A DNA stretch of 48,285 nucleotides from Bacteroidaceae bacterium. Its GTDB lineage: Bacteria; Bacteroidota; Bacteroidia; Bacteroidales; Bacteroidaceae. Made by a program: the position numbers and the translations under genes. The DNA is taken from contig JAEEGS010000019.1 in NCBI GenBank assembly GCA_016280445.1, forward strand, positions 1 to 48,285. The letters run 5' to 3'. The notes below the pieces were generated by a model that saw only the letters and a program-made list of their open reading frames with translations, had not been told where the DNA came from and did no database searches. Shown piece by piece: positions 1 through 48,285 of this stretch; the first letter of the stretch is position 1; every line of letters starts with the position of its first letter.

Positions 1-72
1 CCTCTTGTCGGATTCGAACCAACGACCCCGAGATTACAAATCACGTGCTCTGGCCAACTGAGCTAAAGAGGC
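1..72 (-). tRNA. tRNA-Thr (TGT anticodon), cut by the window edge
   Basis: Read on the minus strand, the sequence folds as a cloverleaf: acceptor arm GCCTCTT pairing with AAGAGG at the window start, D arm GCTC...GAGC, anticodon loop TTTGTAA with anticodon TGT, and T arm GTTGG-TTCGAAT-CCGAC. The last acceptor base and the discriminator fall outside the window, so the 3' end is missing. One T-T mismatch lies in the middle of the anticodon stem. The location directly downstream of hpf matches the common Bacteroidales order rpsU - xer - hpf - tRNAs - tuf, so further tRNAs and an EF-Tu gene are expected just beyond position 1. Confidence 0.95.
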
Positions 73-162
73 TTATAAAACCGTTCGCACAGACGAATCC
101 ATGCGAAACGGGTGCAAATTTAGGCATTATTTTCCAAATGCAAAACTTTTTTACAGACTTTT

Positions 163-462
163 TTAAATATTTGTCTGTTTTTCCTTGTATTTTCCCAGCT
201 GTTTTTCAATTGCAGCCAGTGATTCCATGATTGCTTCTTCAAATGTGTCGCAAATTTTATCGGCGAACAACTCAGACTTTGGCAACACCACCGTGAGGCT
301 TGCCTGCTTGTTCATCGCCGTTTCGGGCTTTACGACCTTTAATGACACCTCCACCTTTCTTATATCATTGCAATACTTATCCAGTTTTCCCACTTTCTTC
401 TGGATGAACTCTTGCAACTTTTCGGTTGCGTCGAATTTAATCGCTTTAATGTTAATGTCCAT
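163..462 (-). CDS. hpf: Ribosome hibernation-promoting factor (short HPF/RaiA family)
   Basis: This 99-residue protein starts MDINIKAIKF and matches the short HPF/YfiA family: an N-terminal beta strand, a helix rich in Lys and Glu (EKLQEFIQKKVGKL), a strand with the VEVSLKV pattern, and a C-terminal helix ending in a basic stretch. Such proteins bind the 30S decoding region in stationary phase and block or dimerise ribosomes. A GTG two codons upstream (468) is in frame, but the ATG at 462 matches the family's N-terminus. There is no C-terminal dimerisation domain, so this is the short form. It follows the Xer recombinase by about 30 bp and is probably cotranscribed with rpsU and xer. Confidence 0.9.
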   Translation of the reverse strand: MDINIKAIKFDATEKLQEFIQKKVGKLDKYCNDIRKVEVSLKVVKPETAMNKQASLTVVLPKSELFADKICDTFEEAIMESLAAIEKQLGKYKEKQTNI

Positions 463-491
463 AGTCACTGATATTTAAGTTAGACAAATAT

Positions 492-1385
492 TTACTTGCG
501 CGGATGCGCATTTTTGTATTCACTCTTCAGTTCTTCGAACGAAACATGTGTGTAGATTTCCGTCGTTGCGACACTTGCATGCCCCAGCAATTTCTGGATG
601 GATGTCAAGTCAGCATCATTGTTCAGCATAGCAGTGGCAAAGGAGTGCCGGAGCACGTGGGGACTTCTTTTTTTGATGGTGGTCACCAACGAGAGATTAT
701 CCCTCACAATCTTAGAAACTTGAGCTTCACTCATCGCCGTTCCCTTTTCTGTCACGAACAACCGAGGATAGGCACTTAGGCCAAGCGACTCTTCTCGAGC
801 TGCCAGATAGGCCTTGGTCTCATCTCCCAGTTCCTCGCCAAAGGGAACAATGCGCTGCTTGTTGCGCTTACCCGTCACTTTAACCTGCCTGGTCACCAGA
901 TCCACGCTTGCATCTGTCATACCCAGCAATTCAGCACGTCTTACTCCCGTTTCGTAGAACATCATCAGGATGAGCCTGTCTCTGATGCCTTTGAAACTTC
1001 GATCCTCTGCAGTCAGCTCCAGCAGCCTGTCCATATCCGATTCTCTCACGAAATACGGAAGGGGGCGTTTTTTCTTTGGAGCGACAACCTTCTCCATCGG
1101 ATTAGCACTCGTCCACCCCATCCTACGCAGATATTTGTAGAAGGTGCGGAGCGCACTCAGTCTCCGATTGACCGAGGCGGCGGATAACTTCTGTTCATCC
1201 AGCAGGTAGATAATCCACTCACGGACGTCAGCAGCATCCACTGCCGCCCACGAAGCACTCGCGTCTTGCGCTTCGAGGAACTCCTGAAACAACGAAAGGT
1301 CTTTCGCATAAGATACGATAGTGGATGGCGAATCGTTACGTTCCGACCTCAGATATTCCAGAAAAGGAGCAGTCCACTGTTCCAT
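492..1385 (-). CDS. xerC: Tyrosine recombinase of the XerC/XerD family
   Basis: A 297-residue tyrosine recombinase with an N-terminal SAM-like core-binding domain (about residues 1-90) and a C-terminal catalytic domain. The catalytic set is complete: Arg149 (TGVRRAEL), Lys173 (TGKRNKQR), His243 and Arg246 (HVLRHSFAT), His269 (LLGHAS) and Tyr278 (EIYTH). The length is that of the chromosomal dimer-resolution enzymes XerC/XerD, which act at dif. The housekeeping position between rpsU and hpf argues for a resident Xer protein rather than an integrase of a mobile element. The sequence alone does not separate XerC from XerD. Confidence 0.85.
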   Translation of the reverse strand: MEQWTAPFLEYLRSERNDSPSTIVSYAKDLSLFQEFLEAQDASASWAAVDAADVREWIIYLLDEQKLSAASVNRRLSALRTFYKYLRRMGWTSANPMEKVVAPKKKRPLPYFVRESDMDRLLELTAEDRSFKGIRDRLILMMFYETGVRRAELLGMTDASVDLVTRQVKVTGKRNKQRIVPFGEELGDETKAYLAAREESLGLSAYPRLFVTEKGTAMSEAQVSKIVRDNLSLVTTIKKRSPHVLRHSFATAMLNNDADLTSIQKLLGHASVATTEIYTHVSFEELKSEYKNAHPRK

Positions 1386-1390
1386 GTTTC

Positions 1391-1432
1391 GTCGTTTTCT
1401 GCGACTAAATTATGACATTTTAGTCAAACGAC
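1391..1432 (-). other. Hairpin just upstream of the Xer start codon
   Basis: GTCGTTT (1391-1397) pairs with AAACGAC (1426-1432), and GACTAAA (1403-1409) pairs with TTTAGTC (1419-1425), giving two stacked 7-bp stems separated by a one-sided bulge. On the minus strand the structure ends five bases before the ATG at 1385. It has no trailing T-run, so it is not a convincing terminator. It could limit ribosome access to the xer start, but that is inference. Confidence 0.45.
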
Positions 1433-1507
1433 CAAATTTTCGACTGAAAACTTTGTTTTTCTTCCTAAAATTCTCGTTTTTCTCGAGACTTTGTTTCACT
1501 CAGAGGC

Positions 1508-1699
1508 TTACTCTTCCTCCTGATGAAGCTTGTTCACATAAATCGCATGCTGCATCTTTTCGCGCTTCACGACGGATGGCTTGTTAAACTGCTTGCGTGT
1601 GCGAACTTCCTTAATGATACCGGTCTTCTCGGCCTTTCTCTTGAACTTCTTGAGAGCTCTCTCAATGTTCTCACCTTCTTTTACAGGTACAATAATCAT
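1508..1699 (-). CDS. rpsU: 30S ribosomal protein bS21
   Basis: A 63-residue protein beginning MIIVPVKEGENIERALKKFK, the characteristic bS21 start, followed by the basic helix KRKAEKTGIIKEVRTRKQF. bS21 sits near the anti-Shine-Dalgarno end of 16S rRNA, and in Bacteroidetes it is known to affect which messages the ribosome selects. The reading frame is open upstream to 1795, but that extension would place the promoter at 1767-1799 inside the gene, so the ATG at 1699 is taken as the start. The leader has no Shine-Dalgarno sequence, only A-rich sequence. It is the first gene of the rpsU - xer - hpf run. Confidence 0.95.
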   Translation of the reverse strand: MIIVPVKEGENIERALKKFKRKAEKTGIIKEVRTRKQFNKPSVVKREKMQHAIYVNKLHQEEE

Positions 1700-1742
1700 T
1701 ACAATTCTTTTTAGAAAATGTTTATAAATTAGTATATTAAAA

Positions 1743-1763
1743 CCGCTGGGATTTTCCCAACGG
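1743..1763 (-). other. Hairpin at the 5' end of the rpsU transcript
   Basis: On the minus strand CCGTTGGGA-AAA-TCCCAGCGG forms a 9-bp stem with a three-base loop (one G-T pair), followed by TTTT. It lies immediately downstream of the predicted -7 box, so it would be at or near the very start of the rpsU leader, about 45 bases before the ATG. It could be a transcript-stabilising 5' hairpin, a regulatory leader, or the terminator of the membrane-protein gene upstream. The sequence does not decide between these. Confidence 0.5.
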
Positions 1764-1766
1764 TCG

Positions 1767-1799
1767 GCAAAATTACGGCAAATTTCTTTAACCACAAAA
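1767..1799 (-). promoter_or_regulatory. Bacteroidetes-type promoter for rpsU
   Basis: The -7 box TAATTTTGC occupies 1767-1775 and the -33 box TTTTG occupies 1795-1799, with a 19-bp spacer, on the minus strand. Both match the phylum consensus (TTTG, 19-21 bp, TAnnTTTG). Transcription would start near 1760, giving a leader of about 60 bases. Confidence 0.75.
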
Positions 1800-1831
1800 C
1801 TTTACGGCTTTTTTTTCACCCGAAGAGGCAA

Positions 1832-2383
1832 TTAAGCCCACCTTTTAGCTCTCTCTTCCAGTTTTTTGGCACGTTCAAAACCCATATTTGCCGATTTTTC
1901 AATCAGTTCACGTGCCACAGAGTTGTGGTTTTCCTCCTCACCCAAAACGCGGTGATAAATGCCCAGCCAATACGTAGCCTCAGCACTTCCTTTCTCCGAC
2001 TTCTCCTTCAGGCGGTTGTTGATATAGTTAATGTAATCTTCAATGCCGATGTGTTCGTTGTCCGACTGCTGCGCAATCATGTCCATCAGTGTGTTACTCT
2101 CTTGTTCCGAGAAGACCCCGGTTTTACCCACCACAAAATGGCTCACATAATCCATTTGCTTTTTCGTTGCATACAAACCAAAAGTGTTGGTCAGTGAACG
2201 CATCAGGAAATGATTGACCACAAACACCGCCACCGTAAGCACCAGCCCTACCCAGAACAACAAATCGTTCTCATAGTAGCCATACAGCAGCAACGGAAGC
2301 GTTCCCAACAGAAAGTAAGGAACAGGCGTGCTGAAATACCGCTCAAGGGCTATACTATAGTAGCTTCTTTTCATCTTATACAT
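1832..2383 (-). CDS. Small membrane protein with a Sel1-like C-terminal repeat
   Basis: I do not recognise a named family for this 183-residue protein. Two hydrophobic segments (about residues 22-37 and 42-60) form a membrane hairpin after a short basic N-terminus. The cytosolic part carries one clear Sel1/TPR-like unit (AEATYWLGIYHRVLG followed by ARELIEKSANMGFERAKKL, about residues 135-178). Single Sel1 units usually make protein contacts, so a scaffolding role is possible but unproven. The first ATG at 2383 is used; a second ATG lies three codons in. The gene has its own -7 box (2457-2465) and is divergent from the DUF2027-like gene. Confidence 0.7.
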   Translation of the reverse strand: MYKMKRSYYSIALERYFSTPVPYFLLGTLPLLLYGYYENDLLFWVGLVLTVAVFVVNHFLMRSLTNTFGLYATKKQMDYVSHFVVGKTGVFSEQESNTLMDMIAQQSDNEHIGIEDYINYINNRLKEKSEKGSAEATYWLGIYHRVLGEEENHNSVARELIEKSANMGFERAKKLEERAKRWA

Positions 2384-2456
2384 TATTATATATTATATAT
2401 ACATGCGTGTAAGGTCAAAAGCACCTTGTTTTGTGGTTTCCACACAAAAAAACGAT

Positions 2457-2465
2457 GCAAAGTTA
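2457..2465 (-). promoter_or_regulatory. -7 box for the small membrane protein gene
   Basis: TAACTTTGC on the minus strand matches TAnnTTTG and lies about 75 bases upstream of the ATG at 2383. No clear -33 box is seen at the expected distance. Confidence 0.5.
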
Positions 2466-2497
2466 TCATATTTTTTTCATTCATGCCATTTTTTTTC

Positions 2498-2506
2498 TAC
2501 ATTTGC
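2498..2506 (+). promoter_or_regulatory. -7 box for the DUF2027-like gene
   Basis: TACATTTGC matches the Bacteroidetes -7 consensus exactly and lies 24 bases upstream of the ATG at 2530. The upstream region is T-rich, without a clear TTTG at the right spacing. The box lies inside the longer open frame that begins at 2431, which argues against any start before 2530. Confidence 0.6.
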
Positions 2507-2529
2507 ATAATAAACAATCATATTTTATA

Positions 2530-3078
2530 ATGAACATAGGTGACAAAGTGAGATTTCTGAACGATGTGGGCGGTGGAATCATCACTGGATTCCGTCCCGG
2601 TGGCATCGTTCTGGTGGAAGGCGAGGATGGTTTCGACATGCCCGTTTCCCAGCATGAAGTGGTTGTCATAGAGGAACGCACTCCCAAGGCGGAGAAAAAG
2701 GCCACTACATCTGCCACAAAGCAAGCTGTGAAACCCAACACCCCAGTAAAGAAAGAAGAAAAGAACATGCTTGATGGTCGGGACTATCTCCAGTCGAAGA
2801 CTGTGAACCCCACTGAGGAAGAACAAGTCGTGAACGAGCAATTGGAGGCAAAAATCACCCATTTGGAACATGCCATACAACAGCAGGCACTGACCATACA
2901 GCATCTAGAACAAACTATCCAGCAAAACGAACAGCAACGCCAACAGATGGAGGCGCGTATCACCTTACTGGAAGCCAAATTCAACCTGCAGAGAAACAAA
3001 CAGGCGATGGCACGCCAGACCCAACAACAGCAACAACCTAAACCCACAACCAACATTGGAGAACTACAAATACTATAA
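2530..3078 (+). CDS. DUF2027-like N-terminal domain with a glutamine-rich coiled coil
   Basis: The first 50 or so residues (MNIGDKVRFLNDVGGGIITG, then a VLVEGEDGFDMPV segment) match the N-terminal part of Bacteroidetes DUF2027 proteins. In that family this barrel-like part is normally followed by a longer region ending in a Smr nuclease-like domain. Here it is followed by a lysine- and threonine-rich linker and, from about residue 95, a heptad-patterned coiled coil very rich in Gln and Glu, ending near residue 182. No Smr domain is present. The start at 2530 is set by the family N-terminus and the promoter at 2498. Function is unknown; a rod-like adaptor or DNA-associated protein is possible. 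Confidence 0.75.
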   Translation: MNIGDKVRFLNDVGGGIITGFRPGGIVLVEGEDGFDMPVSQHEVVVIEERTPKAEKKATTSATKQAVKPNTPVKKEEKNMLDGRDYLQSKTVNPTEEEQVVNEQLEAKITHLEHAIQQQALTIQHLEQTIQQNEQQRQQMEARITLLEAKFNLQRNKQAMARQTQQQQQPKPTTNIGELQIL

Positions 3079-3108
3079 ATACTAACCCTCTAAAAAACCA
3101 TTAACCTT

Positions 3109-3423
3109 ATGAAAAGAGAAGCATTCAAGATGTTCTTGAAACCTGGCTTCAAGGAAGAATACAAACGCCGCCATGCCAACCTGTTCCCCGAGCTCAAAGC
3201 ATTGCTCAGCGAAAGCGGTGTGCGCAACTACAGCATCTATTTGGACGAAGACACCAACATCCTTTTTGCCTATCAGGAACTGGAAGGAGACGGTGGCAGC
3301 CAAGACCTTGGCGGCACAGAGATTTGCCAAAAGTGGTGGGCATATATGGCTGACATTATGGAAACAAACCCTGACAACAGCCCTATATCGATTCCACTAC
3401 CCGAAATGTTCCATATGGACTAA
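3109..3423 (+). CDS. rhaM: L-rhamnose mutarotase
   Basis: The 104-residue length and the pattern MKREAFKMFLKPGFKEEYKR, RHANLFPEL, NYSIYLDEDTNILFAYQEL and CQKWWAYMADIM match the RhaM (YiiL) family, which interconverts the alpha and beta anomers of L-rhamnose. His22 and the WW pair correspond to active-site positions of that family. No rhaA, rhaB or rhaD lies nearby. It begins 30 bp after the DUF2027-like gene and 38 bp before the acyl-CoA ligase, so it is probably part of one plus-strand transcript. Confidence 0.9.
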   Translation: MKREAFKMFLKPGFKEEYKRRHANLFPELKALLSESGVRNYSIYLDEDTNILFAYQELEGDGGSQDLGGTEICQKWWAYMADIMETNPDNSPISIPLPEMFHMD

Positions 3424-3461
3424 ACTCTTCGCCTAACATTCACCTCAAACAGAATAACACT

Positions 3462-5087
3462 TTGGCTAAAGCATTAACAAGAATATTCAAACCCAACGAC
3501 ACCTCCATTATCGGCATGATGGAGAATACACTCAAGCAGAACTGGAACCGCCCGTGTGTCACAAACTACGGCACAGGCGAAAGTTACACGTATGGCGATA
3601 CGGCAAAGATGATTGCCCGTCTCCATCAACTGTTCCGTCAGTTGGGTATCGAACCTGGCAACAAGATTGCCCTGTGCGACAAGAACAACGCCCACTGGGC
3701 CATTTCCTTCTTTGCAGCTTTCAGTTATGGCGCTGTCGTCGTACCTATTCTCTCTGAGTTCAGCATCGATCAGATCCAGAATATCTACGACCACTCAGAG
3801 TCCTCACTCATCATCTGCGGAGAGAAATACGCCCAAGGGCTACATGCACGCATCCTCTACATGGCCGATTTTGCCATGAAGGACGAGCCTCTTGCCATTG
3901 ACATGAGCGCCTTCACCGACCTCCAACCCGACGACGTGCACTATTTCCGTGAGCAGCCGGACGACCTCGCCCTACTCAGCTACACCAGTGGTTCCACAGG
4001 CCGAAGCAAGGGAGTGATGCTTCCCTACCGCTCCATCTGGTCCAACTGTCACTTTGCCGACGAGGTGCTTGACTTCAAGCCCGGCGACAACACACTCTCC
4101 ATTCTGCCGTTGGCTCACATGTACGGGTTTGCCTACGATTTCTTCTTTGCCTTCAACATCGGGTGCCACATTCATTTTCTCACCAAGACTCCTTCGCCCC
4201 ATGTGGTCATCAAGGCCTTTGGCGAGATCAAGCCCGTGGTGGTCATTGTGGTTCCACTCATCTTGGAGAAAATTGTACAGAAGCAAATCTTCCCCATCCT
4301 GCGCACCCGCCACATCCGTGCCCTCACCGCCATTCCCATCCTACGCGATGTGGTCTATCGGCAAATCCGCAACAAACTCTATTCTGCCCTTGGAGGCAGT
4401 TTCTACGAGTGCATCATCGGTGGAGCGGCATTTAACAAAGAAGTGGAAGACTTCCTCCGCCAGATTCACTTCCCCTACACTGTCGGCTACGGCATGACAG
4501 AGTGCGGCCCTATCATCGGCTACGAAGACTGGCGCATCTTCACCAAAGGCTCTTGCGGCAAGGTCGCTCCACGCATGGAGGTGAAAATTGACTCCCCCAA
4601 TCCACAAAACACGCCCGGAGAGATTCTCACCCGAGGCACCAATGTCATGCTCGGTTATTATAAGAACGAGCAGGAAACCCTCGAAGCCATTGACGAAACT
4701 GGCTGGCTACATACAGGTGATCTCGGCATCATCGACAAGAACGGCAACATCTTCATCCGTGGCAGAAAGAAGACCATGCTCCTTGGCGCCAATGGACAGA
4801 ATGTTTATCCCGAAGAAATTGAAGACGCCATCGGGACACACACCATCTTCGAGGAAAGCCTCGTCGTGCAACGTGGTGAGAAACTCGTCGCACTCGTTTA
4901 TGTGAGCGAAAAAGCTCTCGAACACCATGGACTGACCCACGAGACTTTGCTACAGAAACTCGACACATACAAACGGCACATCAACTCCTATCTTCCCGCT
5001 TTTGCCAACATTTCAGCCATCGAGGTACAAGACAAGGAGTTTGAGAAGACCCCTAAGCGCAGCATTCGACGCTATCTGTACGCATAG
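3462..5087 (+). CDS. AMP-binding enzyme, long-chain fatty acid-CoA ligase type
   Basis: A 541-residue ANL-superfamily adenylate-forming enzyme. Visible motifs are the P-loop SYTSGSTGRSKGVM (about residues 173-186), the A5-type motif YGMTECGP, the A7 motif WLHTGDLG with the adenylate-ribose aspartate, and a hinge around GRKKTMLLGANGQNVYPEEIE. It would activate a carboxylic acid, probably a fatty acid, as acyl-AMP and transfer it to CoA. There is no membrane segment. The start codon is TTG; the next in-frame ATG would remove 18 residues that fit the family's N-terminal helix. The C-terminal lysine region KTPKRSIRRYLY resembles the usual catalytic-lysine segment. The exact acyl substrate is not visible. 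Confidence 0.85.
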   Translation: MAKALTRIFKPNDTSIIGMMENTLKQNWNRPCVTNYGTGESYTYGDTAKMIARLHQLFRQLGIEPGNKIALCDKNNAHWAISFFAAFSYGAVVVPILSEFSIDQIQNIYDHSESSLIICGEKYAQGLHARILYMADFAMKDEPLAIDMSAFTDLQPDDVHYFREQPDDLALLSYTSGSTGRSKGVMLPYRSIWSNCHFADEVLDFKPGDNTLSILPLAHMYGFAYDFFFAFNIGCHIHFLTKTPSPHVVIKAFGEIKPVVVIVVPLILEKIVQKQIFPILRTRHIRALTAIPILRDVVYRQIRNKLYSALGGSFYECIIGGAAFNKEVEDFLRQIHFPYTVGYGMTECGPIIGYEDWRIFTKGSCGKVAPRMEVKIDSPNPQNTPGEILTRGTNVMLGYYKNEQETLEAIDETGWLHTGDLGIIDKNGNIFIRGRKKTMLLGANGQNVYPEEIEDAIGTHTIFEESLVVQRGEKLVALVYVSEKALEHHGLTHETLLQKLDTYKRHINSYLPAFANISAIEVQDKEFEKTPKRSIRRYLYA

Positions 5088-5150
5088 GCCCCACCATCAT
5101 CCATATAAAGACATTCAAGAGACTTCACCATCATCGTAAAAGAAAAAATC

Positions 5151-5888
5151 ATGAGAAAACTCATCGCATTCTCGTTCCTCGCTATCCTGCTGACAGGATG
5201 CAAGCACTTCCATATCGGCGACATACTCGATGGGCCAGGCATGGTCAATGAAGACCCGCGTCCCATCTCACTGAACGACTTGCAACAGCGCTGGGAAGAC
5301 CGGCTCATCGTGGTGCATAGCGACAGCAATCCTGACATAAAAAAGCTGCTGGAAGCATTCAATGGAATATGGGAGACCAAGGTAGTAGACTCTCTGCTGA
5401 CCAAGATTAACGAGCCCGACTTCGATGGTAGTTATGCACCCGAAGACGGCACTGGCGACATCATCCTGACGTTCTATGCCCGTCCATATCCTTTCGTGCA
5501 ATTCTTCTCCGAAAAGGATGGTGCAGAATGTTTGGATGCCTGCACCATTCGCCGTAACAACGGCCACACTCTCCTTCTCCTCCACCTCAGGCAGTGCCAC
5601 AAAAAAGATGGAGACACCACCTACGACGGCTTCTACTGCTTCTACGACTACGACCCCGAAACCTCCTATCTCAAACCACAAAAAGAGCCTTGGGCGAACG
5701 TGAAACCAGTGGTAGAAGGTCATGAGCTTCGTCCTCTCTTCGATCTTTTCGAAGGAGTCTTCGCTGTGGGAGAGTTTGAGGAAGGGACCTCCGAACCCGA
5801 CTACCATCATGTCTTCGATTTCAATGGGCAGGACTTCGTATACATGGGGTATGAAAGCAATCTGCCCGACACGTCTGGCGAAGAATAA
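5151..5888 (+). CDS. Uncharacterised lipoprotein
   Basis: A 245-residue protein with a lipoprotein signal peptide (MRKLIAFSFLAILLTGC, lipobox LTGC, Cys17). The mature part is acidic and mixed alpha/beta, with no motif I recognise. Positions such as GDIILTFYARPYPFVQFF and NGHTLLLLHLRQCHK suggest a compact beta-rich fold. It is followed 34 bp later by a second small lipoprotein-like gene, so a small envelope operon is likely. The export call is well supported; the function is unknown. Confidence 0.75.
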   Translation: MRKLIAFSFLAILLTGCKHFHIGDILDGPGMVNEDPRPISLNDLQQRWEDRLIVVHSDSNPDIKKLLEAFNGIWETKVVDSLLTKINEPDFDGSYAPEDGTGDIILTFYARPYPFVQFFSEKDGAECLDACTIRRNNGHTLLLLHLRQCHKKDGDTTYDGFYCFYDYDPETSYLKPQKEPWANVKPVVEGHELRPLFDLFEGVFAVGEFEEGTSEPDYHHVFDFNGQDFVYMGYESNLPDTSGEE

Positions 5889-5922
5889 ACCTATTTCTCT
5901 AACTCCACAAACTATCAAAACA

Positions 5923-6189
5923 ATGAAAAAGACCATCCTCACCTTCTTGGTTGGCGCCTTCCTCACAGCAGGACTTCTCTACACTTCCTGCAAAGGGCAA
6001 GTAACCATCAACGGCGAAAACGGCACTGACACCATCGTGTTCAACACCGACAGCATCCGAGAAATCAACATTAATGTACAAACCAATGGCACCACTTCCC
6101 CAAACGAAGTGTCCAGCGATTCATCCAACAATAACAATGAAAAAGACACTCCTGATACTCTCAGCAATTCTGCTGCTGATAAGCTGTAA
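5923..6189 (+). CDS. Small secreted or lipoprotein-like protein overlapping the next gene
   Basis: An 88-residue protein beginning MKKTILTFLVGAFLTAGLLY followed by TSCKG, a hydrophobic signal segment with a Cys at residue 23 that fits a relaxed Bacteroidetes lipobox. The short mature part (GQVTINGENGTDTIVFNTDS) ends in a low-complexity Ser/Asn/Asp tail. Its final 53 bases overlap the start of the next lipoprotein gene in another frame, so the disordered tail is written over that gene's signal peptide. Function is unknown. Confidence 0.65.
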   Translation: MKKTILTFLVGAFLTAGLLYTSCKGQVTINGENGTDTIVFNTDSIREININVQTNGTTSPNEVSSDSSNNNNEKDTPDTLSNSAADKL

Positions 6190-6859
6190 GAGGCTCGGAA
6201 ACTTCTTACCGGGACAAACAACTTCTGAGGAAGAAGACACCACAGGCACCTCCGCATTCTACAACTACGAGGAAGGGGAAGCCGATGACACCGAGGGATT
6301 GGGTGTTGCCCCTTATGCACAAGAGAAAATGGACATTGACCAACTGCCTAAAACCGCAACACTCCAAGACAAGCACTTTCAGTATGCCGTCTATGTGAAC
6401 GTGGAACAGCCCGCTGCTGATGAATACTCCGAAAACACCTACTCCGTATGGCTTGCCGACGAACGTGCTGGTGCCGTGTACAAGGTTTGCCTCACCAACC
6501 CCACGGCAGCCCCACAATGGGAACAGATGACCGGTGAGAATGCCAATGCAGCCGAGGTGCCCATCCACCTCATCGCCACAGCCTCCAAGGCTTATCTCGC
6601 TCCAGGCGATCCCACCAAGGTGATTGTGGAAGGCTGTCCTGACGCCCGTAACATCTGGACCTACATCATTGACACAAAAACGGGCACCGCCAAGCAGTTC
6701 CCTTCGACCGAGGGCGTACAAGAACTCAACTGGGACAGAGGCGAAATCATCCTTGCCTCCTATGGTTACTACCCACAGGGCGGACGCTACACTTGCACCA
6801 AAGCCTACTCACCCGATGGCCAGTTCCTCCGTGTGACCAGCGAGAAAGAACCTGAATAA
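6137..6859 (+). CDS. Uncharacterised lipoprotein
   Basis: A 240-residue protein with signal MKKTLLILSAILLLISC (lipobox LISC, Cys17). A low-complexity acidic linker follows (EEEDTTGTSAFYNYEEGEAD), then a beta-rich body with paired aromatic strands (YAVYVNVEQ, NTYSVWLADERAGAVYKV, NIWTYIIDTKTGTAKQF) that look like repeated beta hairpins. No family is recognised. The start at 6137 rather than the open frame from 6074 is chosen because of the signal peptide, and it creates the 53-bp overlap with the preceding gene. A strong hairpin follows at 6867. Confidence 0.75.
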   Translation: MKKTLLILSAILLLISCKRLGNFLPGQTTSEEEDTTGTSAFYNYEEGEADDTEGLGVAPYAQEKMDIDQLPKTATLQDKHFQYAVYVNVEQPAADEYSENTYSVWLADERAGAVYKVCLTNPTAAPQWEQMTGENANAAEVPIHLIATASKAYLAPGDPTKVIVEGCPDARNIWTYIIDTKTGTAKQFPSTEGVQELNWDRGEIILASYGYYPQGGRYTCTKAYSPDGQFLRVTSEKEPE

Positions 6860-6866
6860 TAAAAAA

Positions 6867-6894
6867 GACTTCATGGGTACCGCCCCATGAAGTC
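6867..6894 (+). terminator. Perfect 11-bp hairpin after the lipoprotein genes
   Basis: GACTTCATGGG (6867-6877) and CCCATGAAGTC (6884-6894) form an 11-bp perfect stem with loop TACCGC, directly after the lipoprotein stop and preceded by six A residues. The downstream T-run is poor on the plus strand, while on the minus strand the hairpin is followed by six T residues. It probably ends or attenuates the lipoprotein transcript before the DUF805 gene. Confidence 0.55.
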
Positions 6895-6913
6895 CTATTA
6901 CCCTTACACAACG

Positions 6914-7396
6914 ATGAAAAAACTCCCCCAACTGAGTGCATTCGATGCCGTTAGCAACTTCTTCAACAAGATGTTCCAGATAGAAGGCCGTTCCCGCCGT
7001 TCCGAGTACTGGTGGACAATGGCTTTTATCTACCTCGTCGACACGTTTTTCACCCCAGCCATCGGCAGCATTCTTCATCTGCTCGCCCTTCCATTGACTT
7101 TGCGTCGTCTACACGATGCAGGCCATTCTGGTTGGTGGCTGGCTGGAGGAGTCATCATTTCCATCGTAACCAACCTTGTGTTGGTATTCGACCTTCTCTT
7201 CAAGCTCCTCAATGCCTTCCAAGAGCACAGCGCAGGCGACCTTTACCTCAACCTCATGATTTCCTTCATGATGCGCTACCTCATCCTCATCATCCTCACC
7301 ACACTTTACGACCTGTTACTTTTCTTCTTCCTCTGTGCCGACAGCGAGAAAACCACGAACAAGTATGGGCCATCACCCAAATACGTAGAAGAATAG
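6914..7396 (+). CDS. DUF805 family inner-membrane protein
   Basis: The 160-residue protein has the DUF805 hallmarks: an N-terminal cytosolic segment with GRSRRSEYWW, hydrophobic segments, the loop LRRLHDAGHSGWW, and the C-terminal signature CADSEKTTNKYGPSP. DUF805 proteins (YhaH/YhaI-like) are small polytopic membrane proteins of unknown function. The ATG at 6914 (MKKLPQLSAF) is used; an upstream in-frame ATG at 6887 lies inside the 6867-6894 hairpin and is unlikely to be the start. The gene converges on tadA, leaving 42 bp between the stops. Confidence 0.85.
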   Translation: MKKLPQLSAFDAVSNFFNKMFQIEGRSRRSEYWWTMAFIYLVDTFFTPAIGSILHLLALPLTLRRLHDAGHSGWWLAGGVIISIVTNLVLVFDLLFKLLNAFQEHSAGDLYLNLMISFMMRYLILIILTTLYDLLLFFFLCADSEKTTNKYGPSPKYVEE

Positions 7397-7438
7397 CATT
7401 CTCCTCATTCGGCTTGTTCTCCAAGTACCTCATCCCAT

Positions 7439-7873
7439 TCATCTTTTCCCCTTAAAAAACGACTTCATCAGTTGGGCACATTCTTCCTCCAGCACACCGC
7501 TCACCACCACTGTCTTCGGATGCAATGCAAGGGGGGCAAAACGCTGGAAACCACGTTTCTCATCGCTCGCACCATAGATTAACCGTCCCAACTGACTCCA
7601 TCCGATGGCACCAGCACACATCACGCAGGGTTCCACCGTCACGTACAAAGTGCATTTGTCAAGATACTTTCCCCCCATCCATTCCGCCGCAGCCGTAATC
7701 GCCTGCATTTCCGCATGGGCAGTCACATCGTGCAGGGTCTCCGTCAGGTTATGCCCCCGACCTATCACCCTGCCATCAGCCACAACTATAGCCCCAATAG
7801 GCACTTCGTCTTGTGCCAACGCCATGCGCGCCTCTTCCAACGCCATGGCCATATATCGTTCATCTGTTGTCAT
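7439..7873 (-). CDS. tadA: tRNA-specific adenosine deaminase
   Basis: A 144-residue cytidine-deaminase-fold protein. Zinc-binding and catalytic residues are His53 and Glu55 (TAHAEMQAI) and Cys83/Cys86 (EPCVMCAGA). The N-terminal helix MALEEARMALAQDEVPIGAI is typical of TadA, which converts adenosine-34 to inosine in tRNA-Arg(ACG). It is the last gene of the minus-strand run birA - queA - Nudix - esterase - tadA, one base after the esterase stop. Both tadA and queA modify the tRNA wobble position, but their pairing here may be chance. Confidence 0.93.
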   Translation of the reverse strand: MTTDERYMAMALEEARMALAQDEVPIGAIVVADGRVIGRGHNLTETLHDVTAHAEMQAITAAAEWMGGKYLDKCTLYVTVEPCVMCAGAIGWSQLGRLIYGASDEKRGFQRFAPLALHPKTVVVSGVLEEECAQLMKSFFKGKR

Positions 7874-7874
7874 C

Positions 7875-9584
7875 TTACTTTTTCAGCAATGCAGCCGCAG
7901 GATGCCCTGCTGCCTTCAAACCTTTAGCCACACTTTTGGCATTGAGTTGCGCCCCCTTGAGGGAAGTGTGCGTATGGTCGTGGTTGAAGTACGCAGCAGC
8001 CTTCTTCTGCCCCATTTTGTCAAGGGCATCAGCTGTGATGTTGTGCACATCAATGAACAAGCATCCTGTTTCTTTCGCCACGTTACGGCACCACGTGCCA
8101 TAGGTCTCATTGCGACGCTCAATGTATTTCTTGCCTTTTTTCTCATTGACAGGATAGACAAAGCCACGGCTATGGCCATTGCCCTCGTGCCACTCGTTAC
8201 GAGGTGTCAACGAAAGAAGAATTGGAGTGGCGCCTTTCTCTTGAGCATCACGTATCATCTTCTTCAGATACCAGCCATAAGAGTAGATGACCTTGTAGAT
8301 GCCGCTACTCTCCATACGATAGACATGACTGGAGTCCTTTGAACAGGCAATCACGCCACGCTCCTTTCCATCCTTGATACCACCAATGTCGTTATGACCA
8401 AACTGAATGAGCACCACATCGCCAGGTTCGAGTGAGTTGTACACCTCTTCCCAACGGTTTTCATCAATGAACGTACGAGAGGAACGCCCTGCCTTTGCCT
8501 GATTCTGGAAAACACATTTGGTGGAGTCGAACACCGTGTAACCCTGGCTGCCCCAACCCCACATACCATCAGGATTAAGATCCTCGTTCTTTCCAGTAGA
8601 GTCGCCACAGAGGAAGACCACCGGCTTACCCTTCTTGCGCGCCTGGTCGCAACGTTTCGGGATGATTTTATCGTTGAAGTACGCCTTCAACGGCTGCACC
8701 TGAGGGTCAGTGGAGAGAAGAATGCCTTCAGCAGCACTGGCAGCATTCATACGAGCTCCATAAGCTGAGGTGTGGATTTTGTCAAGATAGAAGTGGTAAT
8801 CGGTCTTCCAAGGGCCGTATGCCTCCAACTTGGTGGCAGAGATGTCGTTCAGGTCGATGACGGGCACATTCATCTCCTGGCCAATGGCAAAGATGGCAGG
8901 CGTGAAGTCGGTGAGTTTGCGCTGAATCCTCATGGGATCATTCTCCTCGTAGTCGTTACGAGGAGTCAACGTGAAGAGAATGGGAGTGGCGCCTTTGGCA
9001 CGAATTTCGTTAATGAAACGACGTGTGTAACCACCAAAGGTATATACCGTCTCTTGCTGTTTGGTCACCTTATTATAAATGGAGATAGAATCTTCCTTCA
9101 CTTCCAATTTGTCGTCAGGACGGTAAGAGGAACGTGCACGGATGGAATCGATGGGACCATTGTCGTTATGTCCAAGTTCCAGAAACACATAGTCACCCTT
9201 CTGTACAGCACTGAGCACAGGCTTCCACAACATATTGTAGAAAGTGCGGGGCGATGTGCCGCCAAGCGCATGGTTCTCCACCGTGATTTTATCTTCATCA
9301 TAGTATTCATGAGCATAAAAGCCCCAGCCCCATTGACCGTTGCTGCCATTGCCGAGAGTGCCTGTACGCATAGTGCTGTTGCCGATGAGGAATAGCACTG
9401 GATTGTTGCCCTTACGGCTACTGCCAGGAACAGGACGTGCCTGATTGGCAATCTCGATGGAGTCAGCCGTCAGGTCTCTCACACCGTTGATGTCGACCCA
9501 GATGTCGCGCTGAGCATGGAGAATTGGAGAATTGAAGAATTGAAGAATTGAAGTTGTCAGTAGGATTGTCAGTAACTTTTTCAT
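7875..9584 (-). CDS. Secreted tandem SGNH (CE12-like) carbohydrate esterase
   Basis: A 569-residue protein with a signal peptide (cleavage near residue 25) and two successive SGNH hydrolase domains resembling rhamnogalacturonan acetylesterases (CE12). Domain 1, about residues 60-295, has block I as GNST (Ser70), GHND at 138-141 and the Asp268/His271 pair (LDKIHTS). Domain 2, about 320-560, has a canonical GDST (Ser329), GHND at 396-399 and Asp536/His539 (HDHTHTS). Both catalytic sets are present, but domain 1 has Asn in place of the usual Asp next to the nucleophile. It likely removes acetyl groups from pectin in the periplasm. Part of the signal peptide is encoded by an octamer tandem repeat. 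Confidence 0.85.
   Translation of the reverse strand: MKKLLTILLTTSILQFFNSPILHAQRDIWVDINGVRDLTADSIEIANQARPVPGSSRKGNNPVLFLIGNSTMRTGTLGNGSNGQWGWGFYAHEYYDEDKITVENHALGGTSPRTFYNMLWKPVLSAVQKGDYVFLELGHNDNGPIDSIRARSSYRPDDKLEVKEDSISIYNKVTKQQETVYTFGGYTRRFINEIRAKGATPILFTLTPRNDYEENDPMRIQRKLTDFTPAIFAIGQEMNVPVIDLNDISATKLEAYGPWKTDYHFYLDKIHTSAYGARMNAASAAEGILLSTDPQVQPLKAYFNDKIIPKRCDQARKKGKPVVFLCGDSTGKNEDLNPDGMWGWGSQGYTVFDSTKCVFQNQAKAGRSSRTFIDENRWEEVYNSLEPGDVVLIQFGHNDIGGIKDGKERGVIACSKDSSHVYRMESSGIYKVIYSYGWYLKKMIRDAQEKGATPILLSLTPRNEWHEGNGHSRGFVYPVNEKKGKKYIERRNETYGTWCRNVAKETGCLFIDVHNITADALDKMGQKKAAAYFNHDHTHTSLKGAQLNAKSVAKGLKAAGHPAAALLKK
9521..9552. repeat. Four 8-bp tandem repeats within the esterase signal-peptide region
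   Basis: GAATTGGA followed by three copies of GAATTGAA lies inside the 5' end of the tandem esterase gene, encoding part of its signal peptide (ILQFFNSPIL). A related run of TTCAATTC-like units lies between two genes at 33353-33393. Confidence 0.75.
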
Positions 9585-9596
9585 AATAGGCTATCA

Positions 9597-10106
9597 TTAT
9601 ATCAGTGATATGAGTTGTACACGTTGTAGTTCACTCTCGAAATTGGGCGTGAAGATTCCCTTGCCAAGGTTCTCCTTCACCTCTTGAGGTGTCCAGAAAC
9701 GTCCACCATCAAGTTCTTCGGAAGGATTCACGGTGCCATCATACACGGTCTTGAAGACAAAGACAAGCTCCTTCTCACGATTACTTTCGAAAACATATTG
9801 AGTGATGCGTTCTGGCGTGAAATCGGTGATGCCCAATTCTTCACGCACCTCACGTCTCAAGGCATCATCTATGCATTCACCAAGGTCGACATGACCACCC
9901 ACAGCCGTGTCCCACTTACCAGGTTGGATGTCCTTCCAATCAGGACGTTTCTGCAAGTAGAGTTCACCTTGGCTGTTGAACACATGTAGATGCACCACTG
10001 GATGCAGGAGTTTGCTGCCATCATGGCATTCGCCACGTGTGGCGGCACCGACGATGTTGCCGTCTTCATCCACAACGGGGAACATTTCTTGGTTATTATC
10101 TTTCAT
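9597..10106 (-). CDS. Nudix hydrolase
   Basis: A 169-residue Nudix protein. The Nudix box starts at GGHVDLGEC and continues IDDALRREVREELGI, matching G-x5-E-x7-REUXEEXGU with all metal-binding glutamates. The N-terminal part (MFPVVDEDGNIVGAATRGEC) and the HPVVHLHVFNSQGELYLQKR segment resemble the IPP-isomerase-like YfcD group, whose substrates are not firmly known. It lies 4 bp after queA and 12 bp before the esterase. It could be a house-cleaning pyrophosphatase. Confidence 0.85.
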   Translation of the reverse strand: MKDNNQEMFPVVDEDGNIVGAATRGECHDGSKLLHPVVHLHVFNSQGELYLQKRPDWKDIQPGKWDTAVGGHVDLGECIDDALRREVREELGITDFTPERITQYVFESNREKELVFVFKTVYDGTVNPSEELDGGRFWTPQEVKENLGKGIFTPNFESELQRVQLISLI

Positions 10107-10110
10107 TGTT

Positions 10111-11334
10111 TCAAGGAATTAAGAGGGATGAATCGCCATAACTAAGGAAACGGAAATCGTGCGAGAGGGCATAATCATACACCTTCTTCCAGTCACCCTT
10201 CAAAAAGGCGGACACCAACAGCAACAACGTAGATTGTGGCTGATGGAAATTGGTGACCATGCGACGAACAATGTGGTATTCGTAACCAGGAGCGATGATG
10301 ATTTGGGTTGAGGAGTGGAGAACATCCAGATGGTGCTTGTCCATATAGGCAAGGAGAGCCTGGAGAGAATCGACAGTTGACAATACGCCATTGACTGTTT
10401 CATAGGGCATCCATTGGGGAACGTGCAGTTCCTCCTTCCCCTGAGCAGCCAAAATGCCCATGTAGTAAAGGCTTTCGAGGGTGCGCACACTGGTGGTGCC
10501 CACCGCAATGGCCTCCCCTCCATGCACAATCAACTTCTCAATAGTCTGACGGTGCACGGCAATATGCTCCGTATGCATATCGTGGCCACCTATCTCCTCA
10601 CTCTTCACTGGCTTGAACGTGCCTGCTCCCACATGGAGCGTCAACTCCTCACGATCGATACCCGCCTCATCCAATGCCTTAAGCACACGCTCCGTGAAGT
10701 GCAACCCTGCTGTCGGAGCCGCCACCGAACCCTTGATTTTGGAATAGACCGTTTGGTAGGTGCGCTTGTCACTCTCTTGTGTCTCTCGGTTCAGATAGGG
10801 AGGAATGGGCAATTCGCCCACCGCATCCAGCAGTTCCGCCCACGTGTAATTGCCATCCCACGTAAACGAAATGACATGGGAGGTACCATGAACGCCTTTC
10901 CGCTCACATGCCAATGTCACCTGCACCCCATCGGGCATCTCAATCTCACGAAAGAGTTTACCCTCCTTCCATTTCTTCAGATTGCCCACCAGACAGTACC
11001 ACTGCACACTCCCCTTCTGAGAGAAGTTCAGTTGATAGTCGTTCGGAACGGCCGGTTCGAGGCAGAACACTTCAATCAGCGCTCCCTGCACCCCATCATT
11101 CGATTGCTTGCGGAAGTGCAGACGTGCTTGTATGACCTTCGTATTATTGAAAACCATCAGTGCACCTGATGGCAGATACTTAGGCAGAGAAGTAAAAACA
11201 TCTTCGCTTACTTCTCCATGTTGGTAGATGAGCAACTTGCTGGCATCACGCTCCGCCAATGGAAACTTGGCGATGCGTTCGTCAGGCAAGTCGTAATTAT
11301 ATTCAGCAATATGTATATTCTTCGGACTCAGCAT
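10111..11334 (-). CDS. queA: S-adenosylmethionine:tRNA ribosyltransferase-isomerase
   Basis: This protein of about 407 residues has the QueA landmarks: an N-terminal YDLPDERIAKFPLAERDASK segment, MVFNNTKVIQARL, GSVAAPTAGLHFT, the ELTLHVGAGTFKPV strand and TNFHQPQSTLLLLVSAF. The enzyme transfers the ribosyl group of SAM to 7-aminomethyl-deazaguanine in tRNA, giving epoxyqueuosine. The family's typical length is about 345; the extra length comes mainly from longer middle loops around residues 90-160. The ATG at 11334 is preferred over an in-frame TTG two codons upstream. It follows birA by 10 bp. Confidence 0.93.
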   Translation of the reverse strand: MLSPKNIHIAEYNYDLPDERIAKFPLAERDASKLLIYQHGEVSEDVFTSLPKYLPSGALMVFNNTKVIQARLHFRKQSNDGVQGALIEVFCLEPAVPNDYQLNFSQKGSVQWYCLVGNLKKWKEGKLFREIEMPDGVQVTLACERKGVHGTSHVISFTWDGNYTWAELLDAVGELPIPPYLNRETQESDKRTYQTVYSKIKGSVAAPTAGLHFTERVLKALDEAGIDREELTLHVGAGTFKPVKSEEIGGHDMHTEHIAVHRQTIEKLIVHGGEAIAVGTTSVRTLESLYYMGILAAQGKEELHVPQWMPYETVNGVLSTVDSLQALLAYMDKHHLDVLHSSTQIIIAPGYEYHIVRRMVTNFHQPQSTLLLLVSAFLKGDWKKVYDYALSHDFRFLSYGDSSLLIP

Positions 11335-11344
11335 CTTCAATTGT

Positions 11345-12115
11345 TCAATCTCTTAAAAACTGCACTTCTTTCAACTCATAACGGACCACGTTGCCGTTCT
11401 CGAAACGGAGCAGCAGGTGTCCCGTCGGTTCCACTCCCGCCATCTCAGCCATAAACTCCCCTCGCACATCACGGTAACGGTGCATACCCTCGCGGCGATA
11501 CAAGTGACTCATGTATAACTGAAGCACCTCCTCACCCCCGCTTTCCAGTTGTTTGTAATAAGTCTGAAAGTGGTTGATGATGGACAGCAAGATGGTCTCC
11601 CTGTCATGCTCACGTCCCGTCAGCAGTTGCAACGACGTCGGGTTGGGCGCATCGCTTCTGAACACGGCCTGGTTGATGTTGACACCCACACCTATGATGC
11701 AGTTGGAGATAGTCTTACCCTGCAGGTCGCACTCGATGAGCGTTCCACTGATTTTTCGGTCACCCACATAGATGTCGTTAGGCCACTTCACCGTCACATC
11801 CTCCACATATTGAGACAGCGTTTCACGGATAGACACAGCCATGCACTGCGATAACAGAAACTGCTGCGAAGCAACCACAAATTCAGGATGGCAAAGCAAG
11901 GAGAACGTGAGATTCTTTCCTCGCTCAGCCTCCCACGAGTTGCCTCGCTGACCACGTCCACCGGTTTGTTCATCGGCCACCACAACTGTAAAGCCTGGCA
12001 ATGACGAGGCTGACACTACGCTCCCCGTGCTCTCCTCTGCCAGCATCTCACGAACGAAAGAGTTGGTGGAATCGACTGTTGGAAGGTTGATACGAGAAAT
12101 GGGCTCCATGCGCAT
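11345..12115 (-). CDS. birA: Biotin-[acetyl-CoA-carboxylase] ligase, without the DNA-binding domain
   Basis: A 256-residue biotin protein ligase with the biotin/ATP loop GGRGQRGNSWEAERGKNLTF, the KWPNDIYV catalytic lysine motif, KISGTLIE and the GVGVNINQ segment. It attaches biotin to the carrier protein of biotin-dependent carboxylases through biotinyl-AMP. There is no N-terminal helix-turn-helix, so it is a group I ligase without repressor function. The C-terminal SH3-like part (GMHRYRDVRGEFMAEMAGVEP) is present. First gene of the five-gene minus-strand run; its -7 box is at 12125-12133. Confidence 0.92.
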   Translation of the reverse strand: MRMEPISRINLPTVDSTNSFVREMLAEESTGSVVSASSLPGFTVVVADEQTGGRGQRGNSWEAERGKNLTFSLLCHPEFVVASQQFLLSQCMAVSIRETLSQYVEDVTVKWPNDIYVGDRKISGTLIECDLQGKTISNCIIGVGVNINQAVFRSDAPNPTSLQLLTGREHDRETILLSIINHFQTYYKQLESGGEEVLQLYMSHLYRREGMHRYRDVRGEFMAEMAGVEPTGHLLLRFENGNVVRYELKEVQFLRD

Positions 12116-12124
12116 ATTTTTCTT

Positions 12125-12133
12125 GCAAAGTTA
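12125..12133 (-). promoter_or_regulatory. -7 box for the birA operon
   Basis: TAACTTTGC on the minus strand, 10 bases upstream of the birA ATG at 12115. No good -33 box is seen. The leader would be very short. Confidence 0.45.
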
Positions 12134-12203
12134 ATGCAAAAAGGGCAAAAAAGCCCTTGAAGAGACACAAATTTCATTGTTGTACGAGAAAAAAACGCAT
12201 TTT

Positions 12204-12237
12204 TTTGTTTTTTTCACAAACTATTCCCTACATTTGC
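12204..12237 (+). promoter_or_regulatory. Bacteroidetes-type promoter for the histidine kinase operon
   Basis: TTTG at 12204-12207 and TACATTTGC at 12229-12237 are separated by 21 bp. Both match the consensus. Transcription would start near 12243, about 50 bases before the ATG at 12294. Confidence 0.7.
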
Positions 12238-12293
12238 CATCCGATTGTGGGGAACACCCATTATCTTCACCTTATTAACCTCCATTGATTCAC

Positions 12294-14123
12294 ATGCGGC
12301 TCAGTCGTATCGTCATACTAACCATCGTCTTTCTCCTACCTGCATTGCTCTTTGCACAAAACAAGAATTACAGCAAGAAGGAGGTGGATGCCATGCTGGA
12401 CATGCTGGACAGCGCTGTCGTTCATAAAAAGGAATATCAGCAGCAACGACAGCAGCGTATCGACAGCATCGAGCACGTAGTTAACACGTGCCCACCTGAC
12501 CTCTATGTGGATAACTGCAAGGAACTCTACAGCGCCTTGAGCGACTATGATGGAAGGCGTTCGCTCAAAGCACTCGAACGCATCGAGAAGACCAATGCTT
12601 ACCAAGAAGACAAAGTTCTCCAGACTTGGGTGCTGCTGAACCAATCAAGGGTGTACGCCATTATGGGACTCTACCACAATGCTAACGGCATCACCAACAG
12701 AATCGACCCAAAGGAACTCACGCCCGAAGAACAGCAGCACTATTACATCATTTGTTTGCGAAACATTGAGAACATCTCCGATTACCTGTCCGACATCAGT
12801 GTGGTACAGGACGAAGAAAGAAACCGCATCGCCTACTACGACAAAATTATAGAACTGGGCCTCGACGAGGTCATGGCCCATTTGATGTTGGCCAGCAAGG
12901 AGATTGAGTTGCACCGTCCCGAAGGTGCATTACTGGCTCTTGCGCGCATCAACACCCCCCAGAAAGGAAGGCGCCTCATCTACCAGTTGCTGACCCTCGC
13001 ATCTATTTACGAACAAAAAGGCAACCGTCAGAACCAAATCTACTATCTCGCCCAAGCGGCCATTGAGAATGTCCAGAGCGGCACCACCGAATACATTGCG
13101 CTGGCGCGTCTGGTACATGTGCTCTATGCTTATGAAGATGGCGACTATGTCGACCGAGCCTACGTCTACCTCATGTGTATGATGGAAGACGCTAATGCCT
13201 ACCCTTCACGCAGCCTCTCACTCGACGTTTCACGCTATTTCCCCATCATCAACCGTGCTTACAACCACCACCACGCAGACGAGGAAAAATCTGAAAAGAC
13301 AAAACGTCAGTCACTGATCATCACATTCGCCCTGCTGGCACTCACCCTTGCCGTTTCCTTCTATTTAGGATGGCACCAGAACAACGCTGCAAAGGAAAAG
13401 AAACGTGCTGACCAGTTGCAGAAGGCATTGGATCAAGCCACCATCGCTGACCGCGTGAAGACGGTCTTCATCCAGAATATGCGACACGAGATTCGTACAC
13501 CGCTCAATGCCATCATGGGCTTCGCACAACTCATGTCAAACGACCTTTCTCATGAAGAAAGAGCCCTCTACCAAAGCTATATACAAGAGAGCAATGACCA
13601 CCTCCTCGCCACCCTCGACGACATCATCGATGTGAGCAACATGGAAGTGGGCACCTTCAACTTCCATTTCGAGAATTTCGACATCGACACACTCTGCTAT
13701 GAACGCATGGAAACCGCACGGGAACAGCTGGTGGCAGGAGTGGAATTCAACTATCAGCCGCTACAGTCAGGGCTCCAACTCTATTCAGACCAGAAGCGCG
13801 TGGGCCAGGTACTTCACAACCTTCTCTCCAACGCCTGCAAGAACACTACCGAAGGTTCCATCACCCTGAGTGTGGCACACCAAATCGCCAACGACAGCAT
13901 TGAATTTGTCGTGACCGATACCGGGCCAGGCATCCCGCCCGAGAAGACGGATGTCATCTTTGAGCACTTCGAGAAACTGGACCACTACAGCCCAGGTCTT
14001 GGTCTCGGACTCTATGTGTGTCGCCTCATCGCACGTGCCTTGGGCGGCGACATCTACCTCGACACTAGCTACACAAAAGGGGCGCGCTTCGTCTTCACGG
14101 TGCCCAACAAGGATATCGAATGA
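12294..14123 (+). CDS. Membrane sensor histidine kinase with a helical-repeat periplasmic domain
   Basis: A 609-residue kinase. Residues 1-21 are a signal peptide; about 30-330 is an alpha-helical, TPR-like periplasmic region; 340-358 is a membrane helix; a short coiled coil follows. The dimerisation domain has an intact phospho-acceptor His398 (NMRHEIRTPLNAIMGF), and the ATPase domain has the N box (VLHNLLSNACKN), DTGPGIPPE and GLGLGLYVC. No receiver domain is attached and no response regulator gene lies nearby, so it is an orphan kinase. An in-frame TTG three codons upstream is less likely than this ATG. The gene overlaps the next by ATGA, so translation is probably coupled. Confidence 0.88.
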   Translation: MRLSRIVILTIVFLLPALLFAQNKNYSKKEVDAMLDMLDSAVVHKKEYQQQRQQRIDSIEHVVNTCPPDLYVDNCKELYSALSDYDGRRSLKALERIEKTNAYQEDKVLQTWVLLNQSRVYAIMGLYHNANGITNRIDPKELTPEEQQHYYIICLRNIENISDYLSDISVVQDEERNRIAYYDKIIELGLDEVMAHLMLASKEIELHRPEGALLALARINTPQKGRRLIYQLLTLASIYEQKGNRQNQIYYLAQAAIENVQSGTTEYIALARLVHVLYAYEDGDYVDRAYVYLMCMMEDANAYPSRSLSLDVSRYFPIINRAYNHHHADEEKSEKTKRQSLIITFALLALTLAVSFYLGWHQNNAAKEKKRADQLQKALDQATIADRVKTVFIQNMRHEIRTPLNAIMGFAQLMSNDLSHEERALYQSYIQESNDHLLATLDDIIDVSNMEVGTFNFHFENFDIDTLCYERMETAREQLVAGVEFNYQPLQSGLQLYSDQKRVGQVLHNLLSNACKNTTEGSITLSVAHQIANDSIEFVVTDTGPGIPPEKTDVIFEHFEKLDHYSPGLGLGLYVCRLIARALGGDIYLDTSYTKGARFVFTVPNKDIE

Positions 14124-14560
14124 ATCTGCGCCGCACCACACACCTCATCCTCACCTCCATGAGCCGTGCCGCCCATCGGCGCGGATTTGGTGTGCAGTCG
14201 CCTTGGGCCTACGAACTCATCCGCGACGTGCTCTTCGAGCCACTCCCTTACTACGCCTACAGGGAGCAGCAACTCCACACCCCTTTGCAGCAGCAGCTCT
14301 TCCGCATCCGCAACCACTTCCAAGGGAACCCCATCGTCATTATTGACGAGAAGGGAGAAGCAGCCCAGTCGCACTATGAGGACACACTGCGTCACCTCAC
14401 AGACGACACCATCCTTATCCTTGAACACACCCACGACGAGAACGCATCGTTGTGGAACCACATTGTGTGTGACCCGCGCGCCATCACCACCTTCGACATG
14501 GGTAAGCGAGGCATGGTCACCTTCGACAAAAAACGCATCAAACAAAACTACCTCCTATGA
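14120..14560 (+). CDS. Shortened methyltransferase-like protein of the HRGFGVxSP family
   Basis: The N-terminus (HRRGFGVQSPWAYELIRDVL, then PLPYYAYREQQ) resembles Bacteroidetes SAM-dependent methyltransferase-like proteins of roughly 230-260 residues. The C-terminal part (a YEDTLRHLTDDTILILEHTHDE-like segment, then FDMGKRGMVTFDKKRIKQ) resembles the end of the same family. The middle is compressed: this protein has only 146 residues and shows no glycine-rich SAM-binding motif. I infer a paralog that kept the ends of the fold and lost the Rossmann core, and is therefore probably not a methyltransferase. It overlaps both neighbours by ATGA. Confidence 0.6.
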   Translation: MNLRRTTHLILTSMSRAAHRRGFGVQSPWAYELIRDVLFEPLPYYAYREQQLHTPLQQQLFRIRNHFQGNPIVIIDEKGEAAQSHYEDTLRHLTDDTILILEHTHDENASLWNHIVCDPRAITTFDMGKRGMVTFDKKRIKQNYLL

Positions 14561-15111
14561 AGATCTACACACGCACAGGCGACCAAGGCCAGACCTCCCT
14601 TGTGGGAGGACAGCGAGTGAGCAAAACCTGCGCACGGCTTGAGTCCTACGGTACCGTCGACGAACTCTGCTCCCACATCGGACTGCTCATCACGTATTGC
14701 ACCGATCAGCACGACCGTGAATTTCTCACCGACATACAAAACAGCCTCTTTGTGGTGGGAGGCTATTTGGCCACCGACAACAGCCAGCGCGACGTGCGCC
14801 CAGGCAATATCGTCACCCCAGAGATGGTGACCGCCATCGAGGAACAAATTGACAGCATCAACGCCACACTCCCACCCTTCCGCCACTTCATCCTGCCCGG
14901 AGGATGCCGAGCCGCTGCCCAATGCCACGTTTGCCGCACCGTGTGCCGCCGAGCCGAACGCCGCATCCTCGCCCTATGCGAAGAAGGAGCGACTGTCGAC
15001 ACACTAGTCATCGCCTACATCAACCGCCTCAGCGATTACCTTTTTGTCTTGGCACGGAAACTCAATGCCGATGAGAACCACCCCGAAGTCATCTGGCAAC
15101 GGAAGACTTAA
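14557..15111 (+). CDS. PduO-type ATP:cob(I)alamin adenosyltransferase
   Basis: A 184-residue protein starting MKIYTRTGDQGQTSLVGG, the ATP-binding N-terminal motif of PduO/MMAB-type adenosyltransferases, with SYGTVDELCSHIG, the FILPGG segment and the C-terminal active-site helix CHVCRTVCRRAERR. It makes adenosylcobalamin from reduced cobalamin. Cobalamin-dependent enzymes are common in Bacteroidales, which import corrinoids. It is the last gene of the kinase operon; the functional link to the kinase is not evident. Confidence 0.9.
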   Translation: MKIYTRTGDQGQTSLVGGQRVSKTCARLESYGTVDELCSHIGLLITYCTDQHDREFLTDIQNSLFVVGGYLATDNSQRDVRPGNIVTPEMVTAIEEQIDSINATLPPFRHFILPGGCRAAAQCHVCRTVCRRAERRILALCEEGATVDTLVIAYINRLSDYLFVLARKLNADENHPEVIWQRKT

Positions 15112-15173
15112 CATTGCTCCACCTAGCAAGTCGCAGGACAGTCACCCATACATCATAAAAAAAGTGCGTTTTA

Positions 15174-15206
15174 TTTTGTATTATGTCCGATTTGTACTAT
15201 CTTTGC
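15174..15206 (+). promoter_or_regulatory. Bacteroidetes-type promoter sharing a spacer motif with the one at 19289
   Basis: TTTTG at 15174-15178 and TATCTTTGC at 15198-15206 with a 19-bp spacer. The spacer contains TGTCCGATTTG, which recurs in the promoter at 19289-19321. The ATG of the downstream small gene is at 15248. Confidence 0.7.
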
Positions 15207-15247
15207 ACGCCAAAAATAATAACACACCAATAAATAAAGACTAAACT

Positions 15248-15469
15248 ATGTATTGGACACTTGAATTAGCATCAAAATTGGAAGACGCTCCTTGGCCAGC
15301 AACCAAGGAAGAACTGATTGACTACGCCACCCGCTCGGGCGCCCCACTTGAAGTGATAGAAAACCTTGAGGAAATCGAGGACGAAGGCGACATCTACGAG
15401 TCCATCGAAGAAATCTGGCCCGATTACCCCTCCAAAGAAGACTTTCTGTGGGACGAGGAGGAGTATTGA
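15248..15469 (+). CDS. Small acidic protein, DUF2795-like
   Basis: A 73-residue, strongly acidic protein (MYWTLELASKLEDAPWPATK, then EELIDYATRSGAPLEVIENL and an acidic C-terminus ending WDEEEY). The pattern WPATKEELIDYATRSGAPLEVIENL resembles the DUF2795 fold found in small Bacteroidetes proteins. It has its own strong promoter (15174-15206) and is followed by the convergent TIGR04076-like gene. Function is unknown; the size, charge and strong promoter suggest an abundant small protein. Confidence 0.8.
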   Translation: MYWTLELASKLEDAPWPATKEELIDYATRSGAPLEVIENLEEIEDEGDIYESIEEIWPDYPSKEDFLWDEEEY

Positions 15470-15492
15470 TATAGGATGCACCTATCAACTCG

Positions 15493-15795
15493 TCACTCCA
15501 ATACCTCTATATAAAAACTGAACGGACGGAAACCGTCGTTGCAACTGATCATCGCACTCTTCGGGTTCTTCATCCAACCATCGTAGAAGTTCCCCTCTCC
15601 TCTGGCCAGAGCCTCTACGAATTCCCGCATAGCATACCAGGCAGCTGGACACATCCCCTCAGGACAGTTGCCCTCCACCGAAATCCATTGTTGCCCCTCC
15701 TTGACATCACAGGTGTGCTCAATGGGGTTCTCATATTTTGCCATTAAGTCAGGATATTCCGTCTGACGGATGGCCGTGATTCTTACTTGATGCAT
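15493..15795 (-). CDS. TIGR04076-like small cysteine-containing protein
   Basis: A 100-residue protein beginning MHQVRITAIRQTEYPDLM. The pattern EGNCPEGMCPAAWYAMREFV, then GWMKNPKSAMISCNDGFRPFSFYIE, matches the small proteins grouped as TIGR04076, whose function is unknown. Conserved cysteines (EHTCD, NCPEGMCP, ISCNDG) could bind metal. The reading frame is open up to 15840, but a -7 box (TAAATTTG, 15828-15835) lies inside that extension, so the ATG at 15795 is chosen. Confidence 0.75.
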   Translation of the reverse strand: MHQVRITAIRQTEYPDLMAKYENPIEHTCDVKEGQQWISVEGNCPEGMCPAAWYAMREFVEALARGEGNFYDGWMKNPKSAMISCNDGFRPFSFYIEVLE

Positions 15796-15827
15796 ACTCC
15801 GTATTGGTATCATTAGGTTGTAGTTTA

Positions 15828-15835
15828 CAAATTTA
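15828..15835 (-). promoter_or_regulatory. -7 box for the TIGR04076-like gene
   Basis: TAAATTTG on the minus strand, 33 bases upstream of the ATG at 15795. The -33 region is weak (a TTG at about 23 bp). Its position rules against the longer open frame. Confidence 0.45.
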
Positions 15836-15945
15836 CTCATTTTTTCAACCTACACGAACAATCCCCCCCAAAAAACGAAAAATTCTGTGATTTCAGTGTA
15901 ATCTAAGCCCCTTTCCCTCAACAGGGAGAGTCGGAGAGGATCTTC

Positions 15946-16017
15946 CACTACCGTAATTACCTCACTGTCACTACCGTAATTACGTTCCTTCCACTACCGT
16001 AATTACCTCAGTGGAAG
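15946..16017. repeat. Three CACTACCGTAATTAC repeats at an exact 23-bp period
   Basis: The 15-mer CACTACCGTAATTAC starts at 15946, 15969 and 15992, separated by different 8-bp spacers. The last copy sits in the loop of a hairpin with stem CTTCCACT (15988-15995) / AGTGGAAG (16010-16017). A second array with the same 23-bp period and a related core lies at 31683-31758. Confidence 0.8.
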
Positions 16018-16083
16018 TGCGTATGAGAGGCACAGCGATATGCTGTCCTTCGCGAAGGAACAAATACAGGTATACACAACAAC

Positions 16084-16146
16084 GTCTGTTACACTTTTGT
16101 GTTGCTGAACAAAGTGTAACAGATGTGTAACAAAAGTGTAACAGAC
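16084..16146. repeat. GTGTAACA boxes at an 11-bp period with alternative hairpins
   Basis: GTGTAACA starts at 16114, 16125 and 16136, exactly 11 bp apart. Upstream, 16084-16100 is the exact reverse complement of 16130-16146 (17 bp), and apart from one bulged T also of 16109-16123. The first arm can therefore pair with either of two partners. This spacing is typical of protein-binding iterons stacked on one face of the helix. Confidence 0.75.
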
Positions 16147-16202
16147 AATTACAATACTTAATTTGCTGGGAATCTTATAATTACACCCAACTCCATCTTT
16201 CT

Positions 16203-16307
16203 TGTTACACTTGTACACTTTAAATGTGGAAAATTCAAGGTGTAAAGGAAAAAAGAAGGATTAGACAAAAAGGATGGAAAACAAGTGTAACATGTGTAAC
16301 TGTAACA
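16203..16307. repeat. Further GTGTAACA boxes, inverted
   Basis: TGTTACACTTGT (16203-16214) is the exact inverse of ACAAGTGTAACA (16281-16292). GTGTAACT at 16294 and CTGTAACA at 16300 follow, and GTGTAAAG lies at 16240. These extend the GTGTAACA cluster towards the 3' end of the neighbouring gene. Confidence 0.65.
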
Positions 16308-16378
16308 ACAACAGAAATGCCAGCTCACACAGAAAACACGGAAATTTCATTTGGGGAACACGAATGGTACGAATGGAG

Positions 16379-17461
16379 TTATTTGTGTGTTTGGCGCCAG
16401 AAGAAATGGTACCAGCGGAAGATGGGTTCCCAAAGACATTCGGAAGGGAAGTAGCGCATGAGGCGGATGTCGCGCATGAGGCGACGGATGTTCCTATCCC
16501 ATTGTGAGCCGCCATGCTCCACCCTTTGGTCGTAATGTCCGAAGTTGCCGGCTTGCATGATTTCATCCAGCACAAAGAGCCCCAAGCGCTCATCAGGCGG
16601 AACCAACAGGTATGTGTCTTCCAGAAGAAGCATCTCTTTCAGCACGTACATCACTGCGGTCGCTATCTTGTAGAGACCCAGATGTTTCAGCAGTCGTGTC
16701 TCTTTTGCCTGCTCTTCGGCGGTGAAACCTTGTTTCAGCACATAGTAATAATCGACAATCTGACGAAGTCCGATCCCTTCTTGGAGCAGGTGGTTGTAGA
16801 TGTGAAGCAGTTGGTAGATGCGGTTGAAAGCATGGGTAGGTATAGAAATGGTTCCTGCCTCATTGGGCAGATTCACTTCGTGCATGAACTGCTCGTCCTT
16901 CATTTCATCGAACCAACGTTGTATGCGCCGATTGTGAATCAGGTTGCTCATGAAGGAAGGACGGTAATGCACTTCCACGTCCACACCTTGAAAGGTTCCT
17001 GCATCCACGTGATGGTAGCACACCTTGGAGCAAGTGAATTCTTTTCTTGCAAATTTCAGCACCTTTTCTGTGCCTCCTTCCACCCAAATGTCGATGTCGC
17101 CACTCGACCGGATATAGGGAGCGGGATAGTTGAGCGTGTTCCCTTGCCCCTTCAAGATGCAGGTTCTGAAGCCTTGTTCCTTGAAACGTGCCGTCAATTC
17201 GGCCACTGTCTCGTTTTTCCGCTCATTGTTTTTACGGATTCTTTCACTGAGTACATACCATCTCAGGAGCAATCTCTGTTCGATTCCGACGGATGGACAT
17301 CGCTCTATCCCATAGAAGATGAGGCCCAATAGCGATTGCTGTTGGGCCTTCTCATAGATGCTTCTCCACTCGCTGGAAGAAAGGCGGGATGGCATTTCTT
17401 CCGATGCTCCGACGGAGAATCGGAGCACCTGGAAAAATTGATTGTTCGTGGATTGTGCCAA
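16379..17461 (-). CDS. NTP_transf_5-like nucleotidyltransferase-fold protein
   Basis: A 360-residue protein resembling the uncharacterised nucleotidyltransferases of PF14907. The key segment is LKGQGNTLNYPAPYIRSSGD followed by IDIWV (about residues 102-126), with the GD-x-D metal pattern, a downstream strand with DVEVHYRP, and a helical C-terminal half. In Bacteroidetes such proteins often accompany surface-polysaccharide genes, but none are nearby here. The start codon is TTG, preceded by AAGGAAGG; the first ATG would remove NNQFFQVLRFSVG, which fits the family's N-terminus. It follows the CE1-CE6 gene by 36 bp and may be cotranscribed. Confidence 0.75.
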   Translation of the reverse strand: MAQSTNNQFFQVLRFSVGASEEMPSRLSSSEWRSIYEKAQQQSLLGLIFYGIERCPSVGIEQRLLLRWYVLSERIRKNNERKNETVAELTARFKEQGFRTCILKGQGNTLNYPAPYIRSSGDIDIWVEGGTEKVLKFARKEFTCSKVCYHHVDAGTFQGVDVEVHYRPSFMSNLIHNRRIQRWFDEMKDEQFMHEVNLPNEAGTISIPTHAFNRIYQLLHIYNHLLQEGIGLRQIVDYYYVLKQGFTAEEQAKETRLLKHLGLYKIATAVMYVLKEMLLLEDTYLLVPPDERLGLFVLDEIMQAGNFGHYDQRVEHGGSQWDRNIRRLMRDIRLMRYFPSECLWEPIFRWYHFFWRQTHK

Positions 17462-17497
17462 CGTTCTGCCTTCCTTGAAAACGAATACTATCCTTGT

Positions 17498-19129
17498 TTA
17501 CTTCTTCAGCAACTGCAACATTACCTCCGCATAGCGCTTGCCCAGCATACGGTAGCCTTCAGCAGTGAAATGAAGGCCATCGGCTGCTCCCGGACAGTCG
17601 GCAGAAGACACGACATGTGCTGTTGGTATGGTTTTAGGAGTTTCAGCGATAACGCTGTTGTGTCCCCAACATACGCCACCCTTCTCGTGGGCAAGGAGTT
17701 CACCAATGAGGAGCGGTGTCTCTTCTGCCTTCAATCCGAGTTCGTTCAGCATACGTGTATAGACGAGGTTCACTCTTGCCGGCCAGTCTTGCTGTCCATT
17801 GTTGGTGCAACCCTGATGCAAGAGGATGCCCTTGATGACCCCCACTTTCTGTGCCTTCTTGGCCATGTCGATAAGGACGCGATAAGGGTTGTTGTCATAG
17901 TCGCGGCAGAAACCCTGCAACCAATTGGGAGACTTTGAGATGTAGTCGGCACATTTATCTTCGTCGAAGAGATCGATGGAACATCCACCGACAGCCACAT
18001 TGATGACGCCCACCGTGATGTTCTCAGGCAGGTTCTCCACCATGGTGCGACCGAAGTAGTCGGCAGGTGTGAGTCCTGTATGATTGCGGCAAAGTGGAGG
18101 ATAGGCCACATACCAGTTGCCCTTTGTGCGCTCCAGAGAAGGCATGTCCACTGCTGCCATCATGCGGAAACGGGGATTCACGTTTTCACGATCCTGCGGT
18201 TCTATGCGGGCATTTCCCTCCATGTTCGACTGTCCGAAACATAGGTAGATGTGGAAGTTGGGGTCGAAAGTGGTAGGTTGTTCCATCTGTCCACCCTCGA
18301 ATTTGGCAGGTGCAGGTGCCTGCACTTGTTGCAGTTCCTTCACATCGGAGAGTTTGAAGCGTTTGCAGAAGTTCCATATTTCGGTGGCATTGCCTGCCTC
18401 TGGGCAGTGGCCTCCATCCCGATAAGAGAAGAGTTCCACCACGCTGCCGTTTTGGTCGCTGCTCCACACTTCCTTGTCACCCGTGTACTGGCGGCCTGTG
18501 CTGTAGTTCTCCAGTTTGATGTAGGTGGTGAATTGGTTCATCTTGGCCATATTTTCCACATAATCATGAATTTTATACTGTTCATACTTGAACACATCGT
18601 CAGCATAGGCATGACAATGGATGATGTTGACTGCCTTTTTGCACTTTGTCCAAGGCTGTTCAACGAACTGCACACCACTCGTCGGAGCGAAAGCGGCAAT
18701 CTTATCCTGCACAGCAGCCATGCTGTGATACATCAACATGGAGCCCATCGAGAAGCCCGACCAATATACACGTTGACGGTCAATGCCATGACGAGAAGCC
18801 ATTTCGTCAATTGTCTGCACGACAAAGTTCTGGTCTTTCGTTCCACCGATGTCCCATGTGTTGCCATCGCTACGCAGATAGGCCACCACAAATTTTGCGG
18901 TGTCGACCAAATTGAAGAACTGGTCGTGTTCATACTGATATTCGGGGTTCTGGTTCATACCGTGTGTCACAATCATAAGCGGCATGTTCTTCTTGGCCTT
19001 ATCGGGGGTGAACACCACCATGTTACGCGACTGACCATTGACGGTTATATCCACACTCTCCTTTTTGTAAGCATTGACAAAAAGAGAGACCATCCAAGCG
19101 ATGGCGAGAAAGAAAAATTTGTACTTCAT
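17498..19129 (-). CDS. Secreted two-domain acetyl/feruloyl esterase (CE1-CE6 type)
   Basis: A 543-residue exported protein with signal MKYKFFFLAIAWMVSLFVNA. Domain 1 (about residues 25-260) is an alpha/beta hydrolase of the esterase-D/CE1 type: oxyanion strand MIVTHGMNQNP, nucleophile Ser127 in GFSMG, and a catalytic-His candidate at GGHCPE. A Pro/Ala linker follows. Domain 2 (about 290-540) is an SGNH hydrolase of the CE6 type: Ser301 in CFGQSNMEG, GGCSID, and the DGLHFTAEGY Asp/His pair. Enzymes that join CE1 and CE6 modules are known from Bacteroidetes and remove acetyl or feruloyl groups from xylan. Its own -7 box is at 19155-19163. Confidence 0.85.
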   Translation of the reverse strand: MKYKFFFLAIAWMVSLFVNAYKKESVDITVNGQSRNMVVFTPDKAKKNMPLMIVTHGMNQNPEYQYEHDQFFNLVDTAKFVVAYLRSDGNTWDIGGTKDQNFVVQTIDEMASRHGIDRQRVYWSGFSMGSMLMYHSMAAVQDKIAAFAPTSGVQFVEQPWTKCKKAVNIIHCHAYADDVFKYEQYKIHDYVENMAKMNQFTTYIKLENYSTGRQYTGDKEVWSSDQNGSVVELFSYRDGGHCPEAGNATEIWNFCKRFKLSDVKELQQVQAPAPAKFEGGQMEQPTTFDPNFHIYLCFGQSNMEGNARIEPQDRENVNPRFRMMAAVDMPSLERTKGNWYVAYPPLCRNHTGLTPADYFGRTMVENLPENITVGVINVAVGGCSIDLFDEDKCADYISKSPNWLQGFCRDYDNNPYRVLIDMAKKAQKVGVIKGILLHQGCTNNGQQDWPARVNLVYTRMLNELGLKAEETPLLIGELLAHEKGGVCWGHNSVIAETPKTIPTAHVVSSADCPGAADGLHFTAEGYRMLGKRYAEVMLQLLKK

Positions 19130-19154
19130 TGAGGTTTTGGTATTTTAACTTTTT

Positions 19155-19163
19155 GCAAAGTTA
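19155..19163 (-). promoter_or_regulatory. -7 box for the CE1-CE6 gene
   Basis: TAACTTTGC on the minus strand, 25 bases upstream of the ATG at 19129. No strong -33 box is visible. Confidence 0.55.
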
Positions 19164-19288
19164 CGGAAAACCCGATAGATACGATTTCCGTGTTTGTTTC
19201 ATTTATTTGTGTGCATGTCACATTTCCTCTTCCCTACAGACTCAGCAGGCGTGATGTGGCCACAAAAAACAAAAAAAAGACTCTTGTA

Positions 19289-19321
19289 TTTTGTGATTGT
19301 GTCCGATTTGCATTACCTTTG
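19289..19321 (+). promoter_or_regulatory. Bacteroidetes-type promoter for the nucleosidase gene
   Basis: TTTTG (19289-19293) and TACCTTTG (19314-19321) with a 20-bp spacer that contains TGTCCGATTTG, as in the promoter at 15174. Transcription would start near 19327, about 25 bases before the ATG at 19352. Confidence 0.7.
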
Positions 19322-19351
19322 TACGCACAACTTCATAATTCTGTACAAGAC

Positions 19352-20101
19352 ATGAAAAGAATATGCTATGTAGTGGCGATGCAGGCTGAAGCAAAGCCGT
19401 TCATTGACCGCTATAACATTCAAGAAAAAGAGGGATTTTTCTCCCCCCTTCCTTGCCGGCTCTATGAGGGAGAGGTGGAAGGCATTCTCCTTGACGTGGT
19501 GCTGAACGGGCAAGAACATGGCAGTGATCTCATCGGTTGCGAGGCTGCCACGGTGGCCACGCTCAGTGCCATTCAGCGGTTGCATCCCGACCTTGTGATT
19601 AACTCAGGCACCTGTGGCGGCTTCGGTTCTAACGGAGCCAACATCGCAGACGTGTACATCGGGAATGGCGTGATGTTTCACGACCGGCGTGTACCAGGTG
19701 ATGATACTTGGGGCACCCAAAGCCTTGGCAATTATCCCGTGTGGGAAGGCTGTCAAACTCTGGCAAAAACGTTAGGTTTCAAAATGGGGAAGGTGACCAC
19801 TGGCTCCTCGCTCGACATGCAACCCTGCGACCTCGACATCATCCGCACTCACGGCGGCCAGCTGAAAGACATGGAAGGAGCCGCTATCGGCTTCGTCTGT
19901 TCCCTCTTCCAAGTGCCCATCCTCTATGTGAAGTCGGTGACCGACCTTTGTGATAGCGGTGCTGAAACCTTCGAGGAGTTCTCACGCAACCTCAAGCAGG
20001 CTTGCGAAGCACTCCGTGTGGCAAACGAGCAGGTGATTGGATACCTTGCTCAATCGTTCTCTTCTTCCAACGAGAAGAACGAACTGCCGTCGAAGCAATG
20101 A
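19352..20101 (+). CDS. mtnN: 5'-methylthioadenosine/S-adenosylhomocysteine nucleosidase family protein
   Basis: A 249-residue nucleoside phosphorylase/hydrolase-fold protein. It shows VVAMQAEAKPFI, the INSGTCGGFGSN loop, GKVTTGSSLDM and the substrate-binding LKDMEGAAIGFV motif (the conserved MEGAA of MTA/SAH nucleosidases), followed by VKSVTDL. It would cleave methylthioadenosine or S-adenosylhomocysteine, recycling products of SAM-dependent reactions. The start at 19352 is fixed by the promoter just upstream. Its 3' end overlaps the end of the convergent PurF-like gene by 52 bp. The precise substrate is not certain. Confidence 0.8.
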   Translation: MKRICYVVAMQAEAKPFIDRYNIQEKEGFFSPLPCRLYEGEVEGILLDVVLNGQEHGSDLIGCEAATVATLSAIQRLHPDLVINSGTCGGFGSNGANIADVYIGNGVMFHDRRVPGDDTWGTQSLGNYPVWEGCQTLAKTLGFKMGKVTTGSSLDMQPCDLDIIRTHGGQLKDMEGAAIGFVCSLFQVPILYVKSVTDLCDSGAETFEEFSRNLKQACEALRVANEQVIGYLAQSFSSSNEKNELPSKQ

Positions 20102-21531
20102 GTGCACACCTGACACTTCTCCAGACCTATCGCTTTCACAATCGTCTCCAGCGATGAGAACTTGAGGCTGTCCAGATTCAGACGACGTGCTATCTCCGCC
20201 ACCATCGCCTTGTATTCAGGCGAGTTGGTGGTGGCGTATGCTTTAATGCGTTCTGCCGGCACCTCCACATTCTGTGCTGTCTGCGCATCAGCCAGCATAG
20301 TTGCAGTGCGGGAGTGAGTCTCCAAGTCCTTGATAACACGGCGTGTGACGAGTTCCAATTCTGACTTGCTTGCCGAGAAATTCACGAATGGGCAAGCATA
20401 AATCAGCGGTGGACAAGCTATGCGCATATGCACTTCCTTCGCGCCCAGTTCCTTCAACACTTTCGTGTTCTCCCTCAGCTGTGTACCTCTCACGATGGAG
20501 TCATCGCAGAAGAGACAACGTTTGCCACGCAACATTTCCTTATTCGGAATGAGTTTCATCTTTGCCACGAGGTTACGCACCTCCTGGTTTGGTGGCATGA
20601 ACGAACGTGGCCAAGTGGGTGTGTACTTGCTGATGCCACGGCGGTATGGAATCTTGCTTCCTGCGCTATAGCCCACAGCCATGCCAATGCCTGAGTCGGG
20701 GATACCACCCACGCAATCCACCTCCACGTCATCTTCCTCGCCCATCACACGACCCGTCTCAAAGCGAACATCCTCCACATTCTTGCCCTCATAACTTGAG
20801 GTGGGGAAACCATAGTATATCCACAAGAAGGCACACATCTGCATCCGCTTGTTCGGCTTGCGCAACTGCTCCATGCCGTCGGCCCTCAACCGCACAATCT
20901 CACCTGGCCCCACATAATAAGTCGTCTCATAACCCAAATTCGGGAATGCCGTGTTCTCGCTCGTGACGGCCATAGCGCCCTCTTTCTGTCCAACCACAAT
21001 GGGTGTGCGCCCCCATGCGTCACGTGCAGCAATGATGCCGTCTTCCGTGAGCAGCAACATGGAACAAGAGCCTTTGACCGTACGGAACACATTCTCGATG
21101 CCGTCCACAAAACTCTTTCCCTGCACGATCAGCACACCTATCAGTTCCGTCGGATTGATCTTTCCTGACGAAAACTCTGATAGATACATGTTCTCCTCCA
21201 ACAGTTTGTCGGCAATCTCCTCCATATTGTTGATTTTCGCCACCGTCACAATGGCAAAGCGTCCCAAGTGACTGTTGAAGAGCATCGGCTGTGCATCGGT
21301 GTCGCTGATGATACCAATACCTGCCTCGCCTTCAAACTTGGACAGTTCTGCCTCAAAACGTGTACGAAAATAAGTGCTCTCAAGATTGTGGATGGCGCGG
21401 TAAAAACCTCTTTCTTTGCTGTAAGAAGCCATACCTCCGCGTCGTGTGCCGAGGTGCGACTGATAGTCAGTGCCATAGAAAAGGTCTGCCGCACATTTCT
21501 CCATTGATACGGTTCCGAAAAAACCTCCCAT
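20050..21531 (-). CDS. PurF-like amidophosphoribosyltransferase homolog without the N-terminal cysteine
   Basis: A 493-residue protein with an Ntn-glutaminase-like N-terminal domain and a phosphoribosyltransferase C-terminal domain. PurF normally starts Met-Cys-Gly, and that Cys becomes the glutaminase nucleophile. Here the protein starts MGGFFGTVSMEKCAADLFYG, with Gly in that place, while the following SHLGTRRGG and GIGIISDTDAQP segments keep the fold. The PRPP site LFCDDSIVRGTQ is intact. The C-terminus has a Cys-rich motif (EKCQVCTHCFDGSSFF) of unknown role. It cannot use glutamine in the standard way; it might use free ammonia, a partner glutaminase, or do something else. A true purF is expected elsewhere in the genome. 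Confidence 0.82.
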   Translation of the reverse strand: MGGFFGTVSMEKCAADLFYGTDYQSHLGTRRGGMASYSKERGFYRAIHNLESTYFRTRFEAELSKFEGEAGIGIISDTDAQPMLFNSHLGRFAIVTVAKINNMEEIADKLLEENMYLSEFSSGKINPTELIGVLIVQGKSFVDGIENVFRTVKGSCSMLLLTEDGIIAARDAWGRTPIVVGQKEGAMAVTSENTAFPNLGYETTYYVGPGEIVRLRADGMEQLRKPNKRMQMCAFLWIYYGFPTSSYEGKNVEDVRFETGRVMGEEDDVEVDCVGGIPDSGIGMAVGYSAGSKIPYRRGISKYTPTWPRSFMPPNQEVRNLVAKMKLIPNKEMLRGKRCLFCDDSIVRGTQLRENTKVLKELGAKEVHMRIACPPLIYACPFVNFSASKSELELVTRRVIKDLETHSRTATMLADAQTAQNVEVPAERIKAYATTNSPEYKAMVAEIARRLNLDSLKFSSLETIVKAIGLEKCQVCTHCFDGSSFFSLEEEND

Positions 21532-21556
21532 AAAAATATTCTGTTTTAATTCGGCT

Positions 21557-21565
21557 GCAAAGGTA
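21557..21565 (-). promoter_or_regulatory. -7 box for the PurF-like gene
   Basis: TACCTTTGC on the minus strand, 25 bases upstream of the ATG at 21531. The region where a -33 box would lie overlaps the inverted repeat at 21574-21673. Confidence 0.55.
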
Positions 21566-21573
21566 GTGATTTT

Positions 21574-21673
21574 AAGTGAAAAGTGAAAAGTGAAAAGTGA
21601 AAAATCTAAGTTGCTCAGCATCCGAATAGCAAGTAATATAGATTTTTCACTTTTCACTTTTCACTTTTCACTT
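21574..21673. repeat. 35-bp perfect inverted repeat built from AAGTGAA heptamers
   Basis: The left arm (21574-21608) is four copies of AAGTGAA plus AAATCTA. The right arm (21639-21673) is its exact reverse complement. The 30-base centre contains a smaller TTGCT...AGCAA pair. It lies between the divergent PurF-like gene and the ATPase gene and covers the -33 positions of both promoters. In either direction the RNA would form a very stable hairpin. Both arms are open in frame, which is why the two genes appear to have near-identical N-terminal extensions. Confidence 0.9.
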
Positions 21674-21681
21674 ATTTTCTT

Positions 21682-21690
21682 TATCTTTGC
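21682..21690 (+). promoter_or_regulatory. -7 box for the ATPase-TOPRIM pair
   Basis: TATCTTTGC, 23 bases upstream of the ATG at 21713. The matching -33 position falls in the right arm of the 35-bp inverted repeat. Confidence 0.55.
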
Positions 21691-21712
21691 GACATCAAAA
21701 CCTACAAGAACC

Positions 21713-22555
21713 ATGAGAAAAAGAGGTGACTACATTCAGAGCATCGAGATTCAGGCACTCTGGAAGGGTGGCAGGCACATCACGTGGGAACTGCAACCCG
21801 ATGTGAACATTCTGAGCGGCATCAACGGAGTGGGAAAAAGCACCATCATCAACCACTCGGCACGTATGCTAGATGCTATCGACAGGGGCGAGTTGGCTCC
21901 AGGCGATGCACCACAAGGCGTGAAAATCAAGTTGATGCCTGAAGATGCCACTTACATCAAGTTTGACGTCATCCGTTCCTTTGACAGGCCTTTGCTCCAT
22001 AGCGACCTGCTGGAGAAACTGTCCGACTCGCGCGTAAAGACTGAGCTCGACTGGCAAATCTACCGGTTGCAGAAGCGGTTTCTCGACTATCAGGTGAACA
22101 TCGGCAACCGCATCATCGAACTGCTCACCTCCGGCAATCCTGATGACCAAGGGAAAGCTGCTGAGGTGAGTGCGCCCAAGACGCAGTTTCAGGACATGAT
22201 TGACGAGCTCTTTGCCGACACCCACAAAAAGATTGACCGCAAGAGCAACGAAATACAGTTCATCCAAACCAACAGCAACGGTGGCACCGAAATCATCACT
22301 CCCTATCAACTTTCTAGCGGTGAGAAGCAGATGCTGGCCATCTTACTCACCGTGCTGGTTGAGAACCGTGAGCCTTATGCCCTATTGATGGACGAACCTG
22401 AGATTTCTCTCCACATTGACTGGCAACAACGGCTCATCGACCTCATCCGCCAGCTCAACCCTAACGTCCAAATCATTCTCTCGACCCACTCCCCCGCCCT
22501 CATCATGGACGGCTGGATGGGGAACGTGACCGAAGTGGGAGACATTAGTAATTAA
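21713..22555 (+). CDS. ABC-type AAA ATPase (OLD/RecF-like)
   Basis: A 280-residue soluble ATPase. Walker A is GINGVGKST (residues 36-44), the signature is LSSGEKQM (200-207), Walker B is ALLMDEPEISLH (223-234) and the H-loop is LSTHSPALI (256-264). The insert between Walker A and the signature is short (about 155 residues) and helical, so this is a compact ATPase without a long SMC-like arm or membrane parts. It is followed 4 bp later by the DUF4435 protein. In known conflict systems, such stand-alone ABC ATPases gate a neighbouring nuclease. The start at 21713 excludes an extension derived from the inverted repeat. Confidence 0.88.
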   Translation: MRKRGDYIQSIEIQALWKGGRHITWELQPDVNILSGINGVGKSTIINHSARMLDAIDRGELAPGDAPQGVKIKLMPEDATYIKFDVIRSFDRPLLHSDLLEKLSDSRVKTELDWQIYRLQKRFLDYQVNIGNRIIELLTSGNPDDQGKAAEVSAPKTQFQDMIDELFADTHKKIDRKSNEIQFIQTNSNGGTEIITPYQLSSGEKQMLAILLTVLVENREPYALLMDEPEISLHIDWQQRLIDLIRQLNPNVQIILSTHSPALIMDGWMGNVTEVGDISN

Positions 22556-22559
22556 GAAT

Positions 22560-23585
22560 ATGTCAAGACACCTCACCTCCAACCTCACCTCTGCCTATCT
22601 TGAGGCTGCTAACCGCTTGCGCCCCAAGACCAAAAAGCGGAAGATTTTCGCATACGTGGAATCGTATGACGACATCTTCTTCTGGCGCAATGTGCTGAGT
22701 GAGTTTGAAGATGAACAAACGGCTTTTGAGGTGATGTTGCCCTCACGCACCAATCTCAACCGTGGCAAAAAGACTGCACTGATGAACCGTCTGGGCGAAT
22801 CTTTGGGAAATTGTATGATTGCCTGCGTGGATGCCGACCTCGACTACCTGCTTCAACGCCACACCCCCTCTTCCATGCGTATGCTTGACAATCCTTATGT
22901 CATACACACCTACGCCTATTCCATCGAGAGTTACCAGTGTTATGCGCCCTCTCTGCACGATGTGTGTGTGATGGCCACGTTGAACGACCGTGACATCTTT
23001 AATTTCGAAGAGTATCTGCGTCAATACTCTGAAATTATCTACGAGCTTTTTGTGTGGATGGTATGGCTTCATCGCCGTGGACGCTTCAATGAGTTTCCTC
23101 TCAACAACTTCAACAACATCATCTCCGTAGAGCAACTGAACATCCATAAACCCATTGATGCGCTTGAGCGGGTACGCCGTCAAGTGAACCGCAAACTGGC
23201 ATGGCTTCAGCAGCATGTGAAGGATGCCAAGGGAAAACTCACGCCGCTCAAGGAGGAGCTTTCAGCTCTCGGGGTGCACAAAGACAACACTTACCTTTTC
23301 ATTCAAGGTCATCACCTCATGGAGAATGTCGTGGATGCCGCTCTCACCCCTGTGTGCACCCTCTTACGACGTGAACGTGAGAAAGACATCAAACTGCTGG
23401 CAAGAGGCAACAACCAACAGATGAACAACGAACTTTCCTGCTACTCCCACAGCCAGTTCCAACCTGTCCAGATGCTTCGTCGCAACACGGCATACAAAAA
23501 GTGCGAAGTCTATCAGATGCTTCGCACTCATATTCAGAACTTCCTCCAAATTCAGAAGAAGAGACCAACTGTCGGTAACTTTTAA
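22560..23585 (+). CDS. DUF4435 protein with TOPRIM-like motifs
   Basis: A 341-residue protein resembling DUF4435. The first strand and helix, IFAYVESYDDIFFWRNVL, carries Glu34. The second motif, CMIACVDADLDYLL, provides Asp91, Asp93 and Asp95. The Glu plus DxDxD arrangement is that of TOPRIM nucleases and primases such as OLD. A long helical C-terminal region follows with a strand TYLFIQGHHLMENVV. No signal or membrane segment is present. The gene starts 4 bp after the ATPase stop, so both are surely cotranscribed. I infer a two-component ATPase-nuclease; whether it is defensive or a repair pair cannot be seen here. Confidence 0.78.
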   Translation: MSRHLTSNLTSAYLEAANRLRPKTKKRKIFAYVESYDDIFFWRNVLSEFEDEQTAFEVMLPSRTNLNRGKKTALMNRLGESLGNCMIACVDADLDYLLQRHTPSSMRMLDNPYVIHTYAYSIESYQCYAPSLHDVCVMATLNDRDIFNFEEYLRQYSEIIYELFVWMVWLHRRGRFNEFPLNNFNNIISVEQLNIHKPIDALERVRRQVNRKLAWLQQHVKDAKGKLTPLKEELSALGVHKDNTYLFIQGHHLMENVVDAALTPVCTLLRREREKDIKLLARGNNQQMNNELSCYSHSQFQPVQMLRRNTAYKKCEVYQMLRTHIQNFLQIQKKRPTVGNF

Positions 23586-23595
23586 GAAGAAGTCA

Positions 23596-25503
23596 TCAAT
23601 TATCAGGAATCTCCATGATGAAACGGGCTCCCTCCTTGTAGGATGAGTCATGCTCCAGCGTACCATTCAACAAAGTTGCCGTCTGCCGCGCGAGACTAAG
23701 GCCAAGTCCGAGGCCCTCCGTGAAACTATCGGACTTATAGAATGGTTCGAAGAGGAGCTGCAGTCCTTCTTTCGTAATACCAGGTCCTTTGTCTTCTATG
23801 GTGAAACGTAGCATATCCCCAGCCTGTTCGATATGGAGGCCTATGTATTCACCTGAACTGTACTTCTTAGCATTGCGAATCAACTCTCGCAACACACGGA
23901 ACAAGTAAAGTGGGTTGGTATGAATGCACTTGGTGTCGGGCAAGGTGGTCGTGAACTGCGGCGTAAAAGCATTTTTCGACAAATTCTGGAAGTCTTGAAT
24001 CACCTTACGAGCCAATTCATTCACATTCACCTCTTTCGTCAGATCAAGTGCTGGTCGATCCTCCATCCAAGACGAATCAAAAATCATGTGCGCCATTCGC
24101 CGCATGGTCACCGTATGCTCCTTGATCACATCGGTTTGAGTTTTGACATCCTCGTCGGTTAATGTGTCCCGACTATCACGCAACACCTGCATGAACCCAC
24201 CAATGATATTCAGTGGTGTACGCAATTGAAGCGACACATTTTGAAGGAAATTCGTCTTGCGAAGCACTGCCGCCTGTGCCTGTTTGTTCACCTCTTCAAG
24301 TTGTTGGTTACGTTCCTCCGTGGCGGCATTCATCTGCCGTATATCATTGATATTTCTATCAATAGCCCTTTGTATATAAAAGAAATTATTTTGCAGATGC
24401 CCCACCACATCAATACGTTTGCTAGGAGGCAAATGCTCGTCAATATGTCCGTTTGCAATATATTGTGCCTGCTTTGCCAACAAGTTGAGCGGCTTGATGA
24501 AATGGGCAACACCCTTCCAGCAGACAAGCAGCAAGAAGAGAAGACCGCCAATCATCAATGGAAAAACAATGTGGCCCAAACGGTTATATTGTATGAAGAT
24601 GTCATCCTCTGGCACAACCAGTCCTACGCTCCAGCTCGAACCAGGAACAGGGCGATAGAAAACGAGGACGTTCTGCTTGTCGAGTTTGATTGCCACATGA
24701 CCCGTTTTCCCATCAATCATATCGTGTCCCAACTGAATGAGGTCATCACGTTGTTCCCCTTCAAATACCGAGAAGATGCTCTGCTTCACCAGTTTCATCT
24801 TATCGGGATGCACAAAGTAGTTGCCCTGTGAACCAAGCAGCACGCCATAGGAATGTTCATAAGGTTTCTGGCCATCAATGATATCGGAAAGTTGCGGAGC
24901 AGCGATGTCGGTAGCAATAACACCAATAAAATCGCCGTTAGCATTGCGTAGAGGCCTACAGTATGAAGCAATCATTGAATATGCTGACAGAGTGCCTTCG
25001 TTGAAGTCGTTGTATGGATCCACCCACACCGCTTCGTCCCTTTCTTTCGCTGTTTTGTACCATACTTTCTCATAATAATCATAATCACCTTCTATGACGG
25101 TCTCTATCCTGTCCGTTTCTCTCAGCGAGTAGGCAGAGAAGCGCCTTCCACCATGTGTGAAGACATCCGGTTCCATCGTGATGGAACAGCCGTTGATAAG
25201 CGGATTCAGTGCCACCACACGATGCGTGTAGTTCAGCAACGAATCGGCCTGCAGATTTTCCTCTGCCAGCCATGCCGTATTGTTCGTGGCAGTTTCAGCC
25301 TCGTCCAGACACTTTTTCACCCTCTGAACCGTATTGTCGAGCGCACGTTCAGCACGCTCTATCGCCTCCGCTTTCACCAACAAACGCGAACGGAAGAAGA
25401 GGAAGCCCAGACTGACGACAAAGACTGCCACCACAAAGAGCAGAATTCCCACGCTGATTTTCATCGACAGCGAATTCTTGATAGATGGTATTTTAACCTT
25501 CAT
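23596..25503 (-). CDS. Cache-HAMP sensor kinase with Leu in place of the catalytic His
   Basis: A 635-residue protein: membrane helix (about 17-37), periplasmic dCache-like domain (about 40-300), second membrane helix (about 312-332), HAMP (about 335-390), coiled coil, then DHp and ATPase domains. The H box reads NFLQNVSLQLRTPLNIIGGF: Leu425 stands where the phospho-accepting His should be, and Gln426 replaces the usual Glu. The codon CTT (24229-24231) is one base from CAT. The ATPase domain looks intact (RELIRNAKKY, EDKGPGI, GLGLGLSLA). It may act as an allosteric or heterodimeric partner rather than a normal autokinase. It overlaps the upstream gene by ATGA. Confidence 0.85.
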   Translation of the reverse strand: MKVKIPSIKNSLSMKISVGILLFVVAVFVVSLGFLFFRSRLLVKAEAIERAERALDNTVQRVKKCLDEAETATNNTAWLAEENLQADSLLNYTHRVVALNPLINGCSITMEPDVFTHGGRRFSAYSLRETDRIETVIEGDYDYYEKVWYKTAKERDEAVWVDPYNDFNEGTLSAYSMIASYCRPLRNANGDFIGVIATDIAAPQLSDIIDGQKPYEHSYGVLLGSQGNYFVHPDKMKLVKQSIFSVFEGEQRDDLIQLGHDMIDGKTGHVAIKLDKQNVLVFYRPVPGSSWSVGLVVPEDDIFIQYNRLGHIVFPLMIGGLLFLLLVCWKGVAHFIKPLNLLAKQAQYIANGHIDEHLPPSKRIDVVGHLQNNFFYIQRAIDRNINDIRQMNAATEERNQQLEEVNKQAQAAVLRKTNFLQNVSLQLRTPLNIIGGFMQVLRDSRDTLTDEDVKTQTDVIKEHTVTMRRMAHMIFDSSWMEDRPALDLTKEVNVNELARKVIQDFQNLSKNAFTPQFTTTLPDTKCIHTNPLYLFRVLRELIRNAKKYSSGEYIGLHIEQAGDMLRFTIEDKGPGITKEGLQLLFEPFYKSDSFTEGLGLGLSLARQTATLLNGTLEHDSSYKEGARFIMEIPDN

Positions 25504-26963
25504 GACTTCTTCTCTGGAGATTTAAGCAACTGGTCAAGCAGCGTTGTGATAATCTTTATCTGATCCATCACCTGGTCTGTCAGCGGTTGGATGGTCTTTT
25601 TATCCATTCTTGGATTCTTCTGGATCATGGCAACCACTCCGTCAATAATGACGACAGGTGGAATCATCTTGTCAGCAATGCGATGCACAAGGCCAGTTTT
25701 CATTCGGTCAACCTCTTGTATTTGTACATTGGCCTCACGCAGTTCCTCATTATGTTTCCTCAACTCGTCCGATGCCTTGTGCACTTCCTCCCTGTTCTGT
25801 GCCAGCGACCGCCGCATCACACGGAAACTTTCTTGCAGATGGCCTATCTCATCCTTCCTGTCCGTGGGAGGTATAGGCTCCGAAAAGTCGCCTCTTGCAA
25901 TGCGCTGTGCCAATTTCGCCAACATGTTCAGCGGTTGCAATTGATGTGTTACAAACAGCAAGCAGAAAGCAAGTATCAGTAATAGTCCCACCATCGTGAT
26001 GACTATCATGTAAGCCTTCAGACGGTCATTCCCGGCAAGGATGTCACTCTCCGGGCACACGATACAGGCACTCCAGTGCCCTTTGTTCATTCCTTCAAAC
26101 AGCACATAACAATCCTCCCCGTTCAGTGTCACGGAACTACATCCCGTCTTGCCTGCCAACATCGCATCCACCAGATCCTTCACACGTTTGTCGGACGATT
26201 CCTTCACGACATCGTGCACCAGTTTATGATAAAGTCTCGTACTGTCGGGGTGAACCAGATAAGTGCCCTGCACTCCCAGCATGGCACAATAAGAATTGGG
26301 GAATGGCTTCGTGCTGAGTACTCGATTCGACATCTCTGCCACCGAGATGTCGGCAGCAAACACACCCACAGGCCGTCCTGTTTTGTCATGGATAGGCGTG
26401 GAACAAGTCACCACCGACGAGAGCAGCGTATCATTCGGTGCATGAGGTCTCACCCAGCACATCGTGTTTTCCCTGATGGGAACAAAATACCAAGTCACAG
26501 CAACGTACGGCACTGTCCCATACACGTTCGGTTCCAGCACTGTCGGGTCTTTCGTCATGAGGATTTCACCTTCGTCACGATACGCGTACGTCATGAAAAA
26601 TTCATCTTCCCCCTTATAATAATTGGGTTCAAATGCAATTTCACACCCTATCACGTTCGGGTTATCTTTCAGAAACTGCAAACAATAATTCGCCATCTTG
26701 TCAGGTTCGTCAACATGGTGCTCCACATTCCAGCACATGTTGATTGAGGCGACCTCCACCTCGTGCATCACATTGTCAATATACAGCACCGTGCCATCCA
26801 GCATCTGCCTCGCCTTCTCCAGCGATTCTTTCTCCACAGCCTGATGAGAGTATCGGAACATCACCGACAATGCAGCCACGAATAGCAGCGCCACCCCTAG
26901 CAACACCCACGCTCCCATTCTCACCGGGAGGCGTTTGCGGACATATCTATGGACACGATTCAA
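25500..26963 (-). CDS. Cache-HAMP sensor with a DHp-like end and no ATPase domain
   Basis: A sister of the next gene: membrane helix, dCache-like domain with similar signature strands (CEIAFEPNYYKG, SYCAMLGVQGTYLVHPD), second membrane helix, HAMP and coiled coil. It then ends in a DHp-like helix pair (DRMKTGLVHRIADKMIPPVV) and stops, with no ATPase domain. Aligned by eye with its neighbour, Asp (codon 25671-25673) occupies the phospho-acceptor position. The start is uncertain: the open frame reaches 27035, but its TTG there lies in the -7 box. A TTG at 26963 gives a basic N-terminus before the membrane helix; the first ATG is at 26918. It ends by ATGA overlap with the following kinase-like gene. 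Confidence 0.78.
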   Translation of the reverse strand: MNRVHRYVRKRLPVRMGAWVLLGVALLFVAALSVMFRYSHQAVEKESLEKARQMLDGTVLYIDNVMHEVEVASINMCWNVEHHVDEPDKMANYCLQFLKDNPNVIGCEIAFEPNYYKGEDEFFMTYAYRDEGEILMTKDPTVLEPNVYGTVPYVAVTWYFVPIRENTMCWVRPHAPNDTLLSSVVTCSTPIHDKTGRPVGVFAADISVAEMSNRVLSTKPFPNSYCAMLGVQGTYLVHPDSTRLYHKLVHDVVKESSDKRVKDLVDAMLAGKTGCSSVTLNGEDCYVLFEGMNKGHWSACIVCPESDILAGNDRLKAYMIVITMVGLLLILAFCLLFVTHQLQPLNMLAKLAQRIARGDFSEPIPPTDRKDEIGHLQESFRVMRRSLAQNREEVHKASDELRKHNEELREANVQIQEVDRMKTGLVHRIADKMIPPVVIIDGVVAMIQKNPRMDKKTIQPLTDQVMDQIKIITTLLDQLLKSPEKKS

Positions 26964-27031
26964 GACACAAAGTTTCTTTTTCGGGGCAAGACACCTTGCG
27001 GCCGCCCCATGTTCATGGACAAGATTACGGG

Positions 27032-27063
27032 GCAAAGATACCTATTTTTTTCTTTCCTCCAAA
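27032..27063 (-). promoter_or_regulatory. Bacteroidetes-type promoter for the two sensor genes
   Basis: On the minus strand, TTTG (27060-27063) and TATCTTTGC (27032-27040) with a 19-bp spacer, matching consensus at both boxes. Transcription would begin near 27025. It lies right after the GH51 terminator. Confidence 0.72.
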
Positions 27064-27074
27064 CATATTTCAAT

Positions 27075-27131
27075 AAAAAAAGCAACAAATCTCTCCAAGA
27101 TGCCAAATTTAGAGAGATTTGTTGCTTTTTT
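27075..27131 (-). terminator. Strong intrinsic terminator of the GH51 gene
   Basis: A 19-bp perfect stem (27076-27094 with 27113-27131), AGAGATTTGTTGC in the core, with an 18-base loop. On the minus strand it is followed by a T-run. It begins 15 bases after the GH51 stop and separates that gene from the sensor promoter. The structure is nearly symmetrical, so it could also act on the plus strand. Confidence 0.85.
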
Positions 27132-27146
27132 ATTACAACCCTTCCG

Positions 27147-29144
27147 TTACTTCACTTTCAGCCTGATAACATTCGCCGAATAAGGTGCCACAGAAAGTTT
27201 CATTTTCTTGCTTACCTTGATTTCCTTGTCGAAAGGAGCGACAGGCTGAGCGTCGAAGTTATTCTCCACATCAAGTGAGGAACCACTGATGGTAGTCATC
27301 ATCGCCTTGCTTGGGAAACCCTTGAACTTGCTGAGATCAATCGTAGCCTCCTTCGCTTCGGCTGCAGCATTGATGAGTTTGATGTACAGTTCACCCTTCT
27401 CAGTGTTGAGCACAGCTGAAGTACCTTGGAACTTGTCACCACCCTCGAAGGTTGCCACGTCACCATAGTAGTAGTCGCCAGCCGTGGTACCGAACATCTG
27501 CTGCACGTAGTAGCTGCAGGTGAGGATGACACGCTCGTTGTCGAAGTAGATGAGGTCAGGGTTCCAGCTCTCATGCTGCTTCTTGCAGAACAGCGGTGCG
27601 TAGCTCGTCATGGTCACCACATCGCCATTACGCTCAATGCCCAACAGATAGAGACCCTCATAGAGCGCATCAGCCAGTTTCTTATCCTTGGCAGCATACT
27701 CACCCAGATACACCTTCGTCTTGCGGTCGCGTGGGTAGTTGTCATAGTTCTGCTGATTGTTCAGGAAGTAGTCGCGAGGCTCGTAGTAGTGCTCATCCAG
27801 CACGTCCACACCTGTCTCCTCTGCAATTCTCCAACCATTGTCGAAGTCGGGATTGCCCTTGTGAGAGCCAGGACCGGCAGTACCAACGATGACGATGTTG
27901 GGATACTTTGCGCGCACTCTCTCATAAATATACTTGAAACGCTCCTCAAACTCTTTAGTAATCTTCTCCTCGTTACCGAGACCCAGATACTTCAAGTTGA
28001 AAGGCTTTGGGTGACCCTGCTCGGCACGCTTCTTACCCCATGTGGTGTTCACGTCGCCGTTCGCCCACTCGATGAGGTCAAGTGCTTCGTTCACCCATTC
28101 GTCCATCTCGCTCATTGGTACCACATCCTGAGCCTGCGTCTTCATGCTCCAACCACCGTTGGTGCCCTGACAGCTCACACCACAAGGCAGGATAGGCAGT
28201 GGCTCCATGCCGAGGTCTTCGCAGAACTGGAAATACTCATAGTAGCCCAGACCCATTGACTGGTGATAGCCCCATGTGTTCTTCAAGCCACGACGGTGCT
28301 CCCTCGGACCAATCGTTGTCTTCCAACGATACGTGTTCCAGAAACCGTCGCCGCCACCATGCACCACGCATCCACCGGGGAAACGCATAAACTTAGGCTG
28401 CAAGCCTTCCAGGGCCTCTGCCAAGTCCTTACGGAGACCATGACCCTTGTAGGTGTCTTGTGGCATCAGCGACACCATATCCACATCCAAGTCACCCGTG
28501 TTCAGCACCAAGATTTGCAGAATCGCGTTCGTGCAGTCTTCAGAAGGAGTAAGCACAGCCTCATACTTCTTCCACGTCTCGCCACTCACGTCCAGCGTAG
28601 CCTCAGCCAGCAGTTTCGGGTCTTTGCCCCAGCCTTGCGGCACACCCAGCACCACACGCACCTGCTTGGCATCGCCAAAGTTGCGGAAGAACACCGAGAA
28701 GTCATACTTCGCCCCAGCCTTCACGCTGATGCCGTCGAAGCCACCATTCTCCAGTCCGAAACCCTTCCAGCCTGCATAATCATAAAACTCCTTTACACGT
28801 TCCGTGTGCAGACGCATGTAAGTGAGGTTGTACGGATGAATGGGGCTGTCCTTCCTGATCTCCAGCGTTCCGAGCGAGTGTCCAGGTCGAATCTGCTTCC
28901 ATGATGTGCCAGGTCCCCAGCCATCACGCTCAGCAGGACTGTACTCGAACGAGCCGTTCTCAATCAACTCAGCGTACAGACCACCATCGGCCGAGTAACT
29001 GATATCCTCGAAGAAGATGCCAATGAGTTCCTTACTGATTTGTTTACCACCTGCAGGAGCCTTCACTTTCTGCGCCATCGTGCCCAGAGGTGCTCCCATC
29101 AAGACTGCAAGCATTGTCGCCTGCGCCATTTTTCTTATTTCCAT
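27147..29144 (-). CDS. Secreted GH51 alpha-L-arabinofuranosidase
   Basis: A 665-residue enzyme with a signal peptide (cleavage near residue 25). After ISKELIGIFFEDISYSADGG, a family GH51 opening, comes a CBM4-like beta-sandwich (about 95-225) and then the TIM barrel. The acid/base is Glu392 in LGLGNEE and the nucleophile is Glu482 in VYLGEYAA. MRFPGGCVVHG and the C-terminal beta-domain (KMKLSVAPYSANVIRLKV) are also typical. It would remove arabinofuranosyl side chains from arabinan or arabinoxylan in the periplasm. The frame is open upstream to 29357, but the -7 box at 29213-29221 and the signal peptide support the ATG at 29144. Confidence 0.92.
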   Translation of the reverse strand: MEIRKMAQATMLAVLMGAPLGTMAQKVKAPAGGKQISKELIGIFFEDISYSADGGLYAELIENGSFEYSPAERDGWGPGTSWKQIRPGHSLGTLEIRKDSPIHPYNLTYMRLHTERVKEFYDYAGWKGFGLENGGFDGISVKAGAKYDFSVFFRNFGDAKQVRVVLGVPQGWGKDPKLLAEATLDVSGETWKKYEAVLTPSEDCTNAILQILVLNTGDLDVDMVSLMPQDTYKGHGLRKDLAEALEGLQPKFMRFPGGCVVHGGGDGFWNTYRWKTTIGPREHRRGLKNTWGYHQSMGLGYYEYFQFCEDLGMEPLPILPCGVSCQGTNGGWSMKTQAQDVVPMSEMDEWVNEALDLIEWANGDVNTTWGKKRAEQGHPKPFNLKYLGLGNEEKITKEFEERFKYIYERVRAKYPNIVIVGTAGPGSHKGNPDFDNGWRIAEETGVDVLDEHYYEPRDYFLNNQQNYDNYPRDRKTKVYLGEYAAKDKKLADALYEGLYLLGIERNGDVVTMTSYAPLFCKKQHESWNPDLIYFDNERVILTCSYYVQQMFGTTAGDYYYGDVATFEGGDKFQGTSAVLNTEKGELYIKLINAAAEAKEATIDLSKFKGFPSKAMMTTISGSSLDVENNFDAQPVAPFDKEIKVSKKMKLSVAPYSANVIRLKVK

Positions 29145-29212
29145 ATTACAATTGGTTTTGAGGTTTTCACTTGAATAAAGTTTCAACTTTAACCTATCAA
29201 CTTTATTTGGGG

Positions 29213-29221
29213 GCAAAGGTA
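29213..29221 (-). promoter_or_regulatory. -7 box for the GH51 gene
   Basis: TACCTTTGC on the minus strand, about 70 bases upstream of the ATG at 29144. The -33 region is A/T-rich without a clear TTTG. Confidence 0.5.
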
Positions 29222-29266
29222 CGAAAAAAAATCCTAATTCATCATTCCTCATTCCTCTTTTTTTCT

Positions 29267-29275
29267 TACCTTTGT
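29267..29275 (+). promoter_or_regulatory. -7 box for the acyltransferase gene
   Basis: TACCTTTGT, 22 bases before the ATG at 29298. An in-frame TTG inside this box (29274) is therefore not the translation start. Confidence 0.5.
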
Positions 29276-29297
29276 GGCAAAAATAGGCAGAGAAAGC

Positions 29298-30338
29298 ATG
29301 AACAAGCGTGGCAACACACAGCATTATTGGGGTCTCAGCGATGACATCATCCAACAAGTGAGGAAAGACAATTGCTTTGACTTCCTGCGTTATTTTTTTT
29401 CCATTTCATTGATCATCGCTCATTTCTGCACCATCACAGTCCCCCCACACCAGTGGTTCATCACCGGCGGCATGAGTGTAAGGGCATTTTTCACCATGGC
29501 GGGTTTTCTGGTCACCTACAGTTTCTTGCGCAGGGGTGGAGACCTACGTTCCTACACACGCCAACGATTCTGCAGGATTGTCCCTGCCTACATCGCATGC
29601 ATCATTTTTTGTTTTCTGGTGGGATGGGGCATCACCACCATGACCACCAGTGCTTTCTTCGCCTCGCCTCAAACGTGGAAGTATCTTCTTTCCAACATGG
29701 CGATGCTCAACTGGCTGGAACCAGAACTGCCACATACCTTTCAGACACACTCTGTGCCCGTGATGAATGCCTCGTTGTGGACGATGAAGCAAGAAGTGAT
29801 CTTCTACTTTCTTGTGCCAATACTGCTGTGGTGCATGAGGAAGGACGCAGCTCGCAAACTGCTGTGCCTGTTCTTCTTGACAGGATGTGTCGTGCTCTAC
29901 AACTTCGTGAATGTCCAGACACAATACTTCATGTATTTCCTGTCGGGGCAAATATTGCTGCTTCATTTCGATGTGTTTTCCAAATGGGTAAAGACACTGC
30001 TGCCCATCGCCATCCTTCTTCACATTCCCCTCTACACGGCACACGCGCTACCCTACATCACTCCGCTGTGCCATGCCCTCCAACCTATTTGTTTTCCAAT
30101 AGCCTTAATAGGATTAGCCTACATCATGAAACCTCTCAACGTATTCCGCAAGCTCCCCAACATCACCTACGGGCTCTATCTGTATCATTTCCCTGTCATA
30201 CAGGTGCTGATACACTACGGAATAGTTGACTACAGTATTGGAATCAGCCTATTGTTGGCCTTTCTGATAACAGGAATACTGGCAACACTCTCATGGTTTC
30301 TGATAGAAAAGCCACTAACAAGAACAAGCAACAGTTAG
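29298..30338 (+). CDS. Acyltransferase family 3 membrane protein
   Basis: A 346-residue polytopic membrane protein of the acyltransferase-3 (OafA/NodX/YrhL) family. It has FDFLRYFFSISLIIAHF near the N-terminus, with a His in the first membrane segment (the usual catalytic His position), then GGMSVRAFFTMAGFLVTYSF, the RQRFCRIVPAYIAC motif, SLWTMKQEVIFYFLVP and the C-terminal YGLYLYHFPVIQVLI. About ten hydrophobic segments are visible. Such enzymes O-acylate surface sugars or lipids using cytosolic acyl donors. No polysaccharide locus is adjacent, so the substrate is unknown. Confidence 0.85.
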   Translation: MNKRGNTQHYWGLSDDIIQQVRKDNCFDFLRYFFSISLIIAHFCTITVPPHQWFITGGMSVRAFFTMAGFLVTYSFLRRGGDLRSYTRQRFCRIVPAYIACIIFCFLVGWGITTMTTSAFFASPQTWKYLLSNMAMLNWLEPELPHTFQTHSVPVMNASLWTMKQEVIFYFLVPILLWCMRKDAARKLLCLFFLTGCVVLYNFVNVQTQYFMYFLSGQILLLHFDVFSKWVKTLLPIAILLHIPLYTAHALPYITPLCHALQPICFPIALIGLAYIMKPLNVFRKLPNITYGLYLYHFPVIQVLIHYGIVDYSIGISLLLAFLITGILATLSWFLIEKPLTRTSNS

Positions 30339-30435
30339 TTGGTCATCGACATCCAAATTGTTAAAAATGAATCAAAAAACGAATGAAAAACACGAAAACA
30401 CGCTTCATTTTACCCTACAAATCATTTTTTTGCAC

Positions 30436-30443
30436 TACATTTG
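30436..30443 (+). promoter_or_regulatory. -7 box for the DUF4859-like gene
   Basis: TACATTTG, 32 bases before the ATG at 30476. No clear -33 box is seen. Confidence 0.5.
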
Positions 30444-30475
30444 TACCCAAAACCGTAAACAAAAACCATTAGCAC

Positions 30476-31666
30476 ATGAAAAAAACTCTACTCATCCTTC
30501 TCACCCTCCTTGTAGGGCTGGGAGCACAAGCCAAAGACTGGAAGTGGGGCACCGCTGAATGGAACATTGCCGATGGCACCACATTCACCAGCATTGAAGA
30601 CTTCAAAGACAAGGGAGGTGTGACCCTCACGTTCACCAACCCCAATAAAGTCACCCTCACCTACCTCCATGTGTTGGTGGTCAACTACAACATCTATGTA
30701 GACGATGCCACCGAGCCCATCGAATGGAGTTCTTCCGCCCAGCAAGGTACAGAGGTTCAGATGGATTACAGATTTGTCGAAGGGCACACCTATCGACTCG
30801 AAACGACTGAGGAGAGATTGTGCAAAGCTGACATCGCCACCTACAGCACCGACACGCTGAGCACTGCCCATAAAGTCTACACCATCTCTTTCACCATCCA
30901 AGGTCCTGAGCAGGTGAAGAACATCGATGTGGAGGGCACAATGGCACTCACCATCGTCGACCAAAACTACTACGAGACCTTCTCCCCCATTGACACAAAA
31001 TCCATCTGCGAGGCATTAGGCATCAGCAACATCAACGAGGCCACCCTCTATGCACTCAACCCCAACGGTTCCTACTGCGAAGAAGAATGGTTCGGACCCG
31101 GCTACTTCGATGGATGGCGTGATGCTGATGGCGAATTCACCTTATGGAGCGGTGGCTACAACAGATATGACGGCCACAACGCCTACCCTGCTGTCTACTG
31201 CATCAAAATCAACGCCACTCGCGACACCATCTTCTATTATTTCTACGACTACTGGAAGGAATACAAGGAGGATGACCCAGGTGAAATACCTGGTACGGGT
31301 GCAGGTGCCAAACGTCGTGCTCCTGCCACTTCCTACAACAGCATCGTCTGGGATTGGGACAACGGGGATGGTTCCTTCACCAAATACACACGCAACTATC
31401 GTTGTGATGAGGGCACGGACTACAAGGGTGGATTCATCTTCATCGCCAACAAGAAATCAGCTGTGGTCAACGCCACCCTTCACTTCGTCAGTCAAGAAGC
31501 ATTTGAGGAATACTACATTGCCACAGACGTGAAGACCGTACCTGCCGCCACGAAGCAAGAAGAAGACGGCATCTACAGCATCAACGGCACACGTCTTCCT
31601 GCCCTTCAGAAGGGCTTCAACATCGTCCGTAAAGCTGGCGAAGTGAAAAAAGTGTTTGTGAAATAA
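30476..31666 (+). CDS. Secreted DUF4859-like protein with a C-terminal sorting-like tail
   Basis: A 396-residue exported protein with signal MKKTLLILLTLLVGLGAQA. The N-terminal half is beta-rich (GGVTLTFTNPNKVTLTYLHV). A segment beginning SICEALGISNINEATLYALN, followed by an aromatic-rich region (WFGPGYFDGWRDADGEFTLW), resembles DUF4859. The C-terminus GIYSINGTRLPALQKGFNIV then a basic end resembles the short C-terminal domains of many Prevotella secreted proteins, similar to type IX secretion signals. Function is unknown; carbohydrate binding or surface display is possible. A strong terminator follows at 31725. Confidence 0.7.
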   Translation: MKKTLLILLTLLVGLGAQAKDWKWGTAEWNIADGTTFTSIEDFKDKGGVTLTFTNPNKVTLTYLHVLVVNYNIYVDDATEPIEWSSSAQQGTEVQMDYRFVEGHTYRLETTEERLCKADIATYSTDTLSTAHKVYTISFTIQGPEQVKNIDVEGTMALTIVDQNYYETFSPIDTKSICEALGISNINEATLYALNPNGSYCEEEWFGPGYFDGWRDADGEFTLWSGGYNRYDGHNAYPAVYCIKINATRDTIFYYFYDYWKEYKEDDPGEIPGTGAGAKRRAPATSYNSIVWDWDNGDGSFTKYTRNYRCDEGTDYKGGFIFIANKKSAVVNATLHFVSQEAFEEYYIATDVKTVPAATKQEEDGIYSINGTRLPALQKGFNIVRKAGEVKKVFVK

Positions 31667-31682
31667 CCTCCCTATCGGCAAC

Positions 31683-31758
31683 GTCGTTCACGTAATTACG
31701 GCAACGACGAAAGCGTAAATACGACACCGTCGTTCTCGTAAATGCGGGAACGACGGTG
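31683..31758. repeat. Second 23-bp-period array of CGTAATTACG-like motifs
   Basis: CGTAATTACG (31691), CGTAAATACG (31714) and CGTAAATGCG (31737) are exactly 23 bp apart. The first and third sit in hairpin loops: CGTCGTT (31683-31689) with AACGACG (31703-31709), and CACCGTCGTTC (31725-31735) with GAACGACGGTG (31748-31758). The period and core match the array at 15946-16017. Confidence 0.75.
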
Positions 31759-31766
31759 CTGTTTTT
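31725..31766 (+). terminator. Intrinsic terminator after the DUF4859-like gene
   Basis: CACCGTCGTTC / GAACGACGGTG form an 11-bp GC-rich perfect stem with a 12-base loop, followed by CTGTTTTTC. It ends plus-strand transcription between two convergent genes. On the minus strand there is no T-run. Confidence 0.8.
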
Positions 31767-31815
31767 CTCCTTTATACAAGGGTGCTTTCTGTACAACTGA
31801 AACTTCTCCCGAGGG

Positions 31816-33345
31816 CTATCTCAACCCCAGGCTGAAACGCACACGATAAGGCCATTGCTCATCGTTGGAAAGACTGGCAGTCGTGTGCACATCTTTGTCG
31901 CCCTGAGTGCCCATGTCCCACGGATGGCGGAAATGCTCCGTAGGGGCACCCAACACAACGAACCAGAGTTTGGTGATGCCTTCAGGAGCCTTGAACTCAG
32001 CCGTTCCCTCTGGAGCATCATACATCTGCCCATACACGCGGGTTCCGTCCTCCTTCAGCGCCACAAATCCATAGCGCCATCCAGCCTTGTCCACTTGATA
32101 GGCACGATAGCCCTTAGCGCCTGCCTCGCCCTTAAACTCTGCCGTCACTACGGTGCCCACCTCTGGCTTCTCCAAACGAACGATGTTGAAACCATAGTTC
32201 TGCGGGCAATTGGCTGAATCCACCTCGAGCCAATCGTCTTCCACATCATGGAAAGAAGTGACAAAGCGGTCGGTGCGACGTTTTCCCGTCTCGCGCAGGG
32301 CATCAATATCCCATGTGATGGCTCTGCAAGCATAGTCGAACATGTCACGGCAGAAGTCGGCTTGCGAAGTGCCCGTAATACGCTGATAGGCCTCCACAGG
32401 GTCTTCGGGCTTAACAGATTCTCTCCAAAGGCGACCGATAAAGTCCTGTCCATGCAGCTGACACCAATAGTCTTGCACGAAGAAGTTGTAGTAGCGCCAC
32501 TCCTCATGCAACAGATTGAGGTGAGAATAACGATAGGTGTAACTCTCCCAGCTTTCCGTAAACTGACGCTCTGGATACACCTTGAAGGCTTGCCATTGTG
32601 CACAACTTTCCCACCACTGGCATCGTCCCGAGGCGTTTTCTCCAAAGCCATATTGCCAGCCGTGGTCATAACCAAGGTCACACGAGACGATGTACTGGAA
32701 CGTATGTCCAATCTCATGGGCAGTCGTGGAGAGGGTCTTGGCAGCAGCAGGGTTGAGATCGAGCGTGCCACACTTGAAGTCCACACCAGAACCTGTGGCA
32801 CGCCACGTGGTGGTGTAGTGCACAAACATGATGGTCTTATAGGTGTCGAGCGTGATGGAACTGCCAGATTGGGAGAAACCCAACTGCTGGGTGTTCACAG
32901 CATACACCTTCTCGGCGCGTTCCAAGAGGTCGTCGGGGTCGAAAGCATAATTGGCAGGAGCTTTGGTGGGGTCGGCGCCAAATTCTTTTTCCCAAAAGAC
33001 GATGAAGTGTTCCGACTGCTTCGAACGGGCAAAGCAATACTGACTCTCCTCACTACTGAAGTCGTTGCTGTTCAGAGAGCGCGGACGATAAAGGCCGATG
33101 CCTGGGTCGGAGAAAGAGAAGGTGTTGGCCTTTGTGTAGAGATAACGGTCGGAGGACTCATCACTATGATCCACATAAAAGCGCATCGTGGTGAATCGCA
33201 AGGCATCATCATCCGACAGCTCCAACTTGATCTTGCTCTGCAAGAAGCCGTCCACAGAATAGGTGCCGTAAAGTGTGGCTTGTGCCTTTAACGAAAGTGT
33301 AGCCACCCACAAGAGTGAGGCAGCTACAAGAATTCTTCTTCTCAT
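31816..33345 (-). CDS. Secreted HEXXH protein (DUF6055-like), putative metallopeptidase
   Basis: A 509-residue exported protein with signal MRRRILVAASLLWVATLSLKA. SEHFIVFWEKEFGADP recalls DUF6055-type secreted proteins. The motif TTAHEIGHTFQY gives His210-Glu211-x-x-His214, and Glu246 (WWESCAQW) lies about 35 residues later, a spacing compatible with a gluzincin zinc site. A C-terminal beta domain follows. I infer a zinc metallopeptidase, though the family has no established activity that I know of. It is the last gene of the SusC/SusD operon, 60 bp after the thioredoxin-like gene, and could cut proteins into peptides for the transporter. Confidence 0.72.
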   Translation of the reverse strand: MRRRILVAASLLWVATLSLKAQATLYGTYSVDGFLQSKIKLELSDDDALRFTTMRFYVDHSDESSDRYLYTKANTFSFSDPGIGLYRPRSLNSNDFSSEESQYCFARSKQSEHFIVFWEKEFGADPTKAPANYAFDPDDLLERAEKVYAVNTQQLGFSQSGSSITLDTYKTIMFVHYTTTWRATGSGVDFKCGTLDLNPAAAKTLSTTAHEIGHTFQYIVSCDLGYDHGWQYGFGENASGRCQWWESCAQWQAFKVYPERQFTESWESYTYRYSHLNLLHEEWRYYNFFVQDYWCQLHGQDFIGRLWRESVKPEDPVEAYQRITGTSQADFCRDMFDYACRAITWDIDALRETGKRRTDRFVTSFHDVEDDWLEVDSANCPQNYGFNIVRLEKPEVGTVVTAEFKGEAGAKGYRAYQVDKAGWRYGFVALKEDGTRVYGQMYDAPEGTAEFKAPEGITKLWFVVLGAPTEHFRHPWDMGTQGDKDVHTTASLSNDEQWPYRVRFSLGLR

Positions 33346-33352
33346 TTTCTAT

Positions 33353-33393
33353 CCTTCAATTCTTCAATCTTTCAGTTCTTTAATTTTTCAATC
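33353..33393. repeat. TTCAATTC-like simple repeat between two operon genes
   Basis: A run of imperfect 8-9 bp units (CTTCAATTC, TTCAATCTT, TTCAGTTCTT, TTCAATCC) fills the gap between the thioredoxin-like and HEXXH genes. It is related, on the opposite strand, to the octamers in the esterase signal-peptide region at 9521-9552. Confidence 0.6.
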
Positions 33394-33405
33394 CTTCTGA
33401 CAGCA

Positions 33406-34560
33406 TTATGGCGTTGGCTGCTTGCCATCCAACACATCTACCAGCATCTGCAACAGCTCACTCGTAGGACGTGAAAGACGCATGTTGCCCACGGTGTTCT
33501 GCGATTGACGCTTTCCATCACGAATGTCAGCCAGACGCTGCTCCAAAATCTTCTTCATCGCAGCCTTCTGCTCAGGAGTGGCACCTCCCTCCGAGAAGGG
33601 CTTCACCCAACGTGCCAGCTGCATGTCATCAGCATCGAGGTTCTTGTTCTTCAGATACTCCTGAATGTATTTGAGATAGTTCGCATAGTCCTTCTTCTTT
33701 TCATAATAAGTGATGAGCGTGGAAAGACGATAGTGGTCGGCATCGGGCAGTTTCAGTTCGGAGAGCAAGGCGCAGAACTGGTCAAACTTGGCTTGGTCGA
33801 GGTCGGCTGTGCCATCATGCTCGGTAATGATTTGGCGAGGATAATAGGTGAGCACATTCTTGATTTTCATCTCCACTGGCATATCACCAATCTGTGCCTT
33901 CAGCAGAGCAGGGTTCTTGGCCGTAAAGATGAACGACTTGGCAAAAGGATTGGTGATGTTGCGCATGAACACCATGCGAAGGGTGCTGTCGGCAGCAAAG
34001 GTCTCTTCTTTCCCTTCCAGAAGTGCCTCGGCCACTTCATTCGCCTCATCAGCCTTGTAGGATGCATTGAGTGTGGCCAGATACTGCTGCAAGAATTGCG
34101 GGTCGCGGTCGCCATTCTGCCAACGCTGCTGGAGTTCCGAGGAGGAGTTGTCCTTACTCTTCTCCTCCACACTCTTCAGGAACTCTTCGGCTGCACTACC
34201 TCCAAGGAAACGGCCTATCTCCTTGGCATCGGCATTGAAGATGACGAAAGTGGGGAAAGCTTGAATCTGGAGTTGCTTGGCCAGCGGAGCACCATACTCG
34301 CTTTCCATGTCAATCTTGAGGTTGACAAAGCGGGGGTTCATGAATGCACCGACCTGCTCCTGTGGGAACACATCACGTGCCATCTTCTTGCAAGGGCCAC
34401 ACCATGTGGTGAAGCAGTCGAGGAAGATGAGTTTGTTTTCAGCCTTGGCTTTGGCTGAGGCTTGTTCGAGGGTGGTGCCCTCAGGTTCGAAAACCATGCC
34501 TTGTGCCATCATGGCGATGGATGCCACGAGGGACAGAAGGGTGAGTGTGATTTTTTTCAT
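33406..34560 (-). CDS. Secreted thioredoxin-like protein
   Basis: A 384-residue protein with a signal peptide (MKKITLTLLSLVASIAMMAQ), a thioredoxin domain (about 25-135) with active site WCGPC (Cys54, Cys57) and the cis-proline segment IQAFPTFVIF, then a helical C-terminal region of about 240 residues without a recognised family. It probably handles disulfides in the periplasm. It lies 18 bp after the PKD-like lipoprotein gene and before the HEXXH gene, so it is part of the SusC/SusD operon. A redox partner in a peptide-uptake system would make sense if substrates contain cystine bonds; that is inference. Confidence 0.85.
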   Translation of the reverse strand: MKKITLTLLSLVASIAMMAQGMVFEPEGTTLEQASAKAKAENKLIFLDCFTTWCGPCKKMARDVFPQEQVGAFMNPRFVNLKIDMESEYGAPLAKQLQIQAFPTFVIFNADAKEIGRFLGGSAAEEFLKSVEEKSKDNSSSELQQRWQNGDRDPQFLQQYLATLNASYKADEANEVAEALLEGKEETFAADSTLRMVFMRNITNPFAKSFIFTAKNPALLKAQIGDMPVEMKIKNVLTYYPRQIITEHDGTADLDQAKFDQFCALLSELKLPDADHYRLSTLITYYEKKKDYANYLKYIQEYLKNKNLDADDMQLARWVKPFSEGGATPEQKAAMKKILEQRLADIRDGKRQSQNTVGNMRLSRPTSELLQMLVDVLDGKQPTP

Positions 34561-34578
34561 ATTTTGAGTTTTTGAGTT

Positions 34579-36213
34579 TTATTGCATGGAGAATTTCCAA
34601 GCCATATCTTTCACCTTACCTGGGATGGGATAGTCGTAGCACTCGTCCATATCGAGGATACCACTCGCTGGATTGATGAGATACTCATACACATGTCCCT
34701 CGCGTGTAGTGGGGTTCCACGTGGCGATGTGGACAAGGTTGTCGGAAGTGGGCACCATGCCATAGGCGTAGATGGTGCCATGATAGTATTTCATGATGCG
34801 CACACAGGTGACCTCCTCACCCTCAGGTGCTGTCCATGCCACAGAAGCAGGTTGGTTGCTGTCGTAAGCAAAGGTGTACACCTTGTCGGCTGCAGTATAG
34901 TAGATGAAACTACCCACATGACTGGCTGCCATCGAAGTGGCCTTGTCGATGTCTGGACAAAGAGAGGTCATAGGATAGAGACCCACACCAATGTTGTTGT
35001 CAGAAGGTGCCGAGGTGGAGAAGTTGGCGACTGCCAGATAGCGGTCGCTGCCTTTCGACATGATGAGATAGTCGTAAGGACGCAGGGCGGCTCCAAAACT
35101 GGTGCCTCGTCCCCAGTCAGCCATCACGAAGTCCATGCCTGTGTTGTTCACATCGAAGGCTGCCGACGGGTCTTGTACGCCAAATTCTTCCAGTCGTGCG
35201 GAGTTGTAGGCTGCATAGCGGAAACGGTGATTGGTGCGGTCATACACCACAATGCCATAGTTGAGCGTGTTGGGTATTTCTGCATTCCAGGGTGCCAACT
35301 CACCGATGCCCGAGGCAAACTTGGCCACTCCGAACTTGGTAGTGCGGCCTTGGGTGGCACTGAACGAGTAGGTATTGGTGTAAATCTGGTTGTCGTTGAG
35401 CAGTACTTCGGAACTCTGACCCGACATCACTCCTGAGCCATGCTGGCCATACCAAGTGGGCCGCATCGTAGCGGGAGGCTCGTGGAAGAAGTCGGCAAAG
35501 TCGAGGGCTTTCTCTATGCCATTCTCACTCACGCCCACGAGGGTGTAGTCTGTACAAAGTCCCACGTAGTTGTTACCTGACGCCAATGACACGGCGATGT
35601 CAAGGCAGCGAACGGGTTGTCCTTGGAGGAGTTCACCATTGGTAGTCTCGTAGAGGTTGGTGTAGAGGCGGTTATAGTTCACATTGAGTTTTGTCCATTC
35701 GTTGTAGATGAGGGCAAGGTCGGCATAACCAGGCTGGTCAGCCCGCTCGTAGAAGACCATCCATCCACCGTCAAACACTTCGCTGACCGACACGGGCACC
35801 CTGAAGAACTGCTTGATGCCATCGTGACGGTTGGTGACGGTGAGTTGCACGTAGTAGTTGCCACCCGTCCGACTGATCACGGCTGAGAGATTGCGCTCGG
35901 TGCCGATGGTGTCAATAACAGCACTGGCCCCTGTACCTGAGGTGGCACTGAAGATCGTCCACACATAATCAAGAGGGGCATTGCTGTTGTCGGTCACCCG
36001 CTGCCCCTCGTAGTAAATGTTGGGAGTGAGTTGCAACTCGTCGAAACGCATGATGGCATATTCAGACATCATGCCTGTTCCTGTCGTGTCGATGGCTACC
36101 TGCTCAAGGGCATGGTATTTGTAGTTGCCCTTGTCGTCGTAACAGGAAGATAACACCCACAGGGGAAGGGTGATGGCAAGGAGGTATGGGAGGATTCTCT
36201 TTCTCATATTCAT
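34579..36213 (-). CDS. PKD-like family lipoprotein of the SusCD operon
   Basis: A 544-residue lipoprotein (lipobox LSSC, Cys24). The N-terminal part (CYDDKGNYKYHALEQVAIDT) and the beta-sandwich with DYVWTIFSATSGTG resemble the PKD-like lipoproteins that follow SusD and DUF4843 genes in Bacteroidetes. The rest looks like repeated beta blades (several Trp/Tyr-rich strands ending in short loops), possibly a propeller. It is probably surface-exposed and helps bind substrate. It follows the DUF4843 gene by 11 bp. Two close ATGs (36213 and 36207) are possible starts. Confidence 0.78.
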   Translation of the reverse strand: MNMRKRILPYLLAITLPLWVLSSCYDDKGNYKYHALEQVAIDTTGTGMMSEYAIMRFDELQLTPNIYYEGQRVTDNSNAPLDYVWTIFSATSGTGASAVIDTIGTERNLSAVISRTGGNYYVQLTVTNRHDGIKQFFRVPVSVSEVFDGGWMVFYERADQPGYADLALIYNEWTKLNVNYNRLYTNLYETTNGELLQGQPVRCLDIAVSLASGNNYVGLCTDYTLVGVSENGIEKALDFADFFHEPPATMRPTWYGQHGSGVMSGQSSEVLLNDNQIYTNTYSFSATQGRTTKFGVAKFASGIGELAPWNAEIPNTLNYGIVVYDRTNHRFRYAAYNSARLEEFGVQDPSAAFDVNNTGMDFVMADWGRGTSFGAALRPYDYLIMSKGSDRYLAVANFSTSAPSDNNIGVGLYPMTSLCPDIDKATSMAASHVGSFIYYTAADKVYTFAYDSNQPASVAWTAPEGEEVTCVRIMKYYHGTIYAYGMVPTSDNLVHIATWNPTTREGHVYEYLINPASGILDMDECYDYPIPGKVKDMAWKFSMQ

Positions 36214-36224
36214 TCTATAAAATA

Positions 36225-37019
36225 TTAGAAGGTGACAGGTATTCCAAACTCATCGGTGAGCGGTGTCTCGTGGGTCTCGTTATAGTCATTGAGGGCTCGC
36301 TGCATGACTTGCTGCAAGTGGATGGCATAGGCTGACGAAACAATGTTGGTCTCCTCGTCGTAACTAGTCTGCGCAAAGTAACTTATCTTGAAGTCGATGA
36401 GTTTCAAGTGCTCTATCATGAACTGGTATTTCACACGGCTGTATGCGCCAAAGAGGGCTGAGAGAGGCCGCTGGGGATAGTTGGCGGTGTCCCAGTTGTC
36501 GGGTTTAGCCAAGTAGTTTTTCAGAATGACCGTGAAGGACTGATGACCTTCGGTGCCGATGGAAAAGACATCATCGGGCACCACACGGAAACTAATTCGC
36601 CCATCAGCATCAGTGAAAAGATTGGGGTCAGCCAAAAGTTGTGTGTTGAGATGCACTTCATAAGCCCCACCAATGGAGCCTGCAGGTATCACATAGTCTT
36701 CTGTGCGGATGGTGCTTGCCATCAGGGGAAGGGATTCTCCGTATGCTTCCAAGTGGAAGATGCGGTCGTGGGGTGATGGCATGCCGCTGATTTGAGCATA
36801 GAAGGTGACACTTCCCTCTTCGTAGGCATAGGAATAGTTATAGGTGGTGGTCTCGTAGACTGCTCCGGATGAGGTTCCTACCCAGATGTTAAGACTACAC
36901 TGAGAAGTGTCGTAGGTGGACACTTCTTCTTTGGTGCAGGTGGTAAGGAGCAAGGCGCTTGCCACAAGAAGGGTCAGCGCTCCGGCTTTCTGGATAACGG
37001 TATTATTTCTTCTGTTCAT
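36225..37019 (-). CDS. DUF4843 family lipoprotein
   Basis: A 264-residue lipoprotein (signal up to LLLTTC). The body shows SLNIWVGTSSGAVYETTTYN, the YAQISGMPSPHDRIFHLEAY strand set and FTDADGRISFRVVPDD, which match DUF4843 proteins found next to SusC/SusD pairs. It likely sits on the cell surface with SusD. The ATG at 37019 is used because it begins the signal peptide; the upstream open frame overlaps the SusD gene. It starts 4 bp after the SusD stop. Confidence 0.8.
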   Translation of the reverse strand: MNRRNNTVIQKAGALTLLVASALLLTTCTKEEVSTYDTSQCSLNIWVGTSSGAVYETTTYNYSYAYEEGSVTFYAQISGMPSPHDRIFHLEAYGESLPLMASTIRTEDYVIPAGSIGGAYEVHLNTQLLADPNLFTDADGRISFRVVPDDVFSIGTEGHQSFTVILKNYLAKPDNWDTANYPQRPLSALFGAYSRVKYQFMIEHLKLIDFKISYFAQTSYDEETNIVSSAYAIHLQQVMQRALNDYNETHETPLTDEFGIPVTF

Positions 37020-37023
37020 GGCT

Positions 37024-38451
37024 TCACTTGTTGTCTTCACGTTGTGCGGATTCTGTTTCGGTGATAGGCAGAGGGAATGTGTAGATTTTCTCTGCCACTG
37101 CATCGATGTCGGAATAAAGGATGGTGGAGCGATTCAAACGCTTGTAGAGGAAGAAGAGTTGGCCTTCGCCAATGTATTCTCTTCGATATTCATGGATAAG
37201 TTCCAGTTCGTAGTCGGTGGGCAATTCGGCAAGTGCGGGAAGATTGCGCGCTACACGGAGTTGGTTGAGTGTAGCCTTGGCGGCATCGGGGTTCCCTTGC
37301 CGATATTCCACTTCACTCTTGATGAGGTACATTTCGGAGAGGCGAAGGAGAGGCATCTTATATTTATAATAGGTGGAGGTGCCTGTGGCCTCATCATACT
37401 TGACAAGGTAGCGGTTGTTGGCATGGGTGGCAGTGCCTGCCTTGAAAAGGAAGGTGTAGCGGTAGTCTTGGGTGGCATTCTCGTAGTAGTCAAGCAGTCG
37501 GTCGCGGGTGACAGCAAAACTATAGGCTGACTCGTCGGAGAAGTATTCGTTGGCCACGTCAGCCCGGAGGGTCAAGTTGTTGAGGGCGAAGAGGTGTTCG
37601 GTGGCCAAGCAGCGGTCGTAGCCTGCCTGCAGGTTGGCTACAGTTGCCCAAGTGAACTGAGAAGAGGCTATCACTTCGTTGGCAGCGGAAAGGGCGTTGG
37701 CGTAGTCACCCATCCACATACATACTCGTGCCTCAAGGCCTTTGACGGCGTAGTAGTTGAGATGCATCTGGCGGTTGATCAGGTAGCCGTTGTCGTCGCT
37801 TTCTGTGATTTCACGTCCTGTGGCGATGGGGTCGCTCTGTCGGAGCAGTTCTTCTGCTGCTTGCAAGTCGCGGATAACGGCTTCAGCCACTTCATGCACT
37901 TTGAGTTGGGGGAACACACGGTAGGACAGTGCTGTGCTGTAAGGGATGGAGGGTTGGTCGGGATTGACAGCATAACTGACTCCAAAGCAGCGCAGCAGGT
38001 CAAAGTGGAGGAATGCACGGAGTGCCAAGGCTTCGCCTTTGATGATGGCATAGTTGTCGGGAGAGAAGAGCCCTTTGTCGCCATCAATGTGGGCAAGCAG
38101 GTTGTTCACATTAGCGATGCCGCTATAACTGGTCGCCCAAATGCTGCGGATGTAGTTAGTGGGATAGGCAGCATCGTAGTTGTAAGTGGCGGCATCGTCA
38201 TATTGGGAGGCATAGTAGAAGTCCCACTCTTGCCCCAAGATGCCGATGAAACCATAGGTCATCTCCTTGGTGTAGGTGGAGGTGGACACCATGGAGGAGT
38301 AGACGCCTGCGAGGGCTTCTTTATAGCCTGCCTCGCTCTCGAAGAGTTCGGTGTCTTCCACCTGCGAACGTGGCTGCACATCGAGCCAGTCGTTGCAGCT
38401 TCCCCACAGGAGGCTTGCTGCCATCAATAGGATGTATGCTTTTATTTTCAT
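37024..38451 (-). CDS. SusD/RagB family outer-membrane lipoprotein
   Basis: A 475-residue lipoprotein (lipobox WGSC, then NDWLDVQPRSQVEDTELF, a standard SusD opening). TPR-type helices carry FESEAGYKEALAGVYSSM, ALRAFLHFDLLRCFG and the C-terminal PLLRLSEMYLIKSEVEYRQG motif, all typical of RagB/SusD. It forms the lid of the SusC barrel and captures substrate. The sequence cannot tell sugar from peptide ligands. The ATG at 38451 starts the signal peptide. Confidence 0.93.
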   Translation of the reverse strand: MKIKAYILLMAASLLWGSCNDWLDVQPRSQVEDTELFESEAGYKEALAGVYSSMVSTSTYTKEMTYGFIGILGQEWDFYYASQYDDAATYNYDAAYPTNYIRSIWATSYSGIANVNNLLAHIDGDKGLFSPDNYAIIKGEALALRAFLHFDLLRCFGVSYAVNPDQPSIPYSTALSYRVFPQLKVHEVAEAVIRDLQAAEELLRQSDPIATGREITESDDNGYLINRQMHLNYYAVKGLEARVCMWMGDYANALSAANEVIASSQFTWATVANLQAGYDRCLATEHLFALNNLTLRADVANEYFSDESAYSFAVTRDRLLDYYENATQDYRYTFLFKAGTATHANNRYLVKYDEATGTSTYYKYKMPLLRLSEMYLIKSEVEYRQGNPDAAKATLNQLRVARNLPALAELPTDYELELIHEYRREYIGEGQLFFLYKRLNRSTILYSDIDAVAEKIYTFPLPITETESAQREDNK

Positions 38452-38487
38452 CAACTTTCTGTTTTCTGTTGTCAATTTGTCTATTTC

Positions 38488-41400
38488 CTAAAATGTTGCC
38501 GTGAGCGAGAAGGAGAAGGTGCGTGCATAGGGGTAACTGAGTCCGCGTTCTGCCTTCACAGTACAGAGATGGAACACGTCGTTCATGTAGAAGGTGAGGC
38601 GCAGGCGCTCCATCTTGAACCGTTGCAGCCAAGGACAGTATTTGAAGTCGTAGTAGGCCGAAAGGCTAGTGAGATCGAGCATGTTGTTGCGCTGCACGAA
38701 ACGGGTGGAGGCGTAGGTCGTGGTGGGGGTGCTGGAGATGTGCTTGTAGCGTGCCACATCGCCGATGGTGTTCCATGTATCGCAGAACACCCTGCGGTCG
38801 ACGTTGTTGGCGATGTTCACATTCTCCACACGGTCGACAAGCGTCTGGTTGTAGTAGTCACCTCCGCACTGATAGTTGAAGAGGAGGCTCAGGCCTATGC
38901 CTTTGTATTCGCCATTGAAACCGAGGGTCCCATGCACTTTGGGGTTGGAGTCTCCTGCTATGATGTAATCATCGGTGGTGTAGTCGTAGGTAGTTGTACC
39001 ATCTTTCTTCTGGAACATTTCACGACCCGTAGCGGGGTCGATGCCCAGCGACCGAACTGCCCAGATAGCAGTCATGGACTGTCCTTCGGCATAGCGGATG
39101 ATGGGCGAGGTGGTGTTCTCGGCATCTTGTTCACGGTTGAAGGAACTGAGTGCGTCGCTAATCTTGGTCACCTTGTTCACGTTGTGGGCAATGCTTCCAG
39201 TCAGGCTCATGAATGACTGTCCCTTCTGGAAGAATCGCCAGTTGGCTGTGGCCTCAATGCCTCGGTTCTGCACGTTGCCCAGGTTCTCCATGTAGGTGGT
39301 GAATCCTGTCGATGTGGGAATAGACATGGCGATGAGGGCATCGCGTGTACGGCTGTCGTAGTAGTCGAAACGCAGGTTCAAGCGGTTCCAGAGTCCGAGG
39401 TCAAGTCCCACGGTGAAGTCGCCTGTCTGCTGCCACTTCAGGTTGGGGTTAGGCATGCCCATCAGATAGGCACCCGAGATATTGTCGTAGATGATGTTGT
39501 CGTAGAACTTATAGGTGGCCTTGGACTGATAGGGAGAAAAGTTCTGGTTTCCTGTGAGTCCGTATGTAATACGGAACTTGCAAAGTGTGAGCCAGTCGGC
39601 AGACTCCATAAAGTGCTCTTTGTGCAGGTTCCAGCCTGTACCCACACTCCAGAAGGTACCCCAACGATTGTCGCTTCCGAAGACAGAGGAACCATTGAAT
39701 CGAAGGCTGGCGTCGAAGAGGTAGCGCTCGTCGTAGGAATAGTTGGCGGCTCCTGTGATACCCAAGGTACGGGTGTGGCTCTCAGAACCTGAGGGCACTC
39801 CTCCGTCGGCATATTGCTTGGCGAAGGTGATGTAGTCGACATGGTTGTTGAGGAATCCCCATGCCGTCATGCCCTCAGAGGTGGACGAGGCATCCTGCAT
39901 GGAATAGGCGGCATTGGCCAGCAGCATGTGCTTGTCCCATGTGTGGGAGTAGTTGGCAGTGAAGTCCACAGAGAGGCTGTTGGTCTCTCCGTTGGTGATG
40001 GAGTAACTGCCTCGCTGGAAATAACGGTCTCCTGTCCAATTGTAGAATCGGGTGTGGTCGCCCGGATAGAAGTCTTCACGCTTGTTGTTCTGGTGGGTGT
40101 AGCCCAATCGCGCCGTGAAGCGGAAGTCTGTCACGGGACGGTATTCTATGTAGAAGTTCTCCACCACCTCAGTGTACTTCGAGAAGTTCTTGGTGCCGAT
40201 GGTGGCATTGTAGAGCGGATTATAGTAGGTAGTGGTGCTACCATTAGCTCCAGGAGAAGTGTAGGTGCCCAACACCTTCACCACATTGCCATTGGCATCG
40301 GTGGGTGAGTAGTAGGGGTTCACTCCCACATAATCAGAAAATGTGCCATAAGGGCTGTCATCGGCTTTGTTGCCTGTGACGGAGAGGGAGTTGCGGAACA
40401 TCCACTGCTTGTAGCGGTAGGAAAGGTTGATGTTGCCGGAGATGTTGCGTCGTCCCGACTTCTTCATCACACCTGCCACTTGGTTGTACATCACACTGGC
40501 GGAATAGCGCATTTCCTCCGTGCCCCCTTCCAGATAGGCAGTATGCTTATGACCCACACCTGTACGCAGAGGTTTCGACAACCAATAGGTGTTCACGCCT
40601 CGGGCTATGTTGGCGGCAATGGCGTTGGACTGTTCATCCAGCAACGCTTGATAATAAGGGGAGGTGGAGGTGTATCTGCCAGCGTTCTTCTCCACTTCGA
40701 GTTTCTCACGTGCATCGCAGAGATTATAGGAAGTCAAGTCGGGCACCTCCACATTGATGTCACCCGTATAGGTGATGCGCAGACGACCTGCTTCGGGCAG
40801 GATGGTCTCCACCACTATAACTCCGTTGCTGGCCTTCGACCCGTAGATGGCCTTGGCTGCACCGTCCTTGAGGATGGTCACCGACTTCACACGGTTCATG
40901 TCGAGGTCGAATATCTGCTGCTGTGTGGCTTCAAAACCGTCAAGAATGAAAAGAGGAGCATTGGGGTTACCGCTGTATTCGCCCTGCAAACCACTGAAAG
41001 AGGCATTGCCACGAATGGTGATGTCTGACATATGGTTAGGGTTGGAACCATTGATATCATTCATGTTCACCACAAACGAAGGGTCCAGCGACTGAATAAT
41101 TTTCAGAACGTTGGAGTTACCAACCATCTTCAATTCTTCTTGTGTATAAGAGGACGTGGAACCTGTGAAGGTGGATGACTTGTAGTCAAAAAGACCTGTC
41201 ACCACCACATCCTTCAGCATACCATTCTCTTCCAGCACAATCGTCTGGTTGGTGTAGTTGCGCTTGCCGTCATACACCTTGGTCACCGTCTTCATACCCA
41301 CATAAGAGAAATCCACCGTGACCTTCTTCCCACGCGGCAACTGCACTGTGAAACGGCCTTCTTGGTCGGACACTGCCCCACCCTGTGTCTCACGAACATA

Positions 41401-41616
41401 CACATTCGCGCTCGGCAACGTTCCCCCATTGGCATCCTTGACCACACCTTGCAACAGCACCACATCTCGACGATCCAACTGAGGAGTCATCCCCGTCATC
41501 GGCACCGAAGCAGGTCGCTCATCCTTCTTGTCTTGAGCATATACAAGCGTGCCTCCCACCCACAGCATCCATGCTGTCAGCATCAACAGGCCTCGCCTTA
41601 GATAGAATCTTTCCAT
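38488..41616 (-). CDS. SusC/RagA family TonB-linked outer-membrane transporter
   Basis: A 1042-residue protein with a signal peptide, an N-terminal carboxypeptidase-D-regulatory-like domain (LQGVVKDANGGTLPSANVYV, FSYVGMKTVTKVYDGK), a plug domain (DVVVTGLFDYKSS, NPNAPLFILDGFEA, VKSVTILKDGAAKAIYGSKA) and a 22-strand barrel ending in an aromatic residue (SFSLTATF). It imports large substrates by TonB energy together with the SusD lid. First gene of a six-gene minus-strand operon that has no glycosidase and no adjacent regulator. A -7 box lies at 41640-41648. Confidence 0.94.
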   Translation of the reverse strand: MERFYLRRGLLMLTAWMLWVGGTLVYAQDKKDERPASVPMTGMTPQLDRRDVVLLQGVVKDANGGTLPSANVYVRETQGGAVSDQEGRFTVQLPRGKKVTVDFSYVGMKTVTKVYDGKRNYTNQTIVLEENGMLKDVVVTGLFDYKSSTFTGSTSSYTQEELKMVGNSNVLKIIQSLDPSFVVNMNDINGSNPNHMSDITIRGNASFSGLQGEYSGNPNAPLFILDGFEATQQQIFDLDMNRVKSVTILKDGAAKAIYGSKASNGVIVVETILPEAGRLRITYTGDINVEVPDLTSYNLCDAREKLEVEKNAGRYTSTSPYYQALLDEQSNAIAANIARGVNTYWLSKPLRTGVGHKHTAYLEGGTEEMRYSASVMYNQVAGVMKKSGRRNISGNINLSYRYKQWMFRNSLSVTGNKADDSPYGTFSDYVGVNPYYSPTDANGNVVKVLGTYTSPGANGSTTTYYNPLYNATIGTKNFSKYTEVVENFYIEYRPVTDFRFTARLGYTHQNNKREDFYPGDHTRFYNWTGDRYFQRGSYSITNGETNSLSVDFTANYSHTWDKHMLLANAAYSMQDASSTSEGMTAWGFLNNHVDYITFAKQYADGGVPSGSESHTRTLGITGAANYSYDERYLFDASLRFNGSSVFGSDNRWGTFWSVGTGWNLHKEHFMESADWLTLCKFRITYGLTGNQNFSPYQSKATYKFYDNIIYDNISGAYLMGMPNPNLKWQQTGDFTVGLDLGLWNRLNLRFDYYDSRTRDALIAMSIPTSTGFTTYMENLGNVQNRGIEATANWRFFQKGQSFMSLTGSIAHNVNKVTKISDALSSFNREQDAENTTSPIIRYAEGQSMTAIWAVRSLGIDPATGREMFQKKDGTTTYDYTTDDYIIAGDSNPKVHGTLGFNGEYKGIGLSLLFNYQCGGDYYNQTLVDRVENVNIANNVDRRVFCDTWNTIGDVARYKHISSTPTTTYASTRFVQRNNMLDLTSLSAYYDFKYCPWLQRFKMERLRLTFYMNDVFHLCTVKAERGLSYPYARTFSFSLTATF

Positions 41617-41639
41617 ACTTATCCAGTTTGTTTCTGGTG

Positions 41640-41648
41640 GCAAAATTA
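41640..41648 (-). promoter_or_regulatory. -7 box for the SusC/SusD operon
   Basis: TAATTTTGC on the minus strand, 23 bases upstream of the ATG at 41616. No strong -33 box, which would fit an activator-dependent or sigma-factor-dependent promoter, though that is inference. Confidence 0.5.
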
Positions 41649-41686
41649 CTGAAAATATCTTAACATTCCTTTTTTTTCTTCGGAAA

Positions 41687-41719
41687 TTTGTCTTTTCACC
41701 TTCTTAATCGTAACTTTGC
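41687..41719 (+). promoter_or_regulatory. Bacteroidetes-type promoter for tyrS
   Basis: TTTG (41687-41690) and TAACTTTGC (41711-41719) with a 20-bp spacer. The tyrS ATG is 40 bases downstream. Confidence 0.72.
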
Positions 41720-41758
41720 AGCCTAAAAAGTCTATTTTTCAACCACATTACACATAGA

Positions 41759-43054
41759 ATGAAAGATTTTGTACAAGAACTGACCTGGCGTGGCATGATT
41801 CACCAAATGATGCCAGGCACTGACGAATTGCTCAAGAAGGAGCAAGTGACAGCATATCTGGGCATTGACCCAACAGCAGACTCTCTGCACATCGGACACC
41901 TCTGCGGAGTGATGATGCTCCGACACTTCCAACGTTGTGGACACAAACCACTGGCGCTCATCGGGGGTGCTACGGGTATGATTGGAGACCCTTCGGGCAA
42001 GAGCCAGGAGCGTAACCTGCTCGACGAGGAGACCCTGCGTCACAACGTGGCATGCATCAAGAAGCAACTGGCGCATTTCCTCGACTTTGACAGTGATGCG
42101 CCCAACAAGGCCGAACTGGTGAACAACTACGACTGGATGAAGGATTTCAAGTTCCTCGATTTTGTGAGGGACATCGGCAAGCACATCACGGTGAACTACA
42201 TGATGGCGAAGGAGTCGGTGCAGAAGCGACTGAACGGAGAGGCACGCGACGGACTGTCGTTCACGGAGTTCACGTACCAACTGCTGCAGGGCTACGATTT
42301 CTACTACCTGAACGAGCACAAGGGTTGCAAGTTGCAGTTGGGCGGTGCCGACCAATGGGGCAACATCACCACGGGATCGGAACTCATCCGACGCATGAAC
42401 GGCAACGAGTGCTTTGCGCTGACATGTCCGTTGGTGACGAAGAGCGACGGACGCAAGTTCGGCAAGACGGAGAGCGGCAACGTGTGGCTCGACCGCAACT
42501 ACACTTCACCCTACCAGTTCTATCAGTTCTGGCTCAATGTGCCTGACGAGGATGCCGAACGCTACATCAAGATTTTCACCTCGCTGGAGAAGGAGGAGAT
42601 TGACGCCCTCATTGCGGAGCACAAGACCGACCCAGGACGCCGTGTGCTGCAGAAGCGTCTGGCGGAGGAAGTGACTGTCATGGTACACTCTCGTGAGGAC
42701 TACGACATGGCGGTGGAAGCCTCCAACATTCTCTTCGGCAAATCCACCAAGGAGAGCCTTCTGAAACTGGATGAGCAGACCCTGCTGGATGTCTTTGCAG
42801 GAGTTCCTCACTTCGAGGTGAACAAGGCACTGTTCGACGAGGGCGTGAAACTCGCCGACTTGACGGTTGACCACACACAAATATTCCCCAGCAAGGGCGA
42901 AGTGAAGACACTCGTAAAGGGTGGCGGTGTGAGCGTGAACAAGGATAAGGTGAATGCACCCGACCAGTTGTTGACCAATGCCGACCTGCTCGACGGCAAG
43001 TACCTGCTTGTACAACAGGGCAAGAAGAAGTATAACCTGATTATCGCAAAATAG
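41759..43054 (+). CDS. tyrS: Tyrosyl-tRNA synthetase
   Basis: A 431-residue class I synthetase. HIGH motif at residues 44-47 ([10 protein letters not shown]), tyrosine-site segment [14 protein letters not shown], the [12 protein letters not shown] motif, the KMSKS-equivalent KFGKT at 233-237, and a C-terminal S4-like RNA-binding domain ([13 protein letters not shown]). It charges tRNA-Tyr. Length and motifs are complete. It is followed 3 bp later by the capA-like gene. Confidence 0.96.
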
Positions 43055-43057
43055 AGT

Positions 43058-44086
43058 ATGAAAAAAATCATTGCTAGCCTATTGTTGGCGGTCGGCACCC
43101 TCCCGTTGTGGGCTGACACGCTGACGATTGCCATGACTGGCGACATCATGATGGGTACGACCTATCCGAGCATGATGCTGCCTGCCAACGACGGCAAGAA
43201 TTTGTTTGACGACTGCAAGGCCATCATCAGCAAGGCAGACCTTGCAGTGGGTAATCTGGAAGGAGCTATCTGCGACGGTGGCACCAGTACGAAAGGGAGT
43301 GGCCCCAACAGTTATTCGTTCAGGACTCCCACCAGTTATGCCCCACTGCTGAAAGAGGCGGGCTTTGACTTCTTGAGCATGGCCAACAACCATGCGAACG
43401 ACTTCGGACTCTATGGCATTGAATCGACCGAGAAGTGCCTGAAGGAACAGGGCATCAAGTTTGCTGGCATCAGCGGACGTGTGGAGAGTGCAGTCATCAC
43501 TCGCAAGGGCCTGAAGATTGGACTTTGTGCCTTCGGACACAATTCCTACACCATGAGGCACATAGACTTGAACTTGGTGGGCAGAGTGGTGGACAAACTG
43601 GTGAAGGAGTGCGACTTGGTGGTGGTGTCGTTCCACGGAGGTGCGGAAGGACGTGCTCAAAGCCATCTGCCCCATGGGTCGGAGACATTCTTGGGCGAGA
43701 ACCGAGGTTCGCTGCGCGAACTGGCTCACTTCTGCATTGACCACGGGGCTGACGTGGTGTATGGTCATGGTCCTCACGTGGTGAGAGCCACTGAGGTGTA
43801 CAAGGGACGCTTCATCGCCTACAGCCTTGGCAACTTCTGTACACCCTATAATGTCAGCCTCACGGGCATCTCTGGCTATGCGCCGCTCGTGCAAATCACC
43901 ATCAACGAGAAGGGCGAGTTCCTGCACGGAAAGATTCACTCCATGCTCCAGACCAAAGGTGTGGGGCCACGGAAGGATGCCAACGAGAGTGTGGCGAAGG
44001 AGATGAAGCAGTTGACAGAGGCTGACGTGCCCAACAGCATGGCACAAATCGATGAACACGGAAACATCAGACTGAAGAAGCGATAA
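43058..44086 (+). CDS. Secreted CapA-family (PGA_cap) metallophosphatase-like protein
   Basis: A 342-residue protein with a signal peptide (cleavage near Ala19) and the CapA fold: TIAMTGDIMMG (metal-binding Asp), DLAVGNLEGAICD, FLSMANNHANDFG, VVVSFHGGAEG and DVVYGHGPHVVRATE (paired histidines). CapA proteins take part in poly-gamma-glutamate synthesis in Bacillus, but most homologs lie outside such operons and their role is not known. No capB or capC lies nearby. It is probably cotranscribed with tyrS. Confidence 0.85.
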   Translation: MKKIIASLLLAVGTLPLWADTLTIAMTGDIMMGTTYPSMMLPANDGKNLFDDCKAIISKADLAVGNLEGAICDGGTSTKGSGPNSYSFRTPTSYAPLLKEAGFDFLSMANNHANDFGLYGIESTEKCLKEQGIKFAGISGRVESAVITRKGLKIGLCAFGHNSYTMRHIDLNLVGRVVDKLVKECDLVVVSFHGGAEGRAQSHLPHGSETFLGENRGSLRELAHFCIDHGADVVYGHGPHVVRATEVYKGRFIAYSLGNFCTPYNVSLTGISGYAPLVQITINEKGEFLHGKIHSMLQTKGVGPRKDANESVAKEMKQLTEADVPNSMAQIDEHGNIRLKKR

Positions 44087-44110
44087 AAACCAAAGCAGCA
44101 CCCGACGACC

Positions 44111-45334
44111 ATGGAAGAACTTATCTTACTGCGCATCACAGGCGAAGACCGCCCCGGGTTGACAGCGAGCATCATGGACATCCTGTCACGCTATGACGTG
44201 GACATCCAAGACATCGGACAGGCAGACATCCACTCGACGCTCTCGCTGGGCATCCTCATCAGAGTGGCGGAAGACCGCTCCGGACACGTGATGAAGGAAC
44301 TGCTCTTCAAGGCCAGCGAACTGGGCGTAAACATCGGTTTCCACCCTGTGACGATGGACGAATATGAAGCATGGGTGGCACGGCAGGGCAAGAACCGCTA
44401 CATCTTGACAGTGCTGGGCAGACGGCTCAGTGCCCGACAAATTGAAGCGGTGAGCAAACTGATTGTGAACCAAGGGCTGAACATCGATGGCATCAAGCGC
44501 CTTTCGGGACGTGCCAGTATCCGTTTCCCCAAGGAAAAAACACGTGCCTGCATCCAGTTCTCTGTGCGTGGAACCCCGAACGACAGGGAGGCCCTGCATG
44601 GCGAACTGCTGAGGCTGTCAAGCGAGCTGGAGGTGGATGGTTCGTTCCAGACGGACGACATGTACCGACGGATGCGCCGACTCATCTGCTTCGACATGGA
44701 CTCCACGCTCATTCAGACAGAAGTCATCGATGAATTGGCGAGAAAGCATGGAGTGTACGAACAAGTGGCAGCCATCACAGAGAGTGCCATGCGTGGAGAG
44801 ATTGACTTCAAGGAGAGTTTCACCAAGCGTTGTAAACTGCTGAAGGGACTGGATGTGAGCGTGATGCGCGAGATTGCCGAGAACCTGCCCTTCACGGAGG
44901 GAGTGGACAGACTGATGTATGTGCTGAAGAAATACGGCTACAAGATTGCCATCCTGAGTGGTGGTTTCACGTTCTTCGGAGAATACATCCAGAAACGCTA
45001 TGGCATCGACTATGTGTATGCCAACGAACTGGAGATAGACGAGACAGGACATCTGACAGGCAACTATGTGGGCGAGATTGTGGACGGACGGCGCAAGGCC
45101 GAACTGCTGAAACTCATTGCCCAAGTGGAGAAGGTGGACTTGCAGCAAACCATTGCCGTGGGCGATGGAGCAAACGACCTGCCGATGCTTGCACAAGCGG
45201 GTCTAGGCATTGCCTTCCACGCCAAACCCCGTGTGGTGGCGAACGCCCAACAGAGCATCAACACCATCGGAATCGATGGAGTGCTGTATTTCTTGGGCTT
45301 CAAGGACTCCTATCTGGACGAGAAGGCACAATAG
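44111..45334 (+). CDS. serB: Phosphoserine phosphatase with N-terminal ACT-like domains
   Basis: A 407-residue HAD-family enzyme. Two ACT-like regions lie at about residues 3-85 and 95-180; the first begins LILLRITGEDRPGLTASIMD. The catalytic domain has CFDMDSTLI (nucleophile Asp195, Asp197), LSGGFTFFGEYI and the metal motif VGDGANDLPML. It makes serine from phosphoserine, and the ACT domains suggest feedback control by serine or another amino acid. It starts 24 bp after the capA-like gene. Confidence 0.94.
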   Translation: MEELILLRITGEDRPGLTASIMDILSRYDVDIQDIGQADIHSTLSLGILIRVAEDRSGHVMKELLFKASELGVNIGFHPVTMDEYEAWVARQGKNRYILTVLGRRLSARQIEAVSKLIVNQGLNIDGIKRLSGRASIRFPKEKTRACIQFSVRGTPNDREALHGELLRLSSELEVDGSFQTDDMYRRMRRLICFDMDSTLIQTEVIDELARKHGVYEQVAAITESAMRGEIDFKESFTKRCKLLKGLDVSVMREIAENLPFTEGVDRLMYVLKKYGYKIAILSGGFTFFGEYIQKRYGIDYVYANELEIDETGHLTGNYVGEIVDGRRKAELLKLIAQVEKVDLQQTIAVGDGANDLPMLAQAGLGIAFHAKPRVVANAQQSINTIGIDGVLYFLGFKDSYLDEKAQ

Positions 45335-45397
45335 CCACCCCTACGCTGGGTTATCCTCATAACTAATCTAAACACTAACACTAAAAAACCTGTGGAT

Positions 45398-48253
45398 ATG
45401 AAACCAAGACTTTTACTAACTGCATTGGCACTGATTGCCATCACCGCACAGGCACAAACAAGTTCTGACTATATGCGAGCCATGAAGAAGGCTGACGTGA
45501 ACATCCCCTTCAACGTTGCTGCCGAAGGGCAGGAGTACAGGGTATCATGGGGCATGGATGCCGCATGGGATTGGGATTTCAACGTGTATCGAGGCATCGC
45601 ACATATCGGGAAAGGCAACTTTGCCACAGGACGTGTTTCGTTCCAACCCAATGACCTCGTCACTGACAATGGCGACGGCACCTATACACTGACCGCTCGT
45701 CAGAAGAAGAAACTGAAGGCACGTTGTGACCTCATCAAGTTGACAGGAACCACGAAAGTGAATCTCAACTGCGACCACGAGGCACTGTTCTACCAGGTGG
45801 ATGCCAACGGCAACTACCCCTCAGAGAATGGTAAAAAAATCACCGACTACACAGGACGCACTAACTATCGGGGAAAGCCCCAAGAGTGGTACAAACTCAT
45901 CAAGGCCAGTGTGGCATACGTGCAAACACAGGGGCTGACGGTGGTGAGTGTTTCGCCATTCAACGAGCCCGACTATGTGTGGGAACAAGCCACCAGCGAG
46001 AACCAGGCGAAGATAGACTTCTTGGCGATAGCCCAATTATTGAAAGGGGACGACTATTTCAAGGACATCCGCATCTGTGGCGGCAACACGCTCAACGATG
46101 ACAAGGCACTGACTTGGTACAACTATTTGTACGACTATATTGACGAGGGCAACACTCACCAGTTGGCAGGCGATTTCAACCACTACGCCGACTTCTTCAC
46201 GAAGGTGAAAAACGACGGCAAGGTGGCGACAGCCGACGAATTGCACAATGTAGGTGAAGCCATCGTAGGAGTCAACTACGGCATGGAAAATGGCATCTGG
46301 TGGGGTTTCGACTCAAAGGCTCGCGGACAGTTCTGCATCGACAGCAACGAAGGTGTGCGCATCGGTTACGGAGAGAACCGCAGTGCATGGACCAACGCAG
46401 CCGTCTATCGGAACGAAGTGACAGGCGAGGTGCACGGCTACCTCGGTTCGTCTGAACGTCAGGCTACACCCTCATCGTTTGCGTTCATCAGTACAGACAA
46501 GGATGTCTTCATCAACGGCTATGGTCCCACACGCATGTATGTATATGATGTGCCAGGAGGTACAGCCTATCAGAAAGGCCAAATCAACGCCGAACGTCTG
46601 TTCGACATCACTTGGGGTGAAGATGTGGCACCTTTCGAGGTCAACGGAACCTACCAAATCATGAACGTCAACAGCAAAAAACTGCTGACCATGGCCAATG
46701 GCAACGCCACATCCGATTCGCGCAAGACCAGCGGAACCACACAGCAGTGGAACGTCTATCCAAGTTATACCGACGGCGACATCTCCTATTGGTTCATTGA
46801 TAATGCCGGCAACACGAACATGCACCTCAACTCGGAACTGGATTGGGGCAAATTAGCAACCATCTTCACATCCAATGCCAATGTCATCGTGTATGGCACA
46901 GGAGATGATCACCCCATGGAGGAGCAGTGGTATGTGAAATATGCTAAAAACGGAGCGTTCTACATCATCAACCGCCTCACGAACAAGTACCTCTATTGCA
47001 GCGGCACAACTGCTGGAACTTCGGTGACCTCCAAGACAGCACCTGCCAGCAATGCCATGCCTACAGAAATCAACAGGTATCTGTGGCGATTCCTGCCCAC
47101 CGACGTGAAAATACCTTCCACGGTTCTCAAGGCCCCACAAGCACCCACAAGCCTGACGGCGAAACAGCGGGCGGCCAGCGTGGAACTCTCATGGACTGCA
47201 CCCACCGACGAGGACGTGATTTCCTACACCATCCTCAGGGCTGAGGCTCCCTCCACTGAGGGTGTGACGGCCGAATACAACACCATCGGACGCAACATCA
47301 CTGCCACCCAGTTCATCGACAACACCGCCCTGGAGGGAACCAGATACCTCTACAAGGTGCAGGCCGTAGATGAACACTACAACCGTTCTGACGCATCAGA
47401 GCCATTGGAGGTTGCCCTGCTCACAGAAAAAGCCCTGCTGGGACAATGGCAGTTTGACCAGAACCTGAACGACAACTCGGCCAATCACCTCAACGCAACG
47501 TGTGCTGCCAACCCAACCTACTCCGAGGTGGGCATCACGAAGAACTATGGCTATTCAGGCACCCACAGTCTCAAACTCTCAAGCTCCAACTATGCCATGA
47601 TTCCATATTCCGTTGTACATCACGACGAGATGACCATCGCCACATGGGTGCGATGGACAGGAGGCAACTCATGGCAACGCATCTTCGACTTCGGCAACAG
47701 CGACCAGCAATATATGTTCCTGTGTCCTTTCAACGGCACAGAGATGCGCTTTGTCATGAAAAACAGGGGTGAAGAACAGATCATTGGCACCGGCAAGAAA
47801 TTGGAGACAGGGAAATGGCATCACCTCGCCGTCACCCTCAAGCCCATAGGCGACAAGGTACAAGTCATCCTCTATCTTGACGGTCAGAACGTGGCTGAAA
47901 GTAGCACCTTCACCATCCGTCCTACAGACATTGCCCCCTCGCTCTGCTACATCGGACGCTCCATGTTCGCCGCCGACCCCATGTACAATGGCTACATCGA
48001 CGACTTCCGCATCTACAATTATGCCCTTACGGCCGAGGAGGTGGCTGACATCATGACTGACCTCGAAGCCCAATCCAAAGACATCAGCGACGACTACGAG
48101 CCAGCCTATCCCACCGCCATCCATGCTGTGAACGCTGACTCCCAGCCCACAAAGGGAGATGGACAAGCCTACGACCTGAGTGGCCGTCCTGCCTCAATAA
48201 GTGCTACCGGTGTACTGATTCAAGGGAGGAAAAAAATCTACTCTCGACCCTAA
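45398..48253 (+). CDS. Secreted multidomain GH30-like glycoside hydrolase
   Basis: A 951-residue protein with signal MKPRLLLTALALIAITAQAQ. Residues about 40-400 form a clan GH-A-type catalytic region (SWGMDAAWDWDFNVYRG opening; candidate acid/base Glu190 in VSPFNEPDY; candidate nucleophile Glu281 in ADELHNVGEA). Residues about 417-567 look like a ricin-type lectin domain, about 580-672 an FN3 domain, and about 678-890 a LamG-like concanavalin domain. It ends in a short tail (AYDLSGRPASISATGVLIQG and a basic end) like that of the protein at 30476. GH30 is my best guess; other GH-A families are possible. The ATG at 45398 is preferred over a GTG two codons earlier. Confidence 0.75.
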   Translation: MKPRLLLTALALIAITAQAQTSSDYMRAMKKADVNIPFNVAAEGQEYRVSWGMDAAWDWDFNVYRGIAHIGKGNFATGRVSFQPNDLVTDNGDGTYTLTARQKKKLKARCDLIKLTGTTKVNLNCDHEALFYQVDANGNYPSENGKKITDYTGRTNYRGKPQEWYKLIKASVAYVQTQGLTVVSVSPFNEPDYVWEQATSENQAKIDFLAIAQLLKGDDYFKDIRICGGNTLNDDKALTWYNYLYDYIDEGNTHQLAGDFNHYADFFTKVKNDGKVATADELHNVGEAIVGVNYGMENGIWWGFDSKARGQFCIDSNEGVRIGYGENRSAWTNAAVYRNEVTGEVHGYLGSSERQATPSSFAFISTDKDVFINGYGPTRMYVYDVPGGTAYQKGQINAERLFDITWGEDVAPFEVNGTYQIMNVNSKKLLTMANGNATSDSRKTSGTTQQWNVYPSYTDGDISYWFIDNAGNTNMHLNSELDWGKLATIFTSNANVIVYGTGDDHPMEEQWYVKYAKNGAFYIINRLTNKYLYCSGTTAGTSVTSKTAPASNAMPTEINRYLWRFLPTDVKIPSTVLKAPQAPTSLTAKQRAASVELSWTAPTDEDVISYTILRAEAPSTEGVTAEYNTIGRNITATQFIDNTALEGTRYLYKVQAVDEHYNRSDASEPLEVALLTEKALLGQWQFDQNLNDNSANHLNATCAANPTYSEVGITKNYGYSGTHSLKLSSSNYAMIPYSVVHHDEMTIATWVRWTGGNSWQRIFDFGNSDQQYMFLCPFNGTEMRFVMKNRGEEQIIGTGKKLETGKWHHLAVTLKPIGDKVQVILYLDGQNVAESSTFTIRPTDIAPSLCYIGRSMFAADPMYNGYIDDFRIYNYALTAEEVADIMTDLEAQSKDISDDYEPAYPTAIHAVNADSQPTKGDGQAYDLSGRPASISATGVLIQGRKKIYSRP

Positions 48254-48285
48254 ACCATCAACAGGTAACTCCTAATTGTCAACTC

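Follow-up and report, generated by a model that had tools for sequence, protein, structure and literature searches.

Described relatives of the locus

Work on sensor kinases usually treats their phosphatase activity as one of two sides of a bifunctional enzyme. The pseudo-histidine-kinases DivL and RocA are receptors derived from histidine kinases (HKs) in which the phospho-acceptor is absent or dispensable and which act via other proteins (PMC9491836, PMC7028121). A different arrangement is given by the split kinase CheA3-CheA4, where ATP-binding and phosphotransfer are divided between two proteins; in SMART, 1556 (3.66%) of 42417 HisKA proteins were counted without HATPase (PMC3591291). Among laboratory mutants, the CrdS variants H371A and E372Q (PMC3510030) and phosphatase-biased variants of EnvZ (PMC8971529) have an altered acceptor or +1 acid and retain the Asn or Thr at +4. 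Finally, the truncated pseudokinase form of ChrS in Corynebacterium glutamicum is an HK variant that still matters without its catalytic ATP-binding (CA) domain, and ChrS and HrrS heterodimerise (PMC9491836).

Here we describe a gene pair, U and D, from a 48,285-nucleotide stretch of DNA of a Bacteroidaceae bacterium, a likely Prevotella relative (the window), that stands between pseudo-histidine-kinases and split kinases. While DivL and RocA act on a separate intact HK, D has a fixed genetic partner that itself lacks both the acceptor and a CA domain. Unlike in split kinases, whose CA-less half carries the acceptor, no U protein in the family has one, and D retains its own dimerization and histidine phosphotransfer (DHp) domain. 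In contrast to the CrdS and EnvZ mutants, U-D is a natural, conserved pair, with phosphatase activity being predicted. Truncated ChrS differs from U in having arisen in laboratory evolution, and the truncated form gave no sign of interaction in two-hybrid assays (PMC9491836). Our literature search found no description of the U-D pair family.

A two-gene sensor locus with altered acceptor positions

Both genes lie on the minus strand. D (23596..25503) encodes a 635-aa protein of dCache-HAMP-DHp-HATPase_c type. Its double Cache sensor (residues 91-294; 24622..25233), predicted to be periplasmic, is recognized by Pfam as MCP-like_PDC_1 and dCache_1 (64.9 bits for the latter) and by Foldseek through matches to 3lib and 9heh. 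It is followed by a HAMP-like stretch under the Pfam cut-off (14.8 bits; residues 335-365; 24409..24501), a HisKA-type DHp domain (35.4 bits, cut-off 26.9; 24058..24258) and an HATPase_c domain with N, G1, F and G2 motifs (78.3 bits; 23602..23913). As for a ligand, the CahR-type AI-2 dCache motif comprises R, W, Y, D and D at PctA positions 126, 128, 144, 146 and 173 (PMC9540692); D, read by eye, has K146, W148, W160, D162 and D199, that is, three of five.

U (25500..26963) encodes a 487-aa protein and overlaps the start of D by an ATGA (25500..25503). Its TTG start at 26963 is that of the initial annotation, judged by aligning relatives, and the open frame extends to 27035. Upstream, TATCTTTG at 27033..27040 on the same strand matches a Bacteroidota-type -7 element; a further TAnnTTTG occurs at 27060-27067. 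The protein comprises a Cache sensor region (26070..26678; MCP-like_PDC_1 over the cut-off, dCache_1 under it), a HAMP domain (52.1 bits; 25800..25946) and, at its very end, a DHp-like helical hairpin (25524..25709). At E<=1, Pfam finds neither HisKA nor HATPase_c in U, so that HisKA together with HATPase_c and its N, G1 and G2 motifs is present in D only. Judged by homology, the DHp domain of U is nonetheless real: a profile built from 55 of its relatives aligns with the HK853 DHp (2c2a; E 8e-7), and this genome encodes a second pair whose U protein passes the HisKA cut-off.

AlphaFold2 models of D and U reached a mean pLDDT of 82 each, with pTM values of 0.51 and 0.62, respectively. The U model shows two terminal helices, 372-449 and 455-480, in a block of pLDDT 60-73. 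The D model resembles HK853, with TMt of 0.81-0.85 for many chains bound to a response regulator (RR) versus 0.66 for free HK853 (2c2a), yet only 0.63-0.76 for the RR-bound 4jas and 4jav; the match thus does not settle which state, RR-bound or free, the model would represent.

An orthodox HisKA sensor kinase carries an acceptor His, which is found in neither protein here. D has Leu425 (CTT, 24229..24231) at this position, followed at +4 by Thr429 (24217..24219), the HisKA phosphatase residue. U has Asp (GAC, 25671..25673), preceded one helical turn earlier, at -4, by a His (25683..25685). The initial annotation had given these two codons exactly, along with the ATGA junction and the lack of an ATPase domain in U, and its pairing of Leu425 with the U Asp is borne out by three joint alignments, each of which places them in one shared column.

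U and D form a conserved family of gene pairs

To place the locus, we drew on protein searches (the best 120 of 291 U matches and the best 120 of 316 D matches), removing P0050, P0051 and P0095 as fragments or fusion and P0001 and P0121 as copies of the window before joint alignment. In 44 of 45 fetched loci, plus the window, U lies directly upstream of D. The same holds for 80/80 further loci kept out of 570 relatives, 76 of them by script rule; of the other four, three overlap over a longer stretch and one is truncated where its contig ends. Another 19 loci repeated a D sequence over residues 60-500; without them, 106 pairs distinct over this segment remained for counting; for trees, near-copies were removed at 93% (D) and 90% (U).

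Across these pairs, the acceptor His is absent from all 106 U proteins, 74 of which have Asp instead, including 17/17 whose D is His-less. By contrast, D carries the acceptor His in 89 pairs and Leu, Ile, Met or Arg in the other 17, which lie in the window's clade. The combination of a non-His D with Asp in U, seen in these 17 of 106 distinct pairs, exceeds chance. Thr at +4 is found in 106/106 D proteins and Gln at +1 in 105/106, the 17 His-less ones contributing Thr in all cases and Gln in 16. A split kinase is ruled out because the CA-less half has no acceptor in any pair.

In a tree of 46 rows chosen by us, U forms one clade (SH-aLRT 96) and the data are compatible with a single D clade (p-AU 0.65), a topology that fits one ancient duplication with co-descent of U and D. 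In the D tree, the non-His acceptor falls into one 44-row clade with a minimum of 3 changes. Two rows nested within it, L047 and P0175, have the His, which implies that the residue was regained or was lost more than once; support at the local forks is weak (83-87). The acceptor losses are separate events, family-wide in U and later, in one clade, in D. This rules out a joint single-event loss in both partners and corrects the initial annotation on this point.

Could the locus be the remnant of a decaying system, or could it reflect a fault in assembly or sequencing? Many relatives are MAG assemblies, and a single species-level substitution could be noise. Yet a further 16 distinct pairs have a non-His D, as do the five nearest listed database relatives, with Leu in P0122, P0123, P0124 and P0126 and Met in P0125, which excludes a sequencing error at Leu425. 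Moreover, dN/dS of D is far under 1 in three of four His-less species pairs (0.10, 0.05 and 0.18; measured in relatives); the fourth, at 0.35, rests on a dS of 0.05. Together, the relatives' non-His D and the low dN/dS rule out random decay or error, to which we give next to no weight. The expectation that orthologs would lack the His thus held for the nearest relatives and failed for the farther members of the same group L047, L054, L055, P0156 and P0175, which carry it; the change in D is therefore a clade-level loss, not a universal one. The pair is a conserved family, neither error nor decay, as the initial annotation had argued with regard to decay.

Since related species keep the acceptor-less state, U and D are predicted to work together. 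Our best inference, in line with the initial annotation, is a heteromeric U-D receptor, to which near-obligatory pairing, the gene overlap and the probable dimer-core positions kept in U all point.

Constraint in His-less D and an improbable relocated acceptor

In His-less D, the rate percentile of the acceptor column rises from 2 to 39. Elsewhere, constraint persists: in His-less D, the +4 Thr and +7 Asn are both at percentile 3, N544 at 3, K590 at 4 and the G2 glycines at 14, and the slowest segment is still DHp helix 1 (0.53 vs 1.0-1.3). The G1 box is slightly relaxed, with D571, G573 and G575 at percentiles 18-27 versus 3-8 in His-bearing D. Among the database matches listed plus the locus rows, one of seven CA residues is missing in 4/74 His-less rows versus 0/91 His-bearing rows. 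U evolves fast at +4 (percentile 90) but slowly at +2 and +9 (percentiles 2 and 11), which are probably core positions. D shows one feature of a pseudo-histidine-kinase, an acceptor lost in a protein kept under selection, as judged by its conservation and by dN/dS from the relatives.

The acceptor might instead have moved one helical turn, to the -4 His, in U in the window and, for most of the clade, in U and D alike. Row counts at first made this look strong: among the matches listed plus the locus rows, -4 His is present in 59/74 non-His D rows versus 0/91 His D rows; in distinct pairs, it is present in 13/17 non-His D proteins and 17/17 of their U partners; and -4 is among the slowest sites of the U proteins of group G1 (percentile 3). 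Tree and residue context weakened it. The tree holds few independent events (3 changes at position 0, 4 at -4), the window's D has Gln at -4, and U -4 His also occurs in 32/89 pairs with a His-bearing D. Relative to its -4 His, the window's U has Arg at +1 and Asp at +4, places at which E372 substitutions and N375D abolish CrdS kinase activity (PMC3510030). We consider relocation improbable.

The initial annotation had also suggested that the ATPase domain of D phosphorylates or allosterically drives another protein. All checked CA residues (N544, D571, G573, G575, G597, G599 and G601) are indeed intact in 17/17 His-less pairs. However, a CA domain with bound nucleotide is used by HisKA phosphatases too, so its retention does not single out action in trans. 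With no substrate found, the acceptor absent, Gln at +1 and the phosphatase Thr retained, nothing found here favours phosphorylation of another protein, and we rank the proposal, improbable as it is, marginally below relocation.

A possible signal-controlled phosphatase

What D keeps is the +4 Thr, characteristic of HisKA response-regulator phosphatases, the +5 Pro, the helix 1 residues that face the RR and the motifs of the ATP site; what it lacks is the acceptor, and +1 is Gln. Our leading, still tentative reading is that U-D is a heterodimer which, under signal control, likely dephosphorylates a response regulator encoded at another locus and does not act as a kinase. U and D would dimerise through their DHp domains, with U contributing an additional sensor plus paired helices devoid of regulator docking or chemistry. 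Depending on ligand binding to one Cache domain or to both, D would switch between docking a regulator with its phosphatase on and an off state, the nucleotide in the CA domain of D serving as a cofactor. Because the wider family pairs U with a His-bearing D, the clade of the window would represent a receptor kinase stripped of its kinase half, with the off-switch retained.

CrdS provides the biochemical precedent: H371A keeps phosphatase activity, with a regulator half-life of 2.6 min versus 0.7 for the wild type and 53.5 without enzyme, E372Q is kinase-dead and phosphatase-competent, and the phosphatase requires N/T375 (PMC3510030). In HK853, the His assists the phosphatase by holding the catalytic water (PMC5727384); given this role and the slower CrdS H371A, Leu in D would weaken the activity. 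Sequestering a regulator can also look like phosphatase action (PMC8971529). The +4 Thr and +1 Gln, being family-wide, are retained and not new adaptations.

A further possibility, somewhat unlikely in our view, is that the two proteins act as a pseudokinase co-receptor and, by hetero-oligomerisation, tune a different HK that carries the His; phosphatase chemistry would then be unneeded. Such proteins exist, as RocA-CovS (PMC7028121), DivL-CckA (PMC9491836) and RetS-GacS attest. The D model matches DivL (4q20_A, TMt 0.80), DivL and RetS are profile matches, and a His-bearing sister pair is present in 13/16 His-less genomes, here on another contig (C4). Against this, the role does not require the constraint seen on the D Thr at +4 and the regulator-facing positions +7, +8, +11 and +12, and no His-bearing sister pair was found in the remaining 3/16 His-less genomes (G010, G011 and G014). 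The latter genomes count against the phosphatase reading as well. A more specific and doubtful version of that reading is a natural receptor-phosphatase, a heterodimer descended from a sensor kinase, with kinase chemistry gone from both subunits and nothing but the signal-gated phosphatase half left, opposing the His-bearing sister pairs on a shared orphan regulator.

Candidate target regulators

The genome holds 7 REC matches, none of them on the window's contig (C31), so that an adjacent cognate response regulator is lacking there. Judged from neighbours and frames, two REC proteins are orphans: a REC-PglZ protein, presumably PorX-like, and a 142-aa stand-alone REC with a TackOD1 protein next to it. 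Among genus genomes, TackOD1 occurs in 22/22 with D (one of which, G008, is without U) versus 8/15 without D (Fisher p 0.0006, uncorrected for kinship), and one D-less genome (L178) has the gene order TackOD1-REC-HK-CA-less HK. In a family sample of 249 genomes, TackOD1 is found within the genus in 17/17 genomes with D versus 5/7 without. Outside the genus, the same sample gave no TackOD1 match in four D-bearing genomes (G124, G133, G235 and G261); a fifth, G192, was left out, its match covering only residues 9-415 of a frame of 788 aa. The D-less, TackOD1-less genomes G030 and G031 likewise have a close REC (82-88% identity). With this mixed support, we regard the stand-alone REC beside TackOD1 as a candidate target and a lead.

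Implications for sensor kinase evolution

With 106 distinct pairs, the family has the look of a large group of heteromeric receptors from Prevotella-type bacteria, and within this one protein family His-bearing and His-less sisters can be compared directly for the two activities. If the phosphatase reading is true, a clade without the acceptor, with the phosphatase residue, the ATP site and an acceptor-less partner, would represent a natural separation of kinase and phosphatase.

Acceptor sites of the two sensor proteins

Both phospho-acceptor positions of the minus-strand sensor operon are changed, as the initial annotation had claimed and as the sequence confirms: the downstream protein, D, carries Leu425 (codon CTT, 24229-24231) and the upstream protein, U, an Asp (codon GAC, 25671-25673), the two genes being joined by an ATGA overlap. 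D matched Cache, HisKA and HATPase_c above Pfam cut-offs and U matched Cache and HAMP, the Pfam search of U giving no HisKA or HATPase_c match. By sequence comparison, the C-terminal end of U is nonetheless a genuine homologue of the helical acceptor (DHp) domain, because a profile built from U relatives matched the DHp of the structurally known kinase HK853 (E 8e-7), and the U of a second U-D pair, found on contig C4 of the same genome, passed the HisKA cut-off.

Near-full-length D is present in 22 of 37 genomes of the genus, this one included. When the 45 near-full-length D matches besides the window were fetched as loci, U lay upstream of D in 44, the exception being L084. A profile scan of named genomes, from which the best 80 of 570 relatives were kept (mostly Prevotella, Prevotellaceae, Bacteroidaceae and Bacteroidales MAGs, and including Prevotella sp. 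ne3005), placed U directly upstream of D in all 80 kept loci: a scripted rule accepted 76, and the other four are three in which the genes overlap further and one truncated by its contig end. Since U formed a single clade in a tree of 46 chosen rows and D was compatible with one, the pair would most simply have arisen by one duplication followed by joint inheritance.

Across 106 distinct pairs, the acceptor position of U is Asp in 74, Asn in 25, another residue in seven and never His; that of D is His in 89 and otherwise Leu (12), Ile (2), Met (2) or Arg (1), leaving 17 pairs with a His-less D. Around this position, D has Thr +4 and Pro +5 in 106/106 and Gln +1 in 105/106, and Thr +4 recurs in all 165 database and locus rows of D, 74 of them His-less. 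On a 100-row tree, with a minimum of three changes at the D acceptor, the His-less D rows fall into one 44-row clade (SH-aLRT 98) whose inner forks are weak and which includes two nested His-bearing rows; L099, one of the 17 His-less pairs, is absent from this tree, its D being 77% identical to that of in-clade L057. By the pair states and the tree, acceptor loss is old and general in U, and later and clade-bound in D.

Constraint on the His-less pairs

In four His-less species pairs, all relatives of the window, dN/dS was 0.10, 0.35, 0.05 and 0.18 for D and 0.10, 0.37, 0.06 and 0.17 for U, the second pair having a dS of only 0.05. The ATP-binding (CA) domain of D is also constrained (0.07-0.23 in the three pairs with substantial dS). 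The acceptor column itself is relaxed, at site-rate percentile 39 in His-less D versus 2 in His-bearing D, and the G1 box of the CA domain slightly so (18-27 versus 3-8). Low rates persist in His-less D at Thr +4, Asn +7 and the N-box Asn and along the regulator-facing helix. All seven CA residues checked are intact in 17/17 His-less pairs, and in 70/74 His-less versus 91/91 His-bearing database and locus rows. In U, +4 is among the fastest sites and probable dimer-core positions are slow; His -4 (25683-25685) and Asp 0 evolve slowly only in group G1, the window's group of pairs, where D later lost its His.

A phosphatase reading of D

Willett and Kirby's study of the sensor kinase CrdS showed that most phosphatase activity survives without the acceptor His, that changing the +1 acid, Gln included, kills the kinase and keeps the phosphatase, and that the phosphatase needs Asn/Thr at +4 (PMC3510030). 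D resembles these phosphatase-competent mutants in its absent acceptor, Gln +1, Thr +4 and intact ATP-site motifs, and we therefore take regulator phosphatase as its likeliest role. Of the mechanisms considered for U-D, a phosphatase receptor that has lost kinase activity has the best support, and is put forward tentatively as somewhat short of probable. Counting against full phosphatase activity of D, the His is argued (PMC5727384) to help hold the catalytic water. A close alternative is that D sequesters its regulator instead of dephosphorylating it: PMC8971529 describes supposed phosphatase variants that can act by sequestration, which may pass for phosphatase activity. An AF2 model of D matched many regulator-bound HK853 chains (TMt 0.81-0.85) better than free HK853 (0.66); since regulator-bound 4jas and 4jav reached only 0.63-0.76, we give it no weight on conformational state. 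For the U DHp, the modelled structure has low confidence.

Candidate regulator and other kinases

No receiver-domain (REC) match was found on the window's contig. Across the genus there is a conserved stand-alone REC, at 85-92% identity and directly beside the TackOD1 protein in seven loci, at 81% in L184 with a 438-aa frame between the two, and at 66% in L178; in L181, from another family, TackOD1 is present and a REC match was not found. Inside the genus, TackOD1 occurs in 22/22 genomes with D versus 8/15 without; as it is missing from four genomes outside the genus that carry D, the link to D is at best clade-specific. L178 (954-6655) encodes TackOD1, the stand-alone REC, a complete histidine kinase and then a CA-less one that keeps its His, both kinases with TPR-like matches below cut-off; the design of a complete plus a CA-less kinase thus recurs there with a different sensor. 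The window itself encodes a His-bearing DUF6377-HisKA-HATPase_c kinase (12285-14123, plus strand) with no regulator on the contig; its gene overlaps one of 146 aa that has no Pfam match, after which comes a cobalamin adenosyltransferase gene.

Genomic surroundings

The window's neighbours are common to nine of the 18 other fetched G1 loci (L040-L046, L048 and L050). Identity to the window there is 78-92% for the AAA gene, 84-87% for the DUF4435 gene and 85-89% for GH51, against 49-55% for D and 50-56% for U (23596-26963), a far greater divergence that would reflect either fast diversification or exchange at this site. The AAA and DUF4435 genes (21590-23585, plus strand) matched PADLOC models for the two components of the PARIS anti-phage system, AriA (E 2e-55) and AriB (E 2e-59) respectively. 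In another group of pairs, G3, a homologue of the NMT1/THI5-like binding protein of L070 (6232-7182; Pfam-tested in that locus only) lies upstream of U in 14/17 loci, a hint of ligand delivery to a binding-protein-fed receptor; no such gene was seen upstream of U in the window's group. Three further loci of this genome (L004, L006 and L010) fuse the same Cache-HAMP sensor type to SpoIIE phosphatase domains, two of these proteins ending in HATPase_c_2, and one source labels some U homologues RsbU, though they lack the SpoIIE domain.

A putative heteromeric receptor

Of the interpretation initially offered, the heteromeric receptor is plausible, whereas phosphorylation of another protein in trans by the ATPase-bearing D is not favored. 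Near-obligatory pairing, gene overlap and co-descent point indirectly toward a U-D heterodimer, as does the retention in U of probable core positions with loss of regulator-facing ones. The nearest kinds in the literature are the pseudo-kinases DivL, RocA and ChrS and the split kinases CheA3-CheA4; we found no description of the pair in the open-access literature searched, and U-D would be a variant, previously undescribed in the literature covered, of these already known acceptor-less or split kinds. If the U-D dimer is right, His-bearing pairs hold their only CA domain and their only acceptor His on one chain, so that autophosphorylation would be in cis.
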